Part shown: one piece after another, positions 1 to 46,623 of the stretch
How the letters are laid out: each line of letters starts with the position of its first letter
Numbering within the stretch: position 1 is the stretch's first letter
From: Nitrospina sp. LS_NOB
GTDB lineage: Bacteria; Nitrospinota; Nitrospinia; Nitrospinales; VA-1
Assembly (NCBI GenBank): GCA_001542995.1
Contig: LFLA01000024.1
Coordinates: 132,499-179,121 of the forward strand
Reading direction: 5' to 3'
Length of the DNA: 46,623 nucleotides
Notes under the pieces: model-generated
Seen by the model: only the letters and a program-made list of their open reading frames with translations
The model's database searches: none
Told to the model about the DNA's origin: nothing
Made by a program: the position numbers and the translations under genes

Positions 1-627
1 CCGAGTGCCAGATTGTTCATTTTTGCCCGGCCCGAGGGTGTGGATGCCGGGCCACCGCTGGCGGTCAAACGCCACAGTGTTTTCCAGTTCCCCTTTGAGT
101 TTGAGATCGGGCAACTGCATACCATGATCGAGGGAACCCAATTTGAGGGAACCATGAACCTGACGGTCCGGCTTGATCAGGATGGCAATAGAAAGTCCAG
201 TCCGGGTGATGTGGAAGGAAAGGTGCAAGTCACCGCCGGACAAAAAGGCGTTCAACTGGTGCTGAACAATAGGATAAGCGCTGATGCTTACAACATCCAG
301 GGAACGGTCAACGTGAGCGAGGCGCTCAGGAAAAAGATCCCGGTCAATGTCACCCTGTTTATTTTTGCCCGGTCTGAGGGCGTGAAACGCGGCCCACCGC
401 TGGCGGTCAAGCGCGTCGCCGACCTTCAGCTTCCTTATGAATTTGTATTGGGACCGCAGGACATCATGATGCCCGGAGCTGCTTTTGAAGGCCCGATGGT
501 GCTAGCGGCAAGAATAGATGTCGATGGCGACGCCCGTGCCGGTCCCGGTGATATCGAGGGCTTTGTCGGCGCCAAACCCGGCGATCGCAACGTGCAGTTG
601 CTTCTCAATCACCTGGCGGGTCCCTGA
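1..627 (+). CDS. C-terminal part of a CcmI/CycH-type cytochrome c biogenesis protein (5' partial)
   Basis: The reading frame is open from the first base, so the N-terminal part (normally membrane segments and TPRs) lies outside the window. What is visible is two tandem copies of an Ig-like module of roughly 100 residues. Each has the pattern 'LFIFAR.EG...GPPLAVKR', with GPPLAVKR encoded at 49-72 and again at 391-414, followed by a 'PGD(V/I)EG' turn. This pattern is typical of the periplasmic C-terminal domain of CcmI/CycH, which holds apocytochrome c for heme ligation. Two copies in tandem is longer than the single domain usually seen. A role in c-type cytochrome maturation fits a nitrite oxidiser, whose electrons leave NXR through cytochrome c. 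The family is inferred from motif memory; the N-terminus cannot be checked. Confidence 0.7.
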   Translation, partial: PSARLFIFARPEGVDAGPPLAVKRHSVFQFPFEFEIGQLHTMIEGTQFEGTMNLTVRLDQDGNRKSSPGDVEGKVQVTAGQKGVQLVLNNRISADAYNIQGTVNVSEALRKKIPVNVTLFIFARSEGVKRGPPLAVKRVADLQLPYEFVLGPQDIMMPGAAFEGPMVLAARIDVDGDARAGPGDIEGFVGAKPGDRNVQLLLNHLAGP

Positions 628-688
628 CCAGGGAGGCAGATAGTAAAGGCTTTTGTTATTCGCTTAATGGGGAGAAAGTCAAATGTAA

Positions 689-1777
689 CTAACTTAAAAG
701 TCTAAGTAGACCACGAAAGGCATAAATCTTTGCCCGGCCTGCCCGAAAGGGAAATTCGTCAATGATATTACTTTCTTTAAAAAGAGCGATTAAACGTGAA
801 ACCGTTAATGTTGATATGCCCTGGAGTTTGCGCTTTACCTGGGCAGTGGTAAAAACTGGAGCATTAAAAAGAAAGTCCACAAAATGAGTTAAATAAGGTG
901 ATTTGGTGGCTTGAAACTTTGATTTAGTTTCGTCATGAAGATTATAAATTTTATCTATCAGCTCTTGGGTTTCTTTGGCTTGTTCCGCCACACAACGAAG
1001 AAAAAACTCTATCCACACTTCGTAAGATCCAGTTTTATCTACTTCATGGAGACTGCCCCGATACGCATCTTTATTGTCATCAATATATCCACTCAAGTAT
1101 AAAATAGGTGAAGAAAGAGTTCCCTCATTGTAAAGAATTAAAGGAATGAACAGCCTCCCCAAGCGACCATTGCCGTCATAAAAAGGATGAACCGCTTCAA
1201 ATTGGTAATGAAACATGGCAACCTTAATTAAAATGTTATCTTCACTATGCTCAAGGTAATCCATGATATTGTCTACATATTCCCGGACCAAATAATGCTC
1301 AGGCGGTATGTAAAGAGCTTTTTCGATCGGATCATTTTTCTTTTTTGCAATGTACACTGTCTCTTCCCTGAACTTGCCAAGAGGTCCCTGATGCCTCACT
1401 TTCCTAAGAAGAGTAGCGTGCAGAGCTTCAATTAGAGCGCTGCCCAAGGGCCTGCCTCTTTTCAAATCATTTGTGGCCTGGTCTATGGCTATTCGATAAT
1501 TTACTACTTGTCTTGTATCAGCATCATCTTGTTTCCCTCCCGCCTCAAAAACAAATACATCCGAAACTGTGCTAACCGTTCCTTCAATTCGAGAACTTAC
1601 TGTGGCCTCTTTAGCTGTTAACGGAGAAACAAGCAAATCGGGGTTTTGTAATTTCTTCTGTGAACCTTCAAGTAAACCCAATGCGTATATGGCATCGGCA
1701 TATTCTTTATGAAAACGATTAAAATCTAAGGGGGTCTTCCCTTCAACATTGAGATGTTTGGGGTGATGATGTTCCAT
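689..1777 (-). CDS. Fic-family protein (class II, with C-terminal winged helix)
   Basis: Fic enzymes transfer AMP or related groups from nucleotides to protein hydroxyls. The 362-aa product has the full Fic motif beginning at H197 (HPFYDGNGRLGR), including the catalytic His, the acidic residue, the GNGR anion hole and the final Arg. An N-terminal inhibitory motif S-x3-E-G ends at E65-G66, which marks class II, where the inhibitory helix lies in the same chain. The last ~70 residues ('TTAQVKRKLQGISTLTVSRL') look like a winged helix-turn-helix, so it may bind DNA. The ATG at 1777 sits directly beneath the operator-like array at 1789-1973, suggesting self-regulation. It is convergent with the CcmI-like gene and stands alone. 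Target unknown. Confidence 0.9.
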   Translation of the reverse strand: MEHHHPKHLNVEGKTPLDFNRFHKEYADAIYALGLLEGSQKKLQNPDLLVSPLTAKEATVSSRIEGTVSTVSDVFVFEAGGKQDDADTRQVVNYRIAIDQATNDLKRGRPLGSALIEALHATLLRKVRHQGPLGKFREETVYIAKKKNDPIEKALYIPPEHYLVREYVDNIMDYLEHSEDNILIKVAMFHYQFEAVHPFYDGNGRLGRLFIPLILYNEGTLSSPILYLSGYIDDNKDAYRGSLHEVDKTGSYEVWIEFFLRCVAEQAKETQELIDKIYNLHDETKSKFQATKSPYLTHFVDFLFNAPVFTTAQVKRKLQGISTLTVSRLIALFKESNIIDEFPFRAGRAKIYAFRGLLRLLS

Positions 1778-1788
1778 AAAATTTATTT

Positions 1789-1973
1789 ATATATCAAAAT
1801 ATGTATTTAATGATATATCTAATGAAATAGCCTGTCTTTGATGATATGTTTAGCAATACTACATATAGTGTGAACTAACTGGGACTCCACAATATTTGCC
1901 ATTATATTATATATATATCAGAAAATCAATTTTTTGATATGTTCAAGGCTGAACTATATAACTGCTGATATAT
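1789..1973. promoter_or_regulatory. Two identical-geometry modules of TGATATRT sites upstream of the Fic gene
   Basis: The AT-rich gap 1778-2110 holds six copies of TGATATRT or its reverse complement: ATATATCA at 1789 and 1913, and TGATAT(A/G)T at 1811, 1842, 1935 and 1966. They form two modules of the same layout, ATATATCA-N14-TGATATRT-N23-TGATATRT, with start spacings 22 and 31 bp in both, offset by 124 bp. Spacer sequences are not conserved but their lengths are. Spacings of 22 and 31 bp are close to two and three helical turns, so the sites would lie on one face of the DNA. The likely reader is the Fic protein's own winged helix (inference). The remainder of the gap holds only a repeat fragment at about 2034-2066. 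Confidence 0.6.
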
Positions 1974-2110
1974 AAAATACATGTTTAAAAAACAATAAAT
2001 TATAGAAGTATGCGGCTTATGATGACGGGCTATTGTCATTCTGAGCGCCCAGCGAAGAATCTGGAGGTTGTGTAAACTTCTCTTTACTAAGGGGCAGGAC
2101 TTATCGGTGC

Positions 2111-3628
2111 TTATTTATGGTTACGCCAAAAGGGCAGTAGTAGAGTCAGCCCTAAGCACAACCAGCTGAACACATCGCCATAGGCGCTGTAGAAGGTGAG
2201 CCCGCCTTGGCGCGGGGAGATTTTTGTGATCATGGCGGCTTCGACAAAAAGTTCCGTTTCATCTTGAAGTTGGCCGTTAGCCGTGATGGTTCCGGAGATC
2301 CCGGTATTCGCTGCGCGCACGATGGGCACACGGTTTTCCACCGCCCTTAGTGCCCCCATGCTCATATGCTGGTAGCTCGCCGCACTTTTACCGAACCAGG
2401 CGTCGTTGGTGATATTGACTAAAAAATTGGCACCGTTTTTAACCGCCTGCCGTATCAGGTCGGGGAAGATTATTTCATAACAGATTGAGACCCCGGCCTT
2501 GTGTCCTGCCACATCGAACACTATCGCTTCCTCACCGCGGCCGGAGTTGCCGATCATCTCCACCATTTTTTCCACAAAGAACAATATTTTCCGGAAGGGG
2601 ACGAACTCGCCGAACGGGACCAGGTGGATTTTGTCGTAGCGGTTTTGCGTGGTACCGATTTCAGACACCAGGTAGGCGCTGTTGTAGTGGATGCTGTTTT
2701 CTTTGTAGGGACTGCCGAATAGAATGGGGATTTCGGTTTGCCGCGCCAGGTCGTTCACAAACTGGGTGCCGGGTGCGTGCTGGGTGTAGAAAAAAGGTGT
2801 GGCGGTTTCCGGCCATACGATCAGTTGCGGATTTGATTGCGCGGCCTTGAGAGTCAGGGCCCGGTATTTTGCCATGACCACCTTCTGGTAAACCGGATTC
2901 CATTTCATGGCCTGCTCGACATTGCCTTGAATCAATCCCACCGTCAGGCTGGGGCCATTGACCACGCGGTTCAGGGCAAGTCCGCCGTATCCTACCCATA
3001 GTGCCAGAACAAGAATCGTGACCGATAAAAACCGTGCTCCCATGTTGGGACTTTGTTGCCATGACTTCCAGGCCAGGTAGAGTCCGACATTGACCAGCAT
3101 GATGAGCCATGAGACGCCATACACACCGGTGATCTCGGCCATCTGAATAACCGGCAGGGTTTGGAATTGGGAGTAACCCAGCCCTAACCAGGAAAACCCG
3201 TATTCGGAGTGCGATGAACGGAGGTACTCAAAAGATGTCCACAGAACCGGCGCGAACAGGAATAACAGTCCCCTGTCATCTTTGCAGACCCTCCTTATCA
3301 GATAGCAAAAGAGTGCCGTATAGAAAGAGAGATAGGCGGCTAAAAGTCCTAGAACCATGAAACCCACAATCTGGGGAAGGTTGCCGTAGTTGATGAGGGT
3401 GTTGTTGACCCAGCTCAAGCCCCAGGTATAAAAAACCATGCCGGTGATGAATCCCAACAACGCGGAACGTTGCGGGGTTTTGGCTTCAATCGCCGAAAAA
3501 AGAGGGATAAAGGCAAACCAGGCGAGAACTTCAAAATTAAAACGCGGGAAGATCAACACCAGAAAAATCCCGCTCAAAGCGGAGAGTAGAAGCGGGCGCA
3601 GTTCTTTAAGAATTAGGTTTTTCACCAA
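2111..3628 (-). CDS. lnt: Apolipoprotein N-acyltransferase
   Basis: This enzyme adds the third acyl chain to the N-terminal cysteine of outer-membrane lipoproteins, the last step of lipoprotein maturation at the inner membrane. The 505-aa product has six to eight N-terminal hydrophobic segments, then a nitrilase-fold domain with the expected catalytic triad: E274 in 'WPETATP', K333 in 'KIHLVPFGEF' and C383 in 'SICYEI'. Spacing matches the E. coli enzyme (E267, K335, C387), and a final membrane segment closes the chain. No ATG fits the N-terminus; the frame opens with TTG at 3628 followed immediately by GTG, with no clear Shine-Dalgarno, so the start is uncertain by one or two codons. It is divergent from the small iron-sulfur gene at 3803. 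Confidence 0.95.
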   Translation of the reverse strand: MVKNLILKELRPLLLSALSGIFLVLIFPRFNFEVLAWFAFIPLFSAIEAKTPQRSALLGFITGMVFYTWGLSWVNNTLINYGNLPQIVGFMVLGLLAAYLSFYTALFCYLIRRVCKDDRGLLFLFAPVLWTSFEYLRSSHSEYGFSWLGLGYSQFQTLPVIQMAEITGVYGVSWLIMLVNVGLYLAWKSWQQSPNMGARFLSVTILVLALWVGYGGLALNRVVNGPSLTVGLIQGNVEQAMKWNPVYQKVVMAKYRALTLKAAQSNPQLIVWPETATPFFYTQHAPGTQFVNDLARQTEIPILFGSPYKENSIHYNSAYLVSEIGTTQNRYDKIHLVPFGEFVPFRKILFFVEKMVEMIGNSGRGEEAIVFDVAGHKAGVSICYEIIFPDLIRQAVKNGANFLVNITNDAWFGKSAASYQHMSMGALRAVENRVPIVRAANTGISGTITANGQLQDETELFVEAAMITKISPRQGGLTFYSAYGDVFSWLCLGLTLLLPFWRNHK

Positions 3629-3802
3629 TGCTGGTTTATATTAGGGGGTGGAAGTTAAGGTTTAGAATAGATGTTCAGGTTTTGTTAAATCAAAACTTTA
3701 AGGGTAGCTCCACAAAGCGGTTTTAAATTTTGCTGCTCTTAAAATACTATCTTTACAAAAATACAATCTGGCGTAAGAATCATAGCCGGAACCTCATATA
3801 TT

Positions 3803-4060
3803 TTGGAAGCAAAAAAACAATTTTTAGATAATCTCAAAAAGGTTTGCCTGTGCCGAAGCATCAAGGCGGGAACAATTATGACCGCTATTCGGGAAGGGAC
3901 GTTGACCTTTGAAGGTTTGAGAAGAAAAATCGGTGTGGGAACGGGCAATTGTAAGGCCAAACGTTGCCGGTCAAATATCGAAGCACGAATCAAGGGCCAT
4001 AAAGATAGCTTGAAAGAAGACGCTGTTGAGCCTGAAGCATCCAGCGGTCCGACCTGCTGA
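3803..4060 (+). CDS. Small BFD-like [2Fe-2S] protein
   Basis: An 85-aa protein whose core has the spacing of the bacterioferritin-associated ferredoxin (BFD) domain: C-x-C near residues 15-17 ('VCLC') and, about 32 residues later, C-x4-C ('GNCKAKRC'). Four cysteines in this spacing bind a [2Fe-2S] cluster, and the pattern 'G..T...L....G.G...C' between them is typical. In other proteins this domain either stands alone (Bfd, iron release from bacterioferritin) or is fused to oxidoreductases or NifU/NirB. No bacterioferritin gene is nearby, so its partner is unknown. The start is probably TTG at 3803 with a weak GGAA upstream. The last ~25 residues are low-complexity and run into degenerate repeat DNA. 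Confidence 0.7.
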   Translation: MEAKKQFLDNLKKVCLCRSIKAGTIMTAIREGTLTFEGLRRKIGVGTGNCKAKRCRSNIEARIKGHKDSLKEDAVEPEASSGPTC

Positions 4061-4272
4061 CCCGACCCAAAAAAACCCCCCCCCCACGGGTAGATTGGTA
4101 TTCCATAATGTCATTCTGAGGCTCTCGAAGGATGAACTGGGGTTGGTTGCCTTCGATGGAGTTCAGGGCGAAAAACCGAGATTTCTTGTCATTCTGATGA
4201 GCCTGTTTTTTTAGGCGAAGAAGACGTGATATCTCACTGAAGCTTTCGTGCCCGGAACGGGTAATCTCGGGG
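4061..4272. other. Gap with a degenerate repeat remnant
   Basis: No gene seen. A C-tract near 4075-4085 is followed by two 'GTCATTCTGA' pieces (about 4108 and 4188) that look like worn parts of the dispersed hairpin element found elsewhere in the window. A short open frame here has no family resemblance. Confidence 0.5.
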
Positions 4273-5469
4273 TTATGCTTTTAACTTCGAGATGGCATTT
4301 TTTATTCGTTGGACACCCGCCTCAATGTTTTCCAGCGATGTGGCAAAAGACAAACGTGCGTGGTTATCGGCTCCGAACGCAATTCCGGGCACGATGGCGA
4401 CCTTCTCGGTCGATAGCAGATAATCGGTAAAATCCAACGACCCCTCCAGCACCTTCCCATTCATATTCTTTTTGCCATAGACGCCGGAAAAATCTGGAAA
4501 GGTGTAGAACGAGCCGTGTGGTTTTTTGCAGGTGACCCCGTCAATCTGGTTTAAGCGATCGACGAGGATGTCCCGCCGCTTTTCAAATTCACCCACCATA
4601 GCATGAATTTCGTCTAAGGGACCGGTCAAGGCTTCGATGCTGGCCGCCTGCGACACCGAGCTGGGATTGGACGTGCTTTGTCCCTGCAGTTTGGCGACTT
4701 GTTTCACGATCTCGGGATCTCCCACCGCGATATAGCCGATCCTCCAGCCTGTCATGGCGTAGCTTTTAGAAACCCCATTGATCACCACACATTGCTTTTG
4801 CACTTCCTTGCTTAAAGAGGCAATGCTTATGTGTTTGAATCCGTCAAACACAATCTGCTCATAAATTTCATCTGAGAGGATTAACAGGTTGTGCTTTAAC
4901 GCGCACTCGGCCAGTTTTTCCAGTTCATCTTTGTTGTAGGCGGAGCCGGTCGGATTGGAAGGCGAGTTGAGCACGATGGCCCTGGTGTTAGGAGTGACGG
5001 AATTTTCAATTTGTTCGGCGGTGATTTTGAAATCCTGCCCGGTTTGGACGATGAGGGGGTGGGCTCCTGACAGGATCACCATGTCGGGAAACGAGACCCA
5101 GTAAGGTGCCGGGATGATGACTTCATCTCCTGCCTGCCAAAGCACCTGGGCCAGATTATAAAAGGAATGCTTGGCTCCACAGGAAGCGAGAATCTGGTTT
5201 TTTTCATAGACCAGTCCGTTGTCGCGTTGCAGTTTCGTGATGATGGCTTCTTTTAGAAGATCACTACCCCCGACCGAGGTGTAACGGGTTTCGTTATTTT
5301 CTATCGCCCGGATGCCGGCCTGCTTGATGTGCTCCGGGGTATTGAAATCAGGCTCGCCAGCTCCGAAACCGATGACATCCTCGCCCCGGGCTTTCATTTC
5401 CCGGGCTTTGGCATCGATGGCCAATGTCATGGATGGATTTACATTTTGAATACGTTCAGAAAATTTCAT
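4273..5469 (-). CDS. PLP-dependent aminotransferase, aspartate aminotransferase type (class I)
   Basis: Catalyses transfer of an amino group between an amino acid (probably aspartate) and 2-oxoglutarate, using pyridoxal phosphate. At 398 aa it has the usual length of the thermophilic/Bacillus-type class Ib enzymes. The PLP lysine is K235 in 'SKSYAMTGWRIGY'; the substrate-carboxylate Arg lies near the C-terminus in 'HARLSFA'; the 'NSPSNPTG' and 'SDEIYE' motifs bind the cofactor. Its ATG shares one base with the TGA of coaD (TGATG at 5467-5471), so the two genes are probably co-transcribed and translationally coupled. Some relatives act as bifunctional aspartate/prephenate aminotransferases; substrate cannot be decided here. 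Confidence 0.92.
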   Translation of the reverse strand: MKFSERIQNVNPSMTLAIDAKAREMKARGEDVIGFGAGEPDFNTPEHIKQAGIRAIENNETRYTSVGGSDLLKEAIITKLQRDNGLVYEKNQILASCGAKHSFYNLAQVLWQAGDEVIIPAPYWVSFPDMVILSGAHPLIVQTGQDFKITAEQIENSVTPNTRAIVLNSPSNPTGSAYNKDELEKLAECALKHNLLILSDEIYEQIVFDGFKHISIASLSKEVQKQCVVINGVSKSYAMTGWRIGYIAVGDPEIVKQVAKLQGQSTSNPSSVSQAASIEALTGPLDEIHAMVGEFEKRRDILVDRLNQIDGVTCKKPHGSFYTFPDFSGVYGKKNMNGKVLEGSLDFTDYLLSTEKVAIVPGIAFGADNHARLSFATSLENIEAGVQRIKNAISKLKA

Positions 5470-5951
5470 CAGATAATTTTTTTCAACTCCTTGATCACAT
5501 CGCGAGGCACAAGTTTTGTGACATCGCCCCCGTGCCGGGCGATTTCCTTAACCAGATTAGAACTCAGGAAAGAATATTCCTGGCTGGGAATCATAAATAA
5601 AGTTTCGACAGATTCGTCGAGCGTCCGGTTCATCAGTCCCATCTGCAGTTCAAATTCAAAATCACTGATGGCCCGCAGTCCTTTTATCACTACAGAAGCT
5701 TTTTTAGAATGTGCCAGCGAGATGAGCAGATTATCAAAGGAGACGACCTCAATCTTGCTAAATTTTTTTGTGGCATTTTTGATAAACTTGACCCGATCTT
5801 CTAGAGAAAATAAAGGATTTTTTTTTGGGTTGAGCGCAACGGCAACGATGAGTCGGTCAAAGAGTTTCATGGCCCGGCGCATAATATCAATGTGACCAAA
5901 AGTGACCGGATCAAAAGTTCCCGGATAAAGAGCGATACGATTCTTTTTCAT
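5469..5951 (-). CDS. coaD: Phosphopantetheine adenylyltransferase
   Basis: Adenylates 4'-phosphopantetheine to dephospho-CoA, the penultimate step of coenzyme A synthesis. The 160-aa length is normal. The N-terminal nucleotidyltransferase signature 'YPGTFDPVTFGHIDI' contains the TxGH motif, and the C-terminal part has the conserved 'SSNLVKEIA..GGDV..LVP' region. It is the first gene of a two-gene unit with the downstream aminotransferase, overlapping it by one base. Start ATG at 5951 is the only sensible choice. Nothing unusual in the sequence. Confidence 0.96.
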   Translation of the reverse strand: MKKNRIALYPGTFDPVTFGHIDIMRRAMKLFDRLIVAVALNPKKNPLFSLEDRVKFIKNATKKFSKIEVVSFDNLLISLAHSKKASVVIKGLRAISDFEFELQMGLMNRTLDESVETLFMIPSQEYSFLSSNLVKEIARHGGDVTKLVPRDVIKELKKII

Positions 5952-6109
5952 AAGTAAGCCTTGAGGAAAAAGCAGGATTATATCGCCAAAATAAAATTTG
6001 GCAAATTTTTAAAGAACGGTTTTTGGGCCAGCCCGAGTTGAGAAGTGTAACAGGGACTTTTGTCTTTTATTTAATGTCAGGGAGGAGATTTTACCAGCCT
6101 TTTTTGAGG

Positions 6110-6240
6110 GAGACCTTTGCGTAAGTCGAAAAAAACAGAAAAGCGGGATTCTTCACTGCGTTCAGAATGACACGAAACGCCGGTTTGTCATCCTCGAGGA
6201 GCCGAAGGCGACGAAGGATCCGGGGTTATGCAAAGGTCTC
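6110..6240 (+). repeat. Dispersed inverted-repeat element, copy 1
   Basis: A 131-bp copy of the element described in the findings. It begins GAGACCTTTGCGTAAGTCG and ends TTATGCAAAGGTCTC, so the ends are inverted repeats. Inside, 'GATTCTTCACTGCGTTC.GAATGACA' faces 'TGTCATCCT...GACGAAGGATC'. Transcribed, it would fold into one long hairpin. It carries no coding sequence and sits between coaD and the nxr leader. Confidence 0.85.
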
Positions 6241-6534
6241 TTTTTGAGGGCAATATGGGGGCAAAAAAATGGATTTTTTTCATAATTTTCCTGAACTTTT
6301 AAAAATTTTTGAAATTTCGGTGGTTATTGCCAGTTATAGGGAAAATAACAGTAAATTATCATGCGGAAGATAATCGGTAAAACTCCTTTAAATATAAGGA
6401 CTTTAGAGGATTGCAAATTTTTTTATTTTTTTGTAAAAATTACGTGAAAATCTTGTTTTCAGGGGCTATATTTATGGGAATACTTCTAGTGATTTTACCC
6501 GTTATTTTTTCTTTTTTTTAAGTCTCGTATTTTC

Positions 6535-6563
6535 TTGACATTATACTGGAAAACCCATATAAC
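6535..6563 (+). promoter_or_regulatory. Probable sigma-70 promoter for the nxr operon
   Basis: A perfect -35 TTGACA at 6535-6540 and a 5/6 -10 TATAAC at 6558-6563 are separated by the optimal 17 bp. Transcription would start near 6570, giving a leader of about 395 nt before nxrA. The surrounding 300 bp upstream is very AT-rich with A and T tracts, as expected for a strong promoter. I see no second site of similar quality closer to the gene. Confidence 0.6.
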
Positions 6564-6569
6564 ATGGCC

Positions 6570-6966
6570 TCATCTAGAAAAAGGGCAGAAAGTTTGATTC
6601 GAAATACAGGGCAAAATATGAGACTTAAAAGCATGATTCGCCCCTTAATATCCAGTTGTTGCGGAGAAGTTTTTATTAGGGACGTTTAATTTTTTCTCAG
6701 TCTTTGTGTCTGTTGTGATGCCATTTGGCGCGGGTTTTAGCGCGTTAGCTATTTTTGTTTTGTTAGGTTGTTGTGTGTTTGTTTTAGAGTTGAGTAAAGG
6801 TTTTAAAGTTTAGCAAAGTGGTACGAGTAGTAGGTTAGTTGGAGGTGAAAAGTCGCGAGGCTGGGAGGCTCCGAAGAAGTTAGTAGAAGTGTAGTAGTGA
6901 AACAGTTGTAATTGGGTTCGGATAAGCCGGGCCCGCAATTACCAAGATTCACAAGGAGGTTTGTAT
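6570..6966 (+). promoter_or_regulatory. Long nxrA 5' leader with pre-SD hairpin and strong ribosome binding site
   Basis: Between the predicted start site and nxrA lie ~395 nt with no convincing gene. The stretch 6690-6900 is unusually rich in G and T on this strand. At 6908-6942 GTAATTG pairs with CAATTAC, and an inner GGTTCGG pairs with CCGGGCC around an ATAAG loop, giving a stable hairpin that ends ten bases before the Shine-Dalgarno AAGGAGGT at 6953-6960. The ATG at 6967 follows with a six-base gap. Such a hairpin could stabilise the mRNA or control translation (inference). The remaining gap 6241-6534 is AT-rich, with nothing recognisable. Confidence 0.5.
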
Positions 6967-9900
6967 ATGAGGTTAAACAGACGTAAGTTCTTGCAGGTGA
7001 GTGCTGGTGTAGCGACAGCTATGGCATTGACGAGCAAGAGGGTTGGAGCTCAGCTGAAACCCGTAGTGAAAGTCGGGAATCCGCTGGAAGCTTATCCTGA
7101 CAGACGGTGGGAAGAAGTCTACCGTGACCAGTATAAGTATGAGCGTTCTTTCACGTATTGTTGTTCTCCGAACGACACCCATCAGTGTCGCGTACGTGGA
7201 TTCGTACGTAATGGCATCTTGATGCGTATCGAGCAGAACTACGATCATCACAAAGTTCGCGATCTGTATGGTAACCAAGCTGACGCTGCGTGGAATCCTC
7301 GCATGTGTCTGCGTGGTATGACGTATCCCCGTCGTGCTTACGGTCCTTATCGGAATAAATATCCGATGATTCGTGTGGGCTGGAAGCAATGGGCGGATGA
7401 TGGATTTCCTTACCTGGACAAGGAAAATCGTGAAAAGTATAAGATGACAAGCCGGGGCACGGACGAATTTGTTCGTATGACCTGGGATCAGACTTTTACG
7501 TACCTCGCAAAGGGTCACATTGCGGTCGCTAAGGCCTACAGTGGAGCTCGTGGTGCGCAGCGTCTGAAGAATGAAGGCTATCAGCCTGAAATGATCGAAG
7601 CCATGAGCGGATCCGGTCCCCGTACTTTTAAGTATCGCGGCGGTATGGGTCTTCTTGGTGTAGTTGGTAAGTACGGTGTATACCGTCTTGCTAACCAAGT
7701 TGCTCTGTTGGATTCAATCATTCGTGGTCGTGGCCCTGGTAAAGTGTTGGGTGGACGTGCATGGTCTAACTACACCTGGCATGGTGATCAGGCTCCTGGT
7801 CATTCCTGGACACATGGAATGCAGACCTCTGATATCGACTTCGCTGACCATCGGTATGCGAAGCTAACGATTCAGTGGGGTAAGAACCTGATTGAGAATA
7901 AAATGCCTGAAGCGCATTGGTACACAGAAATCATGGAGCGTGGTGGTACGCTGGTTGCAGTTGCTCCTGAGTACAATCCGCCTGCAACTAAAGCGGATTA
8001 CTGGATACCGGTTCGTGCAGGTCTTTCTGACATCTCCCTTTTCTTGGGTGTTGCCAAAATTATCATGGACGAAGGTCTTGTGGACATCGATTACGTAAAG
8101 GACTACACAGACATGCCTCTGTTGGTTCGTACGGATACGTTGATCCGCTTGCATCCGGATGATTTCATTCCGGGCTACAAGGCTCAGTCTCTGCCGAAAG
8201 ACGGCTTCACCACCAAGTGGATGAAGAACTTCAACCGTGACATGATGCCTGACTACACCGTATGGGATGCTAATACGGATAAGCCGGTCGCTATCACGCG
8301 CGAAGACATCGGCGCTAAGATGAGAAAGAAAAATATCGATCCTGTATTGGACGGTGTTTTTGACATTAAACTCGTAAGCGGCAAAACCATCACGGTCATG
8401 CCTCTTTATGAGATGTATAAAGTTCATCTGAAGGATTACGACATTGATACGACCAACCAAATTTGTCACGCTCCGAAGGACTTAATCGTCCGCTTGGCTC
8501 GCGACATTGGTACGATCAAACCTGTTGAAATCCATTATGGTGAAGGAATCAACCATTACTTCCACGCAACGATGCACAACCGTGCGTCTTATGTTCCTCT
8601 GATGCTGACAGGTAACGTCGGTCCTAAAGGTTCCGGTTCCCATACTTGGGCTGGTAACTACAAGGCTGGTAACTACCAGGGTTCGCATTGGTCTGGACCT
8701 GGCTTCGCGGCCATGGTTGCGGAAGATCCTTTCAACATAGTCATGGACCCTTCCAAGAATATTGACTGGAAGAATGTTAAGGGCTACCTGAAAGGTGAGG
8801 AAGTCAGCTACTGGGCGCATCGTGATAAAGCGCTGATCGTAAATACCCCGCGCTATGGCCGGAAAGTATTTACGGGACGTACGCATATGCCTACGCCTAC
8901 CAAGCTGTGTTGGTTTGTTAACGTTAACGTTATCAATAATGCTAAGTGGTTCTACGAGCTGGTGTTCAACACCAACAACAACGTAGACATGATCGTAGCT
9001 CAGGACATCGAGTTCACAGGTTCCTGCGAATACAGTGACATCGTATTGGCTCCGAACTCATGGGCCGAGTTTGAAAGTTATGAAATCACTTCTGCATGTT
9101 CGAATCCGTTTCATCAGATTTGGGGCGGCACGGGAATCAAACCTATCTTCGATACTATCGATGATAACTTGATTCATCGTGAGTTCTCTCGGCGGATGGC
9201 TGAGGTGACAGGTGATAAGCGTTTCATGGATCATATGAAGGTCTATGAAGGTAAAGCGCCGAATCGCACCAAGGCTATGATTCGTCGGTTGTTCACGACG
9301 TCTACAACGGGTATGGGTTACAACATCGACGATATCATCAACGGCAAGTATGGTGAGCCGGGTGCATGTCTGTTGCTGTTCAGAACCTATCCTCGGTCTC
9401 CCTTCTGGGAGATGTATACGGAGTCTAAACCATTCTACACGCCTAACGGCCGCATCCAGTTCTACAATGATGAGCCGGAAGCGATTGAGTATGGTGAAAA
9501 CTTCATCGTTCATAGGGAAGGCCCAGAAGCAACGCCTTACCTGCCGAACGTAATCGTATCAACCAATCCTTACATCCGCCCGGATGACTACGGAATCCCG
9601 GAAGACGAGCAAGATCCGGATCTGCGTCACGTTCGGAACATCAAGAAACCTTGGTCTGCTGTACGTACGACTAAGAACTTCTTGTGGGAAAAAGGATATC
9701 GGTTCTACTGTGTTACACCTAAATCTCGCCATACAGCTCATAGTTCCTGGGCAACCACTGACTGGAACATGATCTGGAACAACAACTTTGGTGATCCTTA
9801 TCGAATGGATAAGCGTTCTCCGGGTGTTGGTGAGTGGCAGGTACACATGAATCCGTTCTTGTGTAAAGATCTTGGAATCAACGATGGTGACTATATCTAT

Positions 9901-10428
9901 TGTGATGCTAATCCTGCGGATCGGCCTTACATGGGTTGGAAACCTTCAGATCCAAGGTATAAAGTGGCACGGCTGATGCTTCGGGCTAAGTACAACCCGG
10001 CATATCCGTATCACACCACCATGATGAAGCACGCAACGTGGATCGCCACCGAGCGTACTGTTAAGGCGCATGAAGAACGGCCTGACGGACGCGCGATGTC
10101 AATGACCACTCCTTACCAGAGTAACTTCCGGTATGGTGGTCAGCAGTCCATCACGCGGTCTTGGTTGATGCCGATGCATCAGACTGATAGTCTGTTCCAT
10201 AAAGCAAAAACCAAGATGAAGTTCAAACACGGCTATGAAGCTGATAACCATGCGGTTAATGCTGTACCGAAAGAAACGCTGGTTAAATTCTCCAAAGCTG
10301 AAGATGGTGGTTTACATGGTAAAGGACTCTGGGAGCCCGTACGAACGGGTTATACCCCAGAATCACCGTTGAAAGACCGTTTTGCCGAGATGTATCTGGC
10401 GGGTCAGTATATCCGTGTGAAGATCTAA
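6967..10428 (+). CDS. nxrA: Nitrite oxidoreductase alpha subunit, molybdopterin catalytic subunit
   Basis: Oxidises nitrite to nitrate at a bis-MGD molybdenum centre (type II DMSO reductase family). From ATG 6967 the product is 1153 aa, the size of Nitrospira/Nitrospina NxrA. The N-terminus 'NRRKFLQVSAG' is a twin-arginine signal, so the enzyme is exported, probably carrying NxrB with it. The [4Fe-4S] motif reads C66-x3-D70-x3-C74-x39-C114, with Asp in the second position. D274 in 'WHGDQAPG' aligns by memory with NarG Asp222, the Mo ligand. I prefer this ATG over the in-frame TTG at 6961 because it lies six bases after AAGGAGGT. Codons such as CGT and GGT dominate, as in highly expressed genes. 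A paralogous chlorate- or nitrate-reductase identity is unlikely given NxrB. Confidence 0.95.
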   Translation: MRLNRRKFLQVSAGVATAMALTSKRVGAQLKPVVKVGNPLEAYPDRRWEEVYRDQYKYERSFTYCCSPNDTHQCRVRGFVRNGILMRIEQNYDHHKVRDLYGNQADAAWNPRMCLRGMTYPRRAYGPYRNKYPMIRVGWKQWADDGFPYLDKENREKYKMTSRGTDEFVRMTWDQTFTYLAKGHIAVAKAYSGARGAQRLKNEGYQPEMIEAMSGSGPRTFKYRGGMGLLGVVGKYGVYRLANQVALLDSIIRGRGPGKVLGGRAWSNYTWHGDQAPGHSWTHGMQTSDIDFADHRYAKLTIQWGKNLIENKMPEAHWYTEIMERGGTLVAVAPEYNPPATKADYWIPVRAGLSDISLFLGVAKIIMDEGLVDIDYVKDYTDMPLLVRTDTLIRLHPDDFIPGYKAQSLPKDGFTTKWMKNFNRDMMPDYTVWDANTDKPVAITREDIGAKMRKKNIDPVLDGVFDIKLVSGKTITVMPLYEMYKVHLKDYDIDTTNQICHAPKDLIVRLARDIGTIKPVEIHYGEGINHYFHATMHNRASYVPLMLTGNVGPKGSGSHTWAGNYKAGNYQGSHWSGPGFAAMVAEDPFNIVMDPSKNIDWKNVKGYLKGEEVSYWAHRDKALIVNTPRYGRKVFTGRTHMPTPTKLCWFVNVNVINNAKWFYELVFNTNNNVDMIVAQDIEFTGSCEYSDIVLAPNSWAEFESYEITSACSNPFHQIWGGTGIKPIFDTIDDNLIHREFSRRMAEVTGDKRFMDHMKVYEGKAPNRTKAMIRRLFTTSTTGMGYNIDDIINGKYGEPGACLLLFRTYPRSPFWEMYTESKPFYTPNGRIQFYNDEPEAIEYGENFIVHREGPEATPYLPNVIVSTNPYIRPDDYGIPEDEQDPDLRHVRNIKKPWSAVRTTKNFLWEKGYRFYCVTPKSRHTAHSSWATTDWNMIWNNNFGDPYRMDKRSPGVGEWQVHMNPFLCKDLGINDGDYIYCDANPADRPYMGWKPSDPRYKVARLMLRAKYNPAYPYHTTMMKHATWIATERTVKAHEERPDGRAMSMTTPYQSNFRYGGQQSITRSWLMPMHQTDSLFHKAKTKMKFKHGYEADNHAVNAVPKETLVKFSKAEDGGLHGKGLWEPVRTGYTPESPLKDRFAEMYLAGQYIRVKI

Positions 10429-10434
10429 GCAAAA

Positions 10435-10464
10435 GGCGGCCCTCCCAATTTCGGGAGGGCCGCC
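10435..10464 (+). promoter_or_regulatory. Perfect GC-rich hairpin between nxrA and nxrB, without U-tract
   Basis: GGCGGCCCTCCC (10435-10446), loop AATTTC, then GGGAGGGCCGCC (10453-10464): twelve uninterrupted pairs, starting six bases after the nxrA stop. The downstream sequence (AGTTGGTAATTC) has no T-run, so it is not an ordinary intrinsic terminator. A role in 3'-end protection of nxrA mRNA or partial attenuation is inferred. Confidence 0.75.
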
Positions 10465-10510
10465 AGTTGGTAATTCAACGTCTAATCAATGTTAATAAGG
10501 AGGTACGATA

Positions 10511-11788
10511 ATGCCTGAAGTCTATAACTGGCAACTAGGTCGGATGGCCACATACGTCTACGACGAAAAGCATCCGAAAGAGCAGTTCACGTTCGTATTT
10601 AATACGAATCGTTGTATTGCTTGTCAGACCTGTACAATGGCCCATAAATCTACCTGGACCTTCTCGAAGGGTCAGGAGTATATGTGGTGGAATAATGTAG
10701 AAACGAAGCCTTACGGTGGCTATCCTCAGTTTTGGGATTGGAAGATCCTGAAAATGCTGGAGCAGTCTAATCCCGGACAGAATGTCTGGAATGTACGTAA
10801 GACCTCAAACAAAGCGATCCATGGTGTTTACGAAGGTGTTACCATCTTCGAAGCTCCTGCCAAGATCGGTTTGAACCAGCAAGCAATCGGTTATGTACCG
10901 ACTGATGAAGAGTGGCGCTTCCCGAACTTCGGTGAAGATACCGCTCATGGTCGTGAGTTCACCCAGTCTCGCGAGGGAACATTCGGTGGTGACAACGGCA
11001 CACGGTCAGTATTGCCGGAGCATAAAATCTGGTTTTTCTATCTGCAACGCATTTGTAACCATTGCACGTACCCGGGTTGTCTGGCGGCGTGTCCTCGAAA
11101 GGCAATCTACAAGCGCCAAGAGGATGGCATCGTTCTGATCGATCAGAGTCGTTGTCGTGGTTATAAAAAATGTGTAGAGCAGTGTCCTTACAAGAAGCCT
11201 ATGTTTCGTGGTACGACACGAATCTCTGAGAAATGTATCGCCTGTTATCCCCGTATTGAGGGTCTCGATCCTCTGACGGAAGGTGATCAGATGGAGACGC
11301 GTTGTATGGCGGCCTGTGTTGGCAAGATCCGTTTACAGGGTCTGGTCAAAATCGGCAGCAATGGCGAATGGGCCCATGATCCGGATAACCCACAGTACTA
11401 TCTGATTCGGGACCGGAAAGTGGCCTTACCGTTGTATCCGCAACTGGGTACGGAGCCTAACGGATATTACATTCCGTCACGGCACGTTCCTCGGGCGTAT
11501 TCTCAACAGATGTTCGGACCGGGTGTTGATCATTCTATCGATCAGTACATGGTTCCCGATCGAGACCTGTTGGGCGTTCTTCAGTTGTTCCGGACGACAC
11601 AGCGTATCATCTTCAAATGGAAACGTGAGCCAGGTCCGAAAATTTTCGAGACCAACATTCACGGTAAGAAGTTTGAAATGTACAATGATACGGTTATCGG
11701 GTTTAACCGGAAAGGTAAAGAAATCATCCGTGTTACGGTTGAAGAGCCTTTCTATGTACGACCTGAAGAGCATCCGGGCGCAATCTAA
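10511..11788 (+). CDS. nxrB: Nitrite oxidoreductase beta subunit, iron-sulfur electron transfer
   Basis: Carries electrons from NxrA through iron-sulfur clusters. The 425-aa product has four cysteine groups: C35-x2-C38-x2-C41-x3-H45; C182-x2-C185-x4-C190-x3-C194; C215-x5-C221-x3-C225; and C242-x2-C245 with C265-x3-C269. The opening 'MPEVYNWQLGR' and 'KGQEYMWWNNVETKPYGGYPQF' region are hallmarks of Nitrospira/Nitrospina NxrB. The fourth ligand of the first group is His rather than Cys. There is no signal peptide, consistent with export bound to NxrA. An AAGGAGGT lies at 10498-10505, six bases before the ATG. It follows nxrA after 82 bp containing a GC hairpin. Confidence 0.96.
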   Translation: MPEVYNWQLGRMATYVYDEKHPKEQFTFVFNTNRCIACQTCTMAHKSTWTFSKGQEYMWWNNVETKPYGGYPQFWDWKILKMLEQSNPGQNVWNVRKTSNKAIHGVYEGVTIFEAPAKIGLNQQAIGYVPTDEEWRFPNFGEDTAHGREFTQSREGTFGGDNGTRSVLPEHKIWFFYLQRICNHCTYPGCLAACPRKAIYKRQEDGIVLIDQSRCRGYKKCVEQCPYKKPMFRGTTRISEKCIACYPRIEGLDPLTEGDQMETRCMAACVGKIRLQGLVKIGSNGEWAHDPDNPQYYLIRDRKVALPLYPQLGTEPNGYYIPSRHVPRAYSQQMFGPGVDHSIDQYMVPDRDLLGVLQLFRTTQRIIFKWKREPGPKIFETNIHGKKFEMYNDTVIGFNRKGKEIIRVTVEEPFYVRPEEHPGAI

Positions 11789-11834
11789 GGAGCGATACAA
11801 CGCTCTGAAGATAGCAGCGTAAATAATTTGGGAT

Positions 11835-11858
11835 GGGCGGGAGTTTATACTCCCGCCC
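11835..11858 (+). promoter_or_regulatory. Perfect GC-rich hairpin between nxrB and the third nxr gene, without U-tract
   Basis: GGGCGGGAGT (11835-11844), loop TTAT, ACTCCCGCCC (11849-11858): ten perfect pairs in the 144-bp gap. Again no T-run follows (GGACCAATG). It has the same design as the hairpin after nxrA but a different sequence, so it is a recurrent operon feature rather than a copied repeat. Confidence 0.75.
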
Positions 11859-11932
11859 GGACCAATGCGTTTGCGAGGCGCGGGGCGTAAACTTTAATTG
11901 CCCGTAAACGGTAACAACGAGGAGGGAATCCT

Positions 11933-12919
11933 GTGAGTAAAAAGACTATTGTATTTATGATGTTGTTTGCTTTCGTTCTGGGTATGTCCAGCGCGAATGC
12001 TGCCACCATCAAAGCTGTAAAAGTTCAGGGGAATATTCCGATCAATGCGGATGACCCTTTCTGGACTCGTTATGGTCCTACTTTCCACAAGCACGTTGTT
12101 GTGGATTTGGATCCTCAAATGATCACCAATCCCATGTGGCCCGCTCCGGCGACCAAATGGGTGAACGTTCGAGCCGTAACTAATGGTAAGGAAATCGCAG
12201 TTCGCCTGAGCTGGACAGATTCGACTCGTAACGACATCATGGTTCAATCTCAGCAGTACAAAGATCAAGCAGCTATCATGTTCCCTGTGAAGCAGTCTGG
12301 CGAAGAGCCTCCGTTCACAATGGGTGGTGATGGTGAGCGTGTTAACATCTGGCAGTGGAAAGCGACCTGGGATAAAGAAGGCGCTGGAATGGCTGGCAAT
12401 GCTGGCATGCAGGATATGGAAGATCAATATAAGTTCATGGCTATGGGTTCTGCCGGTTATTACATGTATGAACCTTCTGGTATGCTGACTGGTAAAGATT
12501 TTGCTACTAATACTGGCTCTAAAGCAATGGTAGACAAAGGTCAAGGAGCTGGCGATATCAGTAAGCGTGGTACCTATGTTGATTTTGGTATGGGTAAAAA
12601 CGAAGGCGTGTACAACCCGGCGCGTGCTACCGGTAACATCCTCGCTGATGCCTCCATGCGTATTTCTTCCGTTGAAGATATGAATGCAGAAGGGTTTAGT
12701 ACCCTGACCACTCAGGCTCATCAGGATGTACAAGGAAACGGCAACTGGTCTAACAACCGTTGGTCAGTTGTTTTCAAACGTCCTTTGAAGACAGACGATT
12801 CTAATGACACGCAGTTCACCAGCGGAAAAACTCCGATGGCGATTGCGGTTTGGAATGGTCAGAACAAAGAAAGAAATGGTCAGAAGGCTGTAACGCAGTG
12901 GAATGAACTGCAGTACTAA
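11933..12919 (+). CDS. nxrC: Probable NxrC: secreted ethylbenzene-dehydrogenase-type heme b subunit
   Basis: A 328-aa protein with a Sec signal peptide: 'KK', a hydrophobic stretch, and a likely cut after 'SANA' near residue 23. The mature part has the features of the gamma subunits of type II DMSO reductase enzymes (EbdC, DdhC, NxrC): 'VNVRAVTNGKEIAVRLSW.D', 'QAAIMFPV', and a C-terminal 'WSVVFKRPL' and 'PMAIAVWNG..KERNGQKA'. These fold as a beta-sandwich binding one heme b by Met and Lys. It would take electrons from NxrB to a cytochrome c in the periplasm. Start GTG at 11933 follows GAGGAGGGA at 11919-11927. It is the last gene before a strong terminator. Family assignment is confident; exact heme ligands are not assigned. 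Confidence 0.85.
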   Translation: MSKKTIVFMMLFAFVLGMSSANAATIKAVKVQGNIPINADDPFWTRYGPTFHKHVVVDLDPQMITNPMWPAPATKWVNVRAVTNGKEIAVRLSWTDSTRNDIMVQSQQYKDQAAIMFPVKQSGEEPPFTMGGDGERVNIWQWKATWDKEGAGMAGNAGMQDMEDQYKFMAMGSAGYYMYEPSGMLTGKDFATNTGSKAMVDKGQGAGDISKRGTYVDFGMGKNEGVYNPARATGNILADASMRISSVEDMNAEGFSTLTTQAHQDVQGNGNWSNNRWSVVFKRPLKTDDSNDTQFTSGKTPMAIAVWNGQNKERNGQKAVTQWNELQY

Positions 12920-12956
12920 GCCTTAACGCGGAGTAGTCCGCCAGACCAAAAAAATA

Positions 12957-13005
12957 AACCCAGGGGAGAAGCCGCTCATGCGGTTCCTCTTCCTGGGTTT
13001 TTTTT
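12957..13005 (+). terminator. Intrinsic terminator of the nxr operon
   Basis: AACCCAGG at 12957-12964 pairs with CCTGGGTT at 12992-12999, and inside it GCCGC pairs with GCGGT/C around a TCAT loop; the hairpin runs straight into eight T's. It lies 37 bp after the nxrC stop and probably ends the whole operon. Confidence 0.88.
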
Positions 13006-13084
13006 CACTAAGCGTCGTCGGGCTAGCAAAAGCTTATCTTGGCTCAATGAGTTTTTGCTTCTGCAACCGGCGGTTCGGCGGTAC

Positions 13085-13402
13085 TTACTTTTGCACCGGC
13101 CAGCTCATCTCCATCCAGCGTTCCATACCTCCATTTCCCACACAAACAATATTGTCCAGGCCGGCATTGATCAATGACTCGGAAGCCATTTTGGCTCGTC
13201 CTCCCATTTTGCAATGGACGTAGATTTTGTCGTAGCCTTTCAGGTCTTCCGCGATAGCGCTGACTTCTTCATGGGGAGTATTTTGAGATCCTTCAATATG
13301 CCCTGCTGAATACTCCTCAAGGGACCGGACATCAAGAATTAAATCTTTTTCACCCATCTGTTGGACCTTGTCATGCAATTCATCGATAGAAATAATCTCC
13401 AT
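13085..13402 (-). CDS. Single-domain rhodanese-like sulfurtransferase
   Basis: A 105-aa cytoplasmic protein consisting of one rhodanese domain. Seen: 'LILDVRSLEEYSAGHIEGSQNTP' (the CH2A-type region) and the active-site loop starting at C64 ('VHCKMGGRAKMA'). Such proteins carry persulfide sulfur between donors and acceptors; the loop resembles the PspE/GlpE group. The ATG at 13402 is preceded by GAGGGAG. It is convergent with the nxr operon, sharing the short region next to the terminator. Physiological partner unknown. Confidence 0.88.
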   Translation of the reverse strand: MEIISIDELHDKVQQMGEKDLILDVRSLEEYSAGHIEGSQNTPHEEVSAIAEDLKGYDKIYVHCKMGGRAKMASESLINAGLDNIVCVGNGGMERWMEMSWPVQK

Positions 13403-13728
13403 ACTCCCTCACCAAAAAAGGGTTAATAAAATTCGGTAATTTCCCAAGTGTTGGATTATATCATGAAGAAAAAGATTCTAAATCTAAATGAAAATAGGCT
13501 CAGGAAAGAAAAAAAACAGTAGAGGGAATTTTGACTGGGTGAGGCATAAATTACCCGTGAAATATTGACGGTGTGGAAAAAAACAAAACTCAAACAAAAA
13601 CAGGGAAAACGGTAAACCTTTTTATTAAAAGGCCTTCAGGTTTTATCCTCGATAAGGCTCTGAAAATATAGCCTTTGGTACAAATTTTACTCTTTATCAG
13701 TAAAAATGAATCCAAAGGATTAAATTAA
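13403..13728. other. Gap upstream of the flagellar remnants
   Basis: 326 bp, AT-rich, no gene seen on either strand. It must hold the start of the rhodanese transcript and whatever remains of the flagellar promoter, but no site reaches a convincing match. Confidence 0.5.
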
Positions 13729-14115
13729 ATGCACGAAGGAATATTCATAGCAGCTTTTGCGGGATTAAAGCAGGGCAAAAAACTGGAGATGATAGCCCAG
13801 AATTTAGCCAACGTCAATAACACCGGTTATAAGCGCGCCCAGTTGGCATTTAAAGAATTAATGCCCCCTTTTCCGCCTGATTCGGGTCTGGAAGCTGGGG
13901 AAAACGTATTGTTACCTCCCAACAAATCCAATTCAAATGTCTCCTACGTCGCCATAACAGATCAATATACGGATTTCACCCAGGGAGGGTTCAAACAAAC
14001 CGATGGAGCATTGGATTTAGCCTTGAATGGGCCTGGATACTTTAGCGTGTTGACTGAGGAAGGGACTCGTTTCACCAGAAACGGAAATTTCAGATTGGAT
14101 ACAGCACTTTCATGA
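13729..14115 (+). pseudogene. Truncated flagellar rod/hook protein (FlgF/FlgG type)
   Basis: The first 125 residues match the N-terminal half of flagellar basal-body rod proteins: an N-terminal helix 'MHEGIFIAAFAGLKQ', 'MIAQNLANVNNTGYKR', then 'DLALNGPGYFSVLTEEGTRFTRNGNFRLDTA'. Full-length FlgF/FlgG has ~240-260 residues and continues with a second half and the C-terminal 'VNLV.EM..MI' helix. Here the frame stops at 14115 and no such C-terminus is found before flgI. The piece 14113-14187 is an open frame of 24 codons with no flagellar likeness. This is a deletion, not merely a frameshift. It belongs with the flgI and flgL remnants downstream. Confidence 0.85.
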
Positions 14116-14205
14116 TTACTGTTACGGACACGGGCAACAGCAATACAGGTACTCTCACATATGTATTCACGGCAGATATAGTCTAAATCTCAAACTGAGG
14201 AAAGT

Positions 14206-15340
14206 ATGTTGAATCATTATTTCGGACAAAAATTCTGGGCAGTTTTTATACTGGCATTCTTTCTCGCAAGCCCGGCTCATTCTGCGCGGATAAAAGATTT
14301 ATCTGCCATTAAAGGAGTCCGAAGCAACCAATTGATCGGTTTGGGCTTGGTGATTGGACTGACGGGAACCGGTGATAGTGCGACCAACGTATTCTTTTCC
14401 ATTCAGACGATTGTCAGCATGCTGAAAAAGATGGGAGTAACGGTTCCCACAGCAGAAGTTGACCAGTTAAAATTCAAAAACATCGCAACGGTTATCGTCA
14501 CGGCAAGCCTTCCTGCATTTGCCTCACAAGGGGACCTTATTGATGTAACGGTGTCTTCGTTGGGTGATTCTAAAAGTCTTCAGGGTGGAACACTTCTAAT
14601 GACACCACTAAAAGGCCCTGACAGCAATACCTATGCGGTGGCCCAGGGCCCGCTCCCGATTGGGGGTTTTTCAGTTGCGGGAGGCGCTCGAGGAATTCAG
14701 AAAAACCATTTAACGGTCGGAAGAATTGTAAATGGCGCTATGGTCGAAAGAGAACTTAAATATAATTTCAATGCCAAAGATGAAATCATCCTGGCATTGA
14801 AGAAAACAGATTTCACCACCGCAAGTAGAATCAGCAAAGCGATCAATGATGAGATGATATGAAGGATGCTCTGGCCGTAATGGTTGATGGACGAACGGTT
14901 AGGGTAGCGGTTCCCGAGTTGTATCGGAAAAATACTTCCAGTTTTGTTACAAGAATTGAGAGTCTCGACGTCATTCCAGACTCGGAAGCCAAAGTTATTA
15001 TTGATGAACGTACTGGAACTGTAGTGATGGGCGAGAATGTAAGAATTTCCTCTGTTGCCGTCGCCCATGGAGCCTTGTTCATCCAAATTAAGGAAGAAGC
15101 GTTCGCTTCCCAACCTCCCCCTCTAGCACCAGAAGGTGCCGAAACAGTCATTCTTCCTCGAACTCGGTTAGCAGTGGGGGGAAGGACAAGACAAGCTTCT
15201 CGTCATTCCTAAAAGTGTATCTCTGGGAGATGTTGTTAAGGGGCTGAACTCCATTGGAGTCACACCAAGGAGATTTAATCGCGATCCTGCAGGCCATCAA
15301 AGCATCAGGAGCCCTCCACGCTCGCTTGGAACTTATTTAA
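14206..15340 (+). pseudogene. flgI: Flagellar P-ring protein FlgI, disrupted by frameshifts
   Basis: FlgI forms the periplasmic P-ring around the flagellar rod. The remnant begins with a signal peptide (ends 'SPAHS') and 'ARIKDLSAIKGVRSNQLIGLGLVIGLTGTGDS', then keeps the family order through three breaks. Frame 1 runs to 14862; it then shifts to a second frame starting around 14859 ('KDALAVMVDGRTVRV...'); a third frame from about 15177 reads 'EGQDKLLVIPKSVSLGDVVKGLNSIG'; and after about 15270 the proper C-terminus 'DLIAILQAIKASGALHARLELI' ends at 15340. The second break follows a G6 run; the first and third are not in long homopolymers. Nearly all of the protein can be recovered, so the decay is fairly recent or partly sequence error. 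Confidence 0.88.
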
Positions 15341-15540
15341 GGTTTCAATGAAATTTCCGGAAAAATTTTCCCCTTTGCATCCGAAATCTGCAGGATTTCC
15401 CAGCTATCCCGCCGCATGCATATTATATAACCATATATATTTAAAGGGTTTATTGGGTAAAATTTCGATACCTGGATTTGTGGAGGATTTTGGTACGGTG
15501 TTTGCAAAATTTTATTAAAGGGATTTTAAATGAGGACAAT

Positions 15541-15980
15541 ATGGATTTCATAAAATCTTCTCAGATTCAAAATACGTTATTTAATCAGTTAACAGAGAAG
15601 AATCTGGAACGTATGAGACGGCAGAGAATTTAGGTTTGGGCGGCGGTAAGAACGTATTCACAACTTTATTCAAAGTGAGGGATGCCCTCAATAATAATGA
15701 TACTTTTGCACTTCTGGCATCTTTGGATAATCTGGATTCGAGCCTTGCATCCATCAATAATAGCCGAGCAATTGTTGGGGTTTCATTAAACCGGGTTCAG
15801 GCAACAGATTTCATCCATGCGCAGGATATTGTGAATCAATCGGATCAGTTGGCGAAAATTGAGGATGCGGATGTCGTGAAAAGCATTTCGGATCTCGCTA
15901 ATTTGGAGTTTGCACTCCAGGCAACTTTAGCAGCAACGGCTCAGATTTTGCAGCCCACCCTTTTGGACTTTCTGCGTTAA
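15541..15980 (+). pseudogene. flgL: Flagellar hook-associated protein FlgL remnant with internal deletion
   Basis: A short N-terminal piece from 15541 ('SSQIQNTLFNQLTEKNLERMRRQ') resembles the D0 helix of flagellin-like FlgL. It stops at 15633, and the following frame from about 15630 jumps to the C-terminal part: 'NVFTTLFKVRDALNNND' and 'SISDLANLEFALQATLAATAQILQPTLLDFLR', the classical C-terminal helix. FlgL is normally ~300 residues or more, so the middle is gone. The 200 bp between flgI and this remnant (15341-15540) holds no recognisable flgJ or flgK; one 56-codon open frame at 15349 has no family resemblance. The group shows loss of flagella. Confidence 0.8.
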
Positions 15981-16030
15981 AATTCAGGGGGCTAAAAGCA
16001 GGTGCGCTGGTCCAACGAGGTTTATTTATG

Positions 16031-17270
16031 TTATTCCCGGATCGGTAGGTCGATCACAACAGTAGTTCCCATGCCTAATTCGCTTTCCACTTCAAGACTA
16101 CCACCATGTTTTTCAATAATGGAATAAGAAACGGATAATCCAAGCCCAGTGCCTTTTTCCTCCGGTTTCGTGGTGAAAAAGGGTTCAAATATTTTTTCAA
16201 TATCTTCTTTACGAATTCCCGATCGGGTATCGCAAATTTTCAAGCGCATAATTTTATCAGGCCGAGGTGCGGTTGAATCTTTCTCCTGATAATAAGACCA
16301 GTCTGCTCCCGGTGTTAAAACTTCTGTGGAAACGGTGAGAACTCCTCCACCATGCATTGCGGATTTAGCGTTATTGATAATGTTTAAAAAAACCTGGCGC
16401 ATCCCATCTGTATCAATATAAACTGGTAAATTATTTGAATCGAACTTCCTGACTGTTTGAATGCCTTCCAACTGCATTTCTTTTTCAACCAGAGAAAGAA
16501 CGGATTCGAGTTCATTTTTAATATCTGATTTTTTAAATTCCATATTTCCCTTGCGGGAGAATTTCAAAAGGCTGCTGATGATTTTGGAGATGCGTTGGAT
16601 TTCTTCCATGATAGAGTCTAAATTCTGACATAATTCCACGTCGTTGCTTTTTTCCATCCGTAGAGATTGGCTATGTCCAGATATGATATTAAGAGGATTT
16701 AAAATATCGTGGCAGACCCCGGCAACCATTCTCCCAATGCTCGCAAGTTTTTCTGAGCGGAGAATTTGGTTTTGGGCCGGTTTAAGTTTTTCCATGGAAT
16801 CTTGAAGCTCTTTGTGAGCAAGGGTCAGGTCCGTATGTGATTTTTTAGTTTTTCCTCTGTCTGTTTTCTAAGAGCTGCTTCTTTTTGAAGCCCCAGTGCA
16901 TATCGGATAAACTGGGTGACCGACTCGATGGATAATTTTCCTTTTGTAAGATAGTCGGTCGCGCCAGCCTTCATGGCTTCGACGGCAACTTCCTGATCTC
17001 CCTGTCCCGTAAAAAGAATGATGGGTATATCACAACCCTGTTCGCGAAATTTTCGCAATAGTTCGATACCATTTATTTCTCCTAATCGGTAATCAAACAT
17101 GGCCGATCATACTGGAAGGGGTTTAACTTTTTGAGACCGCTGCCGATGGATGAGTGATGGTCGATTATGGGAGCCGGTTCTCCCGAGCCTTCTCTAAGAA
17201 GGTCCTTGATGTAAAAAGCATCATCTTCATCGTCTTCTATGATAAGAATTTTGAGAGATTCTTGGGTCAT
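16031..17270 (-). pseudogene. Receiver-histidine kinase hybrid, split by two frameshifts
   Basis: Read from 17270 leftwards: a receiver start 'KILIIEDDEDDAFYIKDLL' (to ~17100), then in another frame 'FDYRLGEINGIELL' with the phospho-acceptor Asp and the 'TKG' Lys (17100-16825), then in a third frame a coiled coil and kinase core (16795-16031). The kinase has the H-box 'VCHDILNPLN', N-box 'NIINNAKSAM', an altered G1 'DTRSGI' (usually D-x-G-x-G), and 'GTGLGLSVSY'. The shift near 16850 lies at an A6 tract: one extra A restores 'EEKLKKSHTDLTLAHKEL'. The gap between frames is otherwise in register, so the ancestral protein was ~410 aa. True pseudogene or sequence error cannot be separated here. 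Confidence 0.8.
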
Positions 17271-17282
17271 GGCCGGGAAGCC

Positions 17283-17727
17283 TCAGGAAGGTAGTTTTAC
17301 AATATTTAGCCAGTACTCTTGTAAGACCTCCATTGTAGACTTGAAATCTACATACTTAAAAGGTTTTTGAATAAACGAATTGGCTCCTAATTGATAAGCC
17401 TGGTCGATGTCGGAATCGGCCTGTGAAGTAGTCAGAACGATAACGGGAATGTTTTTACGCTTTGGGTGAGATTTTATTTCTTCAAGAGCTTCACGCCCAT
17501 CTTTTTTAGGCATGTTAAAATCAAGAATAATCAGGCTGGGTTTTTTCTCCTGAGCTTTGTCGGACGCCTCGCAAGCATCCAGATAACTTAACAACTCTTC
17601 CCCATCTTTTACCCAATGGATGAGGCCTATATTTTTTTACCTTCTTTAAGGTCTCGGCGATTAATAAATAATCGTCTTCATCGTCTTCAGCGATTACAAT
17701 ATTATGATTCTTATTCAAACTGTCCAT
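17283..17727 (-). pseudogene. CheY-like response regulator (Rcp type) with one frameshift
   Basis: The N-terminus from 17727 reads 'IVIAEDDEDDYLLIAETLKKVKK'. After an A7 run at ~17633-17640 the frame changes, and with one base restored it continues 'NIGLIHWVKDGEELLSYLDA...LIILDFNMPKKDGREAL'. The phosphorylated Asp (in ILDFNMP), 'LTTSQ' and 'FIQKPF' are all present, ending at 17283 after ~147 residues. Single-domain regulators of this type usually partner a hybrid kinase, and the broken kinase just downstream (12 bp away) is the obvious partner. Both genes carry homopolymer frameshifts. Confidence 0.8.
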
Positions 17728-17789
17728 CTATTTTTCGATTGTTCTTTCCATTGCATGCCAATGGTTCTAGAAAATAATTAAAATATTAC

Positions 17790-18209
17790 TTATTCAGATC
17801 TGCTTTTGACTTCTTGAATAAACTTCTCTCGGTCAATTTTTAATTTTTCTTTAAACTTATCAATACTTCCATATTTATTAATATAGTGGTTCCTGATTTC
17901 ATCAACGGTCATAATTTCTGACCCCGCATCTCCTACCAGACACCGGCCTTTTATGTCACAGGTCCAAATAGGACAATCTTTCGCAACCTCTGCTTTTAAA
18001 TCATCGGGAATATTAGTAGAGTGGGGCAGGCTGGAATAATTGGGGTCCATCCGCTCTTCAATACGGTCGATTTCTTTTATCAGGTCATCAATGCATTCCC
18101 CATCCCAATCGCCGATATGGTCATCCCCATCTGCTGAAAAAATCCGGTTTTTAAGTTTCGGGTCAACCGACACATTGTCGAGCGAAAAACGCCTTCCTAT
18201 TTCTGACAT
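17790..18209 (-). CDS. Hypothetical acidic protein
   Basis: 139 aa, no family recognised. It is acidic, with no signal peptide or membrane segment. Middle region 'CPIWTCDIKGRCLVGDAGSEIMTVDEIRNHY' contains three cysteines in C-x4-C-x5-C spacing that could bind metal, and the C-terminus is a charged helix. It lies 62 bp upstream of the frameshifted response regulator on the same strand, so it may head that operon. Start ATG at 18209 is the only one in good position. Confidence 0.6.
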   Translation of the reverse strand: MSEIGRRFSLDNVSVDPKLKNRIFSADGDDHIGDWDGECIDDLIKEIDRIEERMDPNYSSLPHSTNIPDDLKAEVAKDCPIWTCDIKGRCLVGDAGSEIMTVDEIRNHYINKYGSIDKFKEKLKIDREKFIQEVKSRSE

Positions 18210-18644
18210 CCCTTGGATTCCTGACTGTTAATGTGATATTGAATGGGAATATAACATAAGAACTATATAATATGGCTAAAATGTTTGATTTTACGTGAGT
18301 AAAAATGACACACTGACTTCCTTGAAAGCAATATTTCTGTGCAAGTTAGTATAAATGTCAAGGAAAGTGGGTGGGGTGATTGCGAGATATTCGAGTATGA
18401 ATTTTAGACAGTTTTAACTCAAAATCTGTCATGAACCATTGAAAATTTGGTGATTGTTTGTAAATTAAAAACAGAGGGGAGGCAAAGTACAGACGATAAA
18501 ATATTAAATTATGAACTAGAGCCGGGTATAAAATTCTGGATGAACCGATCACAAAGAATTTTTTTAAGTTGTATAGGTCAAAGGTAGTATGGTAATTCTT
18601 TACTTGGTTTTGAATACACCAACCTTAAATATTAGGAGTTAAAC
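18210..18644. other. Gap without recognised genes
   Basis: 435 bp of AT-rich DNA between the divergent genes. A 64-codon open frame on the minus strand has no family likeness and no ribosome site. TTAGGAG just before 18645 serves the next gene. Confidence 0.5.
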
Positions 18645-18821
18645 ATGGCAACGCATGAACAAATTACTTCTGCTTACGAAAGCTACCTTGCGGAAAATGA
18701 GAGTTTTGAAACTAAAAATATAAAAGCCGCCGCGGCTCGTGCCCGTAAAGCTTTGGGTGAGCTTGGAAAACTTGCGAAGACCAGAAGATCTGAAATTCAG
18801 GAACGGAAAAATAATTTATAG
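18645..18821 (+). CDS. Small basic histone-like protein
   Basis: 58 aa, start ATG at 18645 with TAGGAG seven bases upstream. An N-terminal helix ('HEQITSAYESYLAENESFETK') is followed by a lysine/arginine/alanine-rich helix ('KAAAARARKALGELGKLAK') and 'TRRSEIQERKN'. This arrangement resembles small proteins annotated as histone H1-like in various bacteria; DNA binding is suggested only by charge and composition. It stands alone between a gap and a repeat-rich region. Confidence 0.7.
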   Translation: MATHEQITSAYESYLAENESFETKNIKAAAARARKALGELGKLAKTRRSEIQERKNNL

Positions 18822-18930
18822 AAAGCTATGACCATGGAGCCCCGCCATTTACGGAGGGGGGCCACAGTACCCCTACGGGGCATGAATTTAGCGGAGAGGA
18901 TATCACAGGCTCATGAAGGTTAAGGAAAAA

Positions 18931-19044
18931 TATCACGTCTTCGTCACTTTGTTCCTCCGAATGACAAAATAGCCTTGTATTGTCATTCTGAACGCAGTGA
19001 AGAATCCCGCTTTTCTGTTTTTTTTCGACTTACGCAAAGCTCTC
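18931..19044 (-). repeat. Dispersed inverted-repeat element, copy 2 (inverted, one end lost)
   Basis: Reverse orientation: the end at 19044 reads, on the minus strand, GAGAGCTTTGCGTAAGTCG, followed by the 'GATTCTTCACTGCGTTC' arm (minus strand) and the 'GTCATTC.GAGGAACAAAGTGACGAAG' arm. The far terminal repeat is missing beyond ~18931. The gap around it (18822-19192) also holds a CCCC/GGGG palindrome near 18870-18885, and no gene. Confidence 0.75.
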
Positions 19045-19264
19045 GTTTACGGAGGGGGCCACCACGCGTGACGCTGGATTCAGTGGAGTACCTCCACGGG
19101 TAACTTGCATACTTTTTGCCGCGCTCAAAAAATCTCGAAAATAAGAGGAAGGTACAGCCAGTTGTTGCCCTACCCTGCGGCGAGCACCTATTTTATGGGA
19201 AGAAATAACCGCAGACCAGAGTTGCGCGGGCAACACCCTCTACAGGCTTGGTGCGCATTGACCT

Positions 19265-19592
19265 ATTTGCCCCTGCGGCGAGCAGCGCCTTTTGATTGTC
19301 CCGGTCTTGTATCCATTGTGTCTTAAATCCCAGATCGGGCTCTCGTTCCACCTGTATGTCAAGCCCGTAGGTTTCGCCAAGTTCCTTCATGGCCTCCTGA
19401 AGCATCCAAGCGAAAGGAAGTGTCGGAGCGGAGTATGCTGGGTGACGTAAAGCGGTCGGAGCGAAATGCCCGTGACTCTTCTCTGAAGTGCGCTTGTAAG
19501 GGTGGTTGGCGATACGTGTGTATTCGAACGGAGCCATGAATGCGACTCGTTCCGCCACACAGCACGGCCACTTCTCTTGGGGCAAATCTGGC
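19265..19592 (-). pseudogene. Gene fragment, possibly from a large helicase-type protein
   Basis: Within a longer open frame on the minus strand, residues from 'QEKWPCCVAERVAFMAPFEYTRIANHPYKR' to 'DLGFKTQWIQDRDNQKALL' look like real protein. I associate the 'DLGFKTQWIQDRDNQ' stretch, from memory and weakly, with the N-terminal part of large ATPase/helicase proteins of defence or repair type. Both ends are broken: upstream at ~19592, where a different gene fragment begins on the other strand, and downstream near 19285, where a repeat 'GCGAGCAG/CCCCTGCGG' starts. No start codon context is convincing. Treat as a relic. Confidence 0.4.
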
Positions 19593-20048
19593 AATGGCTC
19601 CGAAGGAATCCGTAGCTTGCAACTAAGAGGGGAATATCTATATACAGCTCAAGGTAAAGAAGGGTTTAGAGTTTACGATGTGGCGAATATTGATAATAAA
19701 GGATATTCTCAGCGCATCATAAGCTCCCCAGTGTCGCCCCTAGGGCAGGTCCCATATATCGGTTCCAAGTTTGCTACTTCTCTGGCGTTGCCAACAAACA
19801 TGCCCGTTGATGCCAACCGTAAAACTCTTCCGGAAAATGAAGAAGCCCCCATGCATTCTATTTATAAATATGCATTTTTTACTGATCGGCATGAAGGATT
19901 GATCGGGGTCGATGTAACGACCTTCCTTGACGGTAATCCGAAGAATAATTTTATTGAACGTGCCGTCACGTTTAATCCCGAAGGACGTTTGCAGGGTGCC
20001 GAGTCCATCACTCTGGCCGGTGTTTACGCTTACATTAGTTGCCCGGAG
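19592..20048 (+). pseudogene. Internal fragment of a propeller/LVIVD-type repeat protein
   Basis: The frame from 'GIRSLQLRGEYLYTAQGKEGFRVYDVANIDNKG' to 'FNPEGRLQGAESITLAGVYAYISCPEGL' has the repeating 'G.YLY.A....G..V.DV' pattern of beta-propeller proteins with LVIVD-like repeats, usually secreted and much longer (over 500 residues). There is no start or signal peptide: before ~19592 the frame runs antisense to another relic. After ~20048 it runs antisense to the Sel1-repeat gene. Both ends are therefore rearrangement breakpoints. About 150 residues survive. Confidence 0.6.
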
Positions 20049-20469
20049 GGATTAGCCCCTCTCCTTTATCGTACATCCATCCCAGGTTGAACTGCGCACC
20101 TAGGTTTCCCTGTCTGGCGGAATAAAGATACCACCTTGCGGCTCTTTTATAGTTTTTTGGAACCCCCTCACCGTTGTAATACATGAGCGCGAGATTGAGC
20201 TGGGCGTCGGCATTTCCCTGTATGGTGGCTAACCGGTACCACTTAACAGCTTTGGGAAAATCTTGATTTATTCCATCTCCTTTGTCATACATCAATCCCA
20301 AGTTGAATTGCGCCGCATTATTTCCCCGTTTCGCGAGGGATAGCCAAATCTCAAAAGCTGTTTTGTAGTCACCCCGGTTTATAGCATTCAATGCTTTCAG
20401 GGTTTCATCCGCATGGACCATCGGAACCGACAACATTAAAATAAATATAAATACGGAAATTTTTTTCAT
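20035..20469 (-). CDS. Sel1-repeat protein, secreted, C-terminally truncated
   Basis: 144 aa. An N-terminal signal peptide ('MKKISVFIFILMLSVPMVHA') precedes three to four Sel1-like repeats with the pattern 'A..NLG.MY..G.G...........WY..A..QGN..AQ'. The last repeat breaks off after 'MYDKGEGL', and the final five codons ('IPPGN') come from unrelated sequence at the breakpoint near 20048. Sel1 proteins are scaffolds for protein-protein contacts in the periplasm; the function here is unknown. The truncation abuts the propeller fragment, which suggests one deletion joined the two genes tail to tail. Confidence 0.7.
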   Translation of the reverse strand: MKKISVFIFILMLSVPMVHADETLKALNAINRGDYKTAFEIWLSLAKRGNNAAQFNLGLMYDKGDGINQDFPKAVKWYRLATIQGNADAQLNLALMYYNGEGVPKNYKRAARWYLYSARQGNLGAQFNLGWMYDKGEGLIPPGN

Positions 20470-21237
20470 TCGCCAGTAAAAACAGTAAGTCGAGTTATGC
20501 CGCTTTTAATTTTGTAACTAAAAAAAATAGTGATTAAAAATAACCTGGGAAACTTAAGAAGAGACAATTTAAGAATCCTGTCATAAAAGGGTGGGTCCCG
20601 TTACTGATATCCTGGATCAGGCAAGATATTGGTTTATAGTAGGTTTCACTATATCTATCAATATGGTTTAAATTATTGATTTTTATTGGCTGTCACTAAT
20701 TCCTTGTTCTAGTGTTATTACGGCCCAGAAGGTAAATAAATGAAGGAAAAAGAACCTAAACAAAAGCCTCATTGTCATCTTTAAAGACTCTTCGTTTATG
20801 GTCAATGCCTGTAAAGTGAAACAGAATGTTTGAATTCGTGATGTTGTTTGTAAATATCTCTTCCGAAACTCCTTCATCTCGACAAAAGAATCAAATTGGG
20901 TGAACCAGATTCTTCTTATCCGATTCTTATGCTCCTAACTCAACTAGTGCCCTTAAATAGTCTAAAAATGCGTTTAAATTGATTTAAATGTGGCTTCCAT
21001 ATCATTCAAATTTCTTAAATCTTTAAATACCTTGTTGGAGGAAGCCAGGAAAATAATTGGAGCGTGGAGGGCGCATTACAACGAACAACGGCCACATTCC
21101 GCATTCTGTGACGTGATTTGAGTAGGTAGGAGGGGTTGCGAATTGCCATTGTATCTCACTTGTATATTTCACCAGTGAAAATCAATGACAATTTTCTTAA
21201 ATATAACCTTTTAAAAACATATAGTTATATTTAAATT
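20470..21237. other. Gap without recognised genes
   Basis: 768 bp, AT-rich. A 64-codon open frame on the minus strand (20683-20877) shows no family and no good ribosome site. No RNA gene seen until the tmRNA 3' end at 21238. Confidence 0.5.
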
Positions 21238-21595
21238 TGGTGGAGGCGGGGGGAATCGAACCCCCGTCCGAAAGGTTTCAAGCAAAGGCGTCTACATGCT
21301 TATCCTTTGTTTTAAATCTCGCTTCGACCAACTCCCAAGGCAGGATTAAGCCAAAGCCAGTTCCTGAAAATCTCGTTCAGTCCGCCCGGAACATGCGGCC
21401 CAAACCAGTTCGCTGAATGACGTCCGACCCGCTTCCCGCGAACATGGACGCGGCGGACGGTAACCGATTAAATTAAGCGGCTACAGCTACATCATAATCG
21501 TTGGCGATTATGTAAAAGCCGTTTTTTTACGGGCCAACGGCATCCCGTGCATGCAACCTTTGTATCAGCTCTCCCGTCGAAACCAGAGCGCCCCC
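21238..21595 (-). ncRNA. ssrA: tmRNA
   Basis: Rescues stalled ribosomes by acting as tRNA-Ala and mRNA. On the minus strand the molecule begins GGGGGCG at 21595 and ends with encoded CCA at 21238; the 5' GGGGGCG pairs with 3' CGCCUCC to form a seven-pair acceptor. The 5' domain 'CTCTGGTTTCGACGGG' and the T-arm 'GGGGGTTCGATTCCCCC' are canonical. The tag frame at 21505-21473 encodes ANDYDVAVAA and a stop. Length ~358 nt is normal. One-piece, not permuted. Confidence 0.97.
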
Positions 21596-21771
21596 AAAAT
21601 TAAGATAAGAATTTACCATTACTAATATATAGTATAACACCTTGGGATTCAATGGGACGGTTTGTGCAAAGGCCCCGAAGCCCAACTAATCAAACGGTGA
21701 ATTTAAGGTCTCAGTAGACTTATCGGTGGTATTTATCCGGAATACACCCCAAGCCGCTTTATTTTCGTTGT

Positions 21772-22083
21772 GCAGATTTGTTTGTTCTTCCCACGATTGC
21801 TATAGAAGGGTTTGGCCTGGTCACCGCCGAAGCTCTGGCTAGCGGACTACCGGTGATGGGAACTCCCGTAGGAGCTACGAAAGAAATTTTAAAACAAGAT
21901 GAGAGGCTTCTCTTTCACAACACCTCCCCGGATGCGTTGGCTGAGGGGTTAGAAGTTTTCCTAAAAGCTCCGGAAATTTTTAAGGCAATGAGATCCAAAT
22001 GCCGAAATGTAGCTGAAACCCAATATTCCTGGGGGATGGTGGTAAAAAGAATCGAGCAGGAATTTGTTAAAGCAATTGCCTGA
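21772..22083 (+). pseudogene. C-terminal stump of a GT4-family glycosyltransferase
   Basis: About 104 codons match the last third of group-1 glycosyltransferases: 'ADLFVLPTIAIEGFGLVTAEALASGLPVMGTPVGATKEIL', containing the E-x7-E nucleotide-sugar motif, followed by the usual terminal helices. The N-terminal acceptor domain and most of the Rossmann domain are absent; the preceding 170 bp to the tmRNA have no matching frame. The stump ends 44 bp before the TMTC-like gene. A TTG at 21778 could start translation but without a ribosome site. Confidence 0.75.
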
Positions 22084-22127
22084 TACGAGCCAAGAACATT
22101 CGTACGCTTATAGAAAAAAATAATTTT

Positions 22128-24191
22128 ATGAACCTTGTCTTTCCAAGATTAATTTTGGTGACCGTGATTGGGCTGGTGTATGCCAACACGTTTCTGAACT
22201 CTTTTCATTTTGATGATCTTCCTTCTATTCTGGAAAAACCCTGGATCCGGGGATTGGACAAAATTCCACAATTTCTATTCAGTCTCTTTCAGCGTCCGCT
22301 GGTTATTCTCAGCTTTAATATTAATTATGCCATCAGCGAATTCGGAGTGTGGAGCTATCATCTGTTTAACATCGTGTTCCATATTTTCGCCACGTTGCTG
22401 GTTTATCGGCTTGTGCGAAGGGTCTTGGGTTTTCTGGATGATTTTTTACCTCAAAAGGGTTTTGCTTTTCTGCCATTTTTTGCGGCAATGATTTTTGCGT
22501 TGCATCCGCTCAATACACAGTCCGTCACCTATATTTCGAGCCGCTCGTCGGTAATGGTCACGATATTTTATTTAGGAGCGCTGATATTATTTTTTGAAGG
22601 ATTCAAAAAGTGGAAGGAAACCGGGCGGAGAGGGTGGAGTCATTTTATAGGTTCGGGTATTTGTTTCCTGCTGGGAGGGTTTTCAAAAGAAACCATCGTG
22701 ACGCTTCCGGCCATGTTTTTCCTTTTTCACTTTTATTTTATTTCCCGCGAGTCTCCGAAAGCCTGGATTGCAAATTACGCTAAATGGATTTTTCTTCTGG
22801 TAATTCCTTTTCTTGCGTTTGTGGGTTACAAACAGTTTTCGATGGGCGGGTTGTTATCCGCGTCTTTTGCCCATTTATCGCCCGCTACCTGGTTTTTGAC
22901 GCAAACCTCTGTGATTCCCTTCGAATATTTTAGGAAAATGTTGTTTCCGTTCAATATGAATATTGATATTGATTTCCTCGTCTTGAGCGACTGGTTACAA
23001 CCCGCAAACTGGCTGGGAATGGCCGCGTTGGGACTTTTCATATTCTTCTGGATTCGAATATCTACCCGTGTTTCTAAAACAGGTGAGGTGGGCAGACGAT
23101 TTGCCGGATTTGGAATGGCCTGGATATTACTCACTTTGTTGCCAACTTCCAGCTTCATTCCTTTGTTGGATGTGGCAGCAGAGCATAGAACCTATTTGCC
23201 TATGGTGGGTTTTGTTTTTTTAATTGCAGGAGGTTTTAGCTGTGTGCGGATAGGGGAAGTTTCTCCCGCAAGCCCTTTTCCTGCAACAAAACTGATTAAT
23301 TGTTGTGTGGTTTCAATTTTGCTTTTCTTTTCCCTGGGGGTGATGGTTCGAAATGGAGACTGGAAGGATGAAGTGATTTTGTGGAGCGATGCGAAAAAGA
23401 AATCTCCCAACCTGGTTCGTCCTTATAACAATGTTGGCGAGGCGTATGACGAACTCGGAAAATATGATGAAGCCATCGCTGAATTTAAGGAAGCGCTAAA
23501 AATAAATCCTAACTATTATTTTGGTCTGAGCAATCTGGGAAATATCTATGGTAAGCAAAGAAAACTACCGGAGGCGATTGGTTACTTCACCAGAGCGCTG
23601 GAACAAAAACCGGATTACAGCCCGGCACATTATAACCTTGCCCGGGCATTGCATCTCACCGGAAAGCATCAGGAGGCGGCAGAGTCTTATCGCAAAGCTA
23701 TAGAATTCAATCCTTTTTTTGAGCAGGCTTTTTATAATCTGGCTTTTCTGGCACTGGAGCTCAGCTTGGTTGATGAAGCCATTGAGAATTTTAGAAAGTT
23801 TTTGACCATGCAACCCAACCATTCAAAAGCTCATTTTGGGGTGGGCAATGCCTTGATGGTGAAAGGTCAGTTGGATCTGGCTCTGTCGGAGTATCGAAAG
23901 TCGGCCGAGTTGGACCCTTCATTTGCTTTTCCGTATTTGAACATTGCCAATATTCAAATGCAGACTAATAATATTCCGGCGGCGATTGAAAATTTTGAAA
24001 AGGCTTTAAGTATCAACCCGTCCCTGCCAGCCGCCCACTTAAGTTTGGGGATGGTCTATCACCAACTCCAGAGAAACACAGCAAAAGCCCTGGAGCACTT
24101 GAAAGAGTCCCTTCGCCTGGACCCGAACCAACAGAGGGCAGAACCTATACGCTCGCTGATTCAGAAACTGGAGAACAAACAACCGACTTAG
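22128..24191 (+). CDS. TMTC-like membrane protein with seven TPRs
   Basis: 687 aa. Residues 1-~425 form about ten membrane segments resembling GT-C glycosyltransferase folds: 'FHFDDLPSI' with an acidic pair in the first periplasmic loop, 'HLFNIVFHIFATLLVYRLVRR', 'ALHPLNTQSVTYISSRSSVM', and 'DVAAEHRTYLPMVGFV'. These are the motifs of TMTC/O-mannosyltransferase-like proteins. Residues ~425-680 contain seven TPRs, each 34 residues ('NNVGEAYDELGKYDEAIAEFKEALKINPN' is the first). Such proteins are inferred to move sugars from lipid carriers to proteins in the periplasm; this is not proven for bacterial members. Start ATG 22128 has no clear Shine-Dalgarno. It overlaps the next, convergent gene by four bases. 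Confidence 0.85.
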   Translation: MNLVFPRLILVTVIGLVYANTFLNSFHFDDLPSILEKPWIRGLDKIPQFLFSLFQRPLVILSFNINYAISEFGVWSYHLFNIVFHIFATLLVYRLVRRVLGFLDDFLPQKGFAFLPFFAAMIFALHPLNTQSVTYISSRSSVMVTIFYLGALILFFEGFKKWKETGRRGWSHFIGSGICFLLGGFSKETIVTLPAMFFLFHFYFISRESPKAWIANYAKWIFLLVIPFLAFVGYKQFSMGGLLSASFAHLSPATWFLTQTSVIPFEYFRKMLFPFNMNIDIDFLVLSDWLQPANWLGMAALGLFIFFWIRISTRVSKTGEVGRRFAGFGMAWILLTLLPTSSFIPLLDVAAEHRTYLPMVGFVFLIAGGFSCVRIGEVSPASPFPATKLINCCVVSILLFFSLGVMVRNGDWKDEVILWSDAKKKSPNLVRPYNNVGEAYDELGKYDEAIAEFKEALKINPNYYFGLSNLGNIYGKQRKLPEAIGYFTRALEQKPDYSPAHYNLARALHLTGKHQEAAESYRKAIEFNPFFEQAFYNLAFLALELSLVDEAIENFRKFLTMQPNHSKAHFGVGNALMVKGQLDLALSEYRKSAELDPSFAFPYLNIANIQMQTNNIPAAIENFEKALSINPSLPAAHLSLGMVYHQLQRNTAKALEHLKESLRLDPNQQRAEPIRSLIQKLENKQPT

Positions 24192-24529
24192 GGAAACAGG
24201 ATGCGGTTTCGTACCATATTCGGGACGCCAAAACGCATATGTAGCAATTCAAGTTTGACATCTTTTCCCCCAGCCTGTGGGCAGTTTCCATAATTCGTTG
24301 AAAAGAAAGCTTTTTCTGCGTTAGGGTACCCGTTGAAGGTTTGAGTGGTTGTTGATGGATCGCCAACAGGTAAAAAATCCTCCAGCTTGTCATCCCAGTT
24401 TCGGATTGCCAACAGAAAATAGTCCTCTGCGACCACTTTTTTCTCACCTTCCAATGCAGCATTCATTCTTCCCTCCTCCCCCGGTTGAACACAAAAATCC
24501 TCGTTATTCTTAATATATAATCTCTCCAA
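24188..24529 (-). CDS. Hypothetical protein
   Basis: 113 aa, no family recognised. Soluble, no signal peptide; contains 'EGEKKVVAEDYFLLAIRNWDDKLEDFLPVGDPS'. It ends four bases inside the 3' end of the TMTC-like gene. Evidence for coding is moderate: normal amino acid composition and a plausible ATG at 24529, but no clear ribosome site. A second frame over 24145-24462 is less protein-like. Confidence 0.45.
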   Translation of the reverse strand: MERLYIKNNEDFCVQPGEEGRMNAALEGEKKVVAEDYFLLAIRNWDDKLEDFLPVGDPSTTTQTFNGYPNAEKAFFSTNYGNCPQAGGKDVKLELLHMRFGVPNMVRNRILFP

Positions 24530-24558
24530 CTTGATGTCACGGAATACCTGAAAAACAC

Positions 24559-24600
24559 CACTAGGCGTACCCCATTCGGGGCATCACGCTGGGGCTAGTG
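24559..24600. repeat. Palindromic REP-like repeat at the end of the permease gene
   Basis: CACTAG at 24559 and CTAGTG at 24595 bracket GCGT...ACGC and ACCCC-ATTC-GGGG, all inverted. It contains the permease stop codon (CTA on this strand, 24595-24597). The same CCCCATTCGGGG...CACGCTGG block recurs at 31522-31555. As RNA it could end the ABC operon transcript, though no T-run is present. Confidence 0.65.
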
Positions 24601-25341
24601 AGGCCGGTAGCGGGATTCAAGTTTGTGCACCAAACGGGAAAGTAAAAGCGTGAGAAACAAGTAAGTCAAAGCCACATAGGTGTAGGTCTCAAAATAATTG
24701 AAGTGTTTGGTGGCATATTCGTTACCGACCCGAAGGATGTCGGAAATGGCCAGCACCGAAACCAGGCTGGTGTCTTTCAACATACCCAGGGTCTGGTTGC
24801 CGATAGCAGGAATAATAGTACGAAGGGCCTGCGGAAGAACAACCTGAAACATAGCCTGTTTTTCATTCATGCCGAGACTGCGTGCGGCCTCGCCCTGCTC
24901 TTTGGGAATCGCTTCAATACCGGCGCGAAACACATCTGCCATATAAGCTCCATAACTGAAGCCGAATCCTGCCACTGCCGCAACCAGTGCTGGCATATGA
25001 ATGAATTCCCCCAAGGCATAATAAATATAAAATAAAAGCACCAGCAGAGGAATGCCGCGTAACAGCTCGGTATAAAAAGAAACCGGGATTCGTATGAAAG
25101 GATTGTCCGAGAGCTTTCCAAGGCCTACCAAAAATCCTACAACGATGGCGCTGGCACTGCCCAGCAGGGTGACCAGAAGTGTGTAAAACACACCAGAGGG
25201 CAGAAGCAAAAGCAGTTCCATATAACCGCCGGTTTGCTCTTTACCTATGAAGGTTTCTTTTGCGGGCAGATAAAGCAGAAAAATAAAGCTCATCATGACC
25301 GCAAGATTCCAAGCCCAGTTTTGTGTGTTTTTTTGTTGCAA
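24595..25341 (-). CDS. ABC transporter permease, polar amino acid (HisM/GlnP) type
   Basis: 248-aa inner membrane protein with five to six hydrophobic segments. The family motif 'FRAGIEAIPKEQGEAARSLGM' is the EAA loop that contacts the ATPase; 'RGIPLLVLLFYIYYALG' and 'QTLGMLKDTSLVSVLAISDILRVG' are typical of PAAT permeases. It forms an importer with the solute-binding protein (25761-26531) and the ATPase (26588-27691) upstream on the same strand. A dispersed hairpin repeat lies between it and the binding protein. The binding protein and permease fit amino acids; only one permease gene is present, so a homodimer is expected. Confidence 0.9.
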   Translation of the reverse strand: MQQKNTQNWAWNLAVMMSFIFLLYLPAKETFIGKEQTGGYMELLLLLPSGVFYTLLVTLLGSASAIVVGFLVGLGKLSDNPFIRIPVSFYTELLRGIPLLVLLFYIYYALGEFIHMPALVAAVAGFGFSYGAYMADVFRAGIEAIPKEQGEAARSLGMNEKQAMFQVVLPQALRTIIPAIGNQTLGMLKDTSLVSVLAISDILRVGNEYATKHFNYFETYTYVALTYLFLTLLLSRLVHKLESRYRPH

Positions 25342-25414
25342 GAGACTTTTGGTTTTCGACAGGTACCGAAGGTTATTTAATGAATAGCCTAGCTTTAGTG
25401 CTCATATTATGAAG

Positions 25415-25541
25415 GAGACCTTTGCATAAGTCGATAAAACAGAAAAGCGAGATTCTTCACTGCGTTCAGAATGACAATACAAGGCTATTTGTCATTCTGA
25501 GGAACAAGGTGACGAAGAATCCGGGGTTATGCAAAGGTCTC
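25415..25541 (+). repeat. Dispersed inverted-repeat element, copy 3, inside the ABC operon
   Basis: 127 bp, GAGACCTTTGCATAAGTCG ... TTATGCAAAGGTCTC. It is a nearly complete copy whose internal arms read 'GATTCTTCACTGCGTTC' and 'GTGACGAAGAATC'. It sits in the 419-bp gap between the permease and binding-protein genes, where a transcript would have to cross it. The rest of that gap is AT-rich with no gene. Confidence 0.88.
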
Positions 25542-25760
25542 ATTATGATGAGAAAATTAGATAAAATGAAACCTTCCGATTCGTGTATTTCCTTATATTA
25601 TATCTGGACATTATAACGAAAATAAAGCGAAAACATTTAGAGGATTGGTAGATTTTTAGTTAATAAATTCCAGGTTTACTTAACCAAACTAAAGTTTTTA
25701 AGAAAAAACTAACAAAATAAATAATATGTTAATGCCCGAAGGGAAGGGAGAGTAAGATAT

Positions 25761-26531
25761 TTATTCCGGCACCTGGGCGGCCTGACCCAGATCCCATTTT
25801 TTGTGGAGCCGGGTGGCTGTTCCATTTTTTAAGACTGCCCGCAAGGCGGCATTAACCTTTGCCAAAAGTTCCGTGTCGTCTTTATGAAAAACGATGGCGT
25901 AATATTCGTTGGTCATGATTTCGCCGACCATTTTAATTCTTTCAAACAAAGGTTTGTGCTGGTTCCTGTAAAAAAGCGTTCCGGTGCTTTCCCCCAGTAC
26001 CGCGTCAATTTTTCCGTTGATGAGGTCGGTCACAGCGTGGCCGTACATTTGATAACCTTTTTTGCGAACAGCGGGATCTTTTTCCAGAAAGAAATAAGCC
26101 GTGGTTCCGATTTGTGCCCCGATTAAAAAATTATTTTTTTTAGCGTCGGCAAATGAATCGACACCTTTCTGATCCTTGCGGATCACTAAAGCCAGACCGC
26201 TTTTGAGATAAGGGTCACTGAAGGCCATGCGCTCTTTGCGCTCTTCCAGAACAGTGACAGAACTGATCACCATATCGAATTTCCGGGTGATGAGTCCGCC
26301 AAACAAACCGGCCCACTCAACATTTACAAGGCGGATGTTGATTTCGGCTTCTTTCGCCACAGCCCGCATGAGGTCAGGTTCGAAACCGGTTGTATCGTTG
26401 CCGACACTCATGAAAGACATGGGCACGAGAGTGGCATCGGTCGCCACCAGATAGGTTTTACCGGCGGGGCCGTTGTCGCAACCGGTCAAAAACAATACAG
26501 CAGCGAGAATTATTGTCAGGAGTTTTTTCAT
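25761..26531 (-). CDS. Extracellular solute-binding protein family 3, lipoprotein
   Basis: 256 aa. A lipoprotein signal ends in 'LFLTGC', so Cys18 is lipidated and the protein is anchored in the periplasm. The mature part has the family-3 pattern: 'PMSFM..GNDTTGFEPDLMRAVAKEAEINIRLVNVEWAGLFGGLITRKFDMVIS', then 'MAFSDPYLKSGLALVIRKD' and 'IGTTAYFFLEKD'. Family 3 binds polar amino acids, opines or related small molecules. It follows the ATPase by 56 bp. The weakly conserved ligand-site residues do not allow a substrate to be named. Confidence 0.92.
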   Translation of the reverse strand: MKKLLTIILAAVLFLTGCDNGPAGKTYLVATDATLVPMSFMSVGNDTTGFEPDLMRAVAKEAEINIRLVNVEWAGLFGGLITRKFDMVISSVTVLEERKERMAFSDPYLKSGLALVIRKDQKGVDSFADAKKNNFLIGAQIGTTAYFFLEKDPAVRKKGYQMYGHAVTDLINGKIDAVLGESTGTLFYRNQHKPLFERIKMVGEIMTNEYYAIVFHKDDTELLAKVNAALRAVLKNGTATRLHKKWDLGQAAQVPE

Positions 26532-26587
26532 ATTAAAAGTGTCTAAGAGCTATTAAAGCCGAGTTGATAATTGTTTGCATATCAAAG

Positions 26588-27691
26588 TCATTGCTTGTTG
26601 GATCCAGCGTCACGCTGGCGCCTAGTGGTGAAGACATCGGACACCGCGAACAAAACACGAACCGAGTCGCCAATGGAATATTGGGCGGTGTGAGATTTGC
26701 GGTGTTGGGTTGAAAGGGTCAGGGTTTGCCCGCCAGCAAGTTCCAGTTGATAGCGGGAATGACTGCCGAAAAATTGTATGTTTCGCAGAGCTCCCTGCAA
26801 AATATTAACGGGCTGGGTTTGGGGTCGCCCGGTATCAAAAAATAATTTTTCCGGCCGGACGTAACAGGTGATGCTTTGGTTCTCCAATCCAGGGATTTTA
26901 GAAACACATTGAATATTTCCCGAAGCTCCTAATGAAACGGTGATCTGGTTACCGGTTCTTTGTTCCACCTTGCCGGTGAGCCGGTTTACATCACCGAGAA
27001 ATTCAGCGATAAAATCGGTTTCGGGTCTTTCATACAAATCGGCGGGTGTGCCCACTTGTTGCAGGCAACCTTTATCCATGATTCCCATACGGGTGGCGAG
27101 ACCCATTGCTTCTTCCTGATCGTGGGTGACAAACAGGAAGGTGATGTTAAGCGCTCTCTGCATTTCGACAAGTTCTTCGCGCAGGTGCTGACGCAGGCTG
27201 AGGTCGAGCGCAGACAGGGGTTCATCCAGCAGAAGAATTTTCGGACGGTTGATGACAGCACGGGCCAGGGCTACTCTTTGCGCTTCGCCGCCACTGATTT
27301 GTCCGGGGTAAACATTGCGCAAGGCTTTAAGATGAGTGATCTCCAGAAGCTCATCGATCCTTTTGGCGATTTCGGATTCAGAATGCTTGCGGATGCGGGG
27401 CCCGACCGCGATATTATCGTAAACGCTCATATGGGGAAACAAAGCGTAGTTTTGAAAGATCAGCCCGACGGGCCTTTTTTCAATGGGAAGTGAGCCGACA
27501 TCCTGTCCCTCAATGGCAATGGTTCCGCTATCGGGGGTCTCGAATCCGGCAATCATGCGTAACAGGGTGGTTTTACCGCAACCGCTCCGCCCCAGCAGGG
27601 TGAAACGCTCGCCCGCCTCGATCTCCAGCGAGATATTTTCTATTACGGTATTACCGCCAAAAGATTTGCTGATCGAGTCTAGTCTGACCAT
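26588..27691 (-). CDS. ABC transporter ATP-binding protein (PotA/FbpC-like, with TOBE domain)
   Basis: 367 aa from ATG 27691; a 29-codon upstream extension is unlikely because family members start 'MVRLDSISKSFGG'. Walker A is at 34-42 (GRSGCGKTT), signature 'SGGEAQRVALARA', Walker B 'ILLLDEPLSALD', and the H-loop 'FVTHDQEEAM'. Residues ~240-350 form a regulatory TOBE-type domain as in PotA, FbpC and MalK. Polar amino acid ATPases usually lack it, so this operon pairs a PotA-like ATPase with amino-acid-type partners. The last ~12 codons ('TTRRQRDAGSNKQ') are read through a CCAGCGT-C-ACGCTGG palindrome, so the natural C-terminus has been replaced. Confidence 0.92.
   Translation of the reverse strand: MVRLDSISKSFGGNTVIENISLEIEAGERFTLLGRSGCGKTTLLRMIAGFETPDSGTIAIEGQDVGSLPIEKRPVGLIFQNYALFPHMSVYDNIAVGPRIRKHSESEIAKRIDELLEITHLKALRNVYPGQISGGEAQRVALARAVINRPKILLLDEPLSALDLSLRQHLREELVEMQRALNITFLFVTHDQEEAMGLATRMGIMDKGCLQQVGTPADLYERPETDFIAEFLGDVNRLTGKVEQRTGNQITVSLGASGNIQCVSKIPGLENQSITCYVRPEKLFFDTGRPQTQPVNILQGALRNIQFFGSHSRYQLELAGGQTLTLSTQHRKSHTAQYSIGDSVRVLFAVSDVFTTRRQRDAGSNKQ
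26604..26618. repeat. CCAGCGTCACGCTGG palindrome within the ATPase 3' end
   Basis: A perfect seven-base inverted repeat with one central base, followed by 'CGCCTAGTGGTG'. It belongs to the second repeat family (also 31309-31323, 31633-31647, 41379-41393, 45924-45938). Here it supplies codons for the last residues of the ATPase. Confidence 0.7.
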
Positions 27692-27795
27692 TTTAATAAA
27701 GACCTTACTTTTGCCCAAGGCTACGAAAGAGTTGCAACATGGGTGCATTTTATATAAATTCCAGCTTGAATCATACAAAGTAATAAGGAGAGAGA

Positions 27796-29064
27796 ATGCG
27801 GGTACTGGTCATAGGGGGAGGGGGAAGAGAGCATGCATTGGTTTGGAAAATCAGCCAGAGCCCGAAAGTCACCGATATCTATTGCGCGCCGGGCAATGCG
27901 GGGACTGCTGAAATCGCCAAAAATGTACCGATAGCCGCAGATCAAATCGATCAGCTTTTAGAGTTTGCCGAAAAAAATGAGATTGGACTCACCGTGGTGG
28001 GACCGGAACAACCTCTCGTGATGGGGATTGTCGACCAGTTTCAGGAAAAAGGACTGCGCGTTTTTGGCCCGACCGCCCGCGCCGCTGAACTGGAAGGGAG
28101 TAAAGCCTTCTCAAAAGACATCATGAAAAAATACGACCTGCCGACAGCGGAATATAAAACATTCACCTCTCATGAGCTGGCCCGCAAATATTTTGATAAA
28201 GAAACCGGCCCCATTGTCGTCAAGGCTAGCGGACTGGCGGCGGGTAAAGGTGTCATCTTGTGCCAAAACGCGGAAGAAGGATTGAATGCGGTGGACACGA
28301 TCATGAAAGACAAGTCATTCGGCGAGGCGGGGGACCAGGTGGTGATTGAGGAGTTTCTCGAAGGCCAGGAAGTTTCGGTGCTGGCGTTTTCTGATGGCAA
28401 TACCGTGCTCCTTATGGATTCGGCGCAGGATCATAAAGCCGCGCTGGACGGGGACAAAGGACCCAACACCGGTGGGATGGGGGCCTATTCACCGGCTCCG
28501 GTGTTCACTGACATTATGCGCCAGAAGGTGCGCGACAAAATCATGCTCCCCCTGGTTCGCGCCATGAAGAGCGAGGGCCGGTCTTACCAGGGAATTCTTT
28601 ATGCTGGATTGATGCTCACCAAACACGGTCCGAAAATTCTCGAGTTCAACGCCCGCTTTGGCGACCCGGAAACACAACCGCTTCTGGTTCGCATGGAAAG
28701 CGACATCGTTCCGCTCTTTGAAGCCTGTATCGATGGCACTCTCGATCAATATGATTTGAAGTGGAAACCGGAGTCATCCATTTGTGTGGTGATGGCGGCA
28801 AAAGGTTATCCGGGATCTTATGAAAAAGGAAAAGAGATATCAGGATTGGACGAAGCCGGGACCTTGCCCGATGTGACCGTCTTCCATGCCGGAACTAAAG
28901 AGGAAGGCGGTAAAGTTCTCACCAGCGGCGGGCGGGTATTGGGGGTCACTGCAACCGGAGCCGACACCCCTTCAGCGATTAAAAAAGCTTATGAAGCGGT
29001 ATCAAAAATTCAATGGGATGGAATCCACTACCGCAAGGATATTGGCTATCGAGCCAGCAATTAG
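27796..29064 (+). CDS. purD: Phosphoribosylamine-glycine ligase (GAR synthetase)
   Basis: Second step of purine synthesis: joins glycine to phosphoribosylamine with ATP. 422 aa, the usual length. N-terminal 'MRVLVIGGGGREHALVWKI' and the ATP-grasp core 'PIVVKASGLAAGKGVILC', 'VVIEEFLEGQEVSVLAFSDG', 'GPNTGGMGAYSPAP' and 'LEFNARFGDPETQ' (metal ligands) are all present. ATG 27796 follows AAGGAGAGAG. Divergent from the ABC operon and probably co-transcribed with the DUF523 gene 14 bp downstream. Another purine gene, purM, is at 44833, so pur genes are scattered. Confidence 0.97.
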   Translation: MRVLVIGGGGREHALVWKISQSPKVTDIYCAPGNAGTAEIAKNVPIAADQIDQLLEFAEKNEIGLTVVGPEQPLVMGIVDQFQEKGLRVFGPTARAAELEGSKAFSKDIMKKYDLPTAEYKTFTSHELARKYFDKETGPIVVKASGLAAGKGVILCQNAEEGLNAVDTIMKDKSFGEAGDQVVIEEFLEGQEVSVLAFSDGNTVLLMDSAQDHKAALDGDKGPNTGGMGAYSPAPVFTDIMRQKVRDKIMLPLVRAMKSEGRSYQGILYAGLMLTKHGPKILEFNARFGDPETQPLLVRMESDIVPLFEACIDGTLDQYDLKWKPESSICVVMAAKGYPGSYEKGKEISGLDEAGTLPDVTVFHAGTKEEGGKVLTSGGRVLGVTATGADTPSAIKKAYEAVSKIQWDGIHYRKDIGYRASN

Positions 29065-29078
29065 GTGGGAACCGGAAA

Positions 29079-29648
29079 ATGGAAAAACTCAAAATCGGAG
29101 TCAGCAGTTGTTTGCTGGGTCAACAGGTTCGTTATAACGGGGATCACAAATATAACCAGATTGTGATCGACCTTTTCGACTTAGATGATCGGTTCGAAGC
29201 CGTGCCGGTTTGCCCTGAAGTGGAAATGGGAATGGGCATCCCGAGAGAAAAGGTTCAAATTGTGGAGGGCGTTGGGCGCATGGCAGGAGAAAGTTCGAAT
29301 TTAAATCAAAAGCTTCCGCTCAGTATTAGCAAACTCCCCCCACGGGTAGTGGCGCGCATGGTGGGTGTCGAATCGGGAAAAGACTGGACGGATGTGATGA
29401 CCGACTTCAGTTCCAAAAAGCTGGAAGAGTTAAGCGACCTATGCGGATTTATTTTTAAAACCCGTTCCCCTTCCTGCGGAACACAGGCCGTGCCTGTCTA
29501 CCCGGCAACAGGCGAAACGACTGCCGGACTGTTTGCCCGGGCCTTCATGAAACGCTTTCCTGATATACCTGTTATTGATGAAGAACAATTACAGGACGAA
29601 CAAGCCAGAGAAAACTTTATCGCCGCCACTAGCCGTGGGGGCAACTAG
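29079..29648 (+). CDS. DUF523 family protein
   Basis: 189 aa from ATG 29079, 14 bp after purD; an upstream in-frame extension would overlap purD and is rejected. The sequence has the hallmark 'IGVSSCLLGQQVRYNGDHK', 'VPVCPEVEMGMGIPREKVQIV' and 'GFIFKTRSPSCG' motifs of DUF523. Three conserved Cys (in SSCL, VCPE and PSCG) suggest a metal or nucleophile site. The family's biochemical role is not established as far as I know. Some relatives are fused to DUF1722; this one is not. Confidence 0.9.
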   Translation: MEKLKIGVSSCLLGQQVRYNGDHKYNQIVIDLFDLDDRFEAVPVCPEVEMGMGIPREKVQIVEGVGRMAGESSNLNQKLPLSISKLPPRVVARMVGVESGKDWTDVMTDFSSKKLEELSDLCGFIFKTRSPSCGTQAVPVYPATGETTAGLFARAFMKRFPDIPVIDEEQLQDEQARENFIAATSRGGN

Positions 29649-29721
29649 CCATAGTTTTTTTGGCGAGCAACAGTTCTTCTCAGTTTAACAAGTCCTCGCC
29701 TTATTCTCTCCTCCCTTCATA

Positions 29722-29849
29722 GAGACCTTGGCGTAAGTCGAAAAAGCGTAAAGGCGAGATTCTTCACTCCGTTCAGAATGACAAGAAACGCAGGTTTGTC
29801 ATTCTGGAGGAGCGTTAGCGACGAAGAATCTAGGGTTATGCAAAGCTCC
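29722..29849 (+). repeat. Dispersed inverted-repeat element, copy 4
   Basis: 128 bp, GAGACCTTGGCGTAAGTCG to TTATGCAAAGCTCCC. The internal variant 'GGAGGAGCGTTAGCGACGAAGAATC' is shared with copy 5 (38964). The gap 29649-30003 otherwise holds short GC-rich palindromic pieces near 29945-30005 (CTCCGCAGGGG and CCGGCGGCTCGCCGG) and no gene. Confidence 0.85.
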
Positions 29850-30003
29850 CTTCATAGGGAGGAGCTGGAGGAGGGTTGGATTATGAATTTCGCAGAAAAT
29901 CACAACGATGCTTTTGGTGGTCGCAAGTGCGTGTGATGTCCCCACTTTAGTCTTCATGCTCCGCAGGGGTATCACCGCCCCGTTGCTACCGGCGGCTCGC
30001 CGG

Positions 30004-30387
30004 TCAGTCTAGCTGCGGTTCTTTATCGTCGACTTCGACACCTTCCATTTGTTTGTCGAAGAGCCTGTGGGAGAGATACCAGCATCCCCACGCGAAAAGA
30101 ACAATGGTACCGATGCCAACACTGGCCCCCAAGGCTATGTTGCCGGAAGAGGACATGGTGCGAAAAAATAAAAATGCGCCTAGAGGCAGGGCCATAACAA
30201 ACCCGAAACAGGAAAGGAGCATGGAACTACGAGCATAATATTTCGGCCGCACATCGATATTGAGTTCCGTCAGATATTTTTTGTTCTCGGGCAGGGCGGC
30301 ATCGAGCAGTTCAATTTCGCCGGAACATATCGGGCAATATTGTCCGCCCCAGAACGCACTTTTGCACTGCAAACAAAACTTAACCAT
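30004..30387 (-). CDS. Hypothetical membrane protein with N-terminal zinc ribbon
   Basis: 127 aa from ATG 30387, which follows CAGGAAACC; an ATG 14 codons earlier (30429) is also possible. The N-terminus carries 'FCLQCKSAFWGGQYCPICSGE', a C-x2-C...C-x2-C zinc ribbon. Two membrane segments follow ('SSMLLSCFGFVMALPLGAFLFF' and 'LGASVGIGTIVLFAWGCWYLSH'), then an acidic tail. No named family. Divergent from the peptidase gene with 100 bp between them. Confidence 0.65.
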   Translation of the reverse strand: MVKFCLQCKSAFWGGQYCPICSGEIELLDAALPENKKYLTELNIDVRPKYYARSSMLLSCFGFVMALPLGAFLFFRTMSSSGNIALGASVGIGTIVLFAWGCWYLSHRLFDKQMEGVEVDDKEPQLD

Positions 30388-30487
30388 CGGTTTCCTGTCG
30401 TTTTTTGGTTGGCCTTCAGCATACCTCATTTATAATACCCGTACAACTATTGACCCCAGTGTTTCAAAATTTCTATCGAATATTCTC

Positions 30488-31291
30488 ATGACAGATAAAA
30501 AAAAGATCGTAGTTTTAACCCACGGCGGGGCGGGTTCCGACCCGGCCCATGCTGCCGGAACCGCCATCGCCGGGCAAATGAGCATGATGTCCCTGCAAAC
30601 GGGTGAGCCCATCATCGGTGCGGCCTGTCATGCTGTCGCCAGTCTGGAAGATGACGGGCGTTTTAACGCCGGAGTCGGATCGCACAAACGCAACGACGGC
30701 ACGGTGGAGATGGATGCTTCGTGTATGGACAGCTCCGGCACTTTTGGCGCCGTCGCCGCGTTGGAAGGATTCAAAAACCCCGTCCGGGTGGCGCGCATCG
30801 TCAGCCAGTCGGAGTACCGCGTTCTGGCGGGAAGAGGTGCGGCGGAGTTTGCCCGGAACCAAGGTTGCCAAACCCTGTCGCCGGATGAAATTGCCAATAC
30901 GGGAAAAGATTTTTCCACCACCGACACGGTCGGTTGTGTTGTCCGGTCGGGCGACGAGTTTGCCGCAGCGCTCAGCACCGGCGGCATTGACAACGCCATC
31001 CCCGGTCGCGTGGGCGATGTTCCCCTTATCGGGTGCGGACTCTATGCCGGACCTTTAGGGGCCGTGGCCGCCACCGGTGACGGCGAGGCCATCGCCATGC
31101 AGGTGACTGCCTTGCGCGCTTATCAACTGATCGAACAGGGTATGGACCCGAAAGCCATCGTCCCCACCGCCATCGGGTGGTTCAAAGAAAGCACGGCTTT
31201 TGGAATTATCGTTGTCAGTAAAATCGGGTTCGCCGGTGGATCAAATCGCGATATGGCCTGGACCGCCAGTGAATTGGAAATCCCTCACTAG
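30488..31291 (+). CDS. Isoaspartyl peptidase / plant-type L-asparaginase (Ntn hydrolase)
   Basis: 267 aa from ATG 30488. Enzymes of this family are made as a precursor that cuts itself before a Thr, which then becomes the nucleophile; they cleave isoaspartyl dipeptides and asparagine. Seen: 'VVLTHGGAGSDP', 'DGRFNAGVGSHKRNDGTVEMDASCMD', and the cleavage site before T147 in 'STTDTVGCVV', followed by 'STGGI..A.PGRVGD.PLIG.GLYAG..GAVAATGDGEA' for substrate binding. It is about 50 residues shorter than EcAIII, mainly in the linker before the Thr. The frame continuing upstream to 30260 is not protein-like. Confidence 0.9.
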   Translation: MTDKKKIVVLTHGGAGSDPAHAAGTAIAGQMSMMSLQTGEPIIGAACHAVASLEDDGRFNAGVGSHKRNDGTVEMDASCMDSSGTFGAVAALEGFKNPVRVARIVSQSEYRVLAGRGAAEFARNQGCQTLSPDEIANTGKDFSTTDTVGCVVRSGDEFAAALSTGGIDNAIPGRVGDVPLIGCGLYAGPLGAVAATGDGEAIAMQVTALRAYQLIEQGMDPKAIVPTAIGWFKESTAFGIIVVSKIGFAGGSNRDMAWTASELEIPH

Positions 31292-31743
31292 TCCACCGCT
31301 AGGTGTAGCCAGCGCCACGCTGGACTCAACGAATATAATCTATATCCAGAGGCAGAATAGCAATAGTTCATTCATGAAGGTCTGACATATTGCCCCCGGC
31401 GGCTCGCCGTCCTCTAGCGAGGGAGGCAACTGCAATAACCCTCTCTCGGTTTGGCAGCAGGTTTTCTCGGCTGAATCAGCTTTTTCAATGGGTCCAGCGA
31501 GTTATATTCATCATTTGCCTTCATGCCCCGAATGGGGTATCACGCTGGCCACTAGCCGTGGGGGCAATGGGCAAAACCTCTTTAAGCCGAGATAACTCTT
31601 TGCTTGCCAAAAAAAGCTATTGCTCATTGGGTCCAGCGTCACGCTGGCGGTTCGCCGGTCACTGGCCCCACGCCGAGTGGGGGTTGATTTTTACCGGGCA
31701 GAGCGTGTAAAGTACCTCTTTTCCAACCTGAAAAGACCTTTAG
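31292..31743. repeat. Mosaic of short palindromic repeats
   Basis: 450 bp without a gene, made mostly of units from the second repeat family: CCAGCGCCACGCTGG at 31309-31323, CCCCGAATGGGG with TATCACGCTGG at 31525-31553, CCAGCGTCACGCTGG at 31633-31647, plus 'ACTAGCCGTGGGGGCAA' and 'GGCGGTTCGCCGG' pieces. Similar pieces occur at 29630, 42800 and 45912. The mosaic ends just before the tRNA gene. Confidence 0.6.
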
Positions 31744-31818
<75 letters not shown>

Positions 31819-31904
31819 CTGCTCGGCGCAGGGCCGATGAAAAATCGGCGCCCCCGCTGCGGGGAGAGTGAAAAGCAATCCCACAGACAGGAAAAGTTTT
31901 TTAA

Positions 31905-31939
31905 CCCCCCTCTTTCGCAAAGAAGGGCTGGGGTGATTT
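31905..31939. repeat. Short intergenic repeat, copy a
   Basis: CCCCTCTTT-CGC-AAAGAAGGG followed by CTGGGGTGATTT. The same unit, with TTAG/AAAGAGGG variation, occurs at 45992-46024. It marks the point where the HD-GYP gene on the other strand breaks off. Confidence 0.6.
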
Positions 31940-32526
31940 GCCGCCTTTGCCAGCGCCGCGCTATAGTAGGACATGCGTATGACGTGCATCCCGGTTTCGT
32001 TGTCGCGGTATTCTGCCGCACGCCCGAGTCGGACGACGATTTCCCTGCGCGCTTTTTCCAGTTCTCGGTTGCGTTTTTTGAGCATCTCGATCATCCAGTT
32101 GGTATAGCGTCCCATCACCGAGAACTCGTCTTGACTGCTGATCATCACATGCTGGTTCAGGTTTCCTTTAGAAACCGCTTCCATCGAAGTGTTCTGGTTA
32201 TGGAAGAACTGTTTCAGGTTCCGGCAGAAGGAAACAATGAGGTTGATCATTTCTGCCAGGATGACGGAGCCCACGAAGAGCAGTTCCTGCAGAAAAGCAA
32301 CACTTCCCTCACCGTAATTATCCTGCTCCAGGTCAATGAACCAGTACAAGTCTTTGAGGAAGACCAGGAACATGATGCTGGTCATGAAGATCAGGGAAAA
32401 AACGGCTATTGCAGTGAGTTTGGCGGTGATGGGGAAGGCCACTTTCGCAGAGTCGATGTTCCAGTCAGTTCGGTCAGGATTTTCGGCGATGATCTTCTGC
32501 CGCCCGTTTTGTAACCGGCCTTTTTT
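31940..32526 (-). pseudogene. Membrane HAMP/HD-GYP protein, truncated
   Basis: From ~32526 leftwards the frame encodes two membrane segments ('ITAKLTAIAVFSLIFMTSIMFLVFLKDL' and 'ELLFVGSVILAEMINLIVSF'), a HAMP-like region ('SMEAVSKGNLNQHV'), a coiled coil, and the first ~30 residues of an HD-GYP domain ('VRLGRAAEYRDNETGMHVIRMSYYSAALA'). The rest of that domain, with the HD and GYP residues that hydrolyse cyclic di-GMP, is missing: after ~31940 the frame reads repeat DNA and an antisense tRNA. No ATG opens the frame; GTG 32442 is possible, but coding-like sequence continues upstream. A relic with both ends damaged. Confidence 0.75.
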
Positions 32527-32636
32527 TTCGTGTTAGATTTGGGACCAAAAAAGCCAAACTTTTTTTACATGCCCGTCCAAAATTATTTTCATTTTGGGAC
32601 GAAGGTGGGACGGTCATGATACGATGAGGCAAATTT

Positions 32637-33359
32637 ATGGATGAGGCGTCGAAGACAAAAAAAATACGCGGTCAGGAATTCATGGAAAAATATTTTTCCG
32701 GTAAGGTTCTTGACATTGGTTGTGGCAACAGCCTGGTTGTCCCCAACGCCGTGCCGTTTGATAAGGAGCAGGGCGATGCTCAGAACATTCTGCACTATCT
32801 CAGTTCAGAGACTTTTGACTGCGTCCACAGCAGTCATTCCCTGGAACATATGGGCGATGTGCCCAAAGCGTTGGAGCAATGGTGGCAGTTGGTAAAACCG
32901 GGCGGGGCCATGGTCATAGTGGTTCCCGATGAAGATTTATATGAGCAGGGAGTCTGGCCAAGCTTGTTTAACCAAGAACATGCGGCCACTTTCCGGTTTA
33001 ATAAATCCGAATCATGGTCCCCGGTTTCTTATGATCTGGGCGAGTTATGTGCTGGATTGCTTGGCGCCAAAGTGGTTTCCCTGGAGCGTCAGGATCAGGG
33101 CTATGATCACTCCCTCAAAGGCCATAGACTCGGGAAAATGGGGAAATTTGTCATGCGCCTGCAGCGGTCCATTATTAAAAGGTTGAACCGAAAACAGAGA
33201 GGGTTAAAAAAACTGGGGTTGAACCTGCAGGTGCAAAAATACCGGGTCAATTTAATTTCGGTTAAGCTTGGAGCCCTGATCGATCAGACCCTTGAGGAAG
33301 CGGTGGCTCAAATTCAAGTGGTTGTGCAAAAAACGGGCGATAAAATCGATATTTCCTGA
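32637..33359 (+). CDS. SAM-dependent methyltransferase (class I)
   Basis: 240 aa. Motif I 'KVLDIGCGN' at about 23-31 binds S-adenosylmethionine; 'DCVHSSHSLEHMGD' is motif II/post-I, and 'WQLVKPGGAMVIVVPDEDLYEQG' is the Methyltransf_11 C-terminal strand. The last ~70 residues are basic ('RLQRSIIKRLNRKQRGLKKLG') and family-specific. Such enzymes are often found with polysaccharide or lipid synthesis genes, but none is adjacent. ATG at 32637 is the first in frame; no strong Shine-Dalgarno. Confidence 0.85.
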   Translation: MDEASKTKKIRGQEFMEKYFSGKVLDIGCGNSLVVPNAVPFDKEQGDAQNILHYLSSETFDCVHSSHSLEHMGDVPKALEQWWQLVKPGGAMVIVVPDEDLYEQGVWPSLFNQEHAATFRFNKSESWSPVSYDLGELCAGLLGAKVVSLERQDQGYDHSLKGHRLGKMGKFVMRLQRSIIKRLNRKQRGLKKLGLNLQVQKYRVNLISVKLGALIDQTLEEAVAQIQVVVQKTGDKIDIS

Positions 33360-33551
33360 AAAAAAGTATCTACAGTTTTTCAGCTTTGCCCCGTTCAGGA
33401 CGCCTCCATAAAAAAAGATGCCCGCTGATATTTTATAATTTTGGAGAATAGATTATGATAGAAGCGACAAGCATCGGGGAGAGCTTGCTTTCGATATGTG
33501 TCGAAGGTCCAGCCCCGGTGTATCCTGATCCCTATTTTAGAATTGGTCACC

Positions 33552-34070
33552 ATGGCTCGTAGAACTAGAGATGCGGAAGGCTTTACAAGGCGTGGGAAAA
33601 GAAACGTGCCTGCTCCCAAAACTCCTCCAAAAAAAAGAAAAGCTCGCCGGTAGTCGCCATTATAGCGGGGTTGGTGGTGCTGTTTATCGCCTGGACGGTT
33701 TTGCTGAAAGAGGATGATGGAGTTTCCAGTGATAATATAGCGCCTGCCATTATAGGGGCTCTAGATCAGGTCTATCTGGGTTGCACGGTGTTTTGGTTTA
33801 ACCAGGGTTCGCATCTTCTCTGTGATCAGAAAATTGCCGACAAACTGCATACCTCCAAGGAGGGGGGGGGGAATAACAGTAACCGTAACCAATGGCATGC
33901 GAAAAGAATTTTCCGCGATTGGTAAACATGGTGCAGACCGAATGGTTTTTCGTGTTGATGACGATGGAGAAGTTTTTGTTAAAGCTAAAAATTGTGAAAC
34001 CAATATTGATCAGCTCAATACCTCAGAGATAAACCTCGAAGCACTTGAAGCCCAATGCAAACCCAAGTGA
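33552..34070 (+). pseudogene. Small membrane-anchored pilin-like protein, two homopolymer frameshifts
   Basis: From ATG 33552 a basic head ('MARRTRDAEGFTRRGKRNVPAPKTPPKKRK') runs into an A8 tract near 33630. With the frame changed it continues 'SPVVAIIAGLVVLFIAWTVLL', one membrane segment, then 'GALDQVYLGCTVFWFNQGSHLLCDQKIADKLH'. At a G-run near 33860 it changes again to 'ITVTVTNGMRKEFSAIGKHGADRMVFRVDDDGEVFVKAKNCETN', ending at 34070. The periplasmic part has the C...C and beta-strand pattern of minor pilin-like domains, but this is a weak likeness. Restoring both homopolymers gives ~172 residues, so sequence error is a real possibility. Confidence 0.6.
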
Positions 34071-34413
34071 TCTCATCTTCCCGGCAGAATTGTTGTCGAG
34101 CCGCCAAAATTTTTTCCTAGAAAGCTAGGGCATTAACTGGTAGCGATAGATATTTTCTTCCCTCCTTAATATTTATAAAAAATAATAACAAAGGTTAATT
34201 TTTTATCCCGTTTGTAACGCAGGCAAGTCCCGTGCTTTTGCGAGGGATGCTTCTCCCATTTTCCGGGTTTTTTGGAAATGAGAGAAAGCTTTAACGAACT
34301 CTAGATGTGGTGAGTGCTATGCAAACCGGTATTGACGAGGCCAGTTATTTATTTCTATGGGCTCTGGTATTTTTTCAGGTTATTTTTGCCGGTCCTTTTG
34401 GAAGGGCAAGCAC
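34071..34413. other. Gap without recognised genes
   Basis: About 340 bp. A GC-rich patch at 34220-34270 (GGCAAGTCCCGTGCTTTTGCGAGGG) precedes a T-run; it does not match a riboswitch family I can name. Confidence 0.4.
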
Positions 34414-34809
34414 ATGCTTGTAGTTGTGTTGATATTTGTAACCACTTTATCTGGGTGTGCGGCGGGCCAGGTTATGGTCGCCTCCCTTGAAGTTGAGAGC
34501 GCTAATTGTTCAGGACTGGATAAGGAATTGGGTGTGGCGCAGACGAGATTGCAGAAACTGGAATCCAAAGATTCTACAGCAAGAAACATCCGGGACTTTG
34601 TATTGGGTATTGGCGGTTTCATAGTCCCGCCGATTGTAATCATAAACGCGGTTCTGTTTTTGACCGATTCTTATGCGGCGGATTACACGGAAAAACAGGT
34701 TTTAAAAAATCACTATAACAATATGGTGATGGCTGGCCAAAGGCAGGGATGTGGATCGAGTTACGCTTTGATTCCTGATGAGAAGAAAAGTAAAGAACCT
34801 AATGCATGA
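34414..34809 (+). CDS. Hypothetical lipoprotein with a hydrophobic hairpin
   Basis: 131 aa from ATG 34414, preceded by AAGGGCAAG. A lipoprotein signal 'MLVVVLIFVTTLSGC' predicts lipidation of Cys15. A short coiled coil ('LDKELGVAQTRLQKLESKD') is followed by a glycine/proline-rich hydrophobic segment 'VLGIGGFIVPPIVIINAVLFLTD'. Two further cysteines (SANC and QGC) could form a disulfide. An upstream ATG at 34357 would give an N-terminus incompatible with the lipobox spacing. No known family. Confidence 0.65.
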   Translation: MLVVVLIFVTTLSGCAAGQVMVASLEVESANCSGLDKELGVAQTRLQKLESKDSTARNIRDFVLGIGGFIVPPIVIINAVLFLTDSYAADYTEKQVLKNHYNNMVMAGQRQGCGSSYALIPDEKKSKEPNA

Positions 34810-34867
34810 TGAAACCTGTTATAAGTTTTTTTGGAGTTGGGCGAGGGTTTTTGCCAATTTTCCGGTT

Positions 34868-35178
34868 TCAGGCGAAGAAGAAGTCGGCGATGAGTGCAGG
34901 AAAAAATTGCGGCAACAGATGATAAAGAGTTCCCAGCACGGCTAATTGCAGGAAACCCAGAACCCAAATCCATCTCAGACCTGTATGAGAGAGATATTGT
35001 TCATATCCAGCCCATTTTTGCATGACCGCAAAAAAGCTCCCGACATAAATGCAGATAAACACCAGAGCCAAGGCAATGGCTTCACCCCCTCCATGGCCCA
35101 GAGAATGTATTTCATAGCAAACAAGGCCGTGCAGGAAACAATAGTGAAAAGCAGAAACTGAACTGCGGAATTTTTCAT
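34868..35178 (-). pseudogene. Small membrane protein with one frameshift
   Basis: From ATG 35178: 'MKNSAVQFLLFTIVSCTALFAMKYIL', then at a G3 run near 35098 the frame changes, after which 'GHGGGEAIALALVFICIYVGSFFAVMQKWAGYEQYL' and 'GLRWIWVLGFLQLAVLGTLYHLLPQFFPALIADFFFA' follow to 34868. The join is smooth if one base is added or removed. The ~103-residue protein would have three membrane segments. No family recognised. Its 3' end is 58 bp from the lipoprotein gene, which runs the other way. Confidence 0.55.
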
Positions 35179-35228
35179 TGAAGAAGTGGAGCCGACAAGA
35201 TCAAGTTTTTAATCATCGCGGAGTATCG

Positions 35229-36257
35229 CTACAATTTAGCGCCGTGGCGTTTGAGCAGATCGGCAATATCTATATTCCCATTGGCGATAGCAATATGTAG
35301 TGGACCCCGACCGTCTGAGCCTTTTGCATTCACATTGGCGCCGTGAACAAGGAAAAGCTTGGCCATTTTCTGTTGGTCCCACCTTGCCGTTTCATGAAGT
35401 GGAGTGTGGCCATCGTTATCCTGATGATGAATCGGAGCGCCTTTAAGAATTAGAAACTTGGCAATACTCAGATAGCCCTTTTCCGCCACCCAATGCAGGG
35501 CCGAACGGCCTAGCCTGTCTATGGCACCGATGTCTACCCCCCTTTTGAGCAAATGTTTGATGAGCTTCATATTGCCCTGGGCGATGGAAGCATGTAGTGG
35601 AGTGTTGCCCCACTCTGAGCTATTGTTCACGTTGGCGCCTCTTTCGATCAGCGCATGGGCGACTTTGACACTGCTCTGATCGGTGGCCAGATGGAGAGGG
35701 GTGTAGCCAAAACTATCTTTAGCTTCCAACTCGGCACCCTGATCGAGGAGCACAGGCACCAGTTTATCAAGATCCTCAAGTGCCGCGACATGCAGAGGGC
35801 TCAGGCCTTCATGGTCGGGGAGGTTGACATCCGCTCCTCGTTCGAGCAATAAACGGACAAAATTAAACCGGTTGTGAAAGATAGACTTGTAAAGAGGCGT
35901 GATGCCGCGTTTGTCCTGTAAATTGATGTCTAAACCGATGAGCAGTCTCTCGGCTCGCTCCAGGTCTTCTACCTCAATGGCGTTGAATAATTGTTCGTGG
36001 GTAGCGGGAGATACCGAAAGGTCTTCGTCCCGGGTTGTAGAAATTACCGAAATCAAGTTAAGCGGTTTGGTTTTAGAGGGCGAGACTAAGTCGGTAGTCG
36101 CGAGGCTGAGTTTATCGAAGGGAGGGGTCGTCACCAGAGGAATTTTATCCACACCGGCAAAAGCCAGCCCCGATCCCAAAAATAACAGGGACAAAAATTC
36201 AGTAATCCAGACTTTCCATATATAGCCCATGAAATGATTGTGCCATCCGTTTAGCAA
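35229..36257 (-). CDS. Secreted ankyrin-repeat protein
   Basis: 342 aa. An N-terminal hydrophobic signal ('VWITEFLSLLFLGSGLAFA') indicates export. After a ~60-residue linker come seven ankyrin repeats of 33 residues with the 'G.TPLH.A...G....V..LL..GA.VN' consensus, from about residue 110 to the end; the last one ends 'LLKRHGAKL'. Ankyrin arrays bind other proteins. The start may be an internal Met ('MGYIWKVW', ten codons in), which would give a more normal signal peptide. No partner gene is evident. Confidence 0.85.
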   Translation of the reverse strand: MLNGWHNHFMGYIWKVWITEFLSLLFLGSGLAFAGVDKIPLVTTPPFDKLSLATTDLVSPSKTKPLNLISVISTTRDEDLSVSPATHEQLFNAIEVEDLERAERLLIGLDINLQDKRGITPLYKSIFHNRFNFVRLLLERGADVNLPDHEGLSPLHVAALEDLDKLVPVLLDQGAELEAKDSFGYTPLHLATDQSSVKVAHALIERGANVNNSSEWGNTPLHASIAQGNMKLIKHLLKRGVDIGAIDRLGRSALHWVAEKGYLSIAKFLILKGAPIHHQDNDGHTPLHETARWDQQKMAKLFLVHGANVNAKGSDGRGPLHIAIANGNIDIADLLKRHGAKL

Positions 36258-36311
36258 ACAGGCAATACGTGTTCATTAACAAAAATAATGCAGTTTAAAT
36301 GGAAGCGATTT

Positions 36312-36580
36312 CTATAGGTTTAGTTTTTTCTTTAAGGCGGTATTCAATTTTTTCAGTCTTTCATTTTCGGTTTCAAGTATTTGAACCTTTTTTTTGCAGG
36401 CGGCCATAAGGTCGCGGGCCCCCTTCCACATTTTGGCCGAGACCATATAGTCGTTCTTCAACTTATCCGCAGTATTTTTTAAAAGAAGTTCAATAAACCG
36501 AAAAACAGAAATAGCGACGGGAAATTTCGCTGATTGTTTTTTTAGTTTTTCAAAATTTCCTTCGAGGCTTTGTTGCTCAC
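36312..36580 (-). pseudogene. Small coiled-coil protein with a single homopolymer frameshift
   Basis: GTG at 36580 lies seven bases after AGGAG and reads 'SNKASKEIL', but stops at once. Adding one A to the A5 run near 36545 restores a 90-residue frame that continues 'KKLKKQSAKFPVAISVFRFIELLLKNTADKLKNDYMVSAKMWKGARDLMAACKKKVQILETENERLKKLNTALKKKL' (shown here in pieces across 36540-36315): a helix followed by a leucine-rich coiled coil. Stop TAG at 36312. No family recognised. Confidence 0.5.
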
Positions 36581-36630
36581 CCGGTCTCTCCTGCTTAAAA
36601 TAAGGTTGTCATAAATTTTTAATTTAAGTC

Positions 36631-37431
36631 CTACCTTTTAGCATCTTTTGTGCCGTAAGTGGTTTGTCGCTGTGCCAGCATTTGAAAAATAATCCAGGCC
36701 GCACCTCCGGCGAAAAGGTGTTTGAGGCTGTGCCCACTGATAAATCCAAGGGCTTGAAAGACCGCTGCATCAAAATGTTCAAATATTTTAGCCAGAATAT
36801 AACATAGCAGGACTCCCCAGTACATTTTGCCGTGAGAATAACGGCTGGGAAATAATAAAAGCATTAAAATAATTGCCAGCGTCGGGGCAAACTGGATCCA
36901 GAGATAAAGTCTCAAGTCTCCGACCCCTGTTACTTCTGTCCAATACCACCAGATCACACTGAACATTCCAAGGCCAGCAAGAGGAAAGACCATTAAATAT
37001 CCAGCCCGGGCCGAGACGCGGTCGCTGATGAGTTGGCAGAACAGCCCCATAAAAGCCCAGGTCATGGGAAGTCGATCCCAGACCAACCGGGCGTTATCCG
37101 GATTGAGATGAAACCAGGTGGAACCGAATCCGGTCAGGAATACACCGGTAAAAAAAATGGTCGGAGCCGCTTTTTCCCAGGAAAACTCAAAAGCGTTCCC
37201 TCCGTTATCGGCAAGGCGAAACAAAAATAGCAGACCCATAAATCCAATAACGACGAAAGGAAGGTTGGAGAATATATCGCCAAAATTAGGGATGCCGAGC
37301 CAACTGCGGTGATCCGCAAAACGCGACCATTCCGGGTTTTGAGGGATCCTGTCCAGCGATATCAGGAAGGCGGTGGGAAGAGCAAGAGCGATAAAAAGAA
37401 TAAATTTTGGTGTGAAATATTTTTTCGCCAT
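36631..37431 (-). CDS. Ceramidase-like (alkaline ceramidase/CREST superfamily) membrane protein
   Basis: 266 aa with seven hydrophobic segments. The CREST-type pattern is visible: 'NLPFVVIGFMGL', 'GFGSTWFHLNPDNARLVWDRLPMTWAF' with His and Asp, and 'FISGHSLKHLFAGGAAW' with two His in the last segments; Ser, Asp and three His bind zinc in alkaline ceramidases and related lipid hydrolases. Family members in bacteria mostly lack known substrates. The gene stands 48 bp downstream of a hypothetical gene on the same strand (37484). The C-terminus is short and polar ('TTYGTKDAKR'). Confidence 0.75.
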   Translation of the reverse strand: MAKKYFTPKFILFIALALPTAFLISLDRIPQNPEWSRFADHRSWLGIPNFGDIFSNLPFVVIGFMGLLFLFRLADNGGNAFEFSWEKAAPTIFFTGVFLTGFGSTWFHLNPDNARLVWDRLPMTWAFMGLFCQLISDRVSARAGYLMVFPLAGLGMFSVIWWYWTEVTGVGDLRLYLWIQFAPTLAIILMLLLFPSRYSHGKMYWGVLLCYILAKIFEHFDAAVFQALGFISGHSLKHLFAGGAAWIIFQMLAQRQTTYGTKDAKR

Positions 37432-37483
37432 TTCTTTTTATCCCCCGTTTCATATGAGGAGTTGTTTCCATAAAGATTCAGGG

Positions 37484-37756
37484 TTACTCGTCCTCTGCGG
37501 GAATACCCTGTTTCCAGACAACTTGATTGTCTTTGTTTTTGATATAGGCATATTCGTCATCAGATTTTTCGTCAATGGTGAGTGGATCGTTCACGTCCAC
37601 CACCATGGCTGAAACTTTTTCCATGTTGCCACCGAGTTGTAAAAATATTTGATCGCCGTTCTCCATTTTCTGACTTTTATAAATGAATAGAAAATTGTAG
37701 TAATGCGAGAAATATAACGGAACATCATTGTATTTTTCGAAGCCTTCATCTGTCAT
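37484..37756 (-). CDS. Hypothetical small protein
   Basis: 90 aa, no family recognised. Cytoplasmic, with a mixed sequence: 'YNDVPLYFSHYYNFLFIYKSQKMENGDQIFLQLGGNMEKVSAMVVDVNDPLTIDEKSDDEYAYIKN' forms alternating strands and looks like a small beta-rich domain. It overlaps by 11 bp the 3' end of the frameshifted membrane protein gene upstream, suggesting co-transcription. Confidence 0.55.
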   Translation of the reverse strand: MTDEGFEKYNDVPLYFSHYYNFLFIYKSQKMENGDQIFLQLGGNMEKVSAMVVDVNDPLTIDEKSDDEYAYIKNKDNQVVWKQGIPAEDE

Positions 37757-38083
37757 AAAAAATAACTCCCTGTCTCTTTTTTATTTTCAGGAACAGGACA
37801 TAAAAAATAAAACCGCCCAAGCTCGATTTAAAAATCAGGCTTCCCCAGAACTCAAAGGGATGGGTTCCCGTGAGTATTGTCACTTCCCCCTCCTGGACAT
37901 TAAACGACCTCATCTCTCCGGTATAAAGCATTTTAAAACTGGAAAAGATCATAGTGTTGCAAACGCAAAAAACACAATATTGGCGGAACTTTTGCGGATG
38001 TCGGGCTCGAGAAGGTAGTTCACCACAAAGCCTAAAAGAAGAATAACAACAACGCTTGTGGTGATGAAAGTGGTCATATCCAT
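37746..38083 (-). pseudogene. Small membrane protein with one frameshift
   Basis: ATG at 38083 opens 'MDMTTFITTSVVVILLLGFVVNYLLEPDIRKSSANIVFFAFAT', a membrane segment followed by a short loop. A one-base shift near 37955 ('ACACTATGATC' on the minus strand) leads into 'IFSSFKMLYTGEMRSFNVQEGEVTIL', a second membrane segment 'SSLGGFIFYVLFLKIKK', and a stop at 37746. The two halves together give ~112 residues with two membrane segments. Unlike several other breaks here, this one is not in a homopolymer. Confidence 0.5.
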
Positions 38084-38127
38084 TTTTTCGGAATTAAGAG
38101 TGTTTTTATTACTGAACGAGGCCGGTT

Positions 38128-38748
38128 TTAAGACAGGCCGGGTAGAAGAACTTTTAATTCATCGGCAATGATCCCTATCGCCATGCTACCTAGGAGCAAA
38201 CCCATGACCTGAGTGATGAATTTGATGCTCCCTTTTCCCAGAAATTTTAAAATCCTGTTGGCGAGTTTTAAAGAGATCCAGATCAGAACGCCTATCAGGA
38301 CAAATTCTACAATAGATATTATTTTGGCCGACCATAGAGTGAACTCGGTGGATTGAATTATCACCAGGCTTATGGCAGCTGGCCCAATAAAAAGGGGAAA
38401 GGTCATGGGCATAAAAGCAATATCATCTTTAACGCCCCCCTCTTTGGAAAGTAAATGCGAGGTCTTGTTGTCGGTGAGCATGGTGAAAGCGATATAGACC
38501 AGGAAAACCCCTCCTATTAATTTGAATGCCGGCATTTGAATGCCGAAAAACACCACAATATATTTTCCGAACAAGAAAGATACGGTTAATAACGCCACCG
38601 AAGCGCAACTGGTTTTTAAAATTATTGCTTTATGCTCCGCATCGGTTTTATTAGCGGTCAGGGAAATGTAAATAGGAAGGTTCCCGATGGGATCGATGAT
38701 GGCCAGTAAAATCACAAAAGTTTTTACCAACTCTGTAATGTCATCCAT
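38128..38748 (-). CDS. MarC-family integral membrane protein
   Basis: 206 aa, six membrane segments. Seen: 'FVILLAIIDPIGNLPIYISLT', 'GGVFLVYIAFTML', 'DDIAFMPMTFPLFIGPAAISLVIIQS' and 'FITQVMGLLLGSMAIGIIADEL', all characteristic of MarC/YchE-like proteins. The name comes from the E. coli mar locus, but a role in antibiotic resistance has not been upheld; transport of small molecules is assumed. ATG at 38748. Start of a minus-strand run that includes the small genes downstream. Confidence 0.92.
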   Translation of the reverse strand: MDDITELVKTFVILLAIIDPIGNLPIYISLTANKTDAEHKAIILKTSCASVALLTVSFLFGKYIVVFFGIQMPAFKLIGGVFLVYIAFTMLTDNKTSHLLSKEGGVKDDIAFMPMTFPLFIGPAAISLVIIQSTEFTLWSAKIISIVEFVLIGVLIWISLKLANRILKFLGKGSIKFITQVMGLLLGSMAIGIIADELKVLLPGLS

Positions 38749-38963
38749 TTGCTACAAGCTTCCCGTTAAATTTTTCATTACACGAGAAAGGAACGTGGGT
38801 AAGGGCTGGTGCACAAAGGTAATGATTAGTAACAAAAGAAGGAGAGATGAAGATGGCCTTTATAAATCACCCTTTATTTTTGCTCAGGATAATTTAAGAG
38901 CCTGCTTATGTCCATTAATGATTTTTTACGATCAGGTACTCAGAATCATTTTATCCCTTTTTT

Positions 38964-39077
38964 GAGACCTTTGCATAACCTGAGGATTCTTCACTACGTT
39001 CAGCATGACAAGAAACGCAGGTTTGTCATTCTGGAGGAGCGTTAGCGACGAAGAATCTAGGGTTATGCAAAGCTCTC
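38964..39077 (+). repeat. Dispersed inverted-repeat element, copy 5
   Basis: 114 bp, GAGACCTTTGCATAACCTG to TTATGCAAAGCTCTC; lacks the 'TCGAAAAAACAGAAAAGCG' part of the left arm. Its right arm (GGAGGAGCGTTAGCGACGA) matches copy 4. First of three adjacent copies. Confidence 0.85.
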
Positions 39078-39083
39078 TGTAAT

Positions 39084-39276
39084 GAGGGGCCTTCGCATAA
39101 GTTGATAAGACAGAAAAGCGAGATTCTTCACTACGTTCAGAATGACAAGAAACGCCAGTTTGTCATCCTTTTGTTCAGCATGACAATGCGATCTCGTTCA
39201 GAATGACAAGAAACGCCAGTTTGTCATCCTTGAGGAGCCGAAGGCGACGAAGGATCTCAGATTATGCAAAGGTCTC
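39084..39276 (+). repeat. Dispersed inverted-repeat element, copy 6 (composite, 193 bp)
   Basis: Begins GAGGGGCCTTCGCATAAGTTG and ends ATTATGCAAAGGTCTC. It contains two successive inner units: 'GAATGACAAGAAACGCCAG' and 'TTTGTCATCCTT' occur twice (about 39140 and 39200), separated by TTGTTCAGCATGAC. It starts seven bases after copy 5. Confidence 0.85.
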
Positions 39277-39285
39277 CCTGATAAA

Positions 39286-39414
39286 GAGGGGCCTTCGCAT
39301 AAGTTGATAAGACAGAAAAGCGAGATTCTTCACTGCGTTCAGAATGACAAGAAAAGGCTATTTGTCATTCTGAGGAACAAGGTGACGAAGAATCCGGGGT
39401 TATGCAAAGGTCTC
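39286..39414 (+). repeat. Dispersed inverted-repeat element, copy 7
   Basis: 129 bp with the same variant left end as copy 6 (GAGGGGCCTTCGCATAAGTTG) but a right arm like copy 3 (GGAACAAGGTGACGAAGAATC). Nine bases after copy 6. The array lies between the MarC and zinc-ribbon genes. Confidence 0.85.
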
Positions 39415-39438
39415 TTTTTGGGGTGAGTGTGCCAACTT

Positions 39439-39660
39439 TTATATAACCAGACCCAGGCCCGGTTTCCAGGGCTGGATTAAAAAAGTAAAGCAGGCGGATA
39501 CTTTTTCTGCCAGGTTTTTTTCTTCGTTTTCTATATTATTTTCATTTTCCCTGATTTCAGTCTGCCGATCCAGATAGGCCTGGTATTTGGCAAAGATCAC
39601 CCCACAGTGAACGCAGGTTTTAGAGTCGGCTTGCTCAAACTGGCATTTAGGGCAAATCAT
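39439..39660 (-). CDS. Small zinc-ribbon protein, possibly truncated
   Basis: 73 aa. N-terminal 'MICPKCQFEQADSKTCVHCGVIFAKYQAYLDRQ' is a zinc ribbon with C-x2-C and C-x2-C, a start common on longer membrane proteins of this type. An acidic linker 'ENENNIENEEKN' follows, and the chain ends after 'QPWKPGLGLVI' at 39439, 24 bp from the repeat array. The abrupt end beside the repeats suggests a lost C-terminal part (inference). Confidence 0.55.
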   Translation of the reverse strand: MICPKCQFEQADSKTCVHCGVIFAKYQAYLDRQTEIRENENNIENEEKNLAEKVSACFTFLIQPWKPGLGLVI

Positions 39661-39931
39661 TACATGTTTATGGTCGAGGCAAAATCCGGGATATCAAAGA
39701 CGCCCCTCCTTTTAACCGGGGCGGTTAAAAAAGAACTGGTATTTAATAAACATCTGTTTTATAATGGGCAATACTTTAGTGATTTAGCCGTCTAGAGAAT
39801 GACAGGTGTTTTGCCAGAACTATGATGTTTTTGGTTGAGTAGCCTCCCGGAACCGCCGGTTGTCTGATTTTTCTCCCCTCGTTTTCTCATTTAAGCTCAA
39901 ATCCTCTTTTATCAGTTATAGCTCGAAGTTC

Positions 39932-39960
39932 TTGAGTATAGACTTTGTGCGCCATCTAAT
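39932..39960 (+). promoter_or_regulatory. Possible promoter of the DEAD-box helicase gene
   Basis: TTGAGT (39932-39937) and TCTAAT (39955-39960) with 17 bp between, about 55 bp before the ATG. Weaker than consensus. The rest of the 355-bp gap 39661-40015 holds no gene. Confidence 0.35.
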
Positions 39961-40015
39961 GGATTGGCCGATGCTCCTATTACGGAGTCTGCCATTCTCT
40001 AACTAAGGAAAAAAT

Positions 40016-41344
40016 ATGTTAATGGAATCAACAACCGTGGGCTTTGACGCCCTCAATCTTGCCGACCCTATTTGCCGCGCTGTTCGTGGTGAGAAGTATG
40101 ACACTCCCACCCCGATTCAGCAGCAGGCTATCCCGCATCTTTTGCAAGGCCGGGATCTTTTGGGGTGCGCACAAACCGGAACGGGAAAAACAGCAGCCTT
40201 TGCATTACCCATTTTGCATCGCTTGTCCGAGGGGCATCAAGCTTCCGGATCCAAGGGCGCACGGGCGCTGGTGCTCACACCCACCCGGGAACTGGCCTCG
40301 CAGATCAGTGACAGCTTTCGGGTTTATGGTCGGCATTTGAATTTAAAGCAGGCACTGGTGTATGGCGGGGTGAGCCCAAAACCACAAATCACTGCCTTAA
40401 GGCGGGGAGTGGATATTTTGGTAGCCACTCCGGGTAGACTGATCGACCTGTATCAGCAGGGATGCCTGCGTCTGGATAAAATAGAGGTGCTTGTCCTCGA
40501 TGAGGCAGATCGCATGCTGGATATGGGTTTCCTGCCTGATATCAAAAAAATTTACGGGATGACGCCGGAAAACCGCCAGTCGATGCTGTTTTCCGCCACG
40601 CTTCCTGATGATATTCTGCGCCTGACAAAACATTTCCTCAAAGACCCAGTGCGGGTTTCTGTGGATCCCCCAGCCAGCACCGTGGATCGAATCGATCAGC
40701 GTGTTTTGTTTGTGGATCGCGAAAATAAAGGAGCTTTGCTGGAATCTGTGTTACAGGGAGATGGCATCGAAAGGGCATTGGTGTTTTCGCGTACCAAACA
40801 TGGGGCGAATCGAATTGTCAAGAATCTGAGCAAGGCCCGGATCAAGGCGGATTCGATTCATGGAAATAAATCCCAAGCGGCGCGTATGGAAGCATTGAGA
40901 AAGTTTCGTGCCGGGAAAGTCCGTGTACTGGTGGCGACCGATATCGCATCGCGGGGTTTGGATGTGGAAGGAATCACCCATGTTATCAACTATGAGCTCC
41001 CCAATGAAGCCGAGAGTTATGTTCACCGCGTCGGCAGAACGGCCAGGGCGGGGGCGGCGGGTGTTGCCCTTTCTTTTTGTGATGCCGGAGAAAGAGGCTA
41101 TCTACACAATATTGAGAGAACCATTAACAGGACAGTAACCGTGGTGGCAGATCATCCTTACCATTCGGAATCCGTTGCCTCAAGGCCAAAACGTGGAAAT
41201 ACAGCCGGAAGAAAATTTTCATCCAAGCGCAATTCAAATTCCTATGGAAAACCGGGAAAAAACCAAAACAGGAAAAAATATTTTTCAGCAAAACCTGGAA
41301 AAAGGACCCGGAGCCGTAGTTCCCGATCAGCAGTGAGCAGTTAA
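40016..41344 (+). CDS. DEAD-box RNA helicase (RhlE/DeaD type)
   Basis: 442 aa. All core motifs are in order: Q motif 'PTPIQQQAIP', Walker A 'AQTGTGKT', 'PTRELASQ', 'TPGRLIDL', 'DEADRMLDMGF', 'SATLPD', 'LVFSRTKHGANRI', 'ATDIASRGLDV' and 'HRVGRTARAG'. The C-terminal ~55 residues are lysine/arginine/serine-rich, as in RhlE, and bind RNA. It unwinds RNA in ribosome assembly or mRNA decay. ATG 40016 follows AAGGAAAAA; the next Met (third codon) is also possible. A clear terminator follows at 41373, so it is probably a single-gene unit. Confidence 0.95.
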   Translation: MLMESTTVGFDALNLADPICRAVRGEKYDTPTPIQQQAIPHLLQGRDLLGCAQTGTGKTAAFALPILHRLSEGHQASGSKGARALVLTPTRELASQISDSFRVYGRHLNLKQALVYGGVSPKPQITALRRGVDILVATPGRLIDLYQQGCLRLDKIEVLVLDEADRMLDMGFLPDIKKIYGMTPENRQSMLFSATLPDDILRLTKHFLKDPVRVSVDPPASTVDRIDQRVLFVDRENKGALLESVLQGDGIERALVFSRTKHGANRIVKNLSKARIKADSIHGNKSQAARMEALRKFRAGKVRVLVATDIASRGLDVEGITHVINYELPNEAESYVHRVGRTARAGAAGVALSFCDAGERGYLHNIERTINRTVTVVADHPYHSESVASRPKRGNTAGRKFSSKRNSNSYGKPGKNQNRKKYFSAKPGKRTRSRSSRSAVSS

Positions 41345-41372
41345 AGTCCCGGGAGACTTTTAATTTTTACCT

Positions 41373-41405
41373 CACAGGCCAGCGCCATGCTGGCCTGTGG
41401 TGTTT
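41373..41405 (+). terminator. Intrinsic terminator of the helicase gene
   Basis: CACAGGCCAGC (41373-41383) and GCTGGCCTGTG (41389-41399) form an eleven-pair hairpin followed by GTGTTTTT. The core CCAGCGCCATGCTGG belongs to the second repeat family, so a repeat unit has become, or is used as, a terminator. Confidence 0.8.
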
Positions 41406-41433
41406 TTCTTTGACTGCTTTGGCTGGAGAAAGT

Positions 41434-41948
41434 GATGGTTGTTGACGGACCCCTGCCAACATTGATGTGTTGTGTCGCATTCTGGATGAAGAGGGTTTTG
41501 AAATATGTATCGCCATGAACGGTGAATCCACCTTAAACTTGGTAGAAAAAAACCGGCCTGACTTGATTTTATTGGATGTGGTGGTGCCGGGAATTGATGG
41601 ATTTGAAACCTGTGAAAGATTAAAAGCCAACCCGGCTGCCAAGGATATTCCTGTCATCTTTGTGACTGCCAGAACTGAAGTGGAGGATGTTGTCCGAGGT
41701 TTCAAGGCAGGGAGAGTGTGGATTACATCGCTAAGCCGTTTAAGAGGGAAGAGGTTGTAAGCCGGGTTCAAACACATCTGAAAATAGAGCAGTTAATTCA
41801 AGAAAAAGAAGGCCTGAATGAGAAACTGCAGGCTCAAAACGATGAGCTGATTGAGAGCCAAAGTCAGTATCGAATCATTCTTGAGAAATCTTCCGATGGG
41901 GGTTTTCGTTTTTGCTTTCACTCCAATCAGGTAATGGACGATGTTTAA
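41434..41948 (+). pseudogene. Response regulator receiver remnant with two frameshifts
   Basis: The frame starts near 41434 ('MVVDG'), shifts at ~41450 into 'ANIDVLCRILDEEGFEICIAMNGE', keeps the phospho-Asp in 'LILLDVVVPGIDGF' and 'PVIFVTA', then shifts again near 41712. Expected 'GAVDYIAKPFKREEVV' is found in the next frame, followed by a coiled coil 'HLKIEQLIQEKEGLNEKLQAQNDELIESQ'. It stops at 41948 just as a PAS-like domain would begin ('YRIILEKSSDG'). Full relatives continue with PAS and kinase or cyclase domains. The truncation shows that at least part of the decay is real. Confidence 0.75.
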
Positions 41949-42035
41949 ATTTATGGTGTGGTTTTCGGTGATTGTCACCATAGGTTTTATGGTGTTGTTG
42001 GTGTTTGATTACGGTTAAGGTTTACCAAAACGAAC

Positions 42036-42578
42036 ATGAAGCTATCCCGGTCTTTGATTAAGGCATTTCTGATTTTTCCGGTAAATGTGATGGGGGTGAT
42101 TCCTGCCCTCTTGATCTGGTGTTCGCGGTCCGGCGGGGTGCTCGAACATTTCCAATATAGTTTTAATAGTTTTAGGTTGTTAGCCGGAATTTTATTGATC
42201 GGTGCAGGAGCCGGATTGTGCTGGAAAACGGTTTCCCTGTTCACCGAGGTGGGTGAAGGCACTCCGGCCCCGTTTGATCCACCCAGAAAACTGGTGATCC
42301 AGGGGCCGTATGTTCATGTGCGTAATCCCATGATGGTTGGGGTCTGGCTGGTTTTGTTGGGAGAGGCCCTGGCTTTTGGTTCGGTTCCCTTGGCGGTATG
42401 GTTTCTGGTCTTTTGTGGGTTGTGCCTGATTCTCATTCCGGTTTGGGAAGAGCCTGATCTGGAAAACAGATTTGGCGAACCTTACCGGGAATACAAACGC
42501 AAAGTGCCCCGCTGGCCCCTTCACAGGAGACCTTTGCATAAGTCGAAAAATCGAGATTCTTCACTGCGTTCAGAATGA
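42036..42578 (+). CDS. Isoprenylcysteine methyltransferase-family membrane protein; C-terminus supplied by a repeat
   Basis: 180 aa. Four to five membrane segments and the family signature 'VIQGPYVHVRNPMMVGVWLVLLGEAL' followed by 'VWEEPDLENRFGEPYREYKRKVPRW' identify the ICMT/PEMT-type phospholipid or prenyl methyltransferase family (SAM binding through the RNPM and E..L..RFG..Y..Y motifs). The family end is near 'KVPRW'. The last ~15 residues ('RRPLHKSKNRDSSLRSE') and the stop are read from the dispersed hairpin element that begins at 42527. Substrate unknown. Start ATG 42036 lacks a strong ribosome site. Confidence 0.8.
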   Translation: MKLSRSLIKAFLIFPVNVMGVIPALLIWCSRSGGVLEHFQYSFNSFRLLAGILLIGAGAGLCWKTVSLFTEVGEGTPAPFDPPRKLVIQGPYVHVRNPMMVGVWLVLLGEALAFGSVPLAVWFLVFCGLCLILIPVWEEPDLENRFGEPYREYKRKVPRWPLHRRPLHKSKNRDSSLRSE

Positions 42579-42685
42579 CAAGAAACGCCAGTTTGTCATC
42601 CTTTTGTTCAGCATGACAATACTGGGCCATTTTGTCATTCTGAGGAACAAGGTGACGAAGAATCTTGGGTTACGCAAAGCTCCCC
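42527..42685 (+). repeat. Dispersed inverted-repeat element, copy 8 (composite)
   Basis: About 159 bp, GAGACCTTTGCATAAGTCG to TTACGCAAAGCTCCC, with an extra inner unit 'TTTTGTTCAGCATGACAAT' like copy 6. Overlaps the 3' end of the methyltransferase gene by 52 bp. Confidence 0.85.
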
Positions 42686-42833
42686 CTTGGCCCCTTCACA
42701 GGGGAGGTAAATAGCAATAACTCTTTACAGGGCATGAAAAAAATGAAGCGATACCACATACACTCAAACCGTGTTGGCGGCTTGATGAGCCATTGCTCAT
42801 TGGTCCCACGCCTGGTGGATAACCGGTTTTTTT

Positions 42834-43001
42834 GTGAGTGACGATGAAGAAAAATACGGATTGATGGACTGGATCGGTACCGCGATTGGCATCGTGGTTG
42901 CCGGGTTCATCATTTTTATTTTGATCTGGCCCTTGATCGATCCCACGCCGAATAAATCTTCCTCGTTAAAAGAAAATATTCACAAAGCCACCGGGAGATA
43001 G
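42834..43001 (+). CDS. Small single-pass membrane protein
   Basis: 55 aa from GTG 42834. 'SDDEEKYGLMDWIG' leads into one membrane segment 'TAIGIVVAGFIIFILIWPLI', then a polar tail with a helix. The composition is clearly that of a real single-pass protein, although there is no strong ribosome site. It ends six bases before the stop of the convergent TPR gene. No family recognised. Confidence 0.55.
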   Translation: MSDDEEKYGLMDWIGTAIGIVVAGFIIFILIWPLIDPTPNKSSSLKENIHKATGR

Positions 43002-43007
43002 CGGTTT

Positions 43008-43739
43008 TCAGTCGAACGGGGGCTGGGTTTTGCGTTTGTAGTCCTTGTCGGTCATATCCATGCGGCCTTTTATGAAAGCCAGCTTTCTTTCAGCTATGGC
43101 AATGGCCTGATCATTATTAGTTTCTCTTCCCAGTTGTTTGGAGATTTCAATCTCCTCAAGGGCCTTTTCCCAGCTCTTCAATTTTTCGTACACGCTTATT
43201 AAATTCAGATGGGTCTGCACGTGGTTTGGCTCGATGGCGAGTATCTTCCGGTAGTAGTCGGCCGCTTCCTTGATTTTCTGGTCGTACCAGTATTCCAATG
43301 CGATTTTGAAAAGAAGTTCAGTATCATCCGGTTTGAGTGATTCAGCCTTCAAGAATTCTGCTACGGCCAGATCGTTCCGGGTCATTCTCGAATAAACTTC
43401 TCCCAACCCCAATCGGGCTGATACATTTTCGGGTTCCATCTTGAGGGCTTTTTTAAAAGACTCAATCGCCTCATTTCTTTGATCTGCTTCACTATAGACC
43501 AATCCCATCCGGTAATAGGTGGCCACCGATTCAGGGTCCAACTCCAGTGCCCGGCGCAGAATTTCTATGGCTTCGTCATAAGCTCCGATTCTTTGTTTTT
43601 CAGTGGCGCTTAGGATCAGTTCCTGGGAATTTTGAGATTGGGAAGAGGGGTCGCTATTTTCCCCACAACCCGGGAACAACAGGAAAAGGGCAAGGATGAA
43701 GGTTGTGCGGCCCAAAACTTTTAGCGAAAAAACAGACAC
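43008..43739 (-). CDS. TPR lipoprotein
   Basis: 243 aa. Signal 'TTFILALFLLFPGC' ends in a lipobox-like Cys25, so the protein is likely lipid-anchored. A Ser/Gln-rich linker is followed by about five TPRs from residue ~45 ('EKQRIGAYDEAIEILRRALELDPES' is the first), each with the W/Y-L-G-Y-A-F-A-P pattern. TPR lipoproteins of this kind assist envelope assembly or secretion (family knowledge only). ATG 43739. Confidence 0.85.
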   Translation of the reverse strand: MSVFSLKVLGRTTFILALFLLFPGCGENSDPSSQSQNSQELILSATEKQRIGAYDEAIEILRRALELDPESVATYYRMGLVYSEADQRNEAIESFKKALKMEPENVSARLGLGEVYSRMTRNDLAVAEFLKAESLKPDDTELLFKIALEYWYDQKIKEAADYYRKILAIEPNHVQTHLNLISVYEKLKSWEKALEEIEISKQLGRETNNDQAIAIAERKLAFIKGRMDMTDKDYKRKTQPPFD

Positions 43740-43962
43740 AGATTTATAGTCCTTTATAATGAGTTGGTTCCCCTTCTACCTGATCCAGACGGATTTGGCA
43801 AGCAACTCTATTGGGCGATGAACAGATGTTTTAATAATGAGGCAGGGTTTATTATAATTATGTGGTCGGGGATTCGGGCTGTCGCCCATAAACCCTCAGG
43901 ATAAATTTTTCGTGGGATACGCAGGTGTTTCAAAAGACGTCTTTATAGAATAGGAAAAGACT

Positions 43963-44199
43963 ATGTCAGATGAACTTTCATATATAGAGAATGAAGAAGG
44001 GGGATTTGCAATTCCCTGCCAGATTAAAATCGCTGAAGATTGTGTGCAGGTGGGGGAATTTTGTGAAAGCAAAGAAGATGCGTGTCACTGGGTAGAAGAG
44101 GAATGCTGGATTTCTTCCGGAGAAGGGTATTTCTGCCTACAATGCAATGAACAGATTATGCGTAACATTGTTAAACTGGAAACCAAAAAGATGAACTAA
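43963..44199 (+). CDS. Hypothetical small cysteine-rich protein
   Basis: 78 aa, ATG 43963 with AGGAAAAGA upstream. Eight cysteines, including a final C-x2-C ('YFCLQCNEQIM'), and an acidic middle ('CESKEDACHWVEEECWISSGEG'). It may bind zinc or an iron-sulfur cluster. No signal peptide, no family recognised. Directly followed by a tandem repeat. Confidence 0.55.
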   Translation: MSDELSYIENEEGGFAIPCQIKIAEDCVQVGEFCESKEDACHWVEEECWISSGEGYFCLQCNEQIMRNIVKLETKKMN

Positions 44200-44200
44200 C

Positions 44201-44448
44201 TGCTCGCCGCAGGGGCAGTTGGCAAAGACTTTTTAGGCCGCCAATACTATTTGCTAGTCGGTAAAAGTTATTGCCGGTTTCCCCCCTCTGTCAAGAGGCT
44301 GCTCGCCGCAGGGGCAGTTGGCAAAGACTTTTTAGGCCGCCAATACTATTTGCTAGTCGGTAAAAGTTATTGCCGGTTTCCCCCCTCTGTCAAGAGGCTG
44401 CTCGCCGCAGGGGCAGTTGGCAAAGACTTTTTAGGCCGCCAGTACTAT
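44201..44448. repeat. 99-bp direct tandem repeat, 2.5 copies
   Basis: Copies at 44201-44299 and 44300-44398 appear identical, and a third is cut at ~44448 (50 bp). Each begins TGCTCGCCGCAGGGGCAG and continues through a 'TTTTTAGGCCGCCA' piece. The period of 99 is a multiple of three, so a frame of 33-residue repeats stays open, but I see no reason to think it is translated. The TGCTCGCCGCAGGGGCA start is also found, inverted, near 19263. Confidence 0.9.
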
Positions 44449-44557
44449 GCTTTTGGCGGTCAATTCCATGGTGACTTATATGGTTATATGGGCCATCTCC
44501 CTGTTTGTTCTTTTGGTGGTGATCTTCATTCGTAAGGGATTGCTGAAAGGTTTTTGA
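44447..44557 (+). CDS. Possible tiny membrane protein
   Basis: 36 aa from ATG 44447 (or 29 from 44468): 'MVIWAISLFVLLVVIFIRKGLLKGF' is a clear membrane helix with a basic end. The frame opens exactly at the end of the tandem repeat, so it may be the remaining 3' end of a longer gene. No ribosome site. Confidence 0.3.
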   Translation: MLLAVNSMVTYMVIWAISLFVLLVVIFIRKGLLKGF

Positions 44558-44681
44558 GGCTATCATTAGAATTCAGGAGATACCATATAAAATGGAGTTG
44601 GATGAAATATTTTAAACTGCGCAAACTCTTCATAAGTATAGAAACTTAAATTTTATTTCCGGCTGATTCTGAGGAGGCACT

Positions 44682-44792
44682 ATGACTCGTGAAATTCGAT
44701 TTGGAGACTTTGTCAGAGAAGTCAGTCTTAAGCAGAATTCCCTTTCCTATAATTTGTTAACTCCTCCCGTTTCTCTTGGGCGCAGTGCGTGA
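44682..44792 (+). CDS. Possible short gene or leader peptide upstream of purM
   Basis: 36 codons from ATG 44682, with a strong GAGGAGG five bases upstream. The product 'MTREIRFGDFVREVSLKQNSLSYNLL' has no family. It ends 40 bp before purM. The strong ribosome site suggests translation; it could be the start of a lost gene or an upstream open frame affecting purM. Confidence 0.35.
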   Translation: MTREIRFGDFVREVSLKQNSLSYNLLTPPVSLGRSA

Positions 44793-44832
44793 TATGATAC
44801 GCGCCTGAATAAATTTTCAAATAGGATAGTCC

Positions 44833-45915
44833 ATGTCAGAATCTTCTGAATACGATAAGAGCGGTGTTTCCAGTCAGGGTGCGGAGACCGCGCTTTCCGG
44901 TTTGCTCAAACATGTTTTGCCAACGCGGAAATTCAGCGAACGCTATCCGCTGATTGCCGATATCGGTTATTTCGCTAACGTCATCGACCTGGGTAACGGA
45001 GAAGGCATTGCCTTTGGCACCGACGGGGTAGGAACCAAAGTGATCGTCGCCGAACTGCTCGGCCGCTACGACACCCTCGGCATCGACTGCGTTGCCATGA
45101 ATGTCAACGATATCATTTGCGTTGGCGCACGTCCGGTGAGTATGGTGGATTATATTGCCTGCTCTCACACCGATCCTGAAGTTTTTGATCAGTTAGGTCA
45201 GGGGCTGGCCGAAGGAGCGCAGCAAGCGGGCATCAGCATTTCCGGCGGCGAGATTTCTCAGATCAAAGAAATTATTTCCGGCATCGATCTCATTGGTGCC
45301 TGCATCGGTCATGTTTCGTTGGACAAGGTCAATACCGGCCGCGACATCAAACCGGGAAACCTGATCATCGGCCTGGCATCCACAGGTGTGCACTCGAACG
45401 GGTTGACGTTGGCCCGCAAGGTGTTGTTGGGCGACAGCCTCGAAGAGCAGAAATCGCGGGTCAGTGATTATGAAGAATTTTTAGGCCGGACCCTGGGCGA
45501 AGCCCTGCTCGAACCCACGCGTATCTATGTCCAACCTGTCATGGAAATGCTCGATGCAGAGATAGATCTCAAGGCAATGGTCCATATCACCAGTGGCGGA
45601 TTCTGCAATCTCAATCGAGTGGCATCTGACAACATTCGTTTTGTGATTGATACTTTGCAACCGGTTCCTGAAATTTTTAATCTCATTCAGGATCGTGGCG
45701 GGGTGAGTGAAGCGGAAATGTTTGAAGTGTTCAATATGGGTACGGGCTTCTGTCTCATCGTTGAGGGCACAAAAGAAGTCGAAGCCATCACAGAAATCTG
45801 CAAAGATCACGACCTGCCCTGTCAGGTGATCGGCCAGGTTGAAGGCCATCAAGGCAAAGAAGTCACACTCCCTGCCAAACAACTTACCGGCAAAGGCAGT
45901 AAATTCACCCACTAG
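44833..45915 (+). CDS. purM: Phosphoribosylformylglycinamidine cyclo-ligase (AIR synthetase)
   Basis: Fifth step of purine synthesis, closing the imidazole ring with ATP. 360 aa, the normal length. Seen: 'GYFANVIDLGNGEGIAFGTDGVGTKVIVAELLGRYDTLGIDCVAMNVNDIICVGARPVSMVDYIAC', 'GISISGGEISQIKEII', 'GLASTGVHSNGLTLARKV' and 'HITSGGFCNLNRV', all hallmark PurM motifs. Start ATG 44833; upstream AGGATAG is a weak ribosome site. purL and purN are not in the window. Confidence 0.96.
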   Translation: MSESSEYDKSGVSSQGAETALSGLLKHVLPTRKFSERYPLIADIGYFANVIDLGNGEGIAFGTDGVGTKVIVAELLGRYDTLGIDCVAMNVNDIICVGARPVSMVDYIACSHTDPEVFDQLGQGLAEGAQQAGISISGGEISQIKEIISGIDLIGACIGHVSLDKVNTGRDIKPGNLIIGLASTGVHSNGLTLARKVLLGDSLEEQKSRVSDYEEFLGRTLGEALLEPTRIYVQPVMEMLDAEIDLKAMVHITSGGFCNLNRVASDNIRFVIDTLQPVPEIFNLIQDRGGVSEAEMFEVFNMGTGFCLIVEGTKEVEAITEICKDHDLPCQVIGQVEGHQGKEVTLPAKQLTGKGSKFTH

Positions 45916-46128
45916 GCGTGGGGCCAGCGAAATGCTGGATCCAAAGGCACCCTGAAAATCTTTTTAACCACAGATGGACAGAGATAGAAAGCTCCCTCTT
46001 TTAGAAAGAGGGCTGGGGTGATTTACCACAAGGGGTTTGTGTTTGATTAAACTTCTCCCTGACAAGGGGGAATGAGGGGGTTTAGCTTGTCATGCTGAGC
46101 CTGTCGAAGCATCTCGCTGTTTGCTCAC
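45916..46128. repeat. Repeat-rich gap downstream of purM
   Basis: CCAGCGAAATGCTGG at 45924-45938 (second repeat family), then the short unit CTCCCTCTTTT-AGAAAGAGGGCTGGGGTGATTT at 45992-46024 (copy b of the repeat at 31905), then a 'TGTCATGCTGAGCCTGTCGAAGCATCTC' type filler near 46088-46115. No gene. Confidence 0.6.
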
Positions 46129-46443
46129 TTACAGGCTATATTTACGCTCTTCTTCGTGAAAAGCATTTTTCAATTTTCTTAAGCTTGGAGTCGGATCTTT
46201 CTGGTACATAGCCGAGTAAAAATTAAAGCCAGTTAGCAAAACCAATCTGGTAGCCTCACCTGCTTTTTCAGCAATAGAAGGAATTTTTCCATCCCAAGGG
46301 GAGATAGTTCCATGTAAAAGTTTGGAGCGATAATCGTATATCTCCTTAAATACTGCTATAGAATCCTCAAGCTGTCTTCCCTCGGGGAAATGGTGCAGAA
46401 TAGCAGATCTATTGATCACAAGCTCTGTAATATTCTTTTTGGG
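46129..46443 (-). pseudogene. HEPN-like domain protein, N-terminus lost at an IS end
   Basis: About 105 codons on the minus strand read 'KKNITELVINRSAILHHFPEGRQLEDSIAVFKEIYDYRSKLLHGTI', then a helical C-terminus ending at 46129. The 'R-x4-H' in 'YDYRSKLLHG' is the signature of ApeA/HEPN-type domains, many of which are RNases in abortive infection or toxin systems. The frame extends to 46530, but beyond ~46443 it runs through the end of a transposase gene in another frame, so those residues are not original. The real N-terminus is missing. Confidence 0.55.
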
Positions 46444-46623
46444 GCTGTCGTAGATTAGGTTATAAATCACACCATTTTTTAAGGGTGTTGTATTGTTGTT
46501 TATGAGAGCCATAATTAAACCTGAACTCACATTCCTTTAAGAACAGAGGGATTCCATTATACTTTCTAAGCACCCTCTTTGCCTGGTTCCAAAAATTCTC
46601 AATGCCATTGATATGGTTTTTCT
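46441..46623 (-). mobile_element. IS1595-like element, 3' end with transposase C-terminus
   Basis: From the right edge, minus strand, a frame reads 'NHINGIENFWNQAKRVLRKYNGI', then 'LFLKECEFRFNYGSHKQQYNTL', and stops at 46460. 'H-I-N-G-I-E-x-F-W' and 'FRFNY' are hallmarks of IS1595/ISXO2 transposases, the E belonging to the DDE catalytic set. The element's outer end is probably at about 46441, where GGGGCTGTCGTAGATTAGG begins on this strand, immediately next to the HEPN-like frame. The rest of the element is beyond the window. Confidence 0.7.

Follow-up and report, generated by a model that had tools for sequence, protein, structure and literature searches.

Sofic is counted as a single-gene phage defence, which raises the question of how cells cope with an AMPylating enzyme that is potentially toxic and comes with no partner gene. 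A fic gene in a 46.6-kb stretch of the source genome (G000:C10:132499-179121, hereafter the window; the genome, G000, is 2.65 Mb in size) may offer a candidate answer for its clade, namely self-repression through a private operator array that travels along with it. In a sequence-only reading of this DNA, six TGATATRT sites in two modules of the same layout, 124 bp apart, were described in front of the gene, were interpreted as sites bound by a protein and were tentatively assigned to the Fic protein itself as their reader. Pattern search confirmed the description: the exact octamer occurs six times in the window, at 1789, 1811, 1842, 1913, 1935 and 1966, and the six sites form two modules with spacings of 22 and 31 bp in both.

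Each module is composed of a 30-bp inverted repeat and a third half-site at 31 bp, and the array is best read on the minus strand, which is that of fic, where the order within a module is half-site, 31 bp, half-site, 22 bp and inverted half-site (Table 1). Expressed in helical turns, the spacings amount to 2.10 (22 bp) and 2.95 (31 bp), values that fit arithmetically with a module whose sites all share one DNA face. The spacers had been described as conserved in length and free in sequence; the first half of this statement holds, but the N14 spacer is not free, being part of a larger dyad with a consensus of about TATATCAnAAaATnaATATTCTGATATA, most of its positions constant in at least 11 of the 12 modules from six genomes. 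The exact octamer is also too narrow a definition of the half-site, as relatives show TGATAA, or TGATAT followed by other bases.

When the 333-bp intergenic gap was subjected to 5,000 dinucleotide shuffles, none of them contained six octamers and none contained even one such triplet; chance occurrence in AT-rich DNA is ruled out by these shuffles together with the conservation described below. Across the source genome, pattern search returned 105 copies of TGATATRT, approximately one per 25 kb, and exactly two copies of ATATCA-N14-TGATAT, both upstream of fic. A single further match to the operator, with two mismatches, is located at C2:64906. The genome also contains two distantly related Fic-domain genes (G000:C10:501-794 and G000:C23:106016-106258), and the exact ATATCA-N14-TGATAT pattern is absent at both.

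Table 1. Features of the fic locus, in window coordinates.
Feature	Position	Strand	Evidence or remark
fic, 362-aa SoFic-type class II Fic protein	689..1777	-	Fic_N + Fic + C-terminal winged helix
Winged helix, codons 294-362	692..898	-	AlphaFold2, mean pLDDT 91 (model)
Catalytic Fic motif HPFYDGNGRLGR, codons 197-208, intact	1154..1189	-	translation
Class II inhibitory-helix motif (S/T)xxxE(G/N), SSRIEG, codons 61-66	1580..1597	-	translation
Proximal inverted repeat	1789..1818	-	11-40 bp before start codon; in 6/6 orthologues
Third half-site, proximal module	1842..1849	-	31 bp from inverted repeat; clear in four genomes
Predicted sigma-70-like promoter, TTGATT-N17-TATAAT	1901..1929	-	10/12 consensus positions; overlaps distal inverted repeat
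Distal inverted repeat	1913..1942	-	overlaps predicted promoter; in 6/6 orthologues
Third half-site, distal module	1966..1973	-	TATCAG core in 6/6 orthologues; retained in G002 relic
Mobile unit: operators and fic, nothing else	687..1996	-	blastn of G000 vs G032, and empty sites

The gene product is recognised by two Pfam models, in both cases above the cut-off (PF13784, E 1.4e-20; PF02661, E 8.9e-19), and by the SoFic model of PADLOC (E 1.2e-97). The closest fold to its predicted structure is SoFic chain 3eqx_B, matched over the whole length with a TM of 0.88 and 28% identity, and the fold match to the SoFic/Sofic proteins taken together (Shewanella SO_4266 and E. coli H397; 3eqx, 3zcn; PMC12249575) ranges from 0.83 to 0.88 at the same identity. 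It falls below the cut-off of the NCBIfam SoFic equivalog model NF046030 (167 vs 550 bits); the protein has the architecture and fold of SoFic, yet it does not count as a SoFic equivalog by the NCBI definition. The inhibitory motif is conserved in all aligned homologues, with E65-G66 invariant in 16 of them, and the catalytic motif, whose catalytic positions are likewise invariant in 16 homologues, conforms to HPFx(D/E)GN(G/K)R. The protein is probably a phage-defence enzyme and a putative AMPylase. That it ends in a winged helix, as first proposed, is borne out by the AlphaFold2 model, in which the predicted elements are helices at residues 294-305, 311-317, 323-335 and 355-361 and strands at 340-346 and 349-353, with the predicted recognition helix at approximately residues 323-335.

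For comparison, 77 genomes of Nitrospinota were used, in which the Fic clade consists of six full-length orthologues, that of the window included; the other five share 81, 69, 62, 57 and 55% protein identity with it and, together with it, span three genera in two families. Alignment of the upstream regions of orthologues had been set beforehand as the test of the reading, and two modules were found upstream of fic in all five of the other orthologues, the distance between inverted repeats being 124 bp in G000, G032 and G022, 125 bp in G015, and 122 bp in G051 and G006. A half-site at 31 bp accompanies every repeat. Only that of the proximal module has degenerated, in G051 and G006 (CTATATAG), and this third half-site is therefore not essential everywhere. 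The sequence between the sites has diverged, while the inverted repeats and the spacings have been held down to 55% protein identity.

The repeats are also confined to this gene. When the repeat core TATCANAAWATNNATWTTNTGATA was used as a query against the 77 genomes, with up to one mismatch counted, 12 matches were obtained, all 12 upstream of fic and two per fic genome, and none were found in the other 71 genomes of the set; the triplet pattern as first read gave five matches at the same tolerance, all of them at fic, which, with the low density of the octamer in the genome, answers the concern that such sites might recur at random in other AT-rich gaps. Conservation in all orthologues and absence elsewhere strongly support, on comparative grounds, the claim that these are protein-bound sites of fixed geometry. 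Modules from one genome are more alike than modules from different genomes (the true pairing being the best of 720, P = 0.0014), which fits one reader shaping both modules, although shared base composition may contribute. A wider regulon was rejected, as neither the source genome nor the set of 77 contained any further operator at up to one mismatch. The idea that the operator has spread to viruses was also rejected: the two operator matches in IMG/VR are the same stretch on two contigs, where one lone site falls within what appears to be coding sequence and is taken as chance. As a separate observation, G032 and G015 have an extra inverted repeat, ATATTGTAT / ATACAATAT, in the inter-module region that corresponds to about 1857-1905 of the window, and in G051 the inter-module repeat is of the CAATATRTGG type.

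The operators and fic travel as one cassette of approximately 1.3 kb with tight edges. By blastn, the source genome and G032 are 81% identical along a block of 1,313 bp that starts 219 bp ahead of the fic start codon and finishes 2 bp beyond its stop codon, and G051 and G006 have one block of 1,320 bp in common, which corresponds to operators plus gene. In the window the unit is flanked by lnt (2111-3628) and by an Ig_CycH-domain gene (13-627), and the empty site can be seen in relatives of the same genus: these flanks are separated by 1.5 kb in the window but by 86 bp in G010 and by 39 bp in G015, the fic unit of which is found on another contig. Among the matches listed, close homologues on plasmids or phages were absent, none exceeding about 36% identity.

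The intergenic region between lnt and the Ig_CycH-domain gene (window 654-2156) is an insertion place in the genus more generally, being occupied by about 0.9 kb of other DNA in G003 and G013, and by a short-chain-dehydrogenase-like gene together with a fic relic in G002. In this relic (L017:1476-1851) the distal third half-site (AACATATCAGCAGTTATATA) runs straight into fic at codon 252, and the open frame that remains, about 125 codons long, includes the winged helix. The position of the junction means that the inverted repeats, the start codon and the catalytic part were lost together, in a single deletion, which does not by itself show that the repeats depend on fic. Further along the window, on the plus strand at 3803-4060, there is a small ORF with a BFD-like [2Fe-2S] domain (PF04324, E 2.2e-9).

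As regards transcription, the sigma-70-like promoter predicted across the distal inverted repeat can be read by eye in the same form in G032, and in G015, G051 and G006 an extended -10 element, TGATATAAT, can be read by eye at the same place, where it is formed by the right half-site itself. Promoter matches of such quality are common by chance in AT-rich DNA, and the placement of the promoter is therefore something that we infer. The gap between the proximal module and the start codon is 11-32 bp across the six genomes, and transcription from the predicted promoter would place this module in the leader.

Operators kept at constant spacing in all full-length relatives and present nowhere else in their genomes make it most likely that Fic autorepresses. 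We therefore regard it as quite probable that the array is a private two-module operator through which a Fic dimer represses its own gene. The inverted repeat would bind the dimer by means of the C-terminal winged helices, its half-sites lying 22 bp, or two helical turns, apart, and the third half-site, three turns (31 bp) away, would bind a further Fic subunit cooperatively. Binding at the distal module would cover the promoter, and binding at the proximal one, which would lie in the leader close to the start codon, would either block elongation or form a loop with the distal module. The 122-125 bp between modules correspond to 11.6-11.9 turns at 10.5 bp per turn, which is no whole number, so that looping is not specially favoured. 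The outcome would be negative autoregulation, by which a potentially toxic AMPylating enzyme is kept at a low level and restored upon depletion. The original suggestion that Fic is the reader is well supported by the facts that the sites are private to fic and move with it, by the predicted winged helix and by the precedent of CccR, binding itself being what we infer from them. A coupling of nucleotide sensing to DNA binding by Fic is plausible by analogy.

The alternative that comes closest to this reading is that the sites are operators of another, resident host regulator, which would control fic upon some signal. Promoters of defence genes can be under the control of host regulators, but the operator is found nowhere else in the genomes, is missing from relatives without fic, and has kept its form across three genera of two families while moving with the gene; that a host regulator should have a single target and share the distribution of fic is improbable, and we consider this explanation unlikely. 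The mobility of the unit, evident from the empty site in genomes of the same genus, and the position of the repeats at one edge of the homologous block would also suit recombination or end sequences of a mobile cassette, such as transposon ends or att sites. The other edge, 2 bp past the stop codon, has no counterpart, the unit is without a recombinase and the proximal module is internal to it; two modules at a fixed distance over a promoter fit regulation better, and there is very little probability that the repeats are cassette ends.

Action of the repeats as RNA is equally improbable. In G000, 11 nt separate the proximal repeat, which can form an 8-bp stem, from the start codon, so that a hairpin in the mRNA leader controlling translation could be envisaged. 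However, the fold of the leader is no better than that of shuffled sequences (z +1.22; 180 of 200 shuffles at least as stable) and there is no Rfam match, results on which a structured RNA or riboswitch leader was rejected; the same sequence is, moreover, kept in the distal module over the promoter, and a hairpin would make no use of the direct half-site located 31 bp away. An ancient duplication probably made the second copy, given that 34 nt of the two modules match at 79% identity within the window, and it might be asked whether the array is merely the remnant of that event, or functionless AT-rich sequence. The failure of any shuffle to yield one triplet, and the retention of repeats and spacings where the intervening sequence has diverged, speak against this, and conservation refutes duplication or noise as the full explanation, which we hold to be extremely improbable; tandem duplication is likely to be the origin of the second module, not its function.

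An autoregulating Fic enzyme is a kind already known from CccR, which is found, with CbFic2 (8cil), among the structural relatives of the Fic model. CccR of Yersinia pseudotuberculosis is a class II Fic protein with a C-terminal HTH (PDB 7xux; PMC9755527), which footprints AGATAATCAT-N26-ATGATAATCT near its own -35/-10 elements and autorepresses, for which dimerisation is required (PMC9755527). Both proteins consist of a Fic part with an S-x-x-x-E-G inhibitory helix followed by a C-terminal HTH, both genes have a palindromic operator in the promoter (that of the window comprising two inverted repeats, the distal one over the predicted promoter), and the half-sites are alike in sequence and orientation, ATGATAATCT in CccR and TGATATRT/TGATAA in the window, pointing outward. 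The CccR operator is, however, a single 46-nt site with 10-bp arms separated by N26 and half-site starts 36 bp apart, whereas that of the window has 8-bp arms, N14, spacings of 22 and 31 bp with a third site at the latter, and is doubled. CccR is also a type VI secreted effector, whereas nothing suggests secretion of the window protein, and the two are about 20% identical by fold alignment. The statement that no such array is known for Fic genes accordingly has to be narrowed, as palindromic autorepression is published for CccR (PMC9755527), from a single site and not a doubled module. Neither a doubled operator module for a Fic gene nor multi-copy operator-like repeats before other SoFic-type genes were found described in the open-access literature; what is new here is a twin-module architecture that is conserved, confined to fic and carried along with the gene as a unit.

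A dimer with a movable C-terminal domain is reported for SoFic/Sofic proteins, and in E. coli Sofic the apo and ATP-bound forms that were compared differ in the position of this domain (PMC12249575). As of 2023, binding to DNA was undemonstrated for SoFic itself (PMC10628234). A 47-aa antitoxin gene lies downstream of E. coli Sofic, whereas in the window the homologous unit stops 2 bp after the fic stop codon and a small antitoxin gene of the Sofic-AS1 type is absent directly downstream. The Fic protein of Coxiella burnetii, CbFic2, binds DNA via its HTH, and DNA changes its enzymatic state between AMPylation and deAMPylation; this DNA-dependent activity is reported with random DNA only, and the reported target is host histone H3 (PMC10628234). 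CbFic2 and the window protein are alike in carrying a C-terminal HTH (a predicted winged helix in the latter), and CbFic2 is without a known operator. It is conceivable, if rather doubtful, that the operator DNA acts as an 'antitoxin', the array also keeping Fic dimers inactive or in a deAMPylating state, in the way that DNA acts on CbFic2, in which case active enzyme would be released upon a nucleotide shift or phage-inflicted damage to the host DNA; if this were true, lineage-specific operator arrays would be a general part of SoFic-type systems. In Phd-Doc, a toxic Fic-fold protein is combined with an operator that gives negative feedback; in the window, by contrast, toxin, inhibitor and DNA-binding domain are one polypeptide and the unit has no separate antitoxin gene.

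With autorepression by Fic as the preferred reading, a short, defined operator DNA would allow a direct test of what the SoFic winged helix does, and the array shows where to search upstream of other SoFic-type genes. Outside the Fic clade, a crude octamer-array test, which misses single palindromes, was positive for 12 of 19 homologues in a first sample and for 1 of 14 in a second, compared with 3 of 38 control genes; both samples together differ from the control (P = 0.002), the second alone does not. Universality of arrays at SoFic-type genes was rejected on these counts; judged from sequence, they are frequent in some groups. SoFic-type genes of unrelated bacteria (L015, L018, L022, L006, L019 and L025; L102, L103 and L104) have repeated inverted octamers of their own upstream, each with its own sequence and often with a fixed period (40, 41, 80 bp and others). 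These include three perfect inverted pairs of TAAGCCAA with a 40-bp period (L018), TAAGTTCG-N6-CGNACTTA three times with the same period (L015), modules repeated at 80 bp (L022) and pairs of CTGAACAT/ATGTTCAG at 41 bp in Bifidobacterium pseudolongum (L006). Three copies of ATCGACAT precede the SoFic-type gene of Methylosinus, and a near-perfect 27-bp palindrome is located upstream of that of Thermus brockianus.

What the first reader, a model, noticed from the sequence alone, without database searches (positions are those of the whole stretch)
6535..6966. Long structured leader on the nitrite oxidoreductase operon
A near-consensus promoter lies ~430 bp before nxrA, giving a ~395-nt leader. Its middle is unusually G/T-rich, and a stable hairpin ends ten bases before the Shine-Dalgarno. 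For the main energy enzyme of the cell such a leader may set mRNA stability or respond to a signal. It does not match a riboswitch class I can recognise.
Basis: partly seen in the sequence, partly recalled or inferred. Interest (0 to 1): 0.55.

Follow-up and report, generated by a model that had tools for sequence, protein, structure and literature searches.

The report
Long conserved nitrite oxidase mRNA leader
The gene for the main energy enzyme of a marine nitrite-oxidising bacterium starts with a roughly 400-letter untranslated stretch that its relatives also keep, ending in a small RNA hairpin right before the ribosome's landing site; what it does is unproven, but some other relatives carry a different, clearly structured and unlisted RNA element in the same place.

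Summary
Observation confirmed. A near-consensus promoter (TTGACA-N17-TATAAC, 6535-6563) lies 403 nt before nxrA, giving a leader of about 396 nt. The same promoter precedes 21 of 58 nxrA-type genes examined, at 359-416 nt in 20 of the 21. The leader is kept while DNA further upstream has diverged to shuffled level. As a whole it is not unusually stable (z +0.91). Supported structure is confined to the 3' end: hairpins 6841-6872 and 6897-6952, the second abutting the Shine-Dalgarno. Covariation is thin in the window's own type, moderate in a sister type. No Rfam family matches. A candidate leader peptide (6618-6689) and terminator-like hairpin (6725-6748) suggest attenuation, but neither clearly beat its control. 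Best reading: a lineage-specific structured 5' UTR on a highly expressed operon, probably acting on mRNA stability or ribosome loading, not a known riboswitch. The most novel result lies outside the window: other Nitrospinales carry, in the nxrA leader, an unlisted three-way-junction RNA with strong covariation (14 of 31 pairs changed on both sides); the model finds 10 copies in 9 of 77 phylum genomes, 8 before nxrA and 2 before a probably secreted protein.

The parts
6386..6397 (+). upstream box A (CTTTAAATATAA)
   Evidence: strict pattern found in 5 of 15 g1/g6 upstreams at 148-173 nt before the -35; looser forms seen by eye; no chance control; function inferred
6444..6472 (+). upstream box B (GTGAAA-N17-TATATT), second promoter or activator site
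   Evidence: [GT]TGAAA-N17-[CT]A[TC]ATT in 13 of 15 g1/g6 upstreams that carry the main promoter and 4 of 7 in family f2; no chance control was run for this box
6535..6540 (+). -35 hexamer TTGACA
6558..6563 (+). -10 hexamer TATAAC
6571..6966 (+). predicted 5' leader of the nxrABC mRNA
   Evidence: start inferred from promoter; conservation: within-genus identity 0.88 / 0.85 / 0.96 for first 150 nt after the -10, middle, last 75 nt, against 0.66 far upstream (shuffled 0.65)
6618..6689 (+). candidate leader peptide MRLKSMIRPLISSCCGEVFIRDV*
   Evidence: start codon ATG/GTG/TTG and no stop in the first 10 codons in the 14 leaders that have this region (L024 lacks it), but codon-permutation test p about 0.2 and little third-position bias
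6725..6760 (+). terminator-like hairpin (6725-6748) and U-rich tail
   Evidence: found by scan; 2 of 25 shuffles score as high in this leader; hairpin energy z -0.06
6841..6872 (+). hairpin with inner GNRA-type tetraloop (AGUC-GCGA-GGCU, 6851-6862)
   Evidence: loop GCGA/GUGA/GAAA in 6 of 7 g1 and 0 of 4 g6 sequences of alignment A1
6897..6952 (+). terminal extended hairpin abutting the Shine-Dalgarno
   Evidence: last 75 nt 84% identical between genera g1 and g6
6953..6959 (+). Shine-Dalgarno AAGGAGG
   Evidence: CACAAGGAGGTTTGTAT identical in the 11 type-A leaders apart from a 1-nt insertion in L013
6967..10428 (+). nxrA
10511..11788 (+). nxrB-like iron-sulfur subunit
11933..12919 (+). nxrC-like haem b subunit (ethylbenzene dehydrogenase gamma type)

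Best explanation
The nxrABC operon is transcribed from a strong housekeeping-type promoter about 430 bp upstream, and the mRNA carries a ~396-nt leader kept by selection. Its working part is the 3' end: two hairpins, the second ending directly at the Shine-Dalgarno. I think it most likely acts as a constitutive 5' element that sets mRNA stability and ribosome loading of a highly expressed operon, with regulation mainly at the promoter and its upstream boxes. Shown: promoter, position, sequence conservation, the terminal fold and its lineage range. Inferred: transcription start, high expression, stability/loading function, absence of a ligand.
For: Promoter in 21 of 58 upstreams at near-constant distance. 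Leader conserved while far-upstream DNA is at shuffled level. Last 75 nt are the best conserved leader part (0.96 in genus, 0.84 across genera), above four-fold degenerate sites of nxrA in the longer g1-g6 comparisons (0.68 and 0.71). Terminal hairpin z -2.25 in the window and -3.25 in L010, but only -1.58 in L002. Type-A model R2 finds the 11 training loci and nothing else at E <= 0.1 in 64 genomes, so the element looks nxrA-specific. Sister type B leaders also end in a hairpin before the Shine-Dalgarno, with 5 of 11 pairs changed on both sides. No Rfam match up to E = 5.
Against: No transcript data. The 5' and middle leader are only about as conserved between genera (0.70-0.72) as four-fold sites (0.68 and 0.71; two short contigs gave 0.90 and 0.91). 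Type-A covariation is thin. Shine-Dalgarno openness is not consistently raised: in the window it is less open than in shuffles (0.36 against 0.57), and 4 of the 12 leaders tested are clearly more open. One relative with a 1.7 Mb genome (L024, G005) has only 243 nt from the -10 to the start, so most of the 5' half is dispensable there.
Confidence: 0.45

Rival explanations
1. Regulation is at the DNA level only: conserved boxes upstream, a strong promoter and a GC-containing discriminator right after the -10 (a feature of stringently controlled promoters, recalled) explain the conservation; the long leader is passive.
For: Box B in 13 of 15 g1/g6 upstreams. GCC within the first bases after the -10 in 12 of 15 g1/g6 sequences; L011, L017 and L024 differ. 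Whole-leader folding energy is ordinary.
Against: The best conserved leader stretch is the last 75 nt, far from the promoter, and it folds; sister type B keeps its hairpin through two-sided changes.
Confidence: 0.2
2. Attenuator: ribosomes translating the leader peptide 6618-6689 decide whether the hairpin at 6725-6748 plus U tract terminates transcription early.
For: Start codon kept as ATG/GTG/TTG in 14 of the 14 leaders with this region, 20 codons long in 7 of 14; best of the three frames. The best terminator-like site falls at the same place (leader position 175-191) in 9 of 14 leaders, and 3 or fewer of 25 shuffles score as high in 6 of 14.
Against: Coding test p about 0.2; reading length 10-29 codons. 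No leader beat all its 25 shuffles (1 to 25 reached), all scores are below zero, and no site was found in L012. Window hairpin z -0.06. No run of one codon type.
Confidence: 0.15
3. The leader is a sensing RNA (small ligand, protein or temperature) that controls nxrA translation; the GUGAA/UUCAC stem competes with a small ACAAG-GAGG-UUUGU hairpin around the Shine-Dalgarno.
For: The two helices share bases (sequence; the alternative hairpin is in the minimum-energy fold of L002). In family f2 the conserved leader end can pair with its own Shine-Dalgarno. Other Nitrospinales carry a strongly structured RNA at this place.
Against: I saw no aptamer-like unpaired core in type A (by eye, not a formal search); no Rfam match; model R1 of the other element does not hit the leader (best 8.4 bits, E 0.23, at 6279 outside it; inside the leader at most 3.3 bits).
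Confidence: 0.15

Closest known systems
5'-UTR stabiliser hairpins such as the E. coli ompA leader (recalled, not read)
   Same: highly expressed gene, long leader, hairpins before the ribosome site
   Different: ompA's key stem-loop is at the 5' end (recalled); here the supported structure is at the 3' end next to the Shine-Dalgarno
Ribosome-mediated attenuators (trp/his type; recalled)
   Same: order short ORF - hairpin with U tract - structural gene
   Different: no regulatory codon run, coding test not significant, terminator score not above all shuffles in any leader
Moco RNA motif (PMC2408646, only the start of its abstract seen, in the listing)
   Same: lies before genes for molybdenum-cofactor enzymes; NxrA is one (molybdopterin oxidoreductase domain)
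   Different: no Rfam match of any family in the leader
nxr regulation in Nitrospira (PMC6606698, passages read)
   Same: nxr paralogs with different expression and proposed separate regulation
   Different: there sigma-54-dependent regulators are proposed; here a sigma-70-like promoter and a long leader

Membership tests
Known Rfam family (release 15, 4227 families) | match at the family's gathering score, or any match up to E = 5 | tested here: not met
   only a tmRNA and a tRNA elsewhere in the window
Ribosome-mediated attenuator | translated, conserved leader peptide | tested here: inconclusive
   start kept in 14 of 14 leaders with the region, coding test p about 0.2
Ribosome-mediated attenuator | intrinsic terminator in the leader | tested here: inconclusive
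   same place in 9 of 14 leaders, but no leader beat all 25 of its shuffles and all scores are below zero
Ribosome-mediated attenuator | alternative antiterminator fold | not tested
   no search for it was made
Structured 5' UTR with conserved helices | compensatory changes across relatives | tested here: inconclusive
   type A: 3 of 28 pairs, 153 of 500 shuffles as high, though 0 of 500 for cells changed on both sides and for the score; type B: 5 of 11 pairs, 46 of 500
Structured 5' UTR with conserved helices | conserved promoter distance and length | tested here: met
   20 of 21 at 359-416 nt
mRNA stabiliser | longer half-life with the leader than without | not testable with these tools
   needs an experiment
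Three-way-junction nxrA element of other Nitrospinales (model R1) | covariance-model match | tested here: not met
   no match in G000; window 5900-7100 with filters off: best 8.4 bits, E 0.23, outside the leader

The most novel reading that the evidence does not exclude
Nitrospinales control their nitrite oxidoreductase by several lineage-specific leader RNAs: in genera of families f1, f3 and f4 by a new riboswitch-like three-way-junction RNA (core UGCCCUCCCU the same in all 8 aligned copies; in two g8 genomes its closing stem runs straight into a U tract, like an intrinsic terminator), and in the window's genus by an unrelated leader that does the same job with a competing Shine-Dalgarno fold.
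Probability: 0.2. Interest if true: 0.75.

Novelty: new member of a known kind. Interest (0 to 1): 0.45.

Why it matters
Nitrospinota are described as the most abundant known marine nitrite oxidisers (abstract starts of PMC8026999 and PMC10839748, listed); my searches of the held papers turned up nothing that I could see on how they set the level of their main enzyme. A conserved leader gives a defined target. The three-way-junction RNA in sister genera would, if it binds a ligand, be a new regulatory RNA class in front of a central nitrogen-cycle gene and could reveal what these cells sense.

Tried and rejected
Riboswitch of a known class: rejected, no Rfam match at gathering or up to E = 5. 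Globally structured leader: rejected, z +0.91. Terminator: visible by eye and at the same place in 9 of 14 leaders, but no leader beat all its 25 shuffles, and the window's hairpin has average energy. Leader peptide: attractive by eye, coding test not significant; kept only as a candidate. A similar short ORF in family f2 was looked at by eye and judged not length-conserved. Shine-Dalgarno kept open by the hairpin: mixed, 4 of the 12 leaders tested clearly more open than shuffles, the window less open. CsrA control: the only CsrA match in the genome covers 23 of 53 positions in a 46-aa frame, so not pursued. Window leader as a diverged copy of the three-way-junction element: no match. The element near nxr-like genes elsewhere: 0 matches in 60 loci, 464,916 bases (the 60 of 62 loci L117-L178 that are not L143 and L150). 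A 23-nt tandem array above the promoter: autocorrelation only 1.8 sd, tied with lag 33, not convincing.

Literature: searches, 88 of the held library listed no paper that I could see to be on an nxr leader, promoter or riboswitch in Nitrospinota (only listings were seen, and one search listed 20 of 662); most subscription papers are not held. Passages only were read from PMC12342949, PMC6606698, PMC8026999 and PMC10839748.

Rows left out: of the loci fetched, those without a readable NxrA start (L015, L016, L019, L020, L069-L071) or without upstream DNA (L036, L038) and duplicates of the same place were not among the 50 upstreams; 8 more (L080, L092-L098) were added. L005 has its start near the contig end and was placed by hand. 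L017 has TTGACA-N18-TAAAAT and is not counted among the 21. The 14 uORF starts were chosen by hand. L092 (G060) looks like a degenerate three-way-junction element and was left out of alignment A3; model R1 does not find it.

Full report
WHAT IS THERE. The finding's coordinates are right. TTGACA (6535-6540), a 17-nt spacer and TATAAC (6558-6563) make an 11/12 sigma-70-type promoter; one search missed it because its rule needs T at the last -10 position. The -10 ends 403 nt before the nxrA ATG at 6967, so a leader of about 396 nt follows if transcription starts 7-8 nt later (inferred). The G/T-rich middle is real: 70.6% G+T, 9% C over 6690-6900, matched in skew by 0.1% of windows of that size. 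The hairpin ends ten bases before AAGGAGG as stated, but an outer helix GUGAA/UUCAC extends it right up to the Shine-Dalgarno.

THE GENE. The 1153-aa product matches PDB 7b04 chain B (nitrite oxidoreductase subunit A) over residues 1-1151 and sits with type II DMSO-reductase-family beta and gamma genes. The genome (G000, 2.65 Mb, 98.8% complete) has one copy of the leader and one NxrA match.

RELATIVES. The 64 held genomes of the order were searched; 40 have an NxrA match. I examined 58 upstream regions (50), 3 of them of distant NxrA-like genes. The promoter TTGACA-N17-TATAAN is in 21 of 58: 10 of genus g1, 4 of g6, 7 of family f2; 20 of the 21 lie 359-416 nt from the ATG, the exception (L024, a 1.7 Mb genome) 243 nt. 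Shuffled versions of the 50 give it at 0.0008 per sequence.

CONSERVATION. Within six g1 type-A sequences the leader is 0.88 (first 150 nt after the -10), 0.85 (middle) and 0.96 (last 75 nt) identical; DNA 100-400 nt above the -35 is 0.66, shuffled 0.65. Between g1 and g6 the leader values are 0.70, 0.72 and 0.84 against shuffled 0.61-0.64. Four-fold degenerate sites of nxrA, compared with the window's copy, give 0.68 and 0.71 for L009 and L010 and 0.90 and 0.91 for two short contigs. So the last 75 nt stand out; the rest is conserved, but between genera no more than silent sites of the gene.

STRUCTURE OF THE WINDOW'S TYPE. The leader as a whole folds no better than shuffles (z +0.91). In the 13-sequence alignment of the 5' part only four consensus pairs appear, near the expected start site. 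In the 11-sequence alignment of the 3' part there are two hairpins: 6841-6872, with an inner GNRA-type loop in 6 of 7 g1 sequences (GCGA, GUGA, GAAA) and 0 of 4 g6 sequences, and 6897-6952. Energies of the terminal hairpin: z -2.25 in the window, -3.25 in L010, -1.58 in L002; of the 6841 hairpin z -1.53. Pair counts: 95.8% of cells paired, 3 of 28 pairs with two-sided changes; shuffles reach 3 in 153 of 500 but never reach the number of such cells (7) or the covariation score; sliding the partners drops pairing to 19-60%. 12 of the 20 pairs of the terminal hairpin never vary. The sister type B leaders (6 in g1, 1 in g6) end in a different 11-bp hairpin with 5 pairs changed on both sides (46 of 500 shuffles) and a covariation score reached by 1 of 500. 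A model of the type-A part finds its 11 training loci and nothing else at E <= 0.1 in 64 genomes; among 26 other nxrA loci it gives one weak match, type B L021 (21.8 bits, E 0.0011), and two weaker ones.

ATTENUATOR IDEA. A short ORF at 6618-6689 has a start codon (ATG, GTG or TTG) in the 14 leaders that have this region, but the codon-permutation test gives p about 0.2 and there is little third-position bias. A hairpin with a U tract follows at 6725-6760. Its best score falls at the same place in 9 of 14 leaders, and 3 or fewer of 25 shuffles match the leader's best score in 6 of 14, but no leader beat all its shuffles, all scores are below zero, and the window's hairpin has average energy. 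I keep it as a rival at 0.15.

OTHER LINEAGES. In genera g7 and g8 and families f3 and f4 the nxrA leader holds instead an ~80-nt element: a long closing stem, a GGGACU(U)GCCCUCCC hairpin and a variable hairpin, i.e. a three-way junction. Two members fold at z -8.2 and -5.2. In 8 sequences 14 of 31 pairs carry two-sided changes, with 0 of 500 shuffles as high. Rfam has no match. Model R1 finds 10 copies in 9 of 77 phylum genomes at E <= 0.001, reverse-strand echoes of the same places not counted; 8 are the training copies before nxrA, 2 are new and precede a protein with a carboxypeptidase-regulatory-like domain and, by eye, a signal peptide, in genus g13. In L098 and L018 the closing stem runs into a U tract like an intrinsic terminator (not scored). 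The window's genome lacks it, and it was not found in 60 nxr-like loci, mostly of other phyla. In family f2 the leader end can instead pair with its own Shine-Dalgarno, without two-sided changes.

INTERPRETATION. The nxrA leader is a real, selected feature, and its working part is most likely the terminal hairpin region. A constitutive effect on mRNA stability or ribosome loading is the simplest reading (0.45). Conserved boxes above the promoter suggest that regulation is at least partly transcriptional.

LIMITS. 

Noticed in passing
L098:258-347 (-), L018:527-616 (-), L044:622-711 (-), L049:1282-1371 (+), L062:190-279 (-), L097:1264-1353 (+), L095:268-357 (-), L058:471-560 (-), L216:1467-1553 (-), L220:1501-1587 (+): Unlisted three-way-junction RNA element with strong covariation in the leaders of nxrA of other Nitrospinales, and twice before a probably secreted protein; no Rfam match where tested.
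   Followed up: partly
L031, L032, L034, L037, L054, L067, L039 (last ~45 nt before nxrA): In family f2 a conserved UAAAACC...GGUUUUA pairing would cover the Shine-Dalgarno, and in the g14 sequences an upstream GGUUU could compete for the same strand: a possible translational switch.
   Followed up: no
window 6386-6397 and 6444-6472: Two conserved boxes above the nxrA promoter; the distance of box B to the main -10 falls in steps of about 23 nt (66-69, 91-92, 114-115, 137-139) among the 17 sequences that have both (differences taken).
   Followed up: partly
window 6110-6240: Repeat unit bounded by 15-nt inverted arms (GAGACCTTTGC...GCAAAGGTCTC); 114 full or partial matches to 6100-6245 in this genome, many in tandem clusters.
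   Followed up: partly
window 13729-15980: Flagellar genes behind nxr look broken: a 128-aa rod/hook piece, FlgI split into two overlapping frames (14206-14862, 14859-15212) and a 114-aa flagellin C-terminal piece; the only CsrA match in the genome is partial too.
   Followed up: partly
L030, L033, L051, L055, L056, L059, L063-L066, L080, L093, L094, L096: A second class of nxrA copies sits shortly behind a conserved gene ending in about ..IDFPDWE..DGACDRCVEVYELRAG, mostly with purine-rich AAAGGAGG-like and AAGGGAGGGCAAG boxes in a ~150-nt spacer (by eye).
   Followed up: no
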